This document shows, piece after piece, positions 1-64,000 of a DNA stretch of 64,000 nt (positions within the stretch are counted from its first letter, which is position 1; each line of letters starts with the position of its first letter). Below the pieces are notes generated by a model. The model saw only the letters and a program-made list of their open reading frames with translations, did no database searches and had not been told where the DNA came from. The stretch comes from Tricholomella constricta. Its lineage: Eukaryota > Basidiomycota > Agaricomycetes > Agaricales > Lyophyllaceae. The stretch covers positions 372,001-436,000 of the forward strand of contig JAACJP010000006.1 in NCBI GenBank assembly GCA_013368375.1, written 5' to 3'. Position numbers and translations under genes: made by a program.

Positions 1-321
1 AACTCAGTTTCAGCATGTAGCGAAGAGAATGTACGGTTCAGATCACAAAAAAGGGGAGACACCCAAAGCGCGAAGGCGCCAGGAATCGTGAAATCTTTCT
101 AAGTCAAAACAACCCGTGGGAGAAATCCGACTGTACTAAAACACGAGATTATGTTCCAGTCCCTATTCTTATGTGATCAAACGACTGTCTTTGATTTCAA
201 CGTAAGGTCTATAGGTACTGGTTCGAGTCTAGCCCAGCCGCCCATGCGAAGAGCATAAGATCTCGATCCACATCGGGGATACAATACCAGGCCGCCCGAA
301 TGCCCAAGCCATAAGACGTCT
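1..321. other. Gene-free left flank of Copia-1
   Basis: No coding region can be supported in this stretch. It is the genomic flank into which Copia-1 inserted: the last five bases before the element (cgtct, 317-321) recur immediately after its other end (5305-5309). The flank itself resembles nothing I recognise. Confidence 0.6.
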
Positions 322-626
322 TGTTGCGAATAGACTCAGCCGTGTATAGGTGAACGACTCGTATTTAGTATGTACCTGTTGCGAATAGACTAAATACGGG
401 TAAGTATGCGTGTATGCGTCGTAAGTAAGATTAAACGTACCTCAGCCGTGTATAGGTGAACGACTGAGGTACTCGGTATCTACGATTGCCCATGATACTT
501 GGTACTGTACAGTACCAAATCTGCCTCCATCTTTCCCCTGTTCTTTTATCCTCTGGGCGAGTGGGCGGGCGCATCACGCGTGTCCCACGTGGTCCCGACG
601 CGTCCAGCGCGAATCCCTTTCCAACA
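322..626 (-). repeat. Copia-1 3' LTR
   Basis: 305 bp, TGTTGCGAAT... to ...TTTCCAACA on the plus strand. In element sense the LTR starts TGTTGGAAAG, has a TATA-like GGATAAAAGAA near 544-554, then a perfect 20-bp palindrome at 499-518. It ends with the duplicated A-intron-B / A-B block described in the findings: A copies at 441-463 and 335-357, B copies at 377-389 and 322-334, and a 51-nt GT...AG block at 390-440. Confidence 0.93.
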
Positions 627-3600
627 CTCCCCCTGATTCGTGCAACCCACTAGGGATCGCATAGGCGCAGCGCGACACAATGCTGGTGATGCGCGGGTCG
701 TGGTAGTGCCTTTGTAAGTATGTCGGCGGTATTTTCGGCACTGGGTATATATTGTAGGCCAATGTCGCCGGTCTCGACTCGCTCGCGGATGAAGTGATGG
801 CGGATCGATGTGCTTGACCCGGTTGTGGTTTCGTTTGTTTTCTGCTATTGCGATAGCGCCATTGTTATCCGCGCGAAGGATTGCGGGTCTCGGTTGGGGG
901 AATCCGACCTCTGCCAGTGACGAAAACATCCATTGGACCTGCTCGACGGCCCGTGACATCGCCATGTACTCTGCTTCGGTGGTGGATGTGGCGACTGTCG
1001 CTTGGTATTTGGATCCCCAAGCTGTGGGTCCGCCTGCTTGGGTGAAAACGTGGCCGGAGACCGAGCGTCTCGTGTCGGGGCAAGCTGCGAAGTCCGAGTC
1101 AACGTACCCGGTAGGTGTGCAGTTGTCGTATCCGGGTCCCCCGTACCGTAGCTTGTAGTGTAGCATCCCCTTGATATATTGTAGGACATGCATTAGTGCT
1201 TGCCAGTGTGCTTTCCCGGGGTTTGATGAGAACCGGCTGAGGGAGGCGACCGCGAATGATAAGTCTGGTTGCGTGCTGATCTGCGCGTACATCACTGCTC
1301 CGAGTACCTCACTATATGGTCTATCCTTCATGTATTCCCGGTCGGCCTCATCTGTTGGCGACTGTGCCTGGGTGAGTATGATTCCGGGTGGCAGTGGCGT
1401 ATGTTTTGGTGCGCAATCAGACATGTTGTGACAGGCGAGGACGCGTTTCAGGTATTCCTCTTGGTCCATGGTGAGTAGTCGTTTATCGTGGCTACGGGTT
1501 ACACGAATTCCCAGTACGAGCTTAATGTCGCCGAGGTCTTTGATCGCGTATTTCTCCCCTAGCTCAGCGACCGCGTGGGTTGCTTCCTGCGCCACTGATG
1601 ACATGCCCGTCATGTCGTCCGTGTACGTGCTTGTGATGGTTATGCCTCCCTCACGCTCTCTTGCCCTCACTGACGGGTCCGCCCTCGATCGTCTGTATCC
1701 CTGCCTCATCATGTCTTCATCAAGCGCCTTCCACCAATTATATGCTCCGTCCATCGTTCCGTAAATCGCCTTATCCACCAGTGCCACAATGCCTCTCTTG
1801 TCCTTCTCCTGGTTCTCATCCCCATCGGTCGTCTTTGTTCCTGCAGCCACCTCGACTTGGAATACTTGGCTGGGGGTGAGTTCGTACCCCTCGGGCTGCT
1901 CCATGAGGATGGGGACTTGGTTCGGGGCATTCAAGTAGGCGCTGGAATAATCGATTTGCCATATCTCCCAGTCGTGTACGGTTCCGAAAGCGAGGTTGAT
2001 GCGGAGGGACTCATACCTGACTACGGATGCGTAGCTCGCAAAGAAGTCGACTCCTGGGATCTGTGAAAAACCCTTGGCCACTAGTCGAGCTTTTCTCCCA
2101 GTCACCTCCCCCTCTCCATTGTACTTCAGTGCGAAAGTCCATCTGTTCTTCATCGTCCTCGCCCCCTCAGGCCTCTCCACCAGTGTCCAGACCTTCCTTT
2201 CGTACATTCTCTTCATCTCCTCGTCCATCGGGGTCTTCCATAGGTCGGGGCGCTTCATTGCCTCTGAATAGGACTTGGGGATCCATGTCTCGACGTCGGG
2301 TGGCGCGGTAGTGGCTGACAGTGCCGTGCCCGTGGATTTCGCATTTTTTCGAGCCCAGTCGAGCCCGCGAGCTGCTGCGGCTGCTGCGGCTGCTGCGGCT
2401 GCTGCGGCTGCTGCTGCTGCTTCGGTGGCCTCGTTCTCGATGGCTGCTGCTGATGGGTTCCTAATACATGTGCCGCGGCGTGGTCCCTGGTCTGTCTGGT
2501 CAGATGTGGTGCTGGTGTTGGTGTCGGCGTCGTCTCTGGTGACCGTGACTGTGGGCTGGTTGTCAGGGAGGATGGTGTCGTTGAGGTGCTCATTATTGTC
2601 GGCCTCGTCGTCCTCAGTGTGCGCAATAGTGCGGTTGGCGCGGCCTTCCTCAAATATGACGTCACGGGATCTAAAAATCCGTCCGGTTGATCGGTCCAGC
2701 AATTTGTAATCGCCTTTCCCGAAATAGCCGATCAGGGCGCACTTTACCGATCGCATGTCCAATTTGCTTCCGCCGTCCTCTTTCGGGACTTTGGCATAGG
2801 CAATGCACCCAAACGGCCGTAGGTACGAGACATCGGGTTTCGCTCCTTCTCTGATCTCGAAGGGGGTCTTCCCGCTGTGTCTCGAGCTGGGTATGAAGTC
2901 GGAGATGTGGAGGGATGTCGCCATGGCCTTGCCCCAGTAGTGGGCTGGGAGGCCGGAGTCGTTTATCATGCTTCGGCCTCGGTCGAGGGTGGTGCGATTC
3001 ATCCGTTCAACGACTCCGTTGGCAGCGGAGGAGTGCGGTGCAGTGGTTTCGTGTTTGATCCCAAACTTTGTGGTGTACGCTGACCAGATGGAGTTGACGA
3101 ACTCCGGTCCCTCGTCGGTACGTATGGCGAGCAGTTTCCTTCCCGTCTGGCGCTCTGATTCGACGTGATATGACTCTAAGCACGCCGCCGTCGTCTCCAT
3201 TTTCTTGTCAGCTAGGAACCACCCCCTCACGCCGGCCCCCCCTTGGTCGCAACCCAACATCATGTAGGATTTCCCGCCTGTTGTCTTCACGCGTGCGGGG
3301 CCCCAGAGGTCGAAACTGGCCCGTTTGTTCGGTTTGCTCTCGGGTATGACTTGTTCGTCAAAGGGCCGTCTCGTCTGCTTCCCCATGATGCAATCTTCGC
3401 ATCGTCCAACCACCGCCTTCTTTGTGATGTCCAGCCCTTTCGTCATCTCGCTCCGGATCATTTCGCGGAGTATGCTCTCCCCTACGTGTCCGAGGCGTCT
3501 ATGCCAGGTTTCGAAGTCGACGGGGTGTCTGAGGGATCTGGCGGACATGGCTGCTGGGCGTGTGAGGAAGTCGATCCTGTACATGGTCTCGTTGTGGCAA

Positions 3601-3776
3601 GTTCCCCTCATGAAAGGTCGGCCATCTTGGTCATGGAACAGCGCGCCCTGTCCATTGAAGGTGGATGTACAGCCCTTCTTTCCGAGGCATCCAATGGAAA
3701 GGAGGTTGTGGTCGAGGTCCGGGGTATGTAGGACGTCATCAAAGGTCAGTTCGATTATCTGTCCGTCGAACGCCAC
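546..3776 (-). pseudogene. Copia-1 pol (integrase, RT, RNase H), frameshifted
   Basis: An open frame of 1,076 codons carries the GAG-pre-integrase motif (WHRRLGHVGESILREM, near residue 91). The HHCC zinc site (H...H, CEDCIMGK) follows, then an integrase core (FDLWGPA, TDEGPEF, NGVVERMNR), a reverse transcriptase and an RNase H ending in STTEAEYMA and KHID. The RT YxDD box is TYTDDMTG. A run of about 17 alanines, encoded by a gct/gcg trinucleotide repeat at about 2372-2430, sits in the linker between integrase and RT. After KHID the true C-terminus continues in another frame (RHHFIRERVETGD..., ADILTKALP) to a stop at 650-652, so the last residues of the long frame, which run into the LTR, are artefactual. 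The protein start is also lost to a frameshift near 3780 that separates it from the protease. Confidence 0.88.
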
Positions 3777-4896
3777 CGACTTTCTGACTTTTTGCCCTTC
3801 CCTACTATCCGAAATCCCTCTCCGCTTGCTGTGGTACCCGTGTCATCTTCGGGTAAGTGCTCGTACGTCTCGAAGTCTGCTCTATTGACGAAGAAGTGCC
3901 TACTGGCAGCGGAGTCCGCATAGCTGATGGGTTCCCCGTCATTTGCGTGATCAGTAGCCGAGAATGCCAGGTACCAAGGCGTCGTGTTAGCCGAGTCCGC
4001 GCTAGCCGAGTTCGTTGCGGTGATGACCGCGGAGTTGGCTGTGGGGGGTGTGCTCGTCGGTGGTGTGGTCGTTGCCTTCGGTCCCTTCCACCACTCCGGG
4101 TATTGACCTGCTAGTCCTCCCCCGGGTCGGAAGCACTGGTCTATTGTGTGGCCAATGCGGCCACAGCTCGGTAAGTTTGTGCATTTGAGCTCCGGGTGGC
4201 GCACAGGGCATTTGCCACTGTTGGTCGACGCTGATAGCGCCTGAGTCATTTTTGCAGGGGATATGTCCGAGGCGCTCGTGATGATCATGGTGTGGGTGGT
4301 AAGTCGGGTGATTACCGCTGCTGATGTGGCCTCAGTGAACAGGGAGCCGATCAGCACACTCCAGGACTTCGGCATTGACTTCAGGATGTATACACGGAAC
4401 TTCTTGTCCTGGATGTCCGCGCCCTGTCCGTTTGCAGCTGCCCATGCCTCACGCATGGCCGAGAAGTGTTTCTCGATGTCTGTGCCCTCTGTGTACTTGA
4501 TTGCCCCAAGCGCTTCCTCTGCATTGATCAGGGCGAGGTCGGACTTGGCGTCGCGGAGGGTGGTCAGTGATTGCCATGTCTCCGCCGCTGTGCCATCCAT
4601 TATGACACCTTGCCCTACTGGGTTGACAACATTTAGCGTTATCATCCCCTCCCCTGTGCATAGGCGTCCCGCTGGAGCCATTCTTCATATGTGGGGGTCG
4701 GCAATCCCCAGTATGATGTTGGTGGGGGTGCCGTGGTGTCGTCCCCGGGTGGCTTCGGGCAGGTAGTCTGCCCCCCAAGGTAGCCCAGTAGTCCCTTTGC
4801 CCTCGCGGCATTGAGTATGGTTGTCTTCCAATTGATCCAGTTAGTCCCGTCGAATTTTTCGGCGGGGGGCAGGAGGAATAGGTTTGGGTTAGACAT
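3755..4896 (-). pseudogene. Copia-1 gag and protease, frameshifted
   Basis: The start at 4896 (MSNPNLFLLPPAEKFDGTNW) is typical of Copia gag: an LxxxNWxxWK core gives the DUF4219/UBN2 type of capsid protein. The frame runs to about 4642 and resumes one base off as WQSLTTLRDAKSDLALINAEEA..., so there is a single-base slip in a G-rich run near 4660. A zinc-knuckle-like patch (CTNLPSCGRIGHTIDQC) lies near 4130-4180. The protease site reads YADSAASRHFF near 3900, where the usual DSGA/DSGC is DSAA. A second slip in an A5 run near 3780 separates this from pol. As read, no single polyprotein can be made. Confidence 0.85.
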
Positions 4897-4987
4897 CTTT
4901 GTTCGGTGTTCGGTATTTCGGTTTCAGTTGGTTCGGTCTCTGTTTGAGTGTTCAGGGAAAATTGCTGAGTTTGTCTAAGTGCTAACA

Positions 4988-4999
4988 GGGCCCATAACC
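4988..4999 (-). other. Copia-1 primer-binding site, half-tRNA type
   Basis: Directly inside the 5' LTR, element sense reads GGTTATGGGCCC. This is complementary, with about one mismatch, to the anticodon arm of initiator tRNA-Met (GGGCUCAUAACC) rather than to a tRNA 3' end. Internal half-tRNA priming is the known mode of Drosophila copia. Copia-2 has the same site at 16349-16360. Confidence 0.75.
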
Positions 5000-5304
5000 T
5001 GTTGCGAATAGACTCAGCCATGTATAGGTGAACGACTCGTATTTAGTATGTACCTGTTGCGAATAGACTAAATACGGGTAAGTATGCGTGTATGCGTCGT
5101 AAGTAAGATTAAACGTACCTCAGCCGTGTATAGGTGAACGACTGAGGTACTCGGTATCTACGATTGCCCATGATACTTGGTACTGTACAGTACCAAATCT
5201 GCCTCCGTCTTTCCCCTGTTCTTTTATCCTCTGGGCGAGTGGGCGGGCGCATCACGCGTGTCCCACGTGGTCCCGACACGTCCAGCGCGAATCCCTTTCC
5301 AACA
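5000..5304 (-). repeat. Copia-1 5' LTR
   Basis: 305 bp, matching the copy at 322-626 except for three visible substitutions (for example catgtatagg versus cgtgtatagg). The intron-like block lies at 5068-5118. The A copies are 5119-5141 and 5013-5035; the B copies are 5055-5067 and 5000-5012. The TSD cgtct follows at 5305-5309. Confidence 0.93.
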
Positions 5305-5309
5305 CGTCT

Positions 5310-6129
5310 CTCCATTGTAGCCATCAGTAAAATGGTGATCCAAGAAGAATGCATCTGTTTCAGGTGGCTTTCCTAATCGACGAAGGGAGCTGGGTAAAGG
5401 GTAGGTGCTGGGATCGATGCGGTTCCATAAGATCAACCAGTATGAAAGTGCCCGTGTAACTAGATCAAGGAACATCAATGAATAGATGGATAAGGCCGAA
5501 AAGGATACAATCATTTACGACTTCGTGGCCCCGGCTCTAGTCGTAATTGGACATTCCTGGGCAATGCGTCGAGCCACTTCTCGTTAAGAACTGCAGAACG
5601 GTTATGAGGTAAAGCACAGAAAATCACTTGGTGATAACGTACTTTCTTCAAGATGCCATCCATCCATCGAAACGATCATGTCAAGACCCCAAATATCTGT
5701 TATGCGAGAACACCTCGCGTGCCCCTTCATCTTCGCATCGCCATCCGCATGCAACAGATGTAGGCCCACATAACAATAACAATACTAATACCAATGATAC
5801 CTGGGAAGTCTTCGCACAGCGACACGCATGCGATTGGCGTAGCCCACCTATAACAATACAAATCTCCCGCTCCTGAAGCTACAACCAAACTCTCTAATAT
5901 GGGCGCTCCTGCGCTTCCTTTCACTGCTCCCCTCCACGAGGCACTCGCCTCCTTTGGCATCACCTGTTTCGCCCCCTCCTTCCCTCATCCCCTCTCCCGT
6001 CTCCCTATCTCTGTCTCAGGTTTTGGTGTCGGATGCGTAAGATGACGTCACATCCCTCCGTTCTCACCCGTCCATCTGTCTCGCCATTCACCTTCCCTGC
6101 ATTCTGCATTCTACTTCTCTCCCTCTTTA
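5310..6129 (+). other. Flank of Copia-1 and probable 5' region of the LINE
   Basis: No supported protein gene. At 5815-5862 there is an inverted copy of the minisatellite unit seen at 23.9-24.06 kb, next to an AT-rich stretch of the ataacaataacaata type. From about 5895 the sequence becomes pyrimidine-rich with a short open frame beginning MGAPALPFTAPLHEALAS (48 codons). This probably belongs to the 5' untranslated leader of the LINE. I could not place the exact LINE 5' end. Confidence 0.4.
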
Positions 6130-7794
6130 ATGTCCCTTCCGCCTTACCGGGCGTCTTCACCTCCGACTGACACAATTATGTCGTCCTCCGAGCCTCTCGT
6201 CACTTCTGCGCCCCTCCCGGACCTACCCCCCCTCCTCCCAACCTTGGATGAAGAACCGCTGGGGGAACTAGTCTCTGCGGATAGCGCTGCTCTGCTTGCC
6301 TCTCGCGCCTCTCTCAGCCCTGGCCGTCCCGTCCAGTTCACTTCACTCCCGGACGAGGCAGTCACTGCTGATGCCCAGCAGGTGCAAACTCAAACCCACA
6401 CCCCTGTTTCGACCTCTCTCCCTGTTTCAACATCTCTCCCTTCTACTTCTCGCCAGCCTCCTACCCGGCGCGCTTCGCGCCAGGGCATACAGGCCGACGC
6501 CAGCCTCAATGAGCAGTCCGGGCACGCCTCGCAGCGTGGACCTCAGCCTGAGCCCGCCCTTGATGAAAGTGGCACACCTGCCGCCCCCAAAACCAAGCGG
6601 AAAGGAAAGGAGCGCGAGGTCGACCTCGACAGCCTCGTTGACGACCGCCTTGCGGCTCCGGGCCCCGATCTTCCTTTTGACCTGGAAACCCCTCCCTCCA
6701 CCCTCCGTGGCAGCATACGCGAGGAGGCTTTTCATGCCTTCCGCAATACCGGGTCCATTGCCAGTGAGCTGCAAGATCTCAAGCAAACGGTTGCCACCTT
6801 GTCCGCAGACTCTGCCTCTCGCCATCGTGACATCATGCGCGCCGTCACTGACACCACTGCTTCCCGCACTGCGCTCGACGCCCGCGCTTTCTCCTCTTCC
6901 TTAACGAACAACACCATCTTCCGGAACTTCTATGATGCCGTCTATGGCTACAAGGCCAACTTGGACGCCCTCGGTCGCGCTATCACTGATGTTCGTCATG
7001 ATGTCGGTAGTCTGCGCTCTGCACCTCGGGACATGGCCCCTCCGCCTGCCCCTCCTCCTCCTCTTACAGTGTATCAACTCCCTCCGCTGCCTCCCAGCCA
7101 TTCCGTGACCCCTGCACCCCCGGCGATGCAGCCGTTCTCGGTGCCTGCCCCTGCTGTTCCGGGTCCGTCTACTGCTCTGCTGCCCCCGGCACCGCAGTCC
7201 TATTCGGCCCCACCCCTGCCGGCATATCAGGCCCCGCCTCCTGCTACTCCGGGCCCTTCCACTGCTTCCTTGCCCCCGGCGCCGCAGCGCTTTTCGGCCC
7301 CGCCCCCTGCCCCCGCTGCCTCTGGCCCGTCTAGTGCTCCTTCCGATGCACGCCGTATCCAGGGCAACCTCTCCTCCCGCCGCACCAAAGGGCCGGGACC
7401 TGTTGCCAAAAAACCCCGTGTGGAGGTCGACCGCAGTCGCAACGTCCTCGTCTCATCCGTGTCTTTGCAAAGTGGCGCATGGGACATCGCACACCGACTC
7501 GTGGGCAACGTCCCCAGTTTCCACCCTGCCAATGTCTACACTGCCTATCGGCTCGACGATCGACCTGACACCATCAGTGTCCGCTTCCACAATCGTCAGC
7601 TAGCAGAACGCTTCGTGTCCGCTATGGGCGCCATGGACCCAGAAGGCCTTGGACGGCTTTCAGCCACGCTTGCCGATCCCTCGGGCGACACGTCTGCGCG
7701 ACGACCTCGCCTTCATCACAGGTGGAGGCTCCTGTGGCGGGCCGCGTGGGTAGGGAGCCACCTTACCTTACTTATATACATTTTAGCCTTATAA
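6130..7794 (+). CDS. LINE ORF1 (gag-like) protein
   Basis: An open frame of 554 codons lies directly upstream of, and overlapping, the endonuclease-RT frame, the usual place of a non-LTR retrotransposon ORF1. The first two thirds are low-complexity Ser/Pro/Ala sequence. It includes a region near residues 150-240 with acidic/basic patches (KTKRKGKEREVDLDSLVDDR) and imperfect proline-rich repeats of the APPLPAYQAPPPATPGPST type at about 7120-7330. The C-terminal part (from RRIQGNLSSRRTKG, about 7350) is basic. It then forms a compact segment (NVLVSSVSLQSGAWDIAHRLVGNVPSFHPANVYTAY...DRPDTISVRFHNRQLAERFVSAM) that could be a small RNA-binding fold. No zinc knuckle is visible. The role, coating LINE RNA, is inferred from position only. 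Confidence 0.65.
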   Translation: MSLPPYRASSPPTDTIMSSSEPLVTSAPLPDLPPLLPTLDEEPLGELVSADSAALLASRASLSPGRPVQFTSLPDEAVTADAQQVQTQTHTPVSTSLPVSTSLPSTSRQPPTRRASRQGIQADASLNEQSGHASQRGPQPEPALDESGTPAAPKTKRKGKEREVDLDSLVDDRLAAPGPDLPFDLETPPSTLRGSIREEAFHAFRNTGSIASELQDLKQTVATLSADSASRHRDIMRAVTDTTASRTALDARAFSSSLTNNTIFRNFYDAVYGYKANLDALGRAITDVRHDVGSLRSAPRDMAPPPAPPPPLTVYQLPPLPPSHSVTPAPPAMQPFSVPAPAVPGPSTALLPPAPQSYSAPPLPAYQAPPPATPGPSTASLPPAPQRFSAPPPAPAASGPSSAPSDARRIQGNLSSRRTKGPGPVAKKPRVEVDRSRNVLVSSVSLQSGAWDIAHRLVGNVPSFHPANVYTAYRLDDRPDTISVRFHNRQLAERFVSAMGAMDPEGLGRLSATLADPSGDTSARRPRLHHRWRLLWRAAWVGSHLTLLIYILAL

Positions 7795-10313
7795 TTACGC
7801 TTCTCAGCCTCCGCATTGGCGCCTGGAACATACACGGCAACCTTGCGCTGAAGCTCCTTCAAAATGATGTACTTACCTGTGTCCGTGAATGCGATGTTTT
7901 TCTCTTCATCGAGACATGGCTACGTCCTGCGCAACATGAAGTTCTCACCATTCCCGATGGCTACCATATTTACTCTTCACCTCAGCCCGCATATCCTGAC
8001 CTGCGACCACAATGAGGGGGTGTCGCTGTCTTGCTCCGTTCCTCCCTTCCCGCTCACGTCAAGGAGTCGCTCTGCGTGCCAGATGTTATCGCTATTGAGC
8101 TTCCTGACTGCCTGGTACTTGGCATGTACATACCGCCCTCGGGCTCTAATTGGCCTGCGTGGGCCTCTGCTGATCCCGAAGACCACTGTCTTGCTCTGAT
8201 TGACCTGGCGCACTGCACCATGTCCAAACCTGTTATCATCCTTGGTGATCTCAATGCCCGTACCGCTTCTCGACAGGTCACCTTGCCGGACTGCCCCGTG
8301 CAACAGTCGCTCGATGAACTCACAAATACCCGCGGAATGCGACTGCTCAGACTTCTGCATGCCCATTCCCTTGTGATTCTGAATGGCACCACATACGAGT
8401 ATCCTCGACCCGGGGCGCTCACTCCTTTCCAACCTATCGGGTCCTCTGTTGTAGACTACGCCCTCGTCTCCCACACTCTCCTGCCCTGCCTACCCAGCGC
8501 TGCCTTGCATATCAGTAACACGGAGTGGTCGGATCATGTGCACCTCTGCCTGGAAGTTAACTTTCCTTCCATTGCATCTTCTGTCCTACCACCCCCCAAC
8601 CCTCCCTCCATCCGGAAAGCATTATTAGCACTAGGCCATGACACTGCTTATGGTGATAGCCTGCAGCTTAACCTTGAGCTCCAACGGGTGCTTGCTTCTG
8701 CAAGGACGGACGAAGAGGCCACCATTGACTTGTATGGCCCGGTGACTACCATTACGACTCCTCTGACAGTCTATGTTGCAACGACTTGTCGACGGCAACT
8801 GGGAGTCCCCCCAACTGCTGCCTTTGGTGTCTTCTTCGGCCCAAAGAACCGCAACAATGCAGGATTCCGCATCTCGGGCCCTCAGACTGATGCGCGCGCC
8901 TCCGTTGCGGCCGTTCTGTGTGTCCTTCAACTGACATCTCCTGACTCATCCTTGCATCTCTACATTCCCTCTCAATCCGTTATCCGAACTATTGCATACT
9001 GGGCCTCGCAATTCCAGTCTCAGGGCTGGGACTGCCCAAACGGAGATCTCTACTCAGTTATTGTCAGTTTCCTCATCACGCGTACTGCGCCCGTATCCCT
9101 CCGCTGGATTCCCTCCTCCTCCGATAATCTCCACCATCGTCAGGCGTGCACTTTAGCAGTAACCCACTGTCAGCGGCTGCCAACTGTTGCTCCCTATTTG
9201 CCGCCACCAGTTCCCGTGCTGCCGCCCTCTATTGCCACTGACGATGACCCTGACCTGCAACAACTGCCTAAAGTAACCACACCTTTGCCGGTCACCCCAC
9301 CTCTGCCCCCCTCCAAGGAGGTCTCCTTCCCAGTGCTCCACATCGACTTTGATGTTGAGTCACATCGCGGGCAGCACAGGGAGCGTGAGGCGAAGATGCT
9401 GAACCTTCGGCGACTGAAGGCGTGCCAGACGTCTCGCCAGTTCTGGACTCTCATCCGTGAATGGACGGACCCCAAATCGCGGCCACCTCAGGTCACTGCG
9501 CAGCAGCTCCATCATGTCTTCAGGGGGCGCATCAATCCCCCTCCTGTGCCCTCTTCCACCTTCGACGCTGATGTGTATGCCCAAGCGCTTGCGTTCTACC
9601 GTACCATTCCTGCCACCACCATCGACAGGACGCCCGAGGGGTTTTTCTCCTCGCCTCTCTCCCTCGGTGAGCTGCAGTGGGCGAAGCGAAAGTTAGAGCG
9701 GGACAACTTACACAGCGCGTGTGGTGCGGACAACGTTTCTTACCCTACAATTGCACGCATCCCCAATATGAATCTACTGTCGCTCCTGCAACTCTGCATT
9801 GACCTCCGCCGCGCACCTGGTCCATGGTTGCACACAGTGCTTATAGGCGTCTTGAAGCGACGATGCAACCCCACGAATCCCAACGACTATCGCCTTATAG
9901 GCCTAGAGTCCTGCATGCTCAAGCTATTAACCCTCCTCATCGACAAACGCTTACGCGAATGGGCTGAGACCTATCACATTCTCCCTGACACGCAGAATGG
10001 CTTTCGACCGCACTACCGCACCAACAACAACTCGTTCATCCTACATTGTGCGATAGAGCGAGTGCGCGCCAGTGGCAAGTCAGTCTACATCGCCTTCATC
10101 GACCTTGAAAATGCCTTTCCCTCCACTGATATTCCCCTCCTATGGACCAAGCTCTATCGCAAAGGAGTTGCAGGCCCCATTTTCGATTGGCTACGCACCC
10201 TGTACGCCGATATGAACTATATTGTCCGTCACGGAGGGGCCCTCTCTGAAAGCTTCACCTCCCTGCTCGGCCTTCTCACAGGGGATATGGCGTCCCCCAG
10301 TCTGTGGAACATC
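7722..10313 (+). pseudogene. LINE ORF2, endonuclease to RT, interrupted by Copia-2
   Basis: One frame holds, in order: an apurinic-type endonuclease/exonuclease/phosphatase domain (RIGAWNIHGN, FIETWL, then ILGDLNART and SVVDYALVS); an RNase H-like domain at about 8760-9175 lacking catalytic acids (see findings); and a reverse transcriptase (LIGLESCMLKLLTLLIDKRL, TQNGFRPHYRTNNNS, motif A AFIDLENAFPS, motif B-like SLLGLLTGDMASPSLWN). There is an in-frame TGA at 8013-8015 inside the endonuclease domain, between DLRPQ and GGVAVLLRSS. The frame runs to 10313, where the Copia-2 LTR begins. It continues after the duplicated acatc at 16642 with the RT catalytic box. Its overlap with the end of ORF1 suggests ORF2 is made by frameshift or re-initiation. 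Confidence 0.85.
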
Positions 10314-10594
10314 TGATGGCCTAGATAGGACTAGTAAGGACACGAGTAATGAAATCCTCAGTGTCAGGAAGAAAGAATGACGACTTTTATTAATACCTAG
10401 AAAGGACACGAGTAATGAACTACAAGTCCTATCAGTATGGAAAAGATAGTAGGTAGACTTGAATGCACTTACATCCTCAGTGTCAGGAAGAAAGAATGAC
10501 GACTGAGGATGAGGACGCGAGGACGGAGGGAAGTGTATGCGAAGTCACGTGCGATGAGTAACGTAAGCGATGAGAATAGGTCCTAGGGCCAACG
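10314..10594 (-). repeat. Copia-2 3' LTR
   Basis: 281 bp beginning tgatggccta. The inner terminal base is g where the partner has a, so the TG...CA terminus is imperfect here. It contains the second example of the A-intron-B / A-B block: intron-like 53 nt at 10420-10472, first A at 10473-10502. Confidence 0.92.
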
Positions 10595-10630
10595 CAACCC
10601 CATCATCGCGGGAGTGGAAAGAGAACGAAA

Positions 10631-13600
10631 TTAATCAAGTGGAATGGAGGGTAAAGGAATGAGTCCGAGTGCACGACAGTGCTTGAGATGTAGCGGAAGA
10701 GGAAGAAGTTTAGTAAGAATATCTGCGGTCATGTCCGTAGTAGGAACCCAAGAAGTGGAAAAAGAACCCGACCGAAGGTGCTCACGGATGAAATGATAGC
10801 GAATATCGATATGTTTGGAGCGAGAGGACGTGCTGTCCGAATTAGCGATTTCGAGAGCACTTTGATTGTCGCAGAGGAGAGGGAAAGGATCGGGAATAGG
10901 AAGGTCGAGCGAACGGGTGAACTGCCGAATCCAAAGCGCTTCCTTCATCGTGTGGGAGATGGACATATATTCAGCTTCTGTAGAAGAGAGTGCCACGGTT
11001 CGTTGGCGAACAGAACTCCACGAGACGAGGCTGGAGTAGACAAAGAACGCATATCCGGAGACGCTTCGACGGGTATCTTCATCACCAGCCCAGTCCGCAT
11101 CCATCATACTGCAATTGCGAGGAACGAGAGCGGACAGAGGGGAACCAACAGGAGTCTGACTGAAATTATACTCCAGAGCTAGGTCGGCGGTACCCAAGAG
11201 GTAGCGGAGAACGGACTTGGCAGCGAGAAGATGGAGGCGAGATGGATGAGCGTTGAATTGTCCAAGCGACATAGCAGTGAAGGCTAAATCGGGCCGAGTG
11301 CACAACGAAAGATAGAGGATAGATCCAACGAGACATTGGAAATGGATGGTGACGTCGGAGTCAGGGATATCAGGAAGACAGTTGGGAGGAGCGGAACCTG
11401 ACGAAGATAACTTTTGTCGAAGAGGAAGAGATACCGGTCGGGCATTGAGAAGATTGTATTGCGAAAGCAGGTCGATGATAAAGGGACGTTGGGAAAGCCA
11501 GAGTCGTCGTGTAGGACGATCCCGCGAAATGCGAATACCCAAATACATGGACACGGCACCTAGATCGACGACGGTAAAGTGTCGGTTCATTTCCGCAAGA
11601 ATCCAGAAGTAAAGAGGCTCAGAGTTGGTGGCAACAAGACCATCATCAACGTGGATTGGCATGATGAAGAGGAGATCCGAACCGTCGGCAGGCATGGGGA
11701 TAGAGGGATGGGGAGGCGTCGAGAAGGTGGCGTAAAAGACGGTGTGGTCAACTTCGCACCGGATCAAACCAATATCCTCGAGTACCTGGCGAAGTAGACA
11801 GTACCACTCATGGGAGGACTGCTTCAGACCGTAGAGTGCTCGAATGCAAAGAAGCACCAGGTGAGGATCGGCTTCAGGAAAACCCGGGATTTGCTTGACG
11901 AAGACTACATGGGAAAGTAAAGCGTTGAGGAATGCAGTCTTAGCATCGCAGGTTCGGAGTTCGAGGTTGTGAAGGGCGGCGAAGGCGAGGATAATTCGGA
12001 TGCTGGTAAGTTTGGCGACAGGAGCGTAAGTGGTGCCGTAATCTTCAGGACGCTGAGCAAAACCTCTGGCAACGATACGAGCCTTTTCTTTTCCTCGGAT
12101 GATGGAGCCGTCAGGATTGTACTTGAAATCGAAGACCCAACGGAGTCCGATGGCTTTGCGACCAGGGGGTAAGATAGTAGGCTTGAAAACGCCCAGTTCG
12201 CAGAGACTATCGTATTCTCGCTGCATGGTGTCTTTCCAAACTTGGGCGTCCGGACGAAGAAGTACCTCTTCGTAGGTAGACGGAGGAAGATCCAAGTTGA
12301 ATTGATGAGGAGTGGTACAACGATGGATGGGATCTGGATGCGCGGCAAGAGACTGATAGAGAGAGATTGCTTCAGCTTCGTGAAAAACAAGATTGTCTTC
12401 AGGAGAATCGAAGGATCGGGTCGTAAGGAGAGCAATGAAATCTTCTATCGCAGCTAAGGTCTGCTGAGGATGGACAACCCCAGAACGAGTAGAGCGAGCA
12501 GCGCAAAGACGGGTCAATCGTTCATCTCTGGCCCGAATGGTGGCGGCATGATCGTTTCCAAGCGTAGTGGCAGTAAAGTTACGGGTGGAGCGACGAGGAG
12601 GAGGAGGAGGAGGATCAGGCGAAGGGACGGACGGATGAAGAGACGGTGCGACCAAAGAGGGTTCAGAAGACGTCGGGATATTGGTTTCGGGGACGGTGGG
12701 AGAAGACGAAGAGGGGACGACAGGAGCATGGCCCAGGGATCCCCGGATATTCTCGTTAAAAACGATATCTCGGGAAAAATGGTACTTCCCATTTAAGTCT
12801 CGTACTCGCCAGCCAATACGAAAATCTTCGTACCCGACGAAGATCGCCTCGAAACGCTTTGGACCACCCTTGGTGCGTAATTCTGAAGGGATGAGAACAA
12901 AGCATTGACAACCCCAGACGCGAAGATGTGAGAGATCGGGAGTCGTCTTCTCCATGACAGAAAAAGGCGTAAAGTTTTCAGTAAGAGTTGACGTAGGTAA
13001 ACGATTGCGAAGGTACTGAGCAGTAAGGACGGCATCCCCGAAGAAGGAAGGGGGAAGGCCAGAATCGGCGAGCAGAGTTTGCGCGGTCTCCTCGAGAGTA
13101 CGAATATACCGTTCGGCCTTTCCATTCTGGGAATGGGCATACGGAGCGGTAACCTGGTGTTGGATGCCACGAGAAGTGAAATGAGCTTTAAGATCACCGC
13201 CCGTGAATTCTCCAGCGCCGTCAGAACGGACAGCAATGACTTTGTTGCCCAATTTGCGTTCCCAGGCAGCTTTGGTGGCGATGTAGTGGGAAAAAGCTTC
13301 ATCCTTGTGAGCAAGGAGAGCAGTACTACCAAAATTCGAGTGATCGTCGAGAATAGTATGGAAGAAACTCTTGCCGTGAGGAGTTTGGACAGGAAAGGGA
13401 CCGCAGGTGTCCATGTGGAGGAGTTCGCATACTTGGGGGGCTCGACGAGCAAAGCGATCAAACGGTTGTTGAGGGTGTTTCCCGATGAGGCAGGGAATGC
13501 AGTGAGTATCGGAAAAAGGGCCTTCGTATGTCACGCCGGTGGCATAGGACTTGGTGAGAACGGCACGGGTAGCGTCAAGTCCCAGGTGACCGAAGCGTCG

Positions 13601-14125
13601 ATGCCAAAGATTGGGTGTAAGATCGACGCGAGGGAAGACTAGATCAGAAGGCTGTTGTTCGATAGCGGGAAGAACGAGGAAGTTGTTCACAAGGTAAGGA
13701 GCAGAGGGTGACGGAGGTAGGACAAAGTCCAGGTGGAGGAAGGAGAGGCGGCGTACAACGGTTGCATTGATTGTATGCTCAGAAAGATGAGGAAGCGAGT
13801 CGGGGAGATGAATAGATGTTACGTTCTTCTCGAAGACTAGATGCATGTCCTTTTCGGCCAAGGACCCAATGGAGAGGAGGTTGATGGGGACATCTGGCGC
13901 ATGAAGACAATCCCGAAGACAGATAATACGATTGGTACCGTCCAAAGAAATCCGGAAGCGGACTTCACCTTTTGCTAGTGTCGCGAGTGTGCCACAGTTA
14001 GCTGTCCCGACAGAAACTGCCAGCGAAGTATCATAGGACCAGAAATATTTACGGTCACGGATAATGTGGACCGTGCAACCCGAGTCCAGGATAGCATTGA
14101 ATCGATCGGCAAGTGAAGCCAACAC
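10631..14125 (-). CDS. Copia-2 pol polyprotein (protease, integrase, RT, RNase H)
   Basis: A frame of 1,164 codons from the internal methionine at 14125; the same frame is open further upstream into the zinc knuckle. Protease: AILDSGCTVHI near residue 12. GAG-pre-integrase: LWHRRFGHLGLDATRA near 172. Integrase HHCC ends in CIPCLIGKHPQQPFDR, and the DDE core has HMDTCGPF, RSDGAGEF and NGKAERYIRTLEE. RT: IPPGRKAIGLRWVFDFKYN, then the catalytic box MPIHVDDGLVATN. RNase H: DADWAGDEDTRRSVSGYAFF, ALSSTEAEYMS, ADILTKLL. The stop at 10631 lies 37 bp from the 3' LTR. All catalytic motifs are present, so this could be functional if the gag slip is corrected or is an error. Confidence 0.93.
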   Translation of the reverse strand: MLASLADRFNAILDSGCTVHIIRDRKYFWSYDTSLAVSVGTANCGTLATLAKGEVRFRISLDGTNRIICLRDCLHAPDVPINLLSIGSLAEKDMHLVFEKNVTSIHLPDSLPHLSEHTINATVVRRLSFLHLDFVLPPSPSAPYLVNNFLVLPAIEQQPSDLVFPRVDLTPNLWHRRFGHLGLDATRAVLTKSYATGVTYEGPFSDTHCIPCLIGKHPQQPFDRFARRAPQVCELLHMDTCGPFPVQTPHGKSFFHTILDDHSNFGSTALLAHKDEAFSHYIATKAAWERKLGNKVIAVRSDGAGEFTGGDLKAHFTSRGIQHQVTAPYAHSQNGKAERYIRTLEETAQTLLADSGLPPSFFGDAVLTAQYLRNRLPTSTLTENFTPFSVMEKTTPDLSHLRVWGCQCFVLIPSELRTKGGPKRFEAIFVGYEDFRIGWRVRDLNGKYHFSRDIVFNENIRGSLGHAPVVPSSSSPTVPETNIPTSSEPSLVAPSLHPSVPSPDPPPPPPRRSTRNFTATTLGNDHAATIRARDERLTRLCAARSTRSGVVHPQQTLAAIEDFIALLTTRSFDSPEDNLVFHEAEAISLYQSLAAHPDPIHRCTTPHQFNLDLPPSTYEEVLLRPDAQVWKDTMQREYDSLCELGVFKPTILPPGRKAIGLRWVFDFKYNPDGSIIRGKEKARIVARGFAQRPEDYGTTYAPVAKLTSIRIILAFAALHNLELRTCDAKTAFLNALLSHVVFVKQIPGFPEADPHLVLLCIRALYGLKQSSHEWYCLLRQVLEDIGLIRCEVDHTVFYATFSTPPHPSIPMPADGSDLLFIMPIHVDDGLVATNSEPLYFWILAEMNRHFTVVDLGAVSMYLGIRISRDRPTRRLWLSQRPFIIDLLSQYNLLNARPVSLPLRQKLSSSGSAPPNCLPDIPDSDVTIHFQCLVGSILYLSLCTRPDLAFTAMSLGQFNAHPSRLHLLAAKSVLRYLLGTADLALEYNFSQTPVGSPLSALVPRNCSMMDADWAGDEDTRRSVSGYAFFVYSSLVSWSSVRQRTVALSSTEAEYMSISHTMKEALWIRQFTRSLDLPIPDPFPLLCDNQSALEIANSDSTSSRSKHIDIRYHFIREHLRSGSFSTSWVPTTDMTADILTKLLPLPLHLKHCRALGLIPLPSIPLD

Positions 14126-14265
14126 GATGGGGCTCGCGGCATGAGCAAAATCAAGGTAAAGAGCAGAATCCGAATGGACGAGCGGTTGCGGATCAGACGG
14201 AGGATCAGATGGAGGATAAGCGGAAAGAGGCTCGGCAGCTGATTCAATTTCGATCTCAACAGTTT

Positions 14266-16212
14266 CTACGATTGGGTCAAGTGATGGGTCAGAAGCGATA
14301 GCAATGTGGGCACGAGGGCGAGGGGGATTTGCAGCAAGGTAACGATCTCGACCTCCAACGTCGCCTCCACCCGGTTCCCAACAATTCCCTGCGACGTGAC
14401 CAAGAGCACCACAATTCGAGCATCGAGGACGGGTAGCATGAGAAGTAGGATTGGGATCCGGAGCAGCAGCTGCAGTAGAAGTGGAGTTCGTGGTTGGTAG
14501 CGTCGAGGTCGAGGAAGTAGGCGGTTGAGATCGACGGGGGGCAGGACCATGGGTATTAGAGAGACGAGAGCAGCCAGTTCAACGTTAAGAGCAGCTTGGG
14601 ACGCGTCGTGGAAAGTAATGACGCCATGGGGGGGGTGGGTGTTGAAGCCTTCGCGAATGAGAACGCGAAGAGACTCGTACTCGTATGTGCGTGGAAGACC
14701 GTCCGCAAAACGTTGGACCTTCTTGAAAGAAGAAAAATCCCAGTGAGTTCCTTCGACCTGAAGGACCGCTTTTCTCCATAGATCCACGTAGGAGGAAACG
14801 TCGTTACCGACAACTTTCTTCGACAGAATAGATTCGCGGACAAGAGCAGCGGAGGCAGCATCGTAAACGCCGTATTTGGTACGGAGGATTCGAAGGATGT
14901 CCCTGGCGGAGCGTTGAGGGTTTCCCCAAGCGTCGCGCTTCGAAGGAATAAGGGATGAGGGAATTGGTCCAAGCTTGCCAACGAGTACGAAAGAAACTAT
15001 GTCATCTTGAGCCCACCAAGAACGATATGCGTCGAGTTCCTGGGGTGTATAGCGCGCTTTATCGATAATGGGAGGTAAAGACGGATACACTGTGGGGTCA
15101 AGGAGGACGTCCGCGGGAAGGATGTCGACGATGTGACTATAGAGACCGGTAGCCTCAATAACCTGCAGGACCGCCGAATGCCACTTGGACCAGTCATTCG
15201 CCGAAGAAAGTAAAGGGATGCTTGATAAGTTCGGAAAATCGGGTTTGGTATAAGTGGAAGTGTTGGTATTCAAAGTAGGTAAAGTCGGAGCGGGTAAAAC
15301 GGGAGAAGCAGGGGTAGAATGTGGTAATTGATGAAGAATGGGAGAAATGGGAGACAGACGATAGTGGGGCACAGACATAGGACGATTCAGTACGAATAAA
15401 GAGCTGACAGAAGCAGGATGCATCGAAGAAAGGGGAGAAGCGACAAGAGAAGGGGATAGGCGAGCGTGCGGAGAAGGGTGTGGAGGGTGTGGAGGAAATT
15501 GGAAATAAGGTGGAGCAGGAGGAGTTGGAGTATGAACGAAATTATGGAAAGGAACTGGTCGGATAGGTACAGGTGCAACGGGAGTATGAGTACGAGGCTG
15601 TGGTGACGGAAACGGAGGAGATGAGAATTGATGAGACAGATGAATCGAAGTAATCGGAGAGTGGTGAGGATTATTCGGAACTGGAGGAAGCATAGAATTT
15701 TGAGTGGGAGGACGATGATGTGAGGATACATACGAAAGACCAGTTGAAGAGGGAGGAACAGAAGGGGGAGGATGGACGCCCGAAGGCTGAAGTAGGAAAG
15801 CGGAAGATTGAGTAGGCGCGTAACCGGTTGCAATAGTAGGAGGTTTAAGAAGAGGAGGAGGACTAGAGTAAGAAGGGATTTGAGTTAAGTCTTGCTGAGA
15901 AACGGTAGGAGCAATAAAGGGAGTCTGCGACGGAACATGAACACGATGCTGTGATGAAGAAGAAGGAATATTCTGGGTCTGAGAGAAAGGAACAGAAGTA
16001 GTAAAAAGTGGAGAAACTGGAGCCGAGGAAAAGGTGAATGACTGGGGCAGGGGCGGGTCGAGTAAGGTCGGCCCTGGAGGGAGTCCGCGTGGAGTAACGG
16101 ATGGACGCGTTGGATTTGAAAGAACACGCCGAGGGATAAAGGAGCGAGATCCAAAGACAGTGGGATGACCCGGTTGAACAGATCCTTGGTCGCGAGTTGG
16201 GTGGTTGGACAT
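14266..16212 (-). CDS. Copia-2 gag, probable single frameshift
   Basis: A frame of 648 codons starting MSNHPTRDQGSVQPGHPT. Residues 1-330 are an unusually long Pro/Ser-rich low-complexity leader. From about residue 335 (FPNLSSIPLLSSANDWSKWHSAVLQVIEATGLYSHI) it is a recognisable Copia capsid domain with SAALVRESILSKKVVGNDVSSYVDLWRK. After about 14545 this frame turns into leucine-rich nonsense. The real continuation is in another frame and shows a perfect CCHC knuckle (CSNCGALGHVAGNC, about 14385-14430) that leads without a stop into the protease. A one-base slip near 14545 therefore divides an originally continuous gag-pol frame. Confidence 0.85.
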   Translation of the reverse strand: MSNHPTRDQGSVQPGHPTVFGSRSFIPRRVLSNPTRPSVTPRGLPPGPTLLDPPLPQSFTFSSAPVSPLFTTSVPFSQTQNIPSSSSQHRVHVPSQTPFIAPTVSQQDLTQIPSYSSPPPLLKPPTIATGYAPTQSSAFLLQPSGVHPPPSVPPSSTGLSYVSSHHRPPTQNSMLPPVPNNPHHSPITSIHLSHQFSSPPFPSPQPRTHTPVAPVPIRPVPFHNFVHTPTPPAPPYFQFPPHPPHPSPHARLSPSLVASPLSSMHPASVSSLFVLNRPMSVPHYRLSPISPILHQLPHSTPASPVLPAPTLPTLNTNTSTYTKPDFPNLSSIPLLSSANDWSKWHSAVLQVIEATGLYSHIVDILPADVLLDPTVYPSLPPIIDKARYTPQELDAYRSWWAQDDIVSFVLVGKLGPIPSSLIPSKRDAWGNPQRSARDILRILRTKYGVYDAASAALVRESILSKKVVGNDVSSYVDLWRKAVLQVEGTHWDFSSFKKVQRFADGLPRTYEYESLRVLIREGFNTHPPHGVITFHDASQAALNVELAALVSLIPMVLPPVDLNRLLPRPRRYQPRTPLLLQLLLRIPILLLMLPVLDARIVVLLVTSQGIVGNRVEATLEVEIVTLLQIPLALVPTLLSLLTHHLTQS

Positions 16213-16348
16213 AGTCGCGGAGTCGAAAGGCCCGATCGTGATGAATCGGGGTGACTATATGCGGTAAAAATTCAGGATCTGTATGATCAAAAGTGAATCG
16301 CCGAGATCGCTGGGAACGAGGCAATTGAATTGAGTCCAATTCTAGGCG

Positions 16349-16360
16349 GGGCCCATAACC
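16349..16360 (-). other. Copia-2 primer-binding site, half-tRNA type
   Basis: Element sense GGTTATGGGCCCC directly follows the 5' LTR. It is complementary to the initiator tRNA-Met anticodon arm, as in Copia-1 (4988-4999), although the two elements share no LTR similarity. Confidence 0.75.
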
Positions 16361-16641
16361 TGATGGCCTAGATAGGACTAGAAAGGACACGAGTAATGAA
16401 ATCCTCAGTGTCAGGAAGAAAGAATGACGACTTTTATTAATACCTAGAAAGGACACGAGTAATGAACTACAAGTCCTATCAGTATGGAAAAGATAGTAGG
16501 TAGACTTGAATGCACTTACATCCTCAGTGTCAGGAAGAAAGAATGACGACTGAGGATGAGGACGCGAGGACGGAGGGAAGTGTATGCGAAGTCACGTGCG
16601 ATGAGTAACGTAAGCGATGAGAATAGGTCCTAGGGCCAACA
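16361..16641 (-). repeat. Copia-2 5' LTR
   Basis: 281 bp, TGATGGCCTA... to ...GGGCCAACA. In element sense the end of the LTR holds A (16520-16549), a 53-nt GTAAGT...TTGTAG block (16467-16519), B (16444-16466), a 13-nt GT...AG spacer (16431-16443), then A (16401-16430) directly joined to B (16378-16400). Confidence 0.93.
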
Positions 16642-17931
16642 ACATCTTTTTCTCCGACCTTTCTATTCCGCATCATGTCGATGATGTGCGTCTCCATGGT
16701 CGTGTTATTTCGCATGTCGAACAGGCAGATGACGTCGTCCTGTTCACGACCTCCCCCCACGGTCTCCAATTCAAAATTGACTGTCTGTCCGGCTGGTGCT
16801 CTGTCAACCGCTTCATCGTTAGTGCCCCTAAATCACGCTGGGCTATTGCACGGGCCTCTCAACGTACTCAAACCCATGTCACTACGCCCATCACTATAGA
16901 TGGCCTCCCCGTCAAGTATGTTACAGAGTATACCTACGTCGGCATTACCTTCGATTTCGCCAGCTCCTCAATGTTCAGAACGCACTGTACCACAAAGGCA
17001 TCGCCCCCATCTCATTCATGGGTGTGAAGTCATCATTGATGTCGACCGCGCTGCCCTCAATGAACTCGAGAAGGTGCAGCGGACCTTCATTCGAAGGATG
17101 CTCCATCTCTCTTCCCGCTCATTACTACGCCCACTGTATACTGCCCGCTCATTACTACACCCACTGTATACTGAGACGGGCTTGATGCCCATCAAGTATC
17201 GCCGAATCATTCTCGCTGTCGGGTTCCTCAACTCCATTTTTCGCCTTCCCCCGAACTGCCTCGCATACGTCGCCCTTATGGATTCCGTCAGCCTCGCGCA
17301 GACCCACTATCGCGATCGGCAGCCGTCGTGGGTCAAAGACCTCGTTAAAGTCTGTGGTGACCTCCCTGAGCCGGTGCTCGTCAACGTCGATGACTTACCT
17401 GGCTGCGCACCCGGCCTCTCCATCTTAATTGAACGCTCCGCCAAAAACACTCTCCAAGCTAGCTGGGATGACTCCACTAAGCTTGTGTTTCGCGCGCGCG
17501 GTCACGACGTCTCCCGTCGTCGCCTTCAGCCCTATCTCAAGCTACCGGATCCACGCCACAGGCATGCCATCACTCAGCTTCTCCTATGCGACCACCCGCT
17601 CGCAGTTGAGCAGCTTCGGCGCCGGCACTTGACCACCGGACGTATTGAACGGGGACAGCGCTTGTGCCGTTTCTGCAGAACAGCCGTCGAGGACGAGGTA
17701 CATGCACTCTTCGGCTGCTCCTCCAGTCAGCGTCTCCTCCTTGCTCGCGACCTCTATCTTGCGCATCTTTTCAGCCAGCGTCCTGATACGCGCTCCATGT
17801 TCTATACTTCCCCTGCTACTGCTTTCGTTGACTTTCTTGTAAATCATGCCGAAACATTACCATCCTTTGCAGCTTACGTCCACGAGGTCTTCCATATCTA
17901 CGATGAGGCCCCCATGTTTCTCGTTACTTGA
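16642..17931 (+). pseudogene. LINE ORF2 C-terminal part after the Copia-2 insertion
   Basis: Beginning at the duplicated acatc, the frame continues the RT domain: FFSDLSIPHHVDDVRLHGRVISHVEQADDVVLFTTS. The catalytic box is ADDVV instead of the more usual YADD. Near 16990 the frame breaks, and the next frame (16900-17931) carries the rest. It holds a basic linker, a helical region, and a C-terminal zinc-binding segment CRFCRTAVEDEVHALFGC of the LINE zf-RVT type. Some sequence between RT thumb and linker appears deleted at the break. A 30-bp in-frame tandem duplication (17116-17175) repeats RSLL(R/H)PLYT(A/E). The stop is at 17931. The LINE is inactive. Confidence 0.82.
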
Positions 17932-18204
17932 AACCAATATAGTCCCTTCCATGTGTGTCATGCTAAACTGGCCCTCCAGCGATCTCCTTCAACCCGCCTC
18001 TCGCTTGCTAACGAACCTCTCTCCAGCGAGCGAGTCGCACCAGTCATTCGACTGCCCTGAGGAGCGGCCACACCACGCATCCGAAAGACAAAAAACTACC
18101 CACCCCCGACAGCCACCAATTTTTCGTCCGCCCTACTTGATGGAAACCTTACCTGCCTCCGGTGGAGTGTCGCGTAGGTAAACTAACCCGTGCGATCCCG
18201 TATA
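17932..18204 (+). other. LINE 3' untranslated tail
   Basis: A gene-free, pyrimidine-biased stretch after the LINE stop codon. I see no poly(A) and cannot place the 3' terminus. It probably ends near 18180, where base composition changes. Confidence 0.35.
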
Positions 18205-18573
18205 TCACAGCGGCTCTGGTTTACTTACGTCCGTAGCATACAATTTGATGCCATGTATGTAGTACGGGCCCCGCTCGTTCTTTTTCGGGACCTTTGCGGG
18301 AATTTCATCCATCCATCCATCCATCCTGTACAGTTCCACAACGGATATGCAGATTTCTAGCTCCTTTTCAATGTGCTCCATTGACATACCAGCCAGCTTC
18401 CCTTCCAGGACCTCTCTCAGCTCCATTTCTGACAAAAGGAGTTGATGCCGCCTCTCTCCATACATTTCTTGATGACTTTGCAAGAGATTCCAGACAGTTC
18501 TATGAAGATAGTATGATCGGTCAAGGGAGATAGATGATGTTAGTGAAGTGACGAAAAATAGATCTCTGAACAA
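18205..18573 (-). pseudogene. Relic of an unrecognised repeated gene, copy 1
   Basis: An open frame of 122 codons on the minus strand. The region encoding RMDGWMDEIPAKVPKKNE then RGPYYIHGIKLYATD ends at GCTACGGAC followed by GTAAGT, a good splice donor. So the open residues VSKPEPL after it are probably intron. A second copy of this region lies in opposite orientation at about 22985-23095 with the same peptide (AAVPKKNKRGPYYIHGI) but a stop in place of a lysine codon. I do not recognise the family. The repetition and decay suggest an exon captured in, or belonging to, a mobile element. Confidence 0.4.
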
Positions 18574-18754
18574 TGACAGACACGAAGAAAAAGTGAGACC
18601 CCTCTCACAAGTGGTTTATATGTGCTGCTCATTCATCATCATTTTCCGACGAGGTGTTGATACCTCTCGGAGTTCAAGTGTGGCGTAGTCGAAATTCTAT
18701 TGTATACTTATACTTTTCTATAAAATTATATATATGGTCCGCGCGATGTGCAAA

Positions 18755-18940
18755 GTGGTCGAACGGTCACTGAGGATGTTTGTCGATAAGGCAGGGGATG
18801 CAATAAGCCTACGAAAGGGCCGATATATTTGACGCCAGGAGCGTCAGATTTTGCGAGGACGGCGCGAGTAGCGTCCAATTCCGATGATACTCCTAATTTC
18901 TAGCATCGTCGTTTCGGCCACCTTGGTATCGACAGTGTCC
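18755..18940 (-). pseudogene. Inverted fragments of a Copia GAG-pre-integrase domain
   Basis: The minus strand at about 18758-18880 reads LDATRAVLAKSDAPGVKYIGPF. This matches the segment of Copia-2 pol that follows WHRRFGHLG (LDATRAVLTKSYATGVTYEGPF). Immediately next to it, the plus strand at 18904-18936 encodes HRRFGHLGIDS, the preceding half of the same motif in opposite orientation. It is a tiny rearranged Copia relic and not a gene. Confidence 0.7.
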
Positions 18941-19213
18941 TGTTGTTCTCATGACTACCGCATTATTGAAATGTCGTTGTTTGTGGTGTCGGCTGGGAAA
19001 GAAGGCAGAGATGGAGGGGAGGGTAGTGGTTGAGGGCAGGGTGGAAGGGTTGAAGAGGATGCGATGGCATTGAAGGTCGCCCAGGAAGATGCTGCCCATG
19101 TTCGCCATCGAGACCGGCCGGTTGTCTACTTGTATGCAAGCTTCCAACTCCACCGCTTATGCAGAGCACACACGCATATATAGATAGCACAAGAAATAGT
19201 ACAAATAAACAAC

Positions 19214-22200
19214 TCAGACACGAGCGGACCCCATCTCGACCGGCAGCTGGCTGTACCCATCACCCCGCCTTGCACTCACCATCCCCCTCACACTGTCCAG
19301 CACTGTCCCCGCACTGTCCATGAACATACCCGTCCAGCCAACCCCGGTGCCTATTACTTCCTCCCCCGGCATGATGCTACTCTGAGGGCGCATCCACCAC
19401 TTGAGCGTCAGCGAGCTCGTCACGACGCTCACACTCGAGAATGCCATTGCTGCCCCCGCCAACATCGGGTGCATATACAGCCCGAACGGCAAAAAGAAGC
19501 CCATGGCGAGCGGGATACCAAGCACGTTGTAGATGCACGCCCAGACGAGGTTGCGCTTGATCACGGAGAAGATCTTGCGTGAGAGGTGCAGGGCCGCGAC
19601 GACGTCGAGCAGGTCGGAACGCATTAGTACAATGTCGGCGGCTTCAATTGCCACGGAGGTGCCGGAGGACAGGGCGATGCCGACGGTAGCTGCGACGAGG
19701 GCCGGAGAGTCATTGATTCCGTCTCCGACCTGACAGCAACCGTCAGCCTTGGACGAACTGACATGTGTAGAACGAGGAGACAAACCATTGCAACGCCACT
19801 GCCGTGCTTCTCGATCAGCTCTGTAATCATCGATGCCTTACCGCCGGGGCTCATACCAGCCCACACACACTCCGGCCGAATTCCCACCTGCTTCGCGATG
19901 GCAATTGCAGTCGCCTTGCCGTCCCCGCTCATCATGTTCACCTCGATGCCCATCGCATGCAGAGCCTTGATCGCATGCCTGCTGGACGGTTTCGGTGCAT
20001 CCGACAGCGAGACGCCCAATATGGGCAGCGGGAGCGCAGAATTTGGTTTCGGAAGGATAGACACGAAGATGATCGTCCGGCCGAGCTTCGTCTCCTGCTC
20101 CTCGTACTTTGAAAGGGAGTTTGGAATGTAGGCGTCGTCGGACTGCGTCACGAACCGCGCATTGCCCACGAGCATCGTGTACTTCCGGGCGCCGCACGAA
20201 ACTATCGACTTGACACCTGCACCCGTAACGCTCTCGAATGTTTCCACCGTCGTCGCTGGACTATTTGTGCCGAGGAGGTCCTTGCCGTACACCGCGATAG
20301 CTTTGGCGAGAGGATGCTCCGACTTGGCTTCTATTTCACTGACCATCGCCAGCACCTCTTTACGTCCCGTCGTACCGTCCGCACAAAAGCTGTCAAGCCC
20401 AGCATCACCCGCGTACAGCTCTTCATTGCTCGACGCAAGATGGCTATTCCCAGGACTAGGCACCCAATGCATCCCCACAACACTAAGTTTCCCTACGGTC
20501 ACCGTTCCTGTCTTGTCCAGCACTACTCTCTTGATCGACTTGCTCGCCTCTAACGCACGCCCGCCCTTGATCAAAATCCCGTTCTTCGCACCTATGCCCG
20601 TCCCGACCATGATCGCCGTGGGCGTCGCCAGGCCCAGCGCACACGGGCACGCCACGACGACGACGCTAATACACATCTGTAGACACACCGCGAGCTTGCT
20701 CGCTCCGTGCTTATGGAACATATTCGGCAGGTTTTCGTCGCTCACGACGCTCGTCACGATGACCCACCCGATGAATGTGATCGCCGCAAGAGACACCACT
20801 CCAGGCACGAAGTACCCCGCGACGCGATCCGCGAACGCCTGGATCGGCGCCTTCGATGTCTGGGCCTCCTCGACGAGCCGCACAATCTGCGACAGCGCAG
20901 TGTCCTTTCCTGCGCGTGTCACCACCATGTCGAAGGTGCCGAGGCCATTGACGGTCCCGCCGATCACCGTGTCACCGATCTGTTTCAGCACAGGCACGGC
21001 TTCGCCGGTGATGGCACTCTCGTCAACGCTGGAGGTCCCTTTGGTGACCGTGCCATCAGCGGGCACTTTATCACCGGGCACGAGTTTAACAATGTCACCC
21101 ACTTCAACGAGTTCCGTGGCGATCTTTTTCTCCTGTGTGCAGGCTGGGGCGTCGGTATAGATTGTGGCCATCGAGGGAGCGAGGGACATGAGGTCCGTGA
21201 GGGCGGCGCTAGTCTTGCCTTTGGCTTTGTTCTCGAGGTAACGACCGAGCGAGACAAACATTATTAACATAGTGCTCGTTTCGAAGAAAAGGAAGGGACG
21301 GAAGTTGGCAGTGGTGTTGAACATGGCGGAGATCATGATGCAAAATGAGTAAAAGTAGGCCGCTGATGTGCCAAGCATGACAAGGACGTCCATGGTTGCG
21401 GTGCCATGTCTCAGCGACTTGTAAGCACTGCGATAGAACTTGGAGCCGACCCAGAATTGTGTAGGTGTGGTGATCAGTAATTCAAGGACGTCGCCAACAT
21501 AAACAGCGTTGAAAAGGCGGTAAGCTATTGTTTCTCTGAGGTAAGGGATCCTTGGTCCGATCATGGCTATGAAGAAGACAGGCACAGCGAAGGAGAGACT
21601 CCAGAGGAAACGTCTCCGCCACTCCAGCACCTCCTTGGTGCGTGTGAGGGACTGGAGTTGGGTGGCGTCCTGTTGATCAGAGAGCATGGCATCGAAACCC
21701 ATGTCCTCTATTCGCTCGACCATCTCTCGGGGCCCGATGAGAGCGCGGTCAAAGTCAATCGTACATGTTTCGGTAGCGAGCGAGAGGGCTACGGAAGTGA
21801 TGCCTGGGACTGAGGACAGCCCAGACTCGATGGTGGCGATGCATGATGAACATGTCATGCCGTATACCCGAAGAGTGACAGTGTCGGCGCGGACGGGTGG
21901 GATGAAGGTTGCATCGAAGCCAACGTCAGATATTTCCTGTGTGGGGACAGGAATGTTATCCTTGATGAATTGAAATGAGTGGATTGCGTACGCTGACTAG
22001 CTTGTCCACCGTCCAGTAAGCTGGGTCGTATTCGATGATACCACGTTCTGCAAGGAGTGCGACTTTGATGGAGTGGATACCCTTCTGTTCTCGCAACATG
22101 CCCTCGATGGCCTGCAGTAACGTTCACGAAAGGTTAATATACCTGGGATTGGGGCACACATACCTCTACACAAGATCCACAGGTCATGCCTTCTATCCGC

Positions 22201-22349
22201 AGCTCACATTTCTCCGCCAGAGGCTCGTCGAGGGCTCCCTCTTTGGAAAGTAGGGAGTCCATGAGTAGGGGTTGGGTGGATGGTTCAGGGTGAGAGAAAG
22301 AGGCAGAGAGCGGGGAACCAGCCCATAAATTGCTGAGAAACCGAGACAT
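19214..22349 (-). CDS. CCC2: Copper-transporting P-type ATPase (CCC2/ATP7-like)
   Basis: A P1B-type ATPase that moves Cu(I) into the secretory pathway (Golgi in yeast, where it loads Fet3-type oxidases). Four exons: 22349-22164, 22111-21998, 21936-19786 and 19729-19214. All three introns (52, 61 and 56 nt) are GT-AG and phase 0, giving about 988 residues, the normal length (yeast Ccc2 is about 1,000). Two N-terminal heavy-metal domains carry the copper motif MTCGSC (spliced exon 1) and MTCSSC (21858). Core motifs: the CPC ion site in [16 protein letters not shown], the phosphorylation site [18 protein letters not shown], and after the last intron [10 protein letters not shown]. Eight membrane segments fit the pattern, with two in the final exon. 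The start at 22349 gives MSRFLSNLW; no better upstream ATG is needed. It looks intact although surrounded by relics. Confidence 0.93.
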
Positions 22350-23894
22350 GACGATGGGAAACAGGGAAAGACCGCGTGTGAGCAGATGAATGTCAAGATG
22401 GGAAAAGGATAGAATTAGTAAGGAAAGTTTAAAGGATCAGCCAGTGTAGTAAGGCCGATATCAGATAGGGTTTGATAAGAGAATGAGCGCCTGCGCGAGG
22501 AAATGGCGAGGATTACTCGTCAGCGCGGAGAGCAAGTGTAGAGCAGCGAGCAGCTGTGACGAGGACAATGGTCACTTGAGCAGCAAGATTATCATGACTA
22601 AGCACACACCTGAGTCCGTTCTGTTTGACTCGTCGGCCTGATCCAAGAGATCGTTGTCGCCCATATACTGCCAATCCACCATCGACCATTGGAACTCTTT
22701 ACGGCAAACCTCCGGGGGCCGGGGCCCGCGATTAGCCTGGATATTTTTTACATGGTCATCCTTGAGAAAGCATTGGTGATGGAACTTGCATTCTCACAAC
22801 CACTGGGAGCTCCTGTGGACCCTTTTTACGCTTCGGGCCACTTAGTCTCATCATTGGATAGGTAACACCAGGTAGAATGCAATAAAGAGGACGTGCTGCT
22901 TCACAGTATGTATATTTGGTGGATCCGGAGTTAATTATCACAAGGCCCAGTGCATGCCAGGGACATGTTCTGTATGGATGTCGAGCCCTAGACGTGGAAT
23001 GGATGGATGGATGGATGTATTACCCGCAGCGGTCCCGAAAAAGAACAAGCGGGGCCCGTACTACATACACGGCATCTAATGTATGCTACGGACACAGGAA
23101 AACCATTGCCGGTGCGATATACGGAATCTCACGGATTAGTTTCCCCATGTGCCATTCAAAGAAACGGAGACTAGATACAATAACTGAAACTGCACAACTC
23201 GAGATATCATGTGTAAAAAACCCCAACCATGTTTATTTGGGTCTGTGCGAAGGTTCAAACAGAATAATTCGATTTTATGTTAATTTAGGATGAGGAGGAC
23301 TTCATTATGAGTCCGTACTTTGGTTGTTGTGTTGGGGAAAAATCACAGGACTTCGGATTGTGAGCTTAGCAGTTGAAGTATGTTAGTCCCATTGCAATGA
23401 ACGGGTCGAACATGCAATTACAGAGCCCAAACTTCCTTTCGATGAAGGTCGGCTTGAGCTTGTGTCACATGTACATTTCCGCGTCAATATATTAACATAC
23501 ATTATAATCGCGCCATGCTTTTGAACAAATATAAAATCCAGTGAGAGACATGTGGCTCTGGGGGTGCTGTGCGCGGAAGATGCCTGTGTTGAAACCTGAG
23601 TTATCGAGCTGTAATAATAAGAAGCTACCCGCAGAGGCAGCGTGGACGCGACTTTGGACCACTTCGGTCCGATTCACGTGGTTCGAAGCACGTGATCGAT
23701 GACTAAGGTGGCCTCTGCGCATGTCTCAAAAACTCGGGAGACTGGCGAGCTCGAAGGCTCGGGGCAGCAGGTCCACCAGGGGTCAGAGCATCAATACTAT
23801 TATGGACTGGCATGCACTGGGTCACACTCTATATAGAATTCCAAAGATTTGCAGGATTATTGAGACATGCAGTCATATTATTGTTATTGTGGGT
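22350..23894. other. Upstream region of the ATPase gene, no gene supported
   Basis: No coding region with recognisable content. Contents: the presumed ATPase promoter (22350-22700), a relic repeat at about 22985-23095 (separate entry), and otherwise unremarkable AT-balanced sequence. Short frames here have no family features. Confidence 0.5.
22985..23095 (+). repeat. Relic repeat, copy 2, inverted relative to 18.2 kb
   Basis: The plus strand here (ggatggatggatgtattacc... to ...tatgctacggacac) matches the minus strand at about 18220-18335 over roughly 110 bp. It encodes the same peptide core PKKNKRGPYYIHGI followed by TAA. The two copies face each other across the copper ATPase gene. Confidence 0.75.
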
Positions 23895-24058
23895 GTGGGC
23901 TATGCCTTCTGCATGCTTTTAGCAATGCAGAGACTTCCCGTATAGTTTGTTATGGGCTACGCCTTCTGCATGCCTTTCGCAGAGCAGAGACTTCCCGTGG
24001 TATGAGTTTAGGGTGGGCTACGCCTTGTGCATGCTTTTCGCCATGCAGAGACTTCCCG
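23895..24058 (+). repeat. Minisatellite, three imperfect units of about 58-62 bp
   Basis: Units at about 23895-23940, 23951-23997 and 24013-24058. Each unit begins (g/a)tgggcta(t/c)gcctt and ends (a)gcagagacttcccg, with a central gcatgc. Gaps of 10-15 bp between them have drifted. An inverted single unit with the same adjacent AT-rich (attgttattg) motif lies at 5815-5862, so the repeat is dispersed as well as tandem. Confidence 0.8.
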
Positions 24059-24773
24059 AGATGATGTGGTATAATTCTATGTCAGGGAGTGCTGATGTCT
24101 CGCCATGCCGCATACATTGCTGTCCACGGAGGCGCTGGCATGCACAGTCATGCACGAGAGAAGGAGGTCAAACAAGCCTTGAGGGGCCGTCTCATGTGGG
24201 CGACGGAGGCGGAATGGAAAGTGGGCCTTCCAACGGTCGAAACATGTCTTCGGCCATCCCATGCTAAGAAAGCAGTCACCCATCGTGGAAAATATAAGCA
24301 TGTGGTGCTGGATTATGCGCGGGTCCCGGGAGGCCTCGAACGAGAATCATGGAGAAGATATTGATGGTTGGGTGAGTAAAGCTACTTAGGCAAAAGCAAT
24401 ACCTATTCACCATGTCGTCTCGTGTCAGAGTCGCCTGAAGCAATAAACTCGGCTGATATATCCCAGATCCAGTCATTTGGTCTGATCTTTAAGATCGAGC
24501 TTCTAAGGCACTATCAAGGTCCCGACGACGTGATCCCGAAATGTTCGTTTTTCGTGTGTACTCTCTGTCCTTCTCTGTCCTCCCCGGAATCTCGAAGCCT
24601 TGATGTGAGCCTGACAGGTCAAACAACTAGCCATGGAATGATTCAATCCGAGAAAGGCAAGGCCCCATACACACGACTGCTCAACTTCGCTCTGTACTAG
24701 TACAGAAGTACAAAAGGCGTCCTAGAATCGGGGAGGTCGACCATTGTCAGCACGGTCATCCTGGATCCGGTCC
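24059..24773. other. Gene-free spacer
   Basis: No coding, RNA or repeat feature I can support between the minisatellite and the 3' end of the PRP40-like gene. Confidence 0.5.
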
Positions 24774-26123
24774 TCATACACGTCCCGTTTTCTCCCGTGC
24801 ATCCTCCTTATACACAGAAGCACTCCTCTCTCGTTCAACTTTTCTATCGTCCTTATCCTTCCTTCTATCGTCATCCCGATGATACGAATGCTTCGACGAC
24901 TTGTACCCATCCCGGTCTTTGTCGTCCTTGTCCCGGTCACCCCGTCCATAGTCCCTGGATGAGCGACGTTCATCATAACGATGATGCCTCGAGCTTCGAG
25001 CATCTCGATCGTATTCTTTGACACAGTTAAAATCCTTTGCACGGTCGCGGTCTCTCTCGCGTTCACGATGGTGGGGCTCGCGATCGCGCTCTCGGTCGCG
25101 CTCCTGGTCGCGATCTTTGTCCCGTTCCTTTTCGCGCTCCCGGTCACGGTCGCCTCGGTCGCGATCACGGTCGCCGTCGCGGTGGTCACGCGCAGGTTCC
25201 TTGCGCTTCCTGCTAGTCGTTGGATGCCCCATCTTCGGAAGCCACCTCTTGCATACGCTCCTGTGGCATTGTCAGAAAAAAAAGAAAAAGAAAAGACTTC
25301 AATCTCTGCATTTCATACCTTTTGTCTCTTGACATACTTTGCAAAGGCGGCACGCCGGCCTTCGTCGTCCTCGACTGCTTGATACTCCGGGAGGTGCTGT
25401 ATCAGGGGCACAATCTGACAGACGATGAGCACGATAAATCTTTGGATGAGGAGATGTGCTCACTTCTTCATATGGCAAAGCGATGTCCAAAGGTTCGGAC
25501 AACTTCTTCATCGCATATCGGAGGTCGTCTTGCAGATGTCGTTGTTTCCTCTCCGCCCTCCGTTTCTCCTCGGCCTGTTTCTTCACCGCCGCATCATGGA
25601 GCTGCCGCAAGTTGTTTAGTGATCAACTTTTAACCAAGTTCGAACCCGCTTACCGTAGTGTAGATCTCAATCAAATCCTTCTTCGTAAGCGCATTGACGC
25701 CCTCATCTGCGTGCTCCTTGACGACGTTCCTGAACTCCTCCGTCGTCTCAGGACTCACCGCAAAGCCCACATCTTTCTCCTTGTCCTCCACTTTCACTTC
25801 GCTCTCTTTCGCATTGTAGCGCTCGATGGCAGCCTCGACAAGAGCGATCTTGCGGTCGAGCTCCTGGTCAAGGATATCCACTACATCTCAGAAAAGTTCA
25901 AGAGGATTAGAGCCAGGATTTCCGAGCATGGAGAGGTAGCGTTGGTCCTCCGCGAAGGAAGGATAGACCTCCTTCCATTTGGAGCGTGCTTTGATGTTGC
26001 GAGAGTCGACGAGGCCTTGCAGTAGTTCCTGTATTGGAGAGCCCATGAGTGAGGATTTCCCTGGCATCGCGTTAAAATTCAAGCTGACCTTGAACGCCTC
26101 ACGCGCCTTGCGCTCCTTCCGCA
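24774..26123 (-). pseudogene. PRP40-like FF-domain splicing factor, 5'-truncated with nonsense codon
   Basis: It matches the C-terminal half of Prp40/PRPF40, the U1 snRNP protein that bridges the 5' splice site to the branch-point factor. Reading down the minus strand: exon 26123-26089 (LRKERKAREAFK), intron 26088-26029, exon with ELLQGLVDSRNIKARSKW and YLSMLGNPGSNPLELF. After an intron at 25653-25602 come LHDAAVKKQAEEKRR and SEPLDIALPYEE, then further short introns. The end is an Arg/Asp/Glu-rich tail (RDRDRGDRDREREK) typical of SR-related spliceosomal proteins, with the stop at 24774. The conserved tryptophan of LFWDVVD is TGA at 25888-25890. The N-terminal WW domains are absent: upstream of 26123 lies LTR-like sequence. 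I take it as a truncated pseudogene; an unusual chimeric gene cannot be excluded. Confidence 0.75.
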
Positions 26124-26400
26124 GACAGAGGAATAGTAAACCTCAGTCCGGTAGAATTGACTGGTATTGTCGTACCTAGAATAGACAGAGGAATAGTAAA
26201 CTATGGTACGTCAATAAGAGATAAATGTATGGTAGATAAAGTAGACTTACCCTCAGTCCGGTAGAATTGACTGAGGGCATTAGTTCGTGTATGCATATAT
26301 ATATGTACAGAGTCCATTGTCTTCTAGAGATGAAAGAGATATAAAGAGTCCTTTGAGAATCCTTTGATCGCGCGCTTGCGCGATCGGCCTAAGTCGTGTT
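26123..26400 (-). mobile_element. LTR-like block (solo LTR or LTR fragment)
   Basis: In minus-strand sense: a TATA-like CTTTATATCTC near 26335, then A (26270-26251), a 50-nt GTAAGT...CATAG block (26250-26201), B (26200-26183), ATTCTAG plus a 15-nt GT...AG spacer (26182-26161), then A (26160-26141) fused directly to B (26140-26123). This is the same layout as the ends of the Copia-1 and Copia-2 LTRs, with unrelated sequence. The right edge is approximate and no TG...CA ends or target duplication are evident. The LTR identification therefore rests on architecture only. It joins PRP40-like coding sequence at 26122/26123. Confidence 0.5.
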
Positions 26401-26462
26401 ACGGTGTAAGAACCGAATCGCAACAGGGAAACATTGAGGAGGGAGCTTGGATGTGCTTGCGC

Positions 26463-28558
26463 TCAGTCGAGGGTGTAGGTGATGCCGCAGAACTCGGCGG
26501 AGGGATACTTGACAAGGATCTGCTTGATGACCCACCAGAGGGGCGTACCGTAGGTGACGTGATTATGCATGCCTCGAGGCATTCCTGAGTGCAGGATGGC
26601 GAGCCCGTGGCCGTTGCCCGTGAAGATGAGAGAGCCTGAATCGCCGTGGTCCGAAAAGTCGCCAGAAGTCTTGCTATAGTTATAGACGACCACTTCCCTG
26701 GACTCGAGTCCGAGGTCGGTGCAGGTATAGGCATCCATGCCGGAATAGCGGCCCAATGTAAGCTTGGTCGTGTTACCGTACTTGGCGACGATATAGAGGG
26801 GCTCGCCATTCTTGTCCTCCGTGTCGGGATTGATGACAAGCTGGCGAGGCAGAGCGCTACGAATTGGGAGCTGAAGGTCGGCTTGCGAACGGCATCGATG
26901 GGCCAAAAGCGATCCTCGAGCTCACCGACGCTGTATTGGTTTCCTGAAGAGTTGAATGTTAGTAAGCGAGATTGGAATGAAAGGCGGGGGGGAATGGAAC
27001 GGAACGCACCCAGGTCGACGCTGTTACGCTCAAACTTCTCGAGCTTCGCCCCATCGACGGCGAATGTGGCGATGTCGCGAGTGTAGTGGCGGTCGTCAAC
27101 CCTGACGGAGATCTCGGGAGCCCAGTCGACAACACCGAACCTGCGGCCGTTGGAATCCTGCCACTCGGCGTTGACTTCGGCGAAGAACATCTGTAGAGTG
27201 GCGTTGTCTTCGTTCTTTTCGTCCAAGGCGTTCTGCTTGCGTCGCAGGGCCTTGCTGTTCTCCCCGCCGGACTTCGACTCCAACTCCGCCAATTCTCCGG
27301 CAAGTCTAACGGCATCGCGAAGCCCTGTGTTGACGGCGTCTTCGATCTCGGTGATGGCACGAGCGAGACGGCCATCACCACAGACAAGGATGTGCTGAGG
27401 ATTGGCCCCGTCGAACTCGTAATCGGTGGTCGTGTCGACGGAGGCGACGTGTTTGTTGGTGAGGGCGAGGATCCTGTTGCTGGGGTCGCCATTGCTGGTC
27501 TTCATCTCCCGGAACAGGAGCGTGAGGGTGCCCTATCGTCGGACTGCCTGGCGATGGGGATGCCTAGGCCAGTGTTGAAGGGGTGATTGAGGCCGAACCT
27601 GGGACTGGTGTTGCCCTCGACGCTCATCAGAGGCGGGCCGGCCAGCCTCTGCACCGACCCTTCGTACCACTGGATGACGACATCGGTGATCTGGGCGTCA
27701 GCGAGGATGTTAAGGATGTCGGGCGTGGCGTCGCGAACGGCCCCGGCGTTGGTGGTGTTGGGATGAACGGCGATCCACACAACGACTGGGCTAAAGGTTT
27801 CCTCCTTGCCGTCCTCGGCGATCGAGAAGCGAACTGTCTTAAGTGCGGAGTACTTGAGGCCGTGGGCCTTCATTGATGCCAAGATCTGAGGAGCGACGGT
27901 ATCCCACACGGCGTTGAGCAGCGTACCGAAGACACCGTGGGCAGTCTTGGTGGGGATTTTGAAGAAGCGGGTTCCAGGCGCGGGGATGGGGAAGGGGTTG
28001 GTCTCGAGATCGGAACGCCACAGGAGTTTGGGAGGGTCGCCGGAGACGCCGTGATAGTAGAAGTTCATCTCGTACTTGGAGATCAGGTCGGGGGCGACGA
28101 CGGTGAGGGCGTCTGAGTCATTATTGAGCTGAGAGAAAAGGGTCTCGGTGGTGGGAGAGGTAGGAGAGCTCATAGCGTCTTGTAAGGAAGCCTGGGCTGA
28201 GTACCTGCGATTGAGACAGTCGATCATGAAGCAGGTCACATCTGAGAACGCAAAAAGATGTGAGTATGTGGGAACTGAAACGCGCAAGAAAGAAGATGGA
28301 GAGACTTACTGCCAAGGCGCAGGGGGTCAGCCCTCACTTTTTCGACCAGTGCTTTGACACCCGGAGCAGAGTCTACAAGGTGGACGGACAATCATGAGTG
28401 AGAGATGGGCGTGTGTAATGACGAAGCAGCTCACTTTCGCCCAGGAACCCGAGGGTAATGAGCTCTTCGCTGCTCATGTCGACGATCTCTGCGGGAAACG
28501 CTCAGCACTGATACGAAGAGGAACGACGGGCGCCACTCACTCTTGTTAGGATCCATGG
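26463..28558 (-). pseudogene. Chymotrypsin-fold serine-protease-like protein, frameshifted
   Basis: A multi-exon gene starting MDPNK (28558) with short introns, then EIVDMSSEELITLGFLGE, VKALVEKVRADPLRLG and the main exon from about 28287. It has a protease-like arrangement: LALTNKHVASVDTTTDYEF around the presumed histidine (about 27450), and SDHGDSGSLIF with the GDSGS nucleophile motif (about 26635), ending ...FCGITYTLD. Proteins of this build without a signal peptide are common in mushroom fungi and uncharacterised. Two breaks: near 27535 (SDDR to GTLTLLFREMK, best explained by one missing G in a G run) and near 26890 (between AVRKPT and LQLPIRSALPRQLV). An intron GTGCGT...TTCAG lies at about 27009-26945. 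It is either a decaying gene or has two indel errors; activity is not claimed. Confidence 0.65.
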
Positions 28559-29175
28559 CGGCAATACAAGATGTGGTAGTCAGAAAGCGCAAGTAAGTAA
28601 CTCGTCGATGTGTCGATTGAGAATGACAATGAGATTAGCAAGAATAAGACTTAGATAGCACAAGTAAACGACATAAATACATATATACATGGGTTTTTAT
28701 AGTGATCTGTATAGGAGAAATGAAAAAGGAGAAATAATAAGTCTAACATGTGAAGTAGGAGAGATAAGTCTAGGTTTTTAGAGGAATGCGATAAATGACG
28801 AGAAATAGGGAAAATGCTGCCCCTTCTTTTAGGATCGACGTTGCGTAGTCCTTTGATTTAGGTGGGTGTGAGATGCGTCCTGATTTATTGCTGTTTTCAG
28901 CAACGGCGGCACAAGCCCTGTGGCGAAAGGCGGACTTGTTGGGTCGGATTTCGGCACACAAGAGGTGAATAAGGGAAGAGGACACTAGATGACTGGGTTA
29001 AAACCAATAGATTCAAGTATCGCTACTGTACGTCTACTACTAGAGGCTACTTATATAGGCAGTCATTAATGATACGTAAGCTGTTTCAAACTATGGCGAG
29101 ACAAGAGGTAACAAGGGTTATAGGAACGAAGGGCAGTGTTCAAGTAGGGCAGCCGACTAAGAAGGAGGGATTGGA
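28559..29175. other. Gene-free AT-rich spacer
   Basis: No supported gene. AT-rich with small internal repeats (ggagaaat, taagtctag). It may contain remnants of the 5' LTR or leader of the gag A element, but no match to the Gypsy-2 LTR is visible. Confidence 0.45.
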
Positions 29176-29641
29176 ATGGAAGGGGGAACAGGACCCCCGA
29201 ATATACCTGGACAAAGTCCACCAGCGCAGAACACCCTAGGATTAAAATCGGAGGAACTTTGGCAGACAGCACGCACTAATGCGCCTGGGAGTTTGGCCGA
29301 CGAATTGGCCAGATCACAACGCCCTATCTCCACGTCTGGAAGCAGATGGCCAGAAAGCCGTCTATCAAGCAGAGCGTTCGGGGCGTCCACCTTGAACGTA
29401 GTCAAGATAGAGTCGGACGAAGACGACTTGTCCGACCCTGAGGCCAACGAAGAAGAAGCCATCGAAAGGGAACTGCTGGCGCTACAAGTAAAGCAATTTT
29501 GGGACACCACCAATGTTCGTAGCGAGCATCGACGAAGGCGACTGGAGGAACGAGCAGATAGGCTTGTCCTACGATCCACCGGAGCACAATCCGTTGGAGA
29601 AATGGTCGCACAAGATTATGCCGACCGATACTTGGAAGCGC
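29176..29641 (+). pseudogene. Gypsy gag A, N-terminal piece (left of KDZ insertion)
   Basis: Encodes GQSPPAQNTLGLKSEE, RSQRPISTSGSRWPESRLSS, QFWDTTNVRSEHRRRRLEERADRLVLRSTG and DYADRYLEA. It is closely related to the start of the Gypsy-2 gag (48450-48870). It stops matching exactly at tggaagcgc (29633-29641); the open frame runs 12 codons into the KDZ end. The missing continuation begins at 46859 with the same tggaagcgc and reads on in frame as LEALSVVVTEYRKKYPKG. Confidence 0.88.
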
Positions 29642-29712
29642 CACCAGACCCAGGCATGTTGATATATAAACCATTGTAATGAGAAGCCATACCTTGATAC
29701 ATTAAATAGCTT
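29642..29712 (+). repeat. KDZ left terminal inverted repeat
   Basis: Best-matching part 29655-29709 (starts CATGTTGATATATAAA, ends CCTTGATACATTA). It pairs with the right terminus at about 46793-46846 read on the minus strand. Confidence 0.8.
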
Positions 29713-30011
29713 TAACTAGAGGACACTGTGATATATCACTTACCTGTAATGAATACCTGTGCTTGGGAGCATTGACACGAGCCATGCACGCCCCTCCTCG
29801 TTGTTGTCCACAGCGCCGCCGCGACTCCCTATTCGGACAAGCCCGCTCTTTGTGATCACATCAATTCCTGACCGTGGGGCAGGCACCAAATAGACGATCG
29901 TGGCCTTCCAGATCTTGCACCGAATGGGCGATCGTGTCTGTCCAGATCTGATTTTTACGACCAATAAAAGAGAAAAAAACATAGAAAAAAATGTATTGAT
30001 AGAACGTGGAT

Positions 30012-31850
30012 TTAATGGCACTCTACGTGAATTTTAGTCCCCTGTGGCCCACCAACGCCCGCCGCCAAAAGTTGAGGAACACCTTCCCAAGTGTTTATAC
30101 AGGTCAACGCCAGTCGGGACTGTATGTCGGCTTGTCGAAGGGCGTAAGACTGGATGCTGGCGACGGAGGGGAGGTCTGGACGCGGTGCCGATGCAAGAGC
30201 CCGCCATCGAGCTTCCTGATACTGGAAAAATGCGATGACACGTCGCATCTCTTCTTCCAACAGGAGACATTCCTCCTGCCACCGGTGCGCCCGTGCTCTA
30301 GCCTTGCACCATTCAATGCGAAGGGCTGCAATAAATAATCATTAAAAAAGGGACTCCGTGATAGAATTAATTCTATACCTTCTTGTTTCCCAGCGCCTTC
30401 CATACCGTCGTCGCCGTCGGTCACTGTCCAGATCCATGACATGGTACGCCGACCCTCGGACACGTCATCCTCAGCAGCAGTGAGCCCTCGCAAGTCATGA
30501 TCTGTTAAAGGTAAAAGTGAATTGTTCCAGCCCACCATTTTCAACTTCTTGTTGAGTTGCTGAAGTGCGTCGTAAACCACGCGATATTTCTGGGCTGCCG
30601 CAGAAATACGATCATTGACGGACTTGATAAGGGCTAGACTCCGTGTTTGCATACGTTGGCCTCGAATAAGCTTGTCCTTCGACTTGTACATTTGCGAGCG
30701 CAGAAGGATTCCCCGGCGGATGTCGTGAAGCGCGCCATGGGCTTGAGCAATCCGCAGGCGCCACTCGTAGTGGAAGAATTTGATGTCGCAGTGAACCAGG
30801 TTGACAATGCTGGAGGGGAGAAGAAGCTCGATGTTGAAGGTGGAAACAGGCTCATCGCCACCTGCGCGCTCCGCCCGTGAACGAAGAATGGCAACCCCGG
30901 GCATGTACAGTTGCTGGATGCTGATCCAGGCTTCAACCTTGCGCCATAAGCGATTGTCGCGTTCGATAACCTTCGAACGTTGAAGATTTGTCGAATGCGG
31001 CCCCAAGGACTTCTCGTCAGCACGAAGAATGCGTCTATCAAGTATTGTGATTAGCGACTGATAAGATGGGGAAAATGCACTCCTTACTGATGATCCTCCA
31101 GCTCCAGCCCTTGCGCGATGAGTCTGCTGGGGGAAACATCTTCATGAATTTCGGAGGTGAGGTCTTCTTTTAACCTGGCTTGGTCCTCCATAGCAAGTTC
31201 AAGCCGAACTGCATTTTCGGTGATCTCTACCAAACATGAAGATCAGCGAAGGAATGACAATACAAAGACGACGATACGAGACGTACTTTGCATTTTTGGG
31301 GCGAAAGGATTTGTCATCTTTCCATCGCGTTCCCAAGCCTGGACCATTCGAGTCCATTGGAGCGTGTCCTCCTCAGGCAGAGCAGCGTCGAAATGCTCAA
31401 AAGCCTCGACGTGCTCTGACCTCTGAGCTATCGCCTCCTTCATCTTCCGCAGTAACGTTGGTGCTAAAGGGCAGGAAATTGATGAACATCCTGCGGGAGA
31501 ACGGAAGCGAGACTACATACCCAAATTGACCACCTTCCTCCAATTGTAGTCCCCAAAATGATCGTCGAGTGTATCGCGACGAGAGCCAGGTCCCATTTCT
31601 TTTGTACTCCCGGCAATAGCATTGATGGCTGCCCATCCACGCTCTGGGGCCTCACCGTCAGTGCGACCAACGTAAGGTGTGAAGTTGAATGAAAAGTTGA
31701 CGTGACATTCGGGCCGATGAGCAGGGAGATGGAATTTCGGTACAAGATAGATGAAATCAAGATTATCGAAGAGATTCGGTGGGTAGCACGAGCAACGGGA
31801 AGCCAGGTTACGGCCCCACTGGCAAGCGATGTCATATGACACTACAATGC
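30012..31850 (-). pseudogene. KDZ transposase, C-terminal part
   Basis: Reads SYDIACQWGRNLASRCSCYP, LVPKFHLPAHRPEC, FNFTPYVGRTDGEAPERGWA and GPGSRRDTLDDHFGDYNWRKV. These are hallmarks of the RNase H-fold KDZ transposase (CxC2-associated family). After short introns come helical, arginine-rich C-terminal segments (NRLWRKVEAWISIQQLYMPG; FFHYEWRLRIAQAHGALHDI; WRALASAPRPDLPSVASIQS), with the stop at 30012. The upstream end (31850) abuts the TSD and LTR of Gypsy-1. The first part of the protein is at 38228-39957. Long coiled C-terminal extensions are usual in this family. Confidence 0.87.
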
Positions 31851-31855
31851 GCTTG

Positions 31856-32352
31856 TGTTAGGGCGACCTCAGCGCAGAGCTTAGTCGTGCTGGCAGAGGG
31901 GAATCCAATGTTATATTATGTACGATTAGAGAGAACGTAAGTAGACCTACCTGGCAGAGGGGAATCCAATGAGAATAGAGTAAAGGATTCCCCCATGTCA
32001 GGAGGATGACTATATACGAGTAACTACTTGAGGGCCGGCTCTCTGGGGTGTATGGTACGTAAATGATAACGGATGGGCAGCGGCGCGTGTATGTACACGT
32101 TCCCGACGCTGTCCGATCCTCGTGGCTCAGGGTGCAGGCGCACGAGGTCGGGTGACCGACGTCGGGATGTCGGGAATCGGGATCGGGCGCGCGCTGGAAG
32201 GGGAAGTAACGACAGGAAGTTATAAGTATGTACACCGATGCTTGGGGCGGAGCGTCGGGGTCGGGATCGCGATCATCTGAGGAGCGGTCGGTCACGTGCT
32301 CGTCCGAGGAATCGGATGGTCACGTGATCACCAAACAGGTGTTCCCCTAACA
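31856..32352 (-). repeat. Gypsy-1 3' LTR
   Basis: TGTTAGGGCG to CCCCTAACA. In element sense a 21-bp segment (31971-31951) is followed by GTAGGTCTAC..., then repeated (31910-31890) and followed by CACGACTAAG. A 61-nt GT...AG block therefore lies at 31950-31890, with a CTAAT branch-like motif. Confidence 0.96.
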
Positions 32353-35300
32353 TCACCCCCCCTTTTGAATCGCAACGACTCGGTGCGGGGTGACGGTGGC
32401 GAAGATGGCGGGGGATAGAGTGAAGATGCCACGAATGTGGCGTGGGGCGTCGGGGTTGTCGCGGTGAAATTTGCGTACCAGATCGGGGGCGGCGACATTT
32501 TCGCGAGGTTCCCAAGAAGCTTCTTCGTAACCATAGCCCTTCCACAGGACCTTGTACTGTAGTTTTTTGCGGAAGGTTCGGCTATCGAGGATCTTTTCAA
32601 CTTCATAATGGGGTTCGTCGTCGATTATGTCGGGGGGCAGAGGGGGATCGGATCGACGACCTTCGATCGGATCAGCAATGGCGGGGATGAGCTTCACGAC
32701 GTGGAAGACTGGGTGGATGCGCTTCATGGACTGAGGCAGCAGGAGGCGGTATGCCAGCGGGCCGATTCGCCTTTGCACGACGAAAGGGCCAAGGTAGCGA
32801 TGCGACAACTTCTTAGACGGTCGGGTCGTAGAAATGTCGGTCGCGTCCAAGTATACCTTGTCGCCAGGCTGGTAGTCGGGCGTTGGGGCGTGCCGCTGGT
32901 TGTAATACCGCTCCATGTCGTCTTTGGCCTTTGAAAGCGCTGCCTTGGCTTCCTCCTGTGCTTCCTTCATGCGCTCCACGAACTCGTCTGCTGACTCGTT
33001 CTTGGAAGCGCCCCGACGCGGCTCAAAGCCCATGCGCGGATGCCGACCAGTGTCAAGCAGGAAGGGGGTCTGCTGCATCGCCGAATGTACATGGTTGTTG
33101 TAACTGAATTCGGCGTCGGGCAGGAGGTCCTCCCAATCGTTCTGGCGCTCATTGCAGAAGACTCGCAAGAACTGTTCCAGTTCCTGGTTGACACGCTCTG
33201 TCTGTCCGTCGGTCTGTGGGTGGTACGCCGTCGAGGCCGACAGCTTGATACCCAGGAGTCTGTACAGTTCGCGCGTGAACTCGGCGACGAACTGTGGACC
33301 TCGATCGGAGACGAATGCGTCGGGGAGACCGTGCAGCTTCCAGACGTGGCGACGGTAGAGGTTCGCAGCTCCCAGGGCCGAACAAGTCGTGTGCGACGCG
33401 ATGAAGTGCGCGCGCTTTCCAACTGAATCCACGACATTCATGATCGCGTCGTGGCCGTTGGACTCTGGAAGTTCGGTGATGAAGTCGACCGATACGACAT
33501 TCCATCGGCCTTCGGGGATGGGAAGCGGCTGCAGCTGTCCGACGGGGAGTTGGCGGCGAGGTTTCGTGCGCAGACACATGTCACAGGTGCTGGTGTACGA
33601 ACCGATGAAGCGCGACATCTGGGGCCACCAGTAGTTGCGCGACACCAGTTCGAGCGTCTTCCAGCGACCGGGGTGACCGGCGACCTTGGAGTCGTGGTGC
33701 TGCTCCACAATGCGTCGGCGAAGGTCTGGGACGTTCGGGACATAGATCCGTCCACGGAACGTGAGCAGACCGCCTTCCTCTCCCCACTCGCCAAAGCGAA
33801 GGGAGCGGCCGGCGATCTTGGATGCTTTGACCAGTTGCGCCGCTTTCGCGACCGCATCCTCCTGAGCCCCATCGCGATTGCCCTTGCGGATCGCTTTCAG
33901 CACATCATCCTCCTCTCCGACCAGTGCAAGGCCTTCAGTTGCACGAACGGCGAAGAATTCTGGTTTGAGCAGCACGATGTTGGCGTTGTCGGCGCTTCCG
34001 TCGCCATGGTCAGGGCGACGCGATAACGCGTCGGGTTTGCCCATGCTACGGCCAGGACGGTGGTGGAGGGCGAAGTCGAAGTTGGCGAGGTAAAGCGACC
34101 ATCGGGCTTGACGCCGATTGAGTTTCTTCGCGGTGAGGAAGTACTCGAGGTTCTTGTGGTCGGTCCAGATCTCCACCTTGTGCTTTGCGCCTTCTACGAA
34201 GTGTCGCCATTCCTCCAGAGACCGGATGATCGCCAGCATCTCTTTGTCATGGATCTCGTAGTTCCGCTCGACGGCGTTCAAGCTCTTCGAGTAGAACGCG
34301 ACCGGGTGCCACTTGCCATCGGATGGCGACTCTTGCGACAGGACTGCGCCCGTTGCGAAGTCGGACGAGTCGGCTTCGATGCGGTACGGTCGATCGTCGT
34401 CGGGGAACATGAGGACTGGCCCCGATGTGATTGCAGACTTCAGAAGGGCAAAGGCCGACTGCTCCGACTCTCCCCATCGCCAGGCGACGTCCTTGCCTGT
34501 CAGATCGAACAGGGGTCGGGCATGGTGCGAGAAGTCCTGGATGAACCGTCGGTAGAAATTGGTGAAGCCTAGGAACGCTTGCACCTCCTTCTTGTTCTTC
34601 GGCGCCGGCCATTCCAACACTCCAGCGACTTTAACCGGATCCATTTCCGCTTGCCCTTGCGAGATGATCAGCCCGAGATACTCGATCTTAGTCTGCTCAA
34701 ATTCGCATTTCTCGGGCTTTAAGAACAGCTGATGTTCGCGGAGTCGGTTCAGTACCAGTCGCGTGACCCGATGGTGTTCCTCTAGCGTCTTTGTATAAAT
34801 CAAGATGTCATCGAGGTACACGCAAACAACACCTTCAGCGATCAGATCGCGGAAGATATCATTCATCATGGTCTGAAATGTGGCGGGGCTGTTCGTGAGG
34901 CAGAAGAACATGACGAGCGGCTCGAAGAGGCCGCGATTCGTCCGAAACGCTGCCTTCCACTCGTCGCCTTCCTTGATCCGCACGTTGTTGTACCCCCATC
35001 GGACGTCCAACTTGGTGAAGTACCGCGCGCCGCGAAGGTTATTCACCAGTTCGCTAATGAGGGGCAGCGGGTATCGGTTCTTCACCGTGAGCGCATTGAG
35101 CGTCCGATAGTCCTGAACCAGTCGGAGCGACCCGTCCTTCTTCTTGATGAAGAAGACCGGCGACGCCATGGGCGACTTGGACGGTCGGATGCGACCTGTC
35201 TCGAGGTTCTCCTTGAGGAACGCGTCGAGTTCGACCTGTTCTGCCGGTGAGAGCGGGTAGACCTTCGTGCCCGTCGGCGACGCGCCCGGCTCCAGTTCGA

Positions 35301-36372
35301 TGGCATGGTCCCATTGCTTGCGCTCTGGAAGCTCATCGAATGCGACTTTGGAGAAGACATCTTCAAAGTCATGGAGGTGGGTCGGTACTGCGTCGCGGAA
35401 AGTTCTGGGCACGGAGTTAGCAGCGTGCGCTTCCGCAAGTCGCTGCGATGTCGTTTGGCTGGCCCGAATATGCTCGGCGGTCGGAGTCGGATGGATCGCG
35501 GTCGCGAAGATGCGATCGCCACTCAGGAAGGTTTCCACCAGGAAGTCGTCAGACTCTGGGTCAGGTTCCTCCAGGATCGGGGTGTAGGGGAGGAACTCCT
35601 CCTCATCAGAGTCGTCCTCAACATACGGGTTGGTCGGGGCTCGCAGGTCGGGCTCAGTCATCGGTATACCGTCGGCTCGACAGGCGCGGATCGCTGCGCG
35701 CACTTTGGTGCGTGCGCGCCGATCGGCTTTGACCTCGTCCTTGCAGGTGCCGCACTGCGTCGGACAGCGACTCATCTTCACCTCCTTGGTCTCCCAGTCG
35801 ATCTCGGGGTTATGGTTTTTAAGCCAGTTGAACCCGAGGATCATGTCTTGCTTGCCTAACTGGGTGACCCCGAAGACGGCTCGTTCGGTATGACCGTTGT
35901 ATCGCAAGACAGCTTCTACGATGCAAGAGACCGAACCGCCTTCGTTGAGAGTGCCGTCCACATTGTAAACCGGGGATGGCCGACTAAGCACCTTGGTTGT
36001 GAGCTTGTGTTTCTCGACGAAAGCGACATTGAGAAAACTGCCGGTCGCTCCGCTGTCCACTAGGGCAGTGACGGCATGCGACTCCTGGGTGTCGGTGGTC
36101 TCCAGTTCGACGTTGAGCCACAGGGATCTGGGGCAGGGGGAGGCAGCGGCGATGAAGCGACTAGGGAGTCGCTTTTCCCAGCGGGGTAGGCCACGACGCG
36201 ACGGGGCGATCGGCTTTGCGACTGCGATCGGTGTCGTCGGGTCGGAGGGGTTTTGTACGTCTTTGTCGGTCGGTTCGCTCGTCGGAATAGCAGCAATATT
36301 AGGTGTATTGGCGTATTCTACGGATAAAGGAGCGAACCGATTACGACTAGACAACGGGGGCGTACGTTCCAC
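32353..36372 (-). CDS. Gypsy-1 pol polyprotein (PR-RT-RNaseH-IN-chromodomain)
   Basis: An uninterrupted 1,339-codon frame beginning MERTPPLSSRNRFAPLSVEY. Protease ALVDSGATGSFLN near residue 105. RT with LVQDYRTLN, FTKLDVRWGYNNVRI and the catalytic box VCVYLDDILIYTKT near 550. RNase H EADSSDFATGAVLSQ and YEIHDKEMLAI. Integrase zinc site EQHHDSKVAGHPGRWKTLEL ... CDMC, catalytic VDFITELP, SDRGPQFVAEF and HPQTDGQTERVNQELEQFL. The C-terminal chromodomain is HYEVEKILDSRTFRKKLQYK ... SWEPRENV (about 1265-1315), which directs chromoviruses to marked chromatin. It lies in a different frame from gag with a 12-bp gap, so it needs re-initiation or frameshift. All catalytic residues are present. Confidence 0.96.
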   Translation of the reverse strand: MERTPPLSSRNRFAPLSVEYANTPNIAAIPTSEPTDKDVQNPSDPTTPIAVAKPIAPSRRGLPRWEKRLPSRFIAAASPCPRSLWLNVELETTDTQESHAVTALVDSGATGSFLNVAFVEKHKLTTKVLSRPSPVYNVDGTLNEGGSVSCIVEAVLRYNGHTERAVFGVTQLGKQDMILGFNWLKNHNPEIDWETKEVKMSRCPTQCGTCKDEVKADRRARTKVRAAIRACRADGIPMTEPDLRAPTNPYVEDDSDEEEFLPYTPILEEPDPESDDFLVETFLSGDRIFATAIHPTPTAEHIRASQTTSQRLAEAHAANSVPRTFRDAVPTHLHDFEDVFSKVAFDELPERKQWDHAIELEPGASPTGTKVYPLSPAEQVELDAFLKENLETGRIRPSKSPMASPVFFIKKKDGSLRLVQDYRTLNALTVKNRYPLPLISELVNNLRGARYFTKLDVRWGYNNVRIKEGDEWKAAFRTNRGLFEPLVMFFCLTNSPATFQTMMNDIFRDLIAEGVVCVYLDDILIYTKTLEEHHRVTRLVLNRLREHQLFLKPEKCEFEQTKIEYLGLIISQGQAEMDPVKVAGVLEWPAPKNKKEVQAFLGFTNFYRRFIQDFSHHARPLFDLTGKDVAWRWGESEQSAFALLKSAITSGPVLMFPDDDRPYRIEADSSDFATGAVLSQESPSDGKWHPVAFYSKSLNAVERNYEIHDKEMLAIIRSLEEWRHFVEGAKHKVEIWTDHKNLEYFLTAKKLNRRQARWSLYLANFDFALHHRPGRSMGKPDALSRRPDHGDGSADNANIVLLKPEFFAVRATEGLALVGEEDDVLKAIRKGNRDGAQEDAVAKAAQLVKASKIAGRSLRFGEWGEEGGLLTFRGRIYVPNVPDLRRRIVEQHHDSKVAGHPGRWKTLELVSRNYWWPQMSRFIGSYTSTCDMCLRTKPRRQLPVGQLQPLPIPEGRWNVVSVDFITELPESNGHDAIMNVVDSVGKRAHFIASHTTCSALGAANLYRRHVWKLHGLPDAFVSDRGPQFVAEFTRELYRLLGIKLSASTAYHPQTDGQTERVNQELEQFLRVFCNERQNDWEDLLPDAEFSYNNHVHSAMQQTPFLLDTGRHPRMGFEPRRGASKNESADEFVERMKEAQEEAKAALSKAKDDMERYYNQRHAPTPDYQPGDKVYLDATDISTTRPSKKLSHRYLGPFVVQRRIGPLAYRLLLPQSMKRIHPVFHVVKLIPAIADPIEGRRSDPPLPPDIIDDEPHYEVEKILDSRTFRKKLQYKVLWKGYGYEEASWEPRENVAAPDLVRKFHRDNPDAPRHIRGIFTLSPAIFATVTPHRVVAIQKGG

Positions 36373-36383
36373 CCGTTGTGTAA

Positions 36384-37598
36384 TTAAAAACCCTCCTCGG
36401 CGTCGGAGGCGGTCGCGTCGGCCGACGATGGAGTCGGGTCGGCGGGGACTGCGTCCTTGCGAGCTAGACGTTCCATGATAAGCGCCTCCAGCTCATCATC
36501 GAGCATGTGGCGCACGTCCCAGCGCAAAGGGCAGTCACGAGAGTAGTGACCCTTTTTCTTGCACCGAAAACAGTGGTCGTCGGCAGGCGCGACTCGATCG
36601 CGCATCCGATCTACGTCCATTGGGATGCCCTGGGGGATCGGCCTGGGGGCTGGTGCGGCAGGAGCGCGGGGGGCGGGGGGAGCGGGAGCGGGAGCGGGAG
36701 CGGGGGCAGTAGCGAACGCCCATCGTGCAGCTGCGGTGGTGGGCGGGCGGCTGTCGGGCGCCTTTGTCGGGACCATCCGACGGTGGAAGTCGTCCTCCGA
36801 CCTCATGATGAAGTCTTGAGAACGAGCGATCCTCAGCCACTCCTCAATCTTCTCATCGTGCGGGCGACCCGTGGTGATGCTTCCGAGTCGCCTCGAGAGC
36901 TTCGGGTCCATTCCCCGACGGAATTTGAGGACCAGGTGACGCCCATCTGGGTAGCCCGCCTTGACCCACAGGGATCGGAACGAGTCGATGTACTCGTCGA
37001 TCGATCGACCGTTCTGGAAGTACGCCGTCGACTCCAGGATGAGCGCGGCATCGGCGACCTCGTCGAAGAGGAAGAACTCGCCACGGAAGGTGTCTTCGAA
37101 GTCCTTCCAGGCGGGAAAGACGTCCTTGGCGGTTCCGAACTGGAACACCCGACTGACGAAGTCGGCGGCTCGCCCGTGCTGCATGTACGACAGCACCCAT
37201 ACTATTCGGGCGTGGTCATCGGCGAAACTTCCCCCGCACAAGGAGAAGTAGAGCTTGCAGGCGTTCAAGAACGCGCGACCGCCCGATCGGGCGCCGTCGT
37301 AAATGGGAGGGGGCGACGGTCGGAGGTGGTGCGATCCCGATCGCGGAGAGCCTGGCAGCGGGGTGGTCGTCTCAGGCGGCGGGGGGGTCGTGTCTGCTTC
37401 GGGAGCAGCGGGGGTGGGATTGGGGGGTGTCCCCGACATGAATTTTTCGAAAAGAGCGGAGAGGCGGTCCATAGAGGCCGAGTTGGAGGTATTGGAGGCA
37501 GAGAGAGCCGAAATTGTGGCTTCCATATTCGCCAACCGCTCCTCCGTCGTGAGGAAGGGAGAGAACGGTCGCTGCGACATGTCACCAAATTCGGACAT
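36384..37598 (-). CDS. Gypsy-1 gag
   Basis: 404 codons beginning MSEFGDMSQRPFSPFLTTEE. A short N-terminal coiled coil (LANMEATISALSAS) is followed by a Pro-rich linker. The retrotransposon gag capsid domain (RAFLNACKLYFSLCGGSFAD ... WKDFEDTFRGEFFLFDEVADA ... YPDGRHLVLKFRRGMDPKLS) spans about residues 105-270. An Ala/Pro repeat (APAPAPAPPAPRAP) follows, then a CCHC zinc knuckle CFRCKKKGHYSRDC near 350. The stop is at 36384. The order and length are normal for Ty3-type gag. Confidence 0.95.
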   Translation of the reverse strand: MSEFGDMSQRPFSPFLTTEERLANMEATISALSASNTSNSASMDRLSALFEKFMSGTPPNPTPAAPEADTTPPPPETTTPLPGSPRSGSHHLRPSPPPIYDGARSGGRAFLNACKLYFSLCGGSFADDHARIVWVLSYMQHGRAADFVSRVFQFGTAKDVFPAWKDFEDTFRGEFFLFDEVADAALILESTAYFQNGRSIDEYIDSFRSLWVKAGYPDGRHLVLKFRRGMDPKLSRRLGSITTGRPHDEKIEEWLRIARSQDFIMRSEDDFHRRMVPTKAPDSRPPTTAAARWAFATAPAPAPAPAPPAPRAPAAPAPRPIPQGIPMDVDRMRDRVAPADDHCFRCKKKGHYSRDCPLRWDVRHMLDDELEALIMERLARKDAVPADPTPSSADATASDAEEGF

Positions 37599-37725
37599 CT
37601 CGAAACGGGACTGGACGGGCGATCGGGGCGAGCGCGCGTTGGACGGTCGCGTGTAGCAGACGCGTGTTTCGGCGCGGAAGCGGATCGGTCGGCTTCGTCG
37701 GGTTTCTAGAGTTACTCTATTCTGC

Positions 37726-38222
37726 TGTTAGGGCGACCTCAGCGCAGAGCTTAGTCGTGCTGGCAGAGGGGAATCCAATGTTATATTATGTACGATTAGA
37801 GAGAACGTAAGTAGACCTACCTGGCAGAGGGGAATCCAATGAGAATAGAGTAAAGGATTCCCCCATGTCAGGAGGATGACTATATACGAGTAACTACTTG
37901 AGGGCCGGCTCTCTGGGGTGTATGGTACGTAAATGATAACGGATGGGCAGCGGCGCGTGTATGTACACGTTCCCGACGCTGTCCGATCCTCGTGGCTCAG
38001 GGTGCAGGCGCACGAGGTCGGGTGACCGACGTCGGGATGTCGGGAATCGGGATCGGGCGCGCGCTGGAAGGGGAAGTAACGACAGGAAGTTATAAGTATG
38101 TACACCGATGCTTGGGGCGGAGCGTCGGGGTCGGGATCGCGATCATCTGAGGAGCGGTCGGTCACGTGCTCGTCCGAGGAATCGGATGGTCACGTGATCA
38201 CCAAACAGGTGTTCCCCTAACA
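37726..38222 (-). repeat. Gypsy-1 5' LTR
   Basis: No difference seen from the 3' LTR. The element's primer site would be just inside at 37725 downwards (element sense GCAGAATAGAGTAACTC); I do not recognise the tRNA. The donor-like block is at 37820-37760. Confidence 0.96.
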
Positions 38223-38227
38223 GCTTG

Positions 38228-39957
38228 GGCACATTTTGTGACATGCTGGAAAGAAATACATAGTCCATATTTACATATCTGTGATGAGGATCAGTGACAA
38301 GACGAGTGCCTGTCGCGCCAATGGTGCTGACCTTTCACCCTTTTGAAGGTCACCGACGGATACAGGGCGCTTCATGTCATGCCTTGCGCATTCGGTCTTC
38401 CCAGTGCCGCTTGCATCGATACCTTTGCCTCCGCATATGCTGGCCGATTTGATGGCATCGTGATTGGAACATGTGCTGGTGTCGTCGGGGATCAAGTCAC
38501 TGTACTCGGAAAGGTATGCCTTAAACTTGCGATCTTCGACAAAGTATGCATAGCCATGGTTGAGACCGGGGTCGCGATTATTGTTCGACACTTTGAGGCG
38601 TTTCAGCCTGAAATTTGCGTCGATCCCGACAAACAAGGCATATAACCATCTACAAAAATATTAGAAGTAATTAGACATGATGACAATAATGAACATACTG
38701 TTTATTCTCTGGGGTGTCCTTCCAATCTGCCGGCAGGTTGATACCCGGAAGCGGACATGCAGGGCAAAGGACAGCGCACTCGCCCGGCTTCGTGCCCTTG
38801 ACACCCGAGACATCATGTCCGCGACCAGCGCGTTTGAGCATTTTGAGGTGCCGCCATTCACGGACCATCCGTAAAAAAGTCCCGTACCGATCCTGTCAAA
38901 AAGTTTAGAGAGGCAAATATTGAGGGGAACAGCACAACCTACAGGCAGAGTGCCAGAGCCCATATTTTCGGTCTGCCGGGCCAAAGTTTGATAGAATTCG
39001 AAGGCTGAAATCTTCGACATGAAAGACAAGAGTTGGAAGGATTCCAAAAGGGAAAAGGTGGCGGCAGTTTTCGGGTCAATGGTGGTGGCAGGGAAGAGGC
39101 GCGAACGGAGTAGCTGTATATTACGTGGGATTGATTGCGTACAGTCACAGAAGTCCAACCCGACATGGTGGATACCGTTGGCATCGAGAACGACAAAATT
39201 GTCATTGAAAGCGGGTACGGGATTCATACAAGAGTCACCGATGGCATGGCCCAGTTGCAACCGAAGCCCGAGCACCTTCAAGCTAGTATCCTTGAAAAAT
39301 GACCCATTCCAAAACTAATTTAAATCAGTTGACTGAGACAACATGACGAGATCGGCTCAACTAACCTTGACACGATGAAACGGTGATGTGCGATGATCAC
39401 TGATGATGCACGAGTTGCAGAACAGGCGTGTATCTAAGCAGTCGATGCAACGAAAGAGGGGCTGCTGTGTACTACTATGATCCTCATAGCACCTACCACA
39501 ACAGAGTTGTCCCGGGCTCTCATGATTGAGAAGTTCTTGAAGGTATACATCGATTTCGGGCTCCCAGAGCAGAAGAGGATTGTCCTAGACATGGTATCAG
39601 TAGTAAGTAATGATCGAAGGAGAGGACAAGGATAAAATATACCGTCGCCATAGTCCGTCGGCGTTTTATGGTCTCGATTCGGGGGGAAGTGACAATGTCA
39701 TCGTGCATGAAGTCGGGTTCCATCCAGTCCCAGGGAAGGTCCCCATTATCATCGACAGGAGACGAGCCGTTCCACGCATTAGCTGGAGTCGCAGTGGCAT
39801 TGGACTTGGACGGGACGTTGAGGTAAGTTCGTGTCGCATGCACAGAGTCGCATGTGACCCCTTCGTAGGCGATGTGACGTTGCACTACGCCTGGTTGGCG
39901 AGAGTTAGGCGGTACATAGCGATCAACGTCGAACTGCTGGCGCCGTTTATGAGACAT
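38228..39957 (-). pseudogene. KDZ transposase, N-terminal part
   Basis: Starts MSHKRRQQFDVDRYVPPNSR (39957). Next comes an acidic linker (LPWDWMEPDF), an intron, and a CxC2-type zinc cluster at about 39363-39590 (CCGRCYEDH, RCIDCLDTRLFCNSCIISDH, HRVK). Then FNDNFVVLDANGIHHVGLDF, CDCTQSIPRNIQLL, TAATFSLLESFQLLSFMSKI and SAFEFYQTLARQTENMG follow. Towards 38271 come FVGIDANFRLKRLKVSNNNR, DPGLNHGYAYFVE, CARHDMKRPVSVGDLQKGER. Several short introns keep the motifs in register. The reading is cut at 38228 by Gypsy-1 and resumes at 31850. CxC2 plus DANF and CARHDMKRP identify the KDZ transposase. Confidence 0.87.
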
Positions 39958-40655
39958 TGTAGATGTATTGAATGAGTGACTAGGAACATACCTTGAATCT
40001 TATATAGTCTGTGTCTTTGCTTGCTGGCATCGAAGGAAGAGTACATATGGTGAGGCTGCCAAATCAGTCAGTCAAGGTGCAAGAAGGGAGCCCAACACGT
40101 ACAATTGTGCCGTACATATCCGCTCTCCACGAGGACACGAGGCCTACCAAGTCAACAGCAATGGCCAAGAAATTTGATGACTGCAGGCATCGAAGGTGAA
40201 AGGCATGTCATAATGCTGCAGCAGACGGGTGAGTCAAGGCAAAAGAAGGCAAGAAAAAGGTGCAACACGTACGGTCAAGTGCCACCACTGCTTTCGAGAT
40301 GCCTTCTACAATGAAAATGCAGTCAGCATCTGTTGCTCCTCTACGCCAAATGGATAGCAAGGCCGTAATGGGCATGCTAAATGATTGCTTTGCTATTAGT
40401 GTAGAACCATAAATTGCAGTTGAGATACGCACCAGACGAAGACGAGTTTCTGGGAGGCTTCAAGGTTGGACACGTTTTCGCTGCAGCGGAATGACAGTAG
40501 TAGGGCGACGTGCATTCAACAAACGTAAATTGTTCCGACATGGTCATGTGAGAATGATCAGCGTGACAGGCTTGCCAGTGCCGGTTCAGAAAAGCTCAGC
40601 GTGCATACACAATACTACTATCATAAATCATAAGAGTGTTCAAGTAAGACAGTTA

Positions 40656-41665
40656 TCAAGTGAGAAACATCATCCCACCCCAGAACTCGTCCTCAATCTT
40701 GCCGCAATGAAAATGAAGGAGTTGCTCTGAAGTCATGTACCACTGATCACGCTCCTCTTGGGTCGTTACGGATAAGAATTCGTGACTGTTCAGATAGATG
40801 CCGAAGTTCCTGGCTGTCGAAAAGTATTCACTGCGCTAAAAGGCGACAAGATCGATCAGTAAGCACAGATGTTTTGGCATCGACATACCCTTCGAGCACG
40901 ATCAGCGTCAATGGTCAAGAGTCGTTCCCAGTCGCGGAACTCCTTGCTTTCAAAGTTCTCCCCAAACCATTCCCCAATCCAATTCAGCTTGAAGGCAATG
41001 AATTAATTTCAAAACAAGATAGTAGGTCGTTTAGCAACGTACTTGTTGTTGAAGGCTGCGCATCCATTCAACGCGGTGATGATCAACACGTCCCTCATTG
41101 CCATCAGATTCATCCTGTTTCTCAGCGCCGTCAAATTCGTCCCGTCCCTCATTGCCATCATATTCTCCCTGTCCCTCAGTGCCGTCAAATTCGTCCTGTC
41201 CCTCATGGCCATCAAATTCGTCCTGTATATTGATGGGGTAGCGATCAAACCAGACTGGAAAAAGGAGTTCGTAGAAAATATGTTTTTTTGCTTCCTTGTT
41301 AGCACGCCTGTAGATAGGCGCGAGATATTTCAAGAACGTGAATTGTTGCGGCGACTCTTGCCACCCATTCTCGAAAATGTTCTCGTTGACAGGCGCCATC
41401 TATAACTAAGTCAATCTTGGACACATGGTCATATGCAATGATTGATCGAGGGACCCTTACCGATTTCCTGGGCCCAACGTGAAACACGATGTTGAAGTGT
41501 CGGTTAAAGAAAACAACTCCCGAGCCATCAAATCTGATGGTAAATGCATATACAAACAGATCAGTGGCTGACCGTCGAGAAAACATACCTCGTTTCTATA
41601 ACGCAGACACATATGAAGAGGTGATATGAAGTGTTCAATGGTGCCTTGAAGATCTCAGCTTTCAT
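40656..41665 (-). CDS. KDZ cargo gene 1, uncharacterised
   Basis: A spliced gene on the minus strand inside the KDZ element. Candidate first exon MKAEIFKAPLNTSYHLFICV from 41665, then short GT-AG introns. Next are FDGSGVVFFNRHFNIVFHVG, then MAPVNENIFENGWQESPQQF and FLKYLAPIYRRANKEAKKHI. After that comes a run of five imperfect 9-residue acidic repeats (DEFDGHEGQ, DEFDGTEGQ, GEYDGNEGR, DEFDGAEKQ, DESDGNEGR; about 41230-41095). The last exons read LNWIGEWFGENFESKEFRDW, LLTIDADRARR and RSEYFSTARNFGIYLNSHEF, ending EDEFWGGMMFLT and a stop at 40656. I do not recognise a family. Head-to-head spacing of about 140 bp to the next gene suggests a shared promoter. Confidence 0.5.
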
Positions 41666-41801
41666 CTGAACCAGCAAATTTGGTGCAAAACAAGTCCGGT
41701 AGTAAAGGTCAGACAACCCTGTAAAGGTCAGACGAAGGCATTATGGATCGCCATTATGATGTAACACAGGACACCAACCCTGGACTTGCGCCATCACTGT
41801 C

Positions 41802-42561
41802 ATGGCCCGCCCTCGTCTTTACTTTACCCCAGAGGAGAAACGAGCCGCTAACAATGCCAAAAGCAAACGTAGTTACGATAGGTAAGACCTTGCATCAAAT
41901 TTCCTGCAATTTCACTGGAGTATTGATCTTAGAAACCGGGCAACTATCATTGTGCGACGGAGTGTTCAATATCGCCGAAAAGTCTTACGGTTCGGCAATC
42001 ACTCCCATTAATATTGTCACACTAACATTGCCATGCCTATAGCGCTGAACGAATACTGCCGGCCACCGCTTCACGACCAACAAGTAGTCAAACCACCCGC
42101 GACATGCTCGACAATGTAGGGTATGCCCTTCAAGATCCTTGCAGGTCTTTAACGAGGTGAACGAGCTGAATAACTTAATTTTAAGCAATCAGAAACACCT
42201 GTCTTATTGGTGCGAGAGGGTTGAACAAATTGCCGCTCGGTACACAACTTTCATTGGCGACGAGCTACCCTTCGCCTACGTCGATGCCCTGTATCACCGA
42301 TTTTCTATCAGTCGTGATGCGAACAACATTCGCGACGCCATCCTTGGCATTACCAAGCTCCAGTCATCGGTCCGCCGCTACCAGTCCGAGATTCTTCAGC
42401 TTGCAGGTGTCGGTGATGAATGGAAACGCTCTGAGGTAGTGGCAGGTATGGTTGGTAGTCTCTTAAGCTCACTCGAAGATTTGCTCGCTACTGCCATGCT
42501 CGATCCTGACGGCCTTGCGACCATTCATCAAAACCAGGGCCTTCTGTATCAAGTAGTTTAG
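41802..42561 (+). CDS. KDZ cargo gene 2, uncharacterised basic protein
   Basis: Exon 1 (41802-41881) encodes MARPRLYFTPEEKRAANNAK then SKRSYDR. This is a basic N-terminus recurrent in mushroom genomes next to KDZ genes (the M-x-R-P-R-x-Y-x-TPEEK type). The intron GTAAGA...CTTAG is at 41882-41931. Exon 2 continues NRATIIVRRSVQYRRKVLRF. The last exon (about 42150-42561) reads VFNEVNELNNLILSNQKHLS, YWCERVEQIAARYTTFIGDE and LSSLEDLLATAMLDPDGLAT with stop at 42561, and is helical. The junction around 42020-42150 is uncertain. Function is unknown; the basic N-terminus suggests DNA or RNA binding. Confidence 0.5.
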
Positions 42562-42757
42562 ATGTACCTGAAAGTTTTGTTCCCCAAACTTTTTGACATG
42601 AGGTTCCGCGCCCCACAAGACTCATAGCTTAGATGTCGTTTCGATGTCAAAGTATTTTTTTCAACAACTTTATTTATCAGAGGTCCCGCGCCAATCAGAC
42701 CCATTCAAAAGCTATAGACAAGGTACGATATTGAGGATGACACCGTAGAGAGCTACC

Positions 42758-43657
42758 CTAGTTTCTGACAGCCACTAACCCCAAGCTTCGGGCCTCCTCG
42801 AAGGCTGCAAGAGCATCTTCGTACGATATGTACTGCTTGCAACGGAAGCCGGAGACCCCTTTGACAAGAGGATCGACAGTGGGCCTGTGTATATACTGAG
42901 AATGGCTGGTTTTGATACAATCCGTAAAATGAACGTACCAGCCCTGAAATACCCCAACGGCACGACCAATAACCACTGCATACCACCTTGTGGTATTTGA
43001 TAACACGGTGGACATGGTGGGAGTGGGCCCAGAGGCAGGTGCAGGCATGGTCACGGGAGCCGGCCCAGGAAACGTAAGGCCAGAGGATACAGGGATGAGA
43101 GCGGCACAGCGCGAGCAGACGTGGGGCTCAGGCTTCAGAAAATCAGTGTCGTCAGAGACAGGGCTGGTAGGCGGCGCCGCGGTACCATCCTCACTGCCGT
43201 CGGTGCTTGTGTTGGATCTTGTGTCAGCGCGCAGATCGATGCTGATGTTGGACCTCGTATTTTCAACAGTGGAGGCGGCGACAGAGGCTTGAGCATCGGT
43301 CACAAAGAATCCTGGTCCAAAGTCAGCACATGAAAAGTGGGAAGGTTCGAGAGCCTACCTTGCCCATGGCTGCGCTCTCTTGCTGCAGCACTGCTTACAT
43401 CCGTCTGTGGTTGTATTGTAGCTACAGGAGTGCCAGGAGCCGGCTCAGTGGGAGAGTTCTGAGAACTTGCGCCAGTTACAGTGACGGTCACAGACCCATC
43501 TAGGGAGATGTCAGCTGGGCGTCTAAAAGGAGAATAGAAAATTGGTACCGCCAAGGTTGTGCCTAAGGAAACCGAGCTCTTGGAGGGCGGCTACGATGTG
43601 ATCGGTTGTGATCACATCGTTGGCGCCAGCACCGGCAGGACGGTTAATCTGAACCAT
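42758..43657 (-). CDS. KDZ cargo gene 3, RNase H1 N-terminal (viroplasmin-like) domain protein
   Basis: Starts MVQINRPAGAGANDVITTDH at 43657. A Ser/Thr/Pro-rich, probably disordered middle follows (with VCSRCAALIPVSSG). The C-terminal segment RWYAVVIGRAVGVFQGWYVH ... VKGVSGFRCKQYISYEDALAAFEEARSLG is the RNase H1 N-terminal / caulimovirus viroplasmin fold. That fold binds RNA-DNA hybrids or dsRNA in RNase H1. No RNase H catalytic domain follows; the stop is at 42758. Between the tryptophan and the VKGV half the domain is stretched by a probable intron (donor GTACGTTCATTTTACGG region). Splicing of the first exons is uncertain. Confidence 0.65.
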
Positions 43658-43954
43658 TTGATCGAGGTCTGATCTCACTTTGCGTATCGGTGATTTAGTC
43701 AGTTGGTCACCTGAATTTTAAAATCCAGCCACATGGAGGGGCTATACAGTTGCTCGGATATGGCCGGATAGCGGTTCAGCGGTCCGATTGATCCAAAATC
43801 CAGGGCTGTACAGTTACTCGGGCTTCTCCGATAGTCCCAACCAGCCAGGTATGATTAGGTGAGCAGCTCAAAGCGTCGAGATCAGGGTCCCGGTATCAAA
43901 TTGTGAGATTTTCGGTTATTTCAAGATTGTTTTCGGAGCTCATTCCAAACTTAG

Positions 43955-46159
43955 ATGGCTCCAAGTACCTGGGCTAGCCCTGAGCAGACACTATTCTTGA
44001 AATCACAGCTTGATTTGTTTATTGAGCACCAAAAGCGAAATTCAACACATACGTTCTGGCATATCATAGAACGTGAATGGTTTGGACGCTGGCCGCCTCC
44101 GCCAGAGGACTCAGAAAGCATCCAAGCATGTGCGCAGGATGCCCAAGAAAGCGCCGACAGTGCCCAAACAAGCGATCACCATGATGCGTCACAGACATCG
44201 GTCACACCTGATTTGGGATCAGGGCTTCATGCGACTGCCAGCACTGAGCATGAAAAGTCAAAGAAGCCGCCTAAGAAGGCCTTGAACCATGTCGCGTTTC
44301 AAAAGAAGGTGCGCTATACTCAATTCTCATATACCGTGCCCTTCTAACTTTGATTCAGCGGCTCAAAGAGTGGTTCAATAATCGCGTCAACGGCAAGAAA
44401 GGTTCGAAGAAAGCCAAAACGAACAACCTCGCTTTGCAACTCAACCCAGCAAAGCCCACTCGCGCCCCTCAGCTTCTGGAGCTATATTCAAAGAAGTTCT
44501 ATGCCGAGAAAGTTAGAGCCAATGTTCAAGCCACCCTGGACACGACAACCTCTGCACAACACAAGAAATCTATCGGAGTCGTCAAGGCCGAACTACAAAA
44601 GGCATTCGATGCCGAGCCTGAGGAGGTCCACCAGGAGCTCATTGCTGAGAGGGAGGCCTTCAAGAAGCAAAAGGCCGACCCCGTTGAGCCCGGCGCCGTA
44701 GTAAATCGTACAGCAGAGCAGTACGCCTCGTATGTTCTTTTCCCAGCCCTTGCCTTCGAGATACTGACTGTGTCTGCACCAATTCAGAGCCATTGAATGC
44801 ATCCCCGATGCCATGTTCCGCCTCACCGAGTCTCTCGGGCAACAGACCGGGTGGATATGGACAATCATTGGCGGCGGTCCAGATCCTGTCAACGGCGGAA
44901 AGCCGACGACTCTGGCGTACGTTTCGCACTCTGTAATTTTACCTACCAACACTGATTGCTCCACCACCACAGTTTTCATTATGGAGAGAACGAAGTGGGC
45001 CATTCATTTCGAAAGGCGTATGGAGACTACAATGATAAGTTTCTTCGCCCGTATGCCCAGTTTGTCGAGAGCGTATTTCGTAAGTCATCTGGCTCTTATC
45101 TTACACACCCTTGTATTGACAGCATCTCCAGCCCCAAGTGTATGTGAATCACGGGTCCTTCATCACAACAAGGATGACGAGCCCACGCTTCAAACGCTCG
45201 ACGAGCTTTATTCGATGCAGGACGCCATCGACAACACCGAAAATTTATGCATTGATCCAAGTCTACGATTGCCCATGCCGGCACCTGCCTCAGTGACCGC
45301 TACAACACCCGTGTCCGTTCCCTCGGTGACCTCTCCTACCTCGGTGACCTCTCCTACCTCAGTGACCTCTCCTACACCTGCCTTCGCATCTTTGGCGCCC
45401 AATTCCTTCCCTTCCTCCCCTTCCTCCCCTTCCTCACCTTTCTCACCTTCCTCACCGGCCTTGCCCATGTCTGTTGCCTCGCCCTTGCCTTTGCCCGCCC
45501 TTCCGCCGCTTTCCCCTGCTGCAACACCTGCACCAGTCCCCGTACCATTTGTGTCCCCTGCAGACCTGTCCAGTGCTCAGTCAGGCTCGGAGGTCGCCTC
45601 GGAAGTTACCTCGGATGCCTCGGGACTGCACGAACATCACGCGTCGCCCCCTCAAGTCCCGGAGCCGCCTGGACTTGGCCTGACGGGTATGCCTTACGTC
45701 TTCCCTTCCGACATGTATCCTGTGGACCCACCATCCTCCCCATTGTTTCCGGGTACATCGGACCATGCGCAGTCTCCCTCGCCCAGTGCGGACTGGGATA
45801 CCCTCTTGGTTGGTCTCAAGAAAATGCCGATTCCACTCACATCCAAAGTTTCAAGGCCGAGGAAGCCGAGAGTCAAGAAGGCCGTCCCCGCACCAGAAAC
45901 GAACGTCGAATCTGATCCCTCGGGCCGCGGAATGCGAGCGCGCAAAGGTCCCGCTACGAGGGAGGTTCTACCTTTGACTGTGGATGAGAACGGTCAACAA
46001 ACGCGGGATGCGAACGGAAATCTCCTGAGCTCGAAGGCAACAAAGCGCAAGGGCGGGGGCAAGCAAAATACAAAGTAAGCTGCCTCATGCCTCGGTAGTA
46101 CTTTATTTTAATTTCTGACCAACTTTGTACGTAGAGCTGCTAAGAAAGCGAGGGCTTAG
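43955..46159 (+). CDS. KDZ cargo gene 4, large uncharacterised Pro/Ser-rich protein
   Basis: Starts MAPSTWASPEQTLFLKSQLD with FWHIIEREWFGRWPPPPED, a recurrent N-terminal module of mushroom KDZ-linked proteins. After short introns: a basic segment RLKEWFNNRVNGKKGSKKAK, helical LLELYSKKFYAEKVRANVQA, IIGGGPDPVNGG, and YGENEVGHSFRKAYGDYNDKF. A long Pro/Ser/Thr-rich tract with tandem SVTSPT and SSPSSP repeats (45310-45470) comes next. The tail is basic: MRARKGPATREVLPLTVDEN and ATKRKGGGKQ. A last intron (GTAAGC...TACGTAG) leads to AAKKARA and a stop at 46157-46159. No catalytic domain is visible. The bipartite basic tail looks like a nuclear localisation signal. Confidence 0.6.
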
Positions 46160-46858
46160 ATGGCGACACTTTTGTAATTTTTACTACTATCATTTTTGTT
46201 TCGTACTCTAGTTATGAATTATATCTTGGTATTTTACTTATTCACGCACACAAGGGTGGTTGGTCGGGTAGATATATAACTCGTCTGTAAGGTTCTCGCT
46301 TACTGAAATGGGCTGCAATAGTGCTGCAGATAAAGATCCCATGTCGTACAAAAAACAGCCCGTCATGCGCGGAACATTTCCGTCGAGATTTTGCATTTTT
46401 TTCTTTGGGCTGTTATGCACATTGTCAATCTCAACTACGGGAATAGGTGGCATCGAATTGATTTACGGAGGAGGAGAAAAAGTACTGGTATGTTTTTCTC
46501 CGTTATTTTATTTAGCGAAAGTTTTGGATCAGTGTTCCAGATTATTTATAGGTGGGCTGCAAAATTAGACAGGATCAGACAAGAGGCCATGCTTCGGCAG
46601 GTACAGGTACAGAATTTTGATCGTGAGCAAAAAGTAACAAACAAGGGCGCAGAATTTTGATCGTGAACAAAATGTAATAAACAAGGGTGCAGGGCGGGGC
46701 GGCGCATACCCAGGCGCACCGACGCACCAACGAGCAGGATGGGCGCGTCTTTTTGGGCGTGCGAGTGTTATCACGTGATGCTGTCGTTAGAACAAATAAT
46801 GTATCAAGGTCTCGCCTCTCATCACAAGCGCTTTATATATCAATATGACCGTATAGCC
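46160..46858 (-). repeat. KDZ right subterminal region with terminal inverted repeat
   Basis: Non-coding. It holds a 40-bp direct tandem repeat (46610-46690, unit cagaattttgatcgtga...) and the right TIR at about 46793-46846 (minus-strand sense CATATTGATATATAAAGCGC ... ACCTTGATACATTA). The last bases before the target repeat are gtatagcc. Confidence 0.75.
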
Positions 46859-48009
46859 TGGAAGCGCTATCCGTAGTAGTTACAGAGTACAGGAAGAAGT
46901 ACCCTAAGGGAACTTTGAATTCAGCAGTTAGTTCAATCGCTGGGACCCCTGTAATTGAAAAAGCTCCGTTCAATAAAGGAAAAGGTCGTTGGGATGACCT
47001 GTTCACGCCTCAAGCAGTGGCCTCTGGATCGAATCAGCCTCTTGATGAGGCTGCCATGGCAGTATCGGCGCTTCATCAAGCGCGCCAGTTAGGACAATCT
47101 GACGACGATTATTGTCGTCGGGCCGCGGCAGCGAAACACGAAAGAATGACTCGTGAAGAGCATCTTGCGCACCCACAGGGTTCCCGATGGGCCCCTGTTA
47201 GTGAGTCTACATTAGACCCACCCACGGAGCGTAAATACACAATTTCCCAACCAGCTGGCAACGAAAGTGCGCCAGCTATTCAAGTACCTACGGAGGCTAA
47301 GAATGGTCGGGTTCCATTAGCGAAAGAGTGGAACAACCGGATCGCTTACCAGCATTTGAGAAACACTGATCTATCACAGAGCAAGTTCACAAACTATGAC
47401 GACCAAGGAGTCGTCTTTGAAGGACATATGCCTGTGGATGAGATGGCGAGGCAATGGGCCTCGCAAACTCAAGGTTCGGATGGTGGAGTGGTAACTGGAA
47501 CTGGGGCCGTCGAAAAAACTAATCCGATGGCGACGGCTAACGGCTGTCAAGACATGCGGGTTCGAATAAGTGAACCCGCGGAATATGCGCAGCCGCGAGC
47601 TCAGACTCGAGGCTACTCAATGCCTGCTCTGATCCACAGGAGTCAATCAATTGTGGATGGAATACATGCTGCCGGAGAGCAGCATAAAACTAAGATGCAT
47701 GAGCGATTGCATCAATTAATACACGAGCGATTGTCGGTACGACTATCGCTCCCGGACGGGATGAAATCTCGGCGTGCGGACTCAAAGTCCGTAGGCACTT
47801 ATAGCGGAAGTGCAAAGTTCGGCGATCTAGAAGAATGGCTGTCGAGCCTTGTCGTTATGCTGGCGGTGAGCCAGTTTGGAGGAGAAGAACACGACCAAGA
47901 GCGCGTTCTGATAACGTCCGAGTTTCTCGATGGCGAAGCTCGAAAGTGGTACAATCGCCACGTTATACATGTGAACCGCGAGAAGCAGCTCTGGACATTT
48001 GAAGATGTC
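46859..48009 (+). pseudogene. Gypsy gag A, middle piece (right of KDZ insertion)
   Basis: Continues gag A from tggaagcgc: EALSVVVTEYRKKYPKGTLN through AGEQHKTKMHERLHQLIHER, SGSAKFGDLEEWLSSLVVML and RKWYNRHVIHVNREKQLWTFEDV. It is closely similar to Gypsy-2 gag (48860-49998). It ends at 48009, where the LTR of Gypsy-2 starts (TGTAAGGGCG). The remaining gag and pol of this element are not in the window. Confidence 0.88.
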
Positions 48010-48233
48010 TGTAAGGGCGCGTACAACCTTATCATATAATCTTATCTAATCGTATCTTATCGGCACGATTACGTTATTGTTTGGCAACACCTTCTGGTGT
48101 TGCCTATTTAATCAACTATCTTACATAATTAACTAGCAGACCTTGTACACCACCTACACGTAGTAAATAGACGACTAGTCAAGCTTACGTGCAGCGTGAA
48201 CAGCAAGGTCGCCCAACCTGTAACTCCGTTACA
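48010..48233 (+). repeat. Gypsy-2 5' LTR
   Basis: 224 bp from TGTAAGGGCG to CCGTTACA with inverted ends TGTAA/TTACA. It interrupts gag A immediately after gaagatgtc. It contains a perfect 9-bp stem, 4-nt loop hairpin (48083-48104, ggcaacacc ttct ggtgttgcc). No second copy was found downstream, so the element is 3'-truncated or rearranged. Confidence 0.7.
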
Positions 48234-48328
48234 TTTTTTTAAGCTACCTAGCTTCTTATTGCTGCGTACCCACGCAGTCACGTCAAAATCAAAACTCTAT
48301 TCTCAACATCAAAGAACTCCGAGACCCG

Positions 48329-51300
48329 ATGACACCAACGTCCACACCCGGAAAAGACCGAACTCCGGACCACAAGGATGCGCTCACAGCGCATCCTTCA
48401 TCACAACTTCCACTGGACCCAGTGGAAGTCGGATTGGTAGCTGGTGGCCAAAGTCCACCAGCTCAGAATACCTTAGGATTGGAATCCGAGGAATCCCGGC
48501 CGAATTTGCGCAGCAACGTGCCTGGGAATTTGGCCGACGAAATGGCCAGGTCACAACGACCTGGCTCGACATCTGCAAGATGGCCAGACAGCCGTCTCTC
48601 AAGTCGGTCGCGCGGGGTCATTAACCTGAACATTGTAAAAGTCGAGTCGGATCAAGACGACTTATCCGACCCCGACGAAGTCATCGACCAAGGATTGCTC
48701 GCGTTGCGAGTAAAGAGATTCTGGGACACGACCAATGTCCTTAGCGAGTACCGGCAAAGACGACTGGAAGAACGAGCAGATCGCCTCATTCTACGATCAA
48801 CCGGCGTAGCGACGGTTGGAGAACTGGTCGCTGAAGAATATGCCGACCGGTATATTGAAGCATTGTCCGTAGTAGCTACGGAATATAGAAAGAAGTACCC
48901 TAAGGGAACTTCTAATTCAGCAGTCAGCTCAATCGCTGGGACACCCATGAATAAGAGTGTCCCACTAGAAAAAGGGAAAGGCCGCTTGAGTGACCTTTTT
49001 ACCCCGCAAGCAGTCGCATTTGGGTCGAATCAGCCCGTTGACGAGGCAGCCATGGCCGTATCGGCGTTGCACCAAGCACGCCAAGCAGGAGAGTCAGACG
49101 ACGATTATCGTCGTTGGGCAGCAGCTGCGAGACGCGAACGAATGACCCTGGAAGGGCATTATTCGCAACCACAGGGGTCCAAAGGAGCCCCGACTAGTGA
49201 AGCTACACTAGATCCAACCACTGTGCATAATGGAGCAAGCGTGCAGGCAGCTGGCAATGAAAGTGCGCCAGCTATTCAAGTTCCTAAAGATCCTAGGGAC
49301 CGAACTCCTTTGGCCAAGGATTGGAACAATCGGGTTGCTTATCAGCGTTTGAGAAACGCTGATTTATCACAAAGCAAGTTTTCAAAATACGACGATCAAG
49401 GAGTCGTATTCGAGGGACATATGCCCGTTGATGAGATGGCGAGGCAATGGGCCTCGCAAACTCAGGGCTCGGATGCTGGAATGAGAACTGGGGCCGTTGG
49501 AGGAAATCCTACGACGGCGACGGCTAACGTCCGTCAAGATATGCGGGTTCGCATTAGCGAACCTACGGCATTTGCGCAGCCTCAAGATCAGACGCGAGGC
49601 TATTCGATGCCCGCACCAACCCGCAGGAGTCAATCCATTGCGGACGGAATTCATGCTGCCGGAGAGCAGCATAAGACGAAGATGCACGAGCGGTTGCATC
49701 AACTCATACATGAGCGACTAGCTGTACGACTATCGCTACCTGACGGGATGAAGTCCCATCGTGCGGATTCAAAGTCCGTGGGCACTTACAGTGGAAGTGC
49801 GAAGTTTGGCGACCTGGAAGAGTGGCTGTCGAGCCTTGTGGTTATGCTGGCTGTGAGCCAGTTCGGAGGAGCAGAACGCGACCAAGAGCGCGTTCTGATA
49901 ACATCTGAGTTCCTCGACGGTGAGGCTCGGAAATGGTATAATCGCCACGTTATACACGTGAACCGTGATAAACAGCCTTGGACGTTTGAAGACGTCATAC
50001 TAGGATTGTATGACCGGTTCGTGTTGCCGTCAACCATGCAAGACGCCCGTAACGACTTCAACGCCATTACTTATTCGCCGAGCAAAGGCATACAAGGTCT
50101 GTATGATGACCTTGTTGATCATGCCATGAACATGGCAGCAAGAACGGACGACTGGACGTTCTTGGAGAAATTCCTCAAGACACTCCCGCGCGAGATGCGG
50201 AAGTCGCTATTTGATGACGGGTTATCACCCGAAATCAATACAGCACAAGAGTTCTTAGCGCTGGGTTTAGCATATCAGGCAGCCCAGAAGACGGCTGAGT
50301 ATTTTGAGCAGAATATATCCGCTCAGCGGACCCAATTGAGTCAGCCGAGGAAACTAGACGGGGGGCGAGGAAACACCCCGCAAACCAACTTCAACAAGTC
50401 GCGACGGTTGTATGGTGCAGCTAATGACAAACCATACAACAAATCGGCGGCTCAGGAACAACCAGGACGTGGAGATCAAAAGCCCCACGTCGATAAAACA
50501 GCGGTGAGAACTGGAGATCGTCCGCCACACGATCACACAAAGAACCACGACCACCACAATCATCCACCAGGGGAGGTATGCTTTAATTGTGGAGGAATAG
50601 GGCACTTCGCAAAGGATTGCAAGAAGCCCAAGAAAATACGAGCGTTCATAAGGGCCGCTCGTACGGCGGCACCTGACGCAGCGAGCAAGGCGGACGACGA
50701 AAATTCGTCTCCTGAGGACCCAGATGGACGAGAAACTGGACGCCCTAATACAGAGGCGGACAGAGAAGACGAAGACGATGAGTTCGTAGACATGGAGGTC
50801 TACGACAATGAATATTATGCTCGGGATGACGAGACCGAGCGTATGTTTGCGATAACGGAGGTAATTGCGTCAGAAGAACGCAAGGAAAAGCCACCAATTC
50901 GCAAAGTGAAAGTAAGGACGGGCAGGGACAAGATTGCTCGCCCCATACTACCAATAAACGACAAGGAGTGCCTTGTCACCTACATTCATGTAGGTGGCCA
51001 CGAAGCGTGGACCCTGTGGGATTCTGGGAGCACAACTACCGGACTTACCCCGTCGTTCGCTCAAGTGGCCGACATTCGAGTGTTCCCGCTGGAGGACCCA
51101 TTGATCCTACAGCTCGGAACGAAAGGAAGTCGGGCCACAGTGAACTTTGGCACGACGGTGGAAACTGTCATTCCAGGGTTTAAGGGCAAGGTCTCTATGG
51201 ATCTTGCAAATTTTGATTGATACGACGTGATTATAGGCATGCCGTTCATGCGTGCAAATAAAGTCGTGCTCGACTTTAGCTGTGACGAAGTTATCGTCAA

Positions 51301-54300
51301 TGGAGTCACAACCCCAGCGACCAAAGTTAAATTGGAGGATACCGATGGCCGCATTCGGCGCCATCGCTCACTAGAGAAACGAAAGGAATGACTCAAAGTC
51401 ACAGTAGAAGATGACGATGATCCTGACAATGAGGGTAGGCCGATAAATAGCCTACTGAAGGATCATCCAGCCTTATTACTGTCTGAGGAAGAGTTTCAAG
51501 AAACTCTTAAGGAGGGGGATAAGCCACCTCTGAAGACGAAGAAATCCCAAAGAAGACAACAGAAGGCGCCGAATGAGCCTTCAAAAGAACAAGTTAATAA
51601 GCCACGCGAAGAACGTCAGCGCGACACTGAAGCGCTAAAGACGAACAACGCCGATAAGGATACGGGATCAGAACCGTATTCCGATGCAAGCAATCGATCA
51701 TTCTGGGACCGGCCTGACCCACATCCACAGTATGAGTGGATGTTCGACCCAAGGATGCCACAAGAATGGAACGCAGTAATAGCATCCATGCGGGCTCACA
51801 AAGGACGGAACATAGGCACGCTAGGAAAAGCGTACCGAAATGCCCGTCCTGAAGAAGTGTCGGAACCAACGGAAATGAACGTTCCGGTGAATATACGATG
51901 GGCGAAGAGACCGTTATATCGGTTACCAGTGAACGACGAGAGCGACTTTGCTCTCGTAAAACTACGAGCTAGGTTTGATGATAAACCTAGCAAAGAGGAT
52001 GCAGCGGATATACGCGCAGCACGATCTGCCAAAGAAAAGGGTAAGGCGCCTAATGGAGACCTCACCCCAGAAGACTATCCACGACTTCGTCAGCAATGGC
52101 ATGACGAATTTGAAGACATGGTGGGTGGTACGAAACAACAGTTACCACCCTGGCGAGAAGTCAACCACGAGATAACACTCGTCGATGATGAGAAGCAATA
52201 TCAGTACCACATGCCGAGGTGTCCCATGTCCCTTCGTGAAGAATTCTACGCGAAGGTCAATCGTTATACGGACTCCAAATGGTGGGAGCCTCGTTCGGTG
52301 AAACAGGCAGCGCCGCTGCTATGTATTCCGAAAAAGGACGGCTCCCTAAGAACACTCTTGGATGCACGGCAACGTAACGACAATACTATAAAGGACGTTA
52401 CGCCGTTGCCGGACCAGGAAGTCATCCGCGAGGATGTCGCAAGGGGAAAAATACGTTCAAAAATCGACTTAACGGATGCGTACGAACAAGTACGCATCCT
52501 CGAAAAAGACGTGCATAAAACCACATTCGCAACGATAGCGGGAACATACGTGAGTAACATCATGCAGATTGGGGACTGTAATGCCCCCGCAACATTTCAA
52601 CGATTAATGACGTCCATATTTCGGGACGTCATTGGGAAGTTTATGCATGTATATTTGGATGATATATTCATATTCTCGAACTCTATAGAAGAACATGAAG
52701 ACCATTTACGAGTTGTGTTCGAACGATTACGCGAAAAATCACTCTACCTCAAATGGAAGAAATGCGAATTGTATTCGGACCGCGTTGACTGCCTTGGTCA
52801 TATCATCGACGACCAAGGAATTCACCCCGACGCAGATAAACTGGCACGGATTCGTGAATGGAGGACACCACGGAACTATAACGATATCCAACGATTCGTT
52901 GGACTGGTTAACTATCTGGGACAATTCCTCCCAGATATATCAGCCTACACTGGACCGTTGATGGCGATGACCGAGAACGGATCGCCATTCTACTGGAGGC
53001 CGATTCACCAACGATGCTTTGAAATGATCAAGCATATATGTTGTACTACACCGATTATTCGGCCTATTCAACCAAAGACAGGTGAACCAATATGGATTAT
53101 CTGCGACGCCTCAAAATCAGGCGTCGGAGCGATGTATGAGCAAGGACCTACATGGATCCAAGCTCAACCGGCGGGATTCATGTCCAAGAAGTTTACCAAT
53201 GCACAGCAGAATTACGCTGTGCATGAACTAGAAACTCTGGCAATCCTCGAAGCACTACTTAAGTGGGAGGATAAACTTGTGGGTTATAAAATCCACATCA
53301 TTACCGACCACAAAGCCCTCGAATTCTTTAAAACCCAGGTGAACTTATCACCTAGGCAGCGTCGATGGATGGAATATATGTCGCGATTCAACTTCGACAT
53401 TACCTATGTGAAAGGTGATTTGAATAAAGTCGCTGACTGCCTATAGCGGTATTTCGAGAGCGATACCCATCAAGATCGTTACGATGTCCACGACTTCGTA
53501 GCCGCTGATGCGAGAATCGATCCTACTGGTGAAGACCTGCCAGCACCACGATACCATGAGATCGTGGAAAAAGTGGTCGAGATTCGAGCAATGAAAGACG
53601 TAGAAATACGTCGCAGCAAGCGTCTTCAAGAACGCCAGGAGGATCGAGATATTGAAGCCCAGATAATGGAAGATGCGGCACCAAGTACTGCATCCGGGGC
53701 ATCATCACATCCTCAGGGGAGTCTGAATCCAACCGAACGTGAACGTACGGTCGGAGATATGGTATTAGGGAGGGACACAGTCGCTCCTCCCCCAGATACA
53801 ACGGATGCGAAGATCCGCCGAGAGGTTATCTTAGGATACCCGAAGGATAAACTATTCTCGGTTATCCTTGATAAGCCTAAGGAATTTCGTGCATTCACCA
53901 CGAAAGATAAACTTATTTGGACCACGAACGCGATAAATGACAGTGTTCTATGTATTCCTCGAGAACCGGAGCTCATCACATCTATCCTAGAACAAGCCCA
54001 TAAAACTATGGGCCATTTTGGTGCTGAACGAACAACAGAGTATATTCGACGATGGTACTGGTGGCCATCGCTAGCCACTACCGTTCGCACGTTTTGTAAG
54101 ACGTGCGAGTACTGCCAACAGATCAAGACATCGAACCAGAAACCGTCAGGGAAACTTCATTCCCTACCAGTACCGACGAAACCTTGGGACTCCATTGGAA
54201 TGGACTTTATTGGTCCATTTCCAGAATCTCATGGATATAACTACCTATGGGTAGTAATCTGTCGTATGACCAGTATGGTGCATATGATACCCATACATAC

Positions 54301-55259
54301 GACTATGACAGCAGCCCAATTATCTTGGGTATATTTACGGGAAATTGTCAGGCTACACGGCCTACCCAGCTCGATCGTAAGCGATCGAGACTCTAAATTT
54401 ACGTCGCGCCACCAGGAGCTAAGCTCCTAATGTCGACATCTTTCCATCCCCAGACGGATGGACAGACGGAGCGGGCCAATCGTAGTATTGGCCAGATATT
54501 TCGCGCCGTCGTGAGGCATGACCAGAAGGACTGGGTGGATCGTGTACCCATGGCTGAGTTCGCGATAAACGCGAGCGTATCGGCCACTACCAAGTTCGCG
54601 CCATTCGAGCTCAATGGTGGATATATGCCATCCATGTTGAAGGAAATACGCTCAGACAGCGTAATACCGAAGGGAATTCGGGGGTACGCCGAACGAGCCT
54701 TACGAAACATAGCAGAGGCTCATGACGCTATAATCGAGGTGCGTGTATTTCAAACGCACGAGGCTAACAGGCGTCGCTCGGTCAGCCCTGATATAAATGG
54801 GGGTGACTTGGTGTATCTATCAACCAAGAACTTGAATCTCCCCAAGGGACGTGCCCGATGTGCCCGAAGTTTGTCGGGCCCTACAAAGTCTTGAAAGCCA
54901 TGCCAGAAACTTCGAACTACACGTTGGAATTGCCGACGGCGCTTATGGAGCGCCGGATACACCCAACGTTTCACATTTCTCTGTTGCGTCCCTACTACGC
55001 AACGAATGATACAATGTTTCCAAACCGAACCCACCCGGAGCCCTATGATTTTGGGGCGCCGGATAATCATGAATGGTTTGTGGAAGAGATCTTGGGCCAT
55101 AGATGGACCCAAGATAACACTATCGAATACCAAGTTCGGTGGAGCCTAGGAGACACCACCTGGGAACCGCACGCGAACTGCAACAAGCTAGCGGCACTCG
55201 ACCGCTATTTTGAATTGCAGGGAGTAAGGAGCGCGTCTAAGTTGCCGCGACGAGTCTAG
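48329..55259 (+). pseudogene. Gypsy-2 gag-pro-pol, one frame with three stops and two frameshifts
   Basis: From 48329 one frame runs through gag (capsid LEEWLSSLVVMLAVSQFGGA ..., zinc knuckle CFNCGGIGHFAKDC at about 50578-50620). The protease (TLWDSGSTTTGLT, about 51010) and RT (TLLDARQRNDNTI, catalytic VYLDDIFIFSN at about 52650) come next. RNase H (ICDASKSGVGAMY) and integrase (AHKTMGHFGAERT ... CEYCQQIK; GMDFIGPF; VSDRDSKF) follow. In-frame stops: TGA 51218-51220, TGA 51388-51390, TAG 53444-53446. Frameshifts occur near 54420 (after SKFTSRHQE) and near 54860. The last frame carries PKFVGPYKVLKAM and a chromodomain (WFVEEILGHRWTQDNTIEYQ ... TWEPHANC), stop 55259. There is no gag-pol frame change, unlike Gypsy-1. 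Confidence 0.88.
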
Positions 55260-55389
55260 ACTGTGGCGCGATCATGTGACCATGGCGATCAAGACAATTA
55301 CATAACCATCAAAAGTTATGACAGGAGGGTAAATATGTTTTTTTTCGCGCTAGTACGCGTAATCAACTTCAACCACCACCACCAACACA

Positions 55390-57318
55390 ATGAACCCCAA
55401 CCAAAGCTCAAGCAACGACGCGACTCGGGGCGGCGACAGCCGCACCGAATTTCAAAATTTGAACCCGGGAACGAGTTCAAGTGGGGGGGAACTGCAGGGG
55501 CGCGCGGAAAACGCGCCCCCGCATCCTACCTACATGGGCTCGCAGCCCCATATGTACCAGTACCCGTCGGTTGGCCAGATGAGCCAACCGCCCCATCAGG
55601 GGCACCAACCATACTCGCCGGTTGGCCACATGAGCCAACAGCTCCATCAAGGGCAACAACCACCTATGGGTGGTTATTATCAACCGTCGATGGCATTTCA
55701 ACAGATGCCATCAATGTCGAGCCAGATGGGGTACCCGCAGCCGATGTGGTATCCCCAGATGTCCATGCCACCGGTACCGCAACAAACGCGGTACAACGAA
55801 TCTGAGCAGATGGAGGTAGATGACCATAGTCATCTACGGGAACCGACCCCTCCTACGCAAGTGACGCGCGGCGAGTCATCGCGGCGCCACGTCGCGCAGC
55901 ACGCAGACGACAACAGAGTGTCGTCTGCGTCGAGCTCGCGAAGACCGACAGACGACCACAGAGCGTCGTCTGCATCAAGCTCTCGGAGACCATTTGCAGA
56001 CAATGGTCTCCTTACTTCCCTTCTGGACCGACTGGAAGACGCGGGTATTCACCGCGAATTCTGTGATTTCTTGGACGACGGAATGGCGCAGCTGGTCATT
56101 ACCCAGCTGCTAGATGGATACGAGGGAGCCCGCGCGGAGCTGGCCCGCGTAAGGGCGAGAGAGACGGCCATGGCTGAGCAACTCAGCCTGGCAAGAAAAC
56201 GACCGGCTGTAGTGTCGCCGGATCGAGGGGAGGGACCATCATCCCGACCCATGAAGAGGCAGCAGACGGAGGTGCGTCGAGAGGAACGCACCTCGTATGA
56301 GCCGAGACGGCAGCAGAGGAGCGAAGCTGGCAGGCGTCAGGAACGATGCCCGGAACAGGATCAACGGCGTCCCGAGCGCCATCCAGACCAGGAAGTGCGG
56401 CGTGATGAACGCCCACTCGACTATGGCTCTCCACGGGATGAGCGTCGTGAGGACCAGGGAGCGCGCCAAGTGCGCCCCCTACCTGCTCGGGAAGTAGAGC
56501 GGATTGCGTCAACATCGTCGACGCAAACGGTACCAATCCCACAAGACCCAGCTGGAGTATCGCTCCCCTTACCGCCCCTGGGAGAAAGCCGGGTGCGGAA
56601 TCCAGAGAGAGGTTCCCAGAAGAAGGAACCTGTCGGCAAGTATATGATGCCGGCGCCATCTCCCGCACCACCCACTACGATGGTGCAGCCCCCAACGCCG
56701 CCTCCCGCCAAAGGCAAACAAAAGGCCTCGGACCCATACACCGAGGCTATGGACGAGTCGGATTGGGGTGAGTCTTCGGATGATGGGAAGCCCGTCAGCA
56801 AGAAGAAGGCTGCCGGGCAGAAGCAGCACCGCGAGAGTATGGCTTGCAAGGCTGAGAAGGAGGCTTCGGGGCGGATCCCTGATGAGCTTGGGGTGGTCTT
56901 CATCAACGACCGCCACGAGAGGGACAACCGCTTCTGGGACATGCTATCGCAGACGATTTATGTATCGTCCGCCCAGAACCGTGCCTATGCGCTCGGAACG
57001 GCGGCTCGCGTCTCAGAAAGTGAGCTGGGGACGGGACACAACTCCAGCCCCCCACATGGACGGCTATATGCCGTCGCACCACGCGGGTTCCCAATGAACC
57101 CTCGTGAAGTCGATCAGCTCTATACGCTGATCAATGACCGCCGACGCGGTGTGACGGACGAAGAGCGGGCTGAGGCCTTCATGCTCTTCAGAGAGTTCCG
57201 TCGAGTATCACTATCGGTAGCGCCCTATGTGCGCGACCGGGCCATGAATCGTGCGAGCGTGGACGAATTCCGGAGTGACATAAGAGCCCAACTTTTTGCT
57301 TCATCATCCAACACCTAA
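55390..57318 (+). CDS. Accessory ORF downstream of Gypsy-2 pol
   Basis: An uninterrupted 642-codon frame starting MNPNQSSSNDATRGGDSRTE, 130 bp after the chromodomain stop. N-terminal 140 residues are Gln/Pro/Met/Tyr-rich with repeats (VGQMSQPPHQGHQ, VGHMSQQLHQGQQ). A segment with LLDRLEDAGIHREFCDFLDD follows, then a highly charged Arg/Glu region of short RRxER(x)P units (about 56270-56470). The C-terminal domain is ordered: GVVFINDRHERDNRFWDMLS and PRGFPMNPREVDQLYTLIND ... AEAFMLFREFRRVSLSVAPY. Related ORFs sit beside Gypsy elements in other mushroom genomes, as far as I recall; function is unknown. It is open although pol is broken. It ends 1 bp before the DnaJ ATG, so its last residues (after about RAQL) may be host sequence. 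Confidence 0.65.
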   Translation: MNPNQSSSNDATRGGDSRTEFQNLNPGTSSSGGELQGRAENAPPHPTYMGSQPHMYQYPSVGQMSQPPHQGHQPYSPVGHMSQQLHQGQQPPMGGYYQPSMAFQQMPSMSSQMGYPQPMWYPQMSMPPVPQQTRYNESEQMEVDDHSHLREPTPPTQVTRGESSRRHVAQHADDNRVSSASSSRRPTDDHRASSASSSRRPFADNGLLTSLLDRLEDAGIHREFCDFLDDGMAQLVITQLLDGYEGARAELARVRARETAMAEQLSLARKRPAVVSPDRGEGPSSRPMKRQQTEVRREERTSYEPRRQQRSEAGRRQERCPEQDQRRPERHPDQEVRRDERPLDYGSPRDERREDQGARQVRPLPAREVERIASTSSTQTVPIPQDPAGVSLPLPPLGESRVRNPERGSQKKEPVGKYMMPAPSPAPPTTMVQPPTPPPAKGKQKASDPYTEAMDESDWGESSDDGKPVSKKKAAGQKQHRESMACKAEKEASGRIPDELGVVFINDRHERDNRFWDMLSQTIYVSSAQNRAYALGTAARVSESELGTGHNSSPPHGRLYAVAPRGFPMNPREVDQLYTLINDRRRGVTDEERAEAFMLFREFRRVSLSVAPYVRDRAMNRASVDEFRSDIRAQLFASSSNT

Positions 57319-57319
57319 T

Positions 57320-58604
57320 ATGAACACTGAGGTCGAGGTAAACCCGTATGAACTCCTGGATGTCAAACTCGAGTCCAGCGAGCAAGAGATCAGAACCGCA
57401 TACCGCCAGCGTTCGCTCAAAGTCCATCCAGATAGGGTGCGTACATTTGTGAAAGAGGAATTCGTTCGAGGTCTAACTTACTCTGCCTACAGAATCCTAA
57501 TAACTCCGATGCTGGTGCGTTGACAATGCCGTATACTCCTCTATGGCTTTCCTGACTCGACGCGTACCATAGCCCGCAAATTTCATGAGTTAAACCAGGC
57601 GTATGAGCTGCTGCTCGATCCACTACGGCGGCTGGCACTAGACGCGAAGCTTCGACTGAAGCAGGCTCGTGCAGAGCGGTTCAAATCGTACGATAACAAG
57701 CGGAAGAACATGGTGGAGGAGCTGGAGGCCCGGGAACGTGAGTTCAAGAAGGCGAGAGTGGCGAAGCAGCAAGAGGAGGTGCAGCGGTGGCAGGAGACAG
57801 AACAGATTAAGGATCAGGGCAGGAGACTTAGGGAAGAGAAGGAGCGTGAGCTGCGGCAGAGGGAAGAGGAAAAGAGAAGGGCTGTCCAGGAGGCTTGGGA
57901 GGACGAACTTGAGGCGCCGTCTCTAGGTATGTATGGTCTGTTTTGGTGGACGAAGTTGCTCAATACACCTGCAGATCCACTGGATACGACCGTTCGTCTT
58001 AAATACAACCTGAAGGCCCATCCTGACCTCATGACGTCTGAGTCTATCGCTCAGCTTATGGCAACTTTTGGCCAGACTGACACGGATTCGATCGTTCTCT
58101 CGCTCAAACCACCAAAGAATGCCGCCAACAAACCTGTTAAGTTTGGCACGGCCCTCGTCCCTTTCAAACAGATCGGCGACGCGTTCGCTGCTGTGTGTGC
58201 GAGTGGTAAACTGGAACGCGGGCTGAACGGGATTGAGGTCGGGTGGGTCGGGGGCAAGGAACCGCCGATATTGGTATGGTTGAAGAAGATGGGAAAGTTG
58301 GGTATGCCGACGCCTCCTCTGCCCAAGCAGAGCGGGGCGCAGCTTTACGGAGAACAGACGCAGCCAGCGACTGATTCCTCGTCATTTTCGTCGTTCCCAT
58401 CATCCTTTGTATGTCCATCTCTTCATATGATTGCTTTTCTTAAGGTAAATTCGACTTCTACAGCCGGACATCCCAATCCCGGCAAAGGGACCTGGAAAAC
58501 CCTCACCTGGCCTGGATTACGAGTCCTTGACGCTCTTGCGTCTTAGGCAAGCGGAGAGGGAACGACTCGAACGTGAGATACAGGAACAAGAAGCGAAAGA
58601 ATAA
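57320..58604 (+). CDS. DnaJ protein, DNAJC17/Cwf23-like (J domain + RRM)
   Basis: Starts MNTEVEVNPYELLDVKLESS. Four short GT-AG introns: 57437-57492, 57515-57572, 57927-57974, 58409-58463. The J domain spans about residues 1-75 with the essential HPD (KVHPDR) just before intron 1. It continues NPNNSDA, then ARKFHELNQAYELLLDPLRR. A long charged coiled coil (NMVEELEAREREFKKARVAK ... EEEKRRAVQEAWEDE) follows, then an RRM-like domain (DTTVRLKYNLKAHPDLMTSE ... VKFGTALVPFKQIGDAFAAV ... IEVGWVGGKEP). The C-terminus is LDYESLTLLRLRQAERERLE, stop 58602-58604. J plus RRM is the build of spliceosome-linked Cwf23/DNAJC17. The gene looks intact. Confidence 0.88.
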
Positions 58605-59309
58605 GCCTGGACTGTGGACTTCGTTCTCGTGTCGTCGCATATTAAATTCTCAGCGCCGACTATCCACTACTCAGGGACCTTTCCTAAAGAGCCTGTATGT
58701 GAAAGGAGTTCCAACCGCGATTCTATCCATCATTGACACGTCTACGATAAACGTTCTCTGTCCTTCCTGCAAGGTACAGACGCGGGCGGCGAAATAGTCA
58801 CGACTGGCAGACCACCACCGTTATATCGCTGCACGACTTACATATCCTCCCGCGATCATTTCGCATACAGCTGCCGGAAGTCTCGCCTGCGCAACCCTCT
58901 CTTGCTTTCTTCTTCCATGCCTGCTCCTAGTCCACCAGCAGCAGGTCGCGCCACTTCTACCTCGATCAACATTTGGACTTCGCATCATCTTCTTCTCCAC
59001 AAATATCACGCTTTGGTCTATTGACTCTTATCTCTTCTTCAACTGCAACATGCGCGTAACTTGCTGAGCCAACGTAGCCTGGGATTCTCTGGCCCATAAA
59101 TTGTCTCGTTTTCCGATGCCGTTTCATTAATCCTGATGTCACAACGCATCACAAACTCGACACAACTTGCCATTTTGGTCTAGTGACACTGGTTGAACAA
59201 CTGGCCAAGAGCCAAACAGCCAGTGTCGTATTTTCTTTTGAGCGGCACTGGCCTCCACAATCGTATTTCGTTTCGAGACTTGATTATCATAGAGCAACGA
59301 TAGAGGAAC
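58605..59309. other. Intergenic region, no gene supported
   Basis: A CT-rich upstream region of the F-box gene with a small imperfect repeat (gccagtgtcgtattttctttt... / ctcgtatttcgtttcg). No coding content is supported. Confidence 0.5.
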
Positions 59310-61136
59310 TTGTATGCCAGATACTTCGACGACCTCCTCCCAGCCGTTGATGTTTATACATGTTTAATCTTTGGGAAGTCTATTATCTGCTCGCGCGGCC
59401 GCGTGCGCATCCTCGACGCCTTGCAAACACGATATCTATCACCTCTTCCCAGGTTTCAAACGCTTGCGATACCTACAGAACTACGCCAGGCCAGGCATTG
59501 GCTTCCACGCCTTTGCCTTCTCGAAGCAATCTGCTCTAGGATGGCCGAAAATACCGGAAGTGCCGCGGCATTTCAGTCCAACGCGGGAACCAAAAAATCA
59601 CGGATGTTTAAGAGGAAGCAAAGGCGATCAGAGAGAGGAAAACATGCAAAGGCGTTGCGCGAGAGCTCGAAAAACTCTTCCTCCCTTAGTCTTCCCCCCA
59701 TCGTTACCGCAGCTCGCCCTCCTGCTCCTGCTCCTGCTCCTGCTTCTGCTTCTGCTCCCAAACCCATCCCAGAAGCTTACTTTGTGGATGTCTGCGCGTC
59801 AGCCCAGTCTACATCAGGCAAGGTCATCGATCTCGGAAGCTCGCCTCGCACCTACCACGGTTACCTCCCTCTCGATGTCCTCGGCGAGATCTTTGTACTT
59901 TGTCTTCCTTCTGATGTATCACTTAGGACCAGGCGAAATGAGGCTCCTCTGGTCCTTAGCCACGTGTGTAGGCATTGGCGACGCGTTTCTCTGGACCTTT
60001 CCATTCTCTGGAACGCGTTCTCCGCCGTGAAGAGGAAAGGTCGGCCCCTCTTCCAGCGACAACTCCTCCATCTCTTCATCCATCGATCCCGCACGCGACC
60101 TCTCAAGTTCAAAATCTCAGCACCGGCGGAAAACGGGTTCATGGAGGTGCTTATGGCTCATGTCTCTCGGTGGAAAGAGGTCACTGTCGTCTTTGGCGAG
60201 TCGAGACCATTTGCGGAACTCTTCTTCAATATTTCGTCGACGCCGATACTTGAAGTCCTCACGGTAGACGCTACGACCTGCGTCAACCAGAAAATTTTAG
60301 AAAAGATTCCAGAAGTCACTGCGGATATGGCTAACCTTCGCCGACTCATTTGGATGAGCAAGAAGATTCCTACCACCTTCTTGGCAATTCCTGTACATCA
60401 GCTGGTGCATCTTGATTTGTGGTGTGCTCTCAGCATGCAGGATTGCCTTACCATCCTCACATACTGTAGCAAGCTCGTCACTCTCAAACTGGACCTTAAA
60501 GGGACGTCCTCTGTCGTTCCAGCTACTTCCTCCTTCATAACCATCCCTACCCTGATCCACATCGATGTCATCGTGTATTGTGAACTGGTAGACTTCTTAT
60601 CTCACTTCACACTCCCGAGTCTTCGTTTTATCCGTGTCATGCACAGACAAAGGTTCACCCACAACTTCATTGGCTTAGAGGAATTCTGCAATCGATCTAG
60701 ATGCACTCTTGAAACATTCTGGGTGAACGACAGACGCCAAACAGCACAAACCATCATTCGTTACATCTTCCTCCCATGCCTTCAATCCATCAGAGAACTT
60801 CATATCCTCGCCGGAGGAATAGACGACGCCTTCTTCAAGGCTCTCATGGTACCAGAGACTCGAGGCTCCTGTGAGGCGCTGCTCTTGCCTCGCCTCAAAC
60901 GGATCATCGTTGGACGATGTACCACGACGGATGGAATAATCGCACATATGATTGAGTCACGCTGCAGGTCAGACCAGGGGATAATGCAGGATACGTGTTT
61001 CGAGGTGGTTAGCGTGTTGTTTCGCGTGGGGATGGGAAAGTCTGGCGTCTCGAATCGACATCCCGAAGATATCATGCGCTTCAAGACTTTTAATTCCCGT
61101 AAGAGCGAGGTCAGAGTCTTCTGGGAATGGAAATGA
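59310..61136 (+). CDS. F-box / LRR protein
   Basis: An uninterrupted 608-codon frame. The likely start is the Met at residue 78 (59541, MAENTGSAAAFQSNAGTKKS), because the preceding 77 codons have no conserved character; 59310 remains possible. A basic, low-complexity N-terminus with an Ala/Pro repeat (PAPAPAPASASAPKP, about 59715-59760) comes first. Next is the F-box (YLPLDVLGEIFVLCLPSDVS ... APLVLSHVCRHWRRVSLDLS, about 59860-60020). Irregular leucine-rich repeats follow to the end (LEVLTVDATTC, LRRLIWMSKKIP, LVTLKLDLKG, LPSLRFIRVMH). Such proteins act as substrate adaptors of SCF ubiquitin ligases and are greatly expanded in mushroom fungi. No intron is needed. Substrate unknown. Confidence 0.85.
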   Translation: MYARYFDDLLPAVDVYTCLIFGKSIICSRGRVRILDALQTRYLSPLPRFQTLAIPTELRQARHWLPRLCLLEAICSRMAENTGSAAAFQSNAGTKKSRMFKRKQRRSERGKHAKALRESSKNSSSLSLPPIVTAARPPAPAPAPASASAPKPIPEAYFVDVCASAQSTSGKVIDLGSSPRTYHGYLPLDVLGEIFVLCLPSDVSLRTRRNEAPLVLSHVCRHWRRVSLDLSILWNAFSAVKRKGRPLFQRQLLHLFIHRSRTRPLKFKISAPAENGFMEVLMAHVSRWKEVTVVFGESRPFAELFFNISSTPILEVLTVDATTCVNQKILEKIPEVTADMANLRRLIWMSKKIPTTFLAIPVHQLVHLDLWCALSMQDCLTILTYCSKLVTLKLDLKGTSSVVPATSSFITIPTLIHIDVIVYCELVDFLSHFTLPSLRFIRVMHRQRFTHNFIGLEEFCNRSRCTLETFWVNDRRQTAQTIIRYIFLPCLQSIRELHILAGGIDDAFFKALMVPETRGSCEALLLPRLKRIIVGRCTTTDGIIAHMIESRCRSDQGIMQDTCFEVVSVLFRVGMGKSGVSNRHPEDIMRFKTFNSRKSEVRVFWEWK

Positions 61137-61487
61137 GACACAACTCCGGCGCATTACTAGCTTCTAGACATGTAGGATTGTGGACATTGATTTGTACTAT
61201 GGTTGTAGGATTTGAGCAGACACCCACTAGTGGGTGGTGTTGGACACCTTTCGCGGAACATATACTTTGTAAATATTTTACATATGAATCTACAGTCGGG
61301 CAACTGTTCTAATATACTGATTTTATCATAGGAAGATACAAGCAGAACCATCATATAGTGATCCCCACCGCAACAGGGAATGGTACAAGTCGAGAATGAT
61401 TATTTGCAACCGCGGTAGCATGGGAAGAAATCATATTCAACGTCGTAGATGTCATTAGATGTCATGGCATAATAAGTGCAGAAATAA

Positions 61488-64000
61488 TTATTCACAGGGC
61501 ATCCCTTCTACAGCCTCGCCAAGTGAGACCCAGTTACCCACGACGCTCTCGGCAAACTCTCGCTCTTCGCGGGAGAATTTCTGTACCAGCTGGGTAAGGA
61601 GGGCGTTCTCGCGGTTGTGCAGCACGACTCGGAGTTCATGCCACATACTGAAGTTATAATGAGAAAAAGGTCGGTCAAGGGGTAAACGATGTACTCACGA
61701 TGCACGAATAAAGACGCGTCTGCTGAGCTGTGCGGCAATGGTAGCCTGGTCCTTCTCTATGAGGCCAGTATACCGTTCGACTTCTTCCTCCCACCCCTCT
61801 TTTTGGGCTGCCCGTATCCCATCGAGCTTCACCGAGTTGGTTTCCACCCGCTTCTTGAGCCGCTCGACTTGATCAATCGAAAGACGGTCATGGCGGATGA
61901 ACAAGTCGCGCGTGGCAATGTAGAGGTCTCGTTGTCCCTGTTCAGAAGTCAGTTTAGGATGTCAATGATGTGGTGCAGAGAGATGAGCGAACCTTGATCC
62001 CCTCAAGGGTCGTATCGAACAGTGTGCGCGTCTAACGTCCTCCTTTCAAAAACTAAACCGTAGAAAGGACCAACGAAGAACTTACCCTCGCTTCTGATAG
62101 TTCAGAGTGCCTTTGTGTATGGGCGGCAACCTGTTCAAGGCCCACGCGAACTCCATTCGACAACTCGCAGTCATCCCCTCTCCAACAATGTTCGTTCACT
62201 TCGATGACAGCCCGAAGTGTGTTGGTAAGTCTCGCCAAATCACCCTGTTGTGCGGGTGTATTGGACATGGATCCAAAGACGGAATCGGCGAGTGACGACG
62301 TCGACAGGATTGAGGACGAAGCATCAATGGAATGTGGCGAGGAAGTAGGGGACGAGGAGAATGCAGCAAACGAGAAGTGAGTCGGCAGATAGGCTCGTCG
62401 GAAGGCTGAAGGTGTCCGTACCGCAGCTGCTTCTCGTCTCTTTATGATTCGCTCTGCGAGAATGCATATCCTCTGCCATTGTTCGATTAGCGGATTGAGC
62501 TTCCCACGGACAATTCTGCGGATTATAGGACAGGCGGCTCAGGTTATTAGGCATGTGCAATGATAGATGATGGAACGCACGCGAGCTTATCCTCCAGGTC
62601 ACTAGGGATAGTCATTTCTTCGATTCGGTCGACACGCTTTGAGACCGACTCTTCATCCAACGAGACGGGAGTCTGCTTTCGCCATGTTTCGAATGATGGT
62701 TCGGTCAAGAAAACCGCGAGGAGACCATCGTCCTTGATGATAGGATGATTCCTGGACGCAACGTTAGTCGACAGAGAACACTGATTTTGGATACGACAGA
62801 CATCACAAAGCTAAGCGACCTCGCTAGCCCCCGCCTAAAGGATTACAGATTAGAAGGAATGCGTCTGATATTTGAAAGAAGTTCTACCGTCTCTGTTCCA
62901 GGAAGTGTTCGTCCGCTGTAGATGACTCAGTCAAATACGAACCGGAAGATACTGGAAGCCAACAACTCACCTCCAACTCTTTTGGGTGGTAATGCGGGGA
63001 AAAGACGGAAGGGATATCGTCGAAGTAGACAATCCCACAGGAACGCGAATTCTGAATATCGTCGAGAAACAGGGGGGCCTCGCTATGGAAATTGTCAGCT
63101 CGGGGATGAATGAGATTGGATGAGTGACCCACGTCGCTCGCAACTTCATACACCATATAGCGATTCAAAATGAATCCTTGTGGACCGAGTAAGTTCACCC
63201 TCACAACTTCTTGTTTCCTCCACCACTCCTTCGGCAGGCCAGTGCCAGCCAAGCTTGATGGTGCACCATTCATAATGCCTCCTCTTGAGTTGTCGAAGCC
63301 ACTCCCACCATATCGGGGGTTCGTATTCCAAGGATCATCAGATGCGTAGGCGGGTGCGGGCGCACGGATAGTCTGAGCGCTGTCTTGTCTGTAGTTGGGC
63401 GCCGGTGGTACGAAAGCGGAAGTTGAAGGTTGTAGCCTGGAGAGATCAAGGGCTGGCTCGGGTAGGGTATTCTGCGACGATAACGCTGCGACCTGTTCGA
63501 TGCTGACGTCTGGTTTCGATAAGGTGAATGAAGGCTGCTAAAACGACGATAAAATTGAGAAATACCTTTTCCAGCCTGTGCCAATGCCACAAGCGCCAAT
63601 GCCACGAAGAACTCGAGCTTCGAAACTCGAGGACGAGAGCTAACCAGGTTGACGATCTAAATATCGTTAAGAGCAGGTATAGAAGCGTTTCAGAAATGGT
63701 CGTCACCTTGTCAATGGTGGCAGCTGGCAAAGACGACGTGCTCAGAACGCGCGATAGAGAGTTCACGGACGTCTCCCCAAGATTGGCAGGATCAACTGCA
63801 GCGAAAGCAATGTTGTAAATGGCAGGTACTGTAGCATCCGCTGTGTATTCCAAGGTCAACAAGGCTTAAAAGGTGAAGTAGTTCCAAATGACATACCAAT
63901 TACAGAACCGAATACAGAGGATGTGTTATGGGGTATGGGAGTAGCAGAGGGGCTAGGAGCAGCACTCCAAGGGTCGAGTCCGTCATCGTAGACAGAGTTG
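61488..64000 (-). CDS. MVP1: Sorting nexin MVP1 (SNX8-like), 5' end outside window
   Basis: A PX-BAR sorting nexin that binds phosphatidylinositol 3-phosphate and drives endosomal membrane remodelling and retrieval (yeast Mvp1). Reading the minus strand from the right edge: an EH-like segment (TADATVPAIYNIAFAAVDPA ... VNSLSRVLSTSSLPAATIDK), FVALALVALAQAGK, and LPKEWWRKQEVVRVNLLGPQ. The PX domain follows (FILNRYMVYEVASD, then after an intron RGPPVSRRYSEFAFLWDCLL, RRYPFRLFPALPPK). Then come ADEHFLEQRR, NHPIIKDDGLLAVFLTEPSF, and BAR helices (AQQGDLARLTNTLRAVIEVN; GQRDLYIATRDLFIRHDRLS; VERLKKRVETNSVKLDGIRA). It ends NWVSLGEAVEGMPCE with TAA at 61490-61488. Many introns of about 50-60 nt. Intact as far as seen. 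Confidence 0.88.

Follow-up and report, generated by a model that had tools for sequence, protein, structure and literature searches.

Predicted introns and an intron-free exon copy in the long terminal repeats of copia retrotransposons of Tricholomella constricta: a putative landing pad for strong-stop DNA

The copia element of the window and the layout of its LTRs

The window, a stretch of 64,000 nucleotides from Tricholomella constricta, carries a Ty1/copia element on its minus strand (322-5304). The gag gene (3758..4681; Pfam Retrotran_gag_2) is of the copia type, and in the pol gene (825..3776; Pfam rve, SH3_retrovirus and RVT_2) the integrase lies upstream of the RVT_2 reverse transcriptase, as is characteristic of the Ty1/copia group. 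The termini agree with this assignment: the two LTRs match to 99% over 300 nt and have TG...CA ends, the 5-bp target duplication AGACG flanks the element on both sides, and the primer binding site GGTTATGGGCCC (4988..4999, minus strand) adjoins the 5' LTR. We take this site to be that of a half-tRNA(iMet) primer of the Drosophila copia type. Further retroelement genes in the window are a second copia pol with integrase and RVT_2 (10634-14125, minus strand) and two more RVT_1 reverse transcriptase genes (8031-10313 and 51740-53443), the second of them with RNase H domains.

The 3' LTR (322..626; like all features below, on the minus strand) opens with TGTTGGAAAGGG at 626 and closes with ...GCAACA at 322. 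Its terminal half holds two copies of the same two blocks. The first block with its leading AG, A1 (441..465), is followed by an intron-like block of 51 nt (intron 1, 390..440; GTACGT...TACTTAC...TTTAG), whose splicing is predicted, by the putative second exon B1 (377..389), which is continued by G|GT, and by the spacer GGTACATACTAAATACG (360..376), at the second base of which a predicted intron 2 begins. Then come A2 with its leading AG (335..359) and B2 (322..334), the LTR end; they are identical to A1 and B1 and are joined without the intron. The preliminary description had read this order as A 463-441, block 440-390, B 389-377, A 357-335 and B 334-322, with the second A fused to the second B where the 51-nt block is missing, and this reading was confirmed, the repeats being exact over 23/23 and 13/13 positions. 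Its spacer of 19 nt (376-358) was correctly positioned, except that both copies of A are preceded by an AG (465-464 and 359-358) which belongs to the repeat; with this AG set apart, the spacer proper is 376-360.

The layout recurs, as had been noted, in the 5' LTR (5000..5304), where the second A has one mismatch (22/23). A1 lies at 5119..5143, intron 1 at 5068..5118 and B1 at 5055..5067. The predicted intron 2 of the 5' leader (4999..5053, 55 nt; GT at 5053-5052, AG at 5000-4999) comprises the remaining spacer, A2, B2 and the first base of the primer site. Its excision would fuse A1-B1 to the primer site.

Upstream of A1, two features of U3 deserve mention. The bases GTACCTC (466..472), termed the U3 arm, may form base pairs with the last bases of A1 and with the donor site of intron 1, and the predicted transcription start, the A of TCAGTC, directly follows this arm. 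A perfect palindrome of 20 nt, TTGGTACTGTACAGTACCAA, is located at 499..518 and again at 5177-5196; stretches resembling it, often imperfect, were seen upstream of A1 in other clade I LTRs examined. The palindrome is perhaps a regulator site.

Recurrence of the layout and identity of the copies within elements

All DNA evidence comes from one genome, the 44-Mb assembly of T. constricta in 118 contigs, in which the family was found by a reverse-transcriptase search (122 matches) and by DNA searches with the LTRs. Four clades were sorted by hand according to LTR likeness and reverse-transcriptase identity, not by a tree. Identity to the window element amounted to 63-100% in clade I, 43-56% in clade II, about 32-40% in clade III and 28-29% in clade IV (five elements with a listed match). 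A motif parser requiring CTCA, GT, AG and GGT was applied to 73 clade I/II loci, leaving out L090, which lacks such an LTR, and recovered the full layout in 55 of them; the 18 unparsed loci were truncated, interrupted, degenerate or single-copy, with L102 and L105 narrowly below the score. The identity counts, branch-point counts and offset profiles given for clades I and II rest on LTRs picked by this parser. Junctions and edges were also re-placed by sequence identity alone, without motifs, in 81 loci drawn from clades I, II and IV, L090 among them, and 63 of the 81 scored with the two-copy layout. Representatives for motif scoring (23) and for folding (20) were chosen by hand, about one per lineage. 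For clade IV, 7 LTRs were read (L131 and six stretches) among 28 places listed, and for clade III, 13 stretches among 34 places listed plus three more from a separate listing. A search for relatives in viral contigs found none; proteins related to the Pol of the window element are listed for Hypsizygus marmoreus, Lyophyllum shimeji, Termitomyces and Laccaria bicolor.

An abundant copia family of the same genome (L129; LTR of about 266 nt, 35 hits) had no direct repeat of at least 10 nt at a spacing of 40-169 nt in the 901-nt stretch holding its LTR, thus the layout is not a property of all copia LTRs in this genome. Within the LTR of that family (C8:1065550-1066450) stands a donor-like CTCTAG|GTAAGC, and splicing there could reach beyond the primer site.

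Within a given LTR the copies tend to be the same. Among the 55 parsed clade I/II LTRs, the two A blocks agree in 36, the two B blocks in 38, and both pairs are identical in 33; the 22 with at least one copy difference include many that look decayed, while some could represent real lags. Between lineages the blocks diverge strongly. The 33 perfect LTRs fall into 19 A/B types, in which A measures 24-27 or 32-33 nt and B 13-16 or 23-25 nt, with a median edit distance between types of 9 for A and 8 for B. Five sister pairs (L001/L003, L007/L008, L009/L010, L021/L022 and L089/L107) are separated by 12 edits, and every edit is present in both copies. Matching copies were also found in 7/7 clade IV LTRs read (six types) and in eight types of clade III, so that 33 distinct types with identical copies were counted (19 + 6 + 8). 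The co-variation between first and second copies proposed as a check in the preliminary description was hence seen: the blocks differ between these types, and each type has them alike in both copies.

Of 17 two-LTR elements, 12 are perfect in both LTRs, four differ in one LTR only (L001/L002, L012/L020, L086/L123 and L099/L100; L086 was counted as perfect with the B copy extended to the LTR end) and one, L096/L098, has copy differences in both. Beside the primer site, A1+B1 equals A2+B2 in 13 of 18 5' LTRs tested and is 1-2 bases off in the other five; the 5' LTRs L095, L098 and L108, all with copy differences, stand outside these 18. In four two-LTR elements (5' LTRs L002, L020, L123 and L099) the sole copy difference affects the second copy within the 5' LTR and is always C to T or G to A. 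These changes may be due to chance or decay, or may mark a site of strand-transfer errors.

Chance is excluded as an origin of the layout because it recurs in 63/81 loci with copies that are identical within and divergent between elements. The matching A and B blocks flank a predicted intron that is missing from the second copy, therefore whatever keeps them alike must transfer A1 and B1 jointly. Reverse transcription of spliced RNA best explains identical copies across an intron.

Splice signals and the edges of the copied unit

Intron 1 has the signals of a spliceosomal intron. In the motif-free placement, the ends of the block are GT and AG precisely at the copy boundaries in 58/63 LTRs; the exceptions, L013, L017, L027, L102 and L116, have decayed or shifted copies. 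A drift of the block ends away from GT and AG had been named as a possible refutation, and these counts indicate that the ends are kept. The intron length is 50-58 nt in the 23 representatives, a CTNAY branch point occurs in 23/23 (shuffle mean 9.7) and TACT[TA]AC in 18/23 (shuffle mean 0.3). As a host yardstick served the gene of a copper-transporting P-type ATPase in the window (19627-21858) with introns of 52, 55 and 56 nt, with which the earlier remark that 51 nt is the intron size of this genome agrees. The idea of a real mini-intron accompanied by a built-in processed copy thus gains support from the splice-site ends, the branch points and the co-varying copies. We infer the removal of intron 1 from the RNA from the concerted evolution of the copies across it.

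The edges of the repeated unit were placed without requiring any motif. An AG lies at most 2 nt from the best-scoring left edge in 59/63 LTRs, and a GT at most 3 nt from the right edge in 60/63. At the left edge of the 23 parsed representatives, the copies match in 23/23 at offsets 0 to 2 from the AG; upstream the matches fall to 10/23 at -1, to 2, 1 and 1 at -2 to -4, and range from 12 to 7 at -5 to -8. In clades I and II this AG stands within CTCAG, mostly as TCAGTC or TCAGTT, a TCAG context which we take to be an initiator-like motif; because of it, the copied unit of these clades most likely begins at the transcription start. At the right edge of 21 parsed 5' LTRs, B and GGT match in 21/21, the base after them in 0/21. 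GGT is also part of the primer site, therefore clades I and II alone do not separate a splice donor from a primer-site leftover. In clade IV, B1 is followed by a GTANG donor and B2 by TTAAC or GTAACC instead of the primer site; the LTR runs about 25 nt past B2 to CTAACA, and the copy halts at an AG (in L150, the match extends three bases beyond it). Clade IV hence speaks for a splice donor at the right edge. In L086/L123 the copied unit takes in the ATA between LTR end and primer site, and since no matching target duplication flanks this pair, its LTR end was set by alignment.

The predicted intron 2, consisting of spacer and copy, measures 54-70 nt in 22 clade I/II representatives and has GT and AG at its edges. 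In clades I and II its donors are weak (GTACAT, GTCAAT) and there is no branch-point excess, with CTNAY in 5/23 vs a shuffle mean of 6.6. Its splicing is a prediction from these edges, from the GTANG donors of clade IV and from the branch points of clade III.

Clade III represents a one-intron form of the layout. The LTR has a single exon, a GTAYG donor (12/12 LTRs), a spacer and then the exon a second time; this exon copy supplies the branch point and the AG, thus spacer and exon copy together make up the predicted intron of 51-59 nt. The copied exon has CTNAY in 12/12 and CTRAY in 11/12 LTRs, counted without a shuffle control. The copies are identical in 10/12 LTRs; those of L134 differ by one mismatch, those of L142 by one shift. 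The shared unit opens at an AG in L127, L132, L133 and L141 and earlier in other LTRs, and the transcription start may accordingly vary in this clade.

Some clade III LTRs have a single copy and lack the intron precisely: L130 and L137, both LTRs of the C64 element, L136 and L138. They are the product expected from a landing on the first exon, or from a slip between the copies. L135, the apparent partner of L138 on C39, retains the copy: L135 (C39:399825-400010) appears to be the 3' LTR with the exon duplication, and L138 (C39:406935-407070) is the intron-free 5' LTR. The mismatch between the two is possibly the trace of a slip in plus-strand synthesis or of later recombination. No intron-free LTRs were seen among the clade I/II loci read. 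The single-copy forms of clades I and II, L079/L080, L091, L113 and L115, keep intron 1. L115 shares a flank with L116, L118 and L119 and differs from them by the spacer-A2-B2 unit, which points to a deletion between the B repeats after insertion.

The U3 arm was considered as a switch that masks the donor of intron 1. In 14 clade I loci the terminal U3 bases pair with the A1 end and the 5' splice site. At pairs 7-9, 40/42 cells are paired vs 36.2 expected on re-dealing the partners (p 0.00015 by re-dealing, relatedness not corrected), with the combinations GTAT/ATAC, GTAC/GTAC and GTG/CAC. The 11 clade II loci gave no pairing excess (23/33 vs 23.0 expected); the donor hardly varies there. By folding, the predicted donor accessibility was lower with the arm in 12/12 clade I and 4/8 clade II representatives; over these 20 the mean was 0.12 with the arm, compared with 0.30 when the arm was left off and 0.25 when it was reversed. 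A drop above 0.02 was found in 2/7 clade IV and 1/7 clade III loci, for the latter with only 5-16 nt of U3 included. Since the effect is patchy in clades II, III and IV, masking by the U3 arm is not general, and the hairpin, tried as a general switch, was reduced to a feature of clade I. Clade I sequences also show a candidate hairpin at the 3' splice site of intron 1.

Proposed replication through spliced RNA, its alternatives and known systems

We propose that, most likely, each round of reverse transcription rewrites the A-B copy from the spliced leader (probability about 0.7), and that it would serve as the landing site from which the introns are restored out of the 3' LTR. Transcription would start at the AG that opens A1. 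Intron 1 and intron 2 are predicted to leave the 5' leader, such that A-B abuts the primer site and strong-stop synthesis would yield a cDNA complementary to A-B. At the other end of the RNA, the 3' LTR, with a putative polyadenylation site at or beyond A2, would have escaped splicing and still contain the introns. On it the cDNA would land on A2-B2, where the match is full-length, and not on A1, where only A matches. Continued synthesis along the spacer, B1, intron 1, A1 and U3 would then rebuild the whole LTR with a fresh A-B copy. In clade I, pairing of the U3 arm over the 5' splice site could spare the 3' LTR from splicing: the arm bases lie upstream of the predicted start and are therefore expected at the RNA 3' end only. 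The preliminary description had offered two options, an intron kept through reverse transcription or the scar of a strong-stop transfer from spliced RNA. The former fits better than a one-time scar, since lineages that diverged widely each have matching copies. That description had not included the second predicted intron made up of spacer and second copy, the likely transcription start at which the unit opens, or the simpler version in clade III.

Among the alternatives, an RNA spliced at intron 1 only, with the reverse transcriptase jumping from B2 to B1 and intron 2 never removed, appears unlikely, though it may hold in clades I and II. Such a jump would account for the lacking branch-point excess in intron 2 of clades I and II, could use the B repeat of 13-25 nt in the perfect types, and on unspliced RNA would yield LTRs such as L091, L113 and L115, which keep intron 1 and end at B1. 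Clade III, however, has no B repeat and yet good splice signals at its only intron, in clade IV the second donors read GTANG and the copy stops at an AG within the LTR, and no LTR with an extra unit was encountered among the loci read. Still a little less probable is an unspliced genomic RNA with an ancestral duplication, in which repeated template switches or gene conversion events keep A1/A2 and B1/B2 alike. Recombination between short direct repeats does take place, as L115 compared with L116, L118 and L119 suggests, but A and B would need separate conversions, each halting at a splice junction, in 25 two-block types (19 + 6), and a single switch would collapse the array instead of homogenising it.

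Static copies kept identical by selection on leader RNA structure or on a protein site are very improbable. A stem of the CTCAG/CTGAG type around A1, present in most of 29 loci listed, would suit a selected structure; A and B nevertheless vary in sequence and length between lineages, and a structure would not force the same new sequence on both copies. A one-time scar in a single family, or an assembly artefact, is hardly conceivable, as the layout is spread over many contigs and four clades and was found at both ends of 17 two-LTR elements; the scar in its single-family form is refuted by the recurrence across the four clades.

Several other parsings of the LTR were discarded as well. The spacer does not qualify as an 18-nt mini-intron, as several clade II spacers have just 8-9 nt before the AG. 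For clades I and II, a direct splice from A1 to the AG that closes A2 would leave the likeness of B1 and B2 unexplained and an extra G in clade II. With a transcription start at A2, and R equal to A2, the two copies would not be expected to be linked. Nor is the GGT that follows B1 a second primer site, the similarity being lost at the fourth base (0/21) and B2 of clade IV having no adjoining primer site.

Taken together, a retrotransposon lineage probably replicates through its own spliced RNA and yet inherits its introns, with a copy of the spliced exons acting as strong-stop landing pad and being rewritten with every jump. It would be an old design, present in one- and two-intron forms in four copia clades of one mushroom. 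Any element whose movement involves spliced RNA is expected to lose its introns: Ty1 sheds an inserted intron when it transposes, and retroviruses export unspliced genomes for this reason. A landing-pad copy, if true, would be a different answer to intron loss, in which the leader may be spliced and the introns are restored from the other end. The copied exons would then form a cDNA archive in every insertion, a record of splicing kept in DNA only, and the genome sequence alone would reveal the transcription start, the introns used and the site of first-strand transfer.

Searches of a full-text corpus with most subscription papers outside it brought up no published description of an LTR with an intron and a spliced copy. 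Penelope-like elements retain spliceosomal introns despite movement through RNA and encode a Penelope-type reverse transcriptase with a GIY-YIG endonuclease; we know of no LTR copy mechanism in them. They are a different class from the window element, for which Pfam gives a copia integrase and RVT_2 and not the Penelope type, and the common point is that introns are kept despite an RNA stage. With the Ty1/copia group (Pseudoviridae) the elements share gag, the integrase before RVT_2, LTRs with the 5-bp target duplication and, as we take it, a primer site of the Drosophila copia type. Intron-split exons together with a spliced exon copy in the LTR are, to our knowledge, not a feature of that group, and the L129 copia family in the same genome, unlike the elements described here, lacks them.

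The major splice donor of foamy viruses lies in R and is masked in the 3' LTR, and SHAPE analysis showed a different donor structure in RNAs with and without 13 bases upstream of +1 (PMC3694450). The likeness to the present elements is a splice donor of the LTR, here a predicted one, at both RNA ends, and perhaps a few U3 bases upstream of the start which, present in the 3' LTR only, would alter the structure; here this signal is clear only in clade I (folding 12/12; 40/42 paired cells). In foamy virus the masking controls polyadenylation, and the part of that study considered here describes neither an exon copy in the LTR nor a rewriting from spliced RNA (PMC3694450). For the BARE copia element, distinct RNA pools for translation and replication are reported (PMC3735527). 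Both BARE and the elements of T. constricta are copia elements in which RNAs have roles of their own, but whereas the pools described for BARE are distinct, the RNA predicted to be spliced here is the very RNA that is copied.
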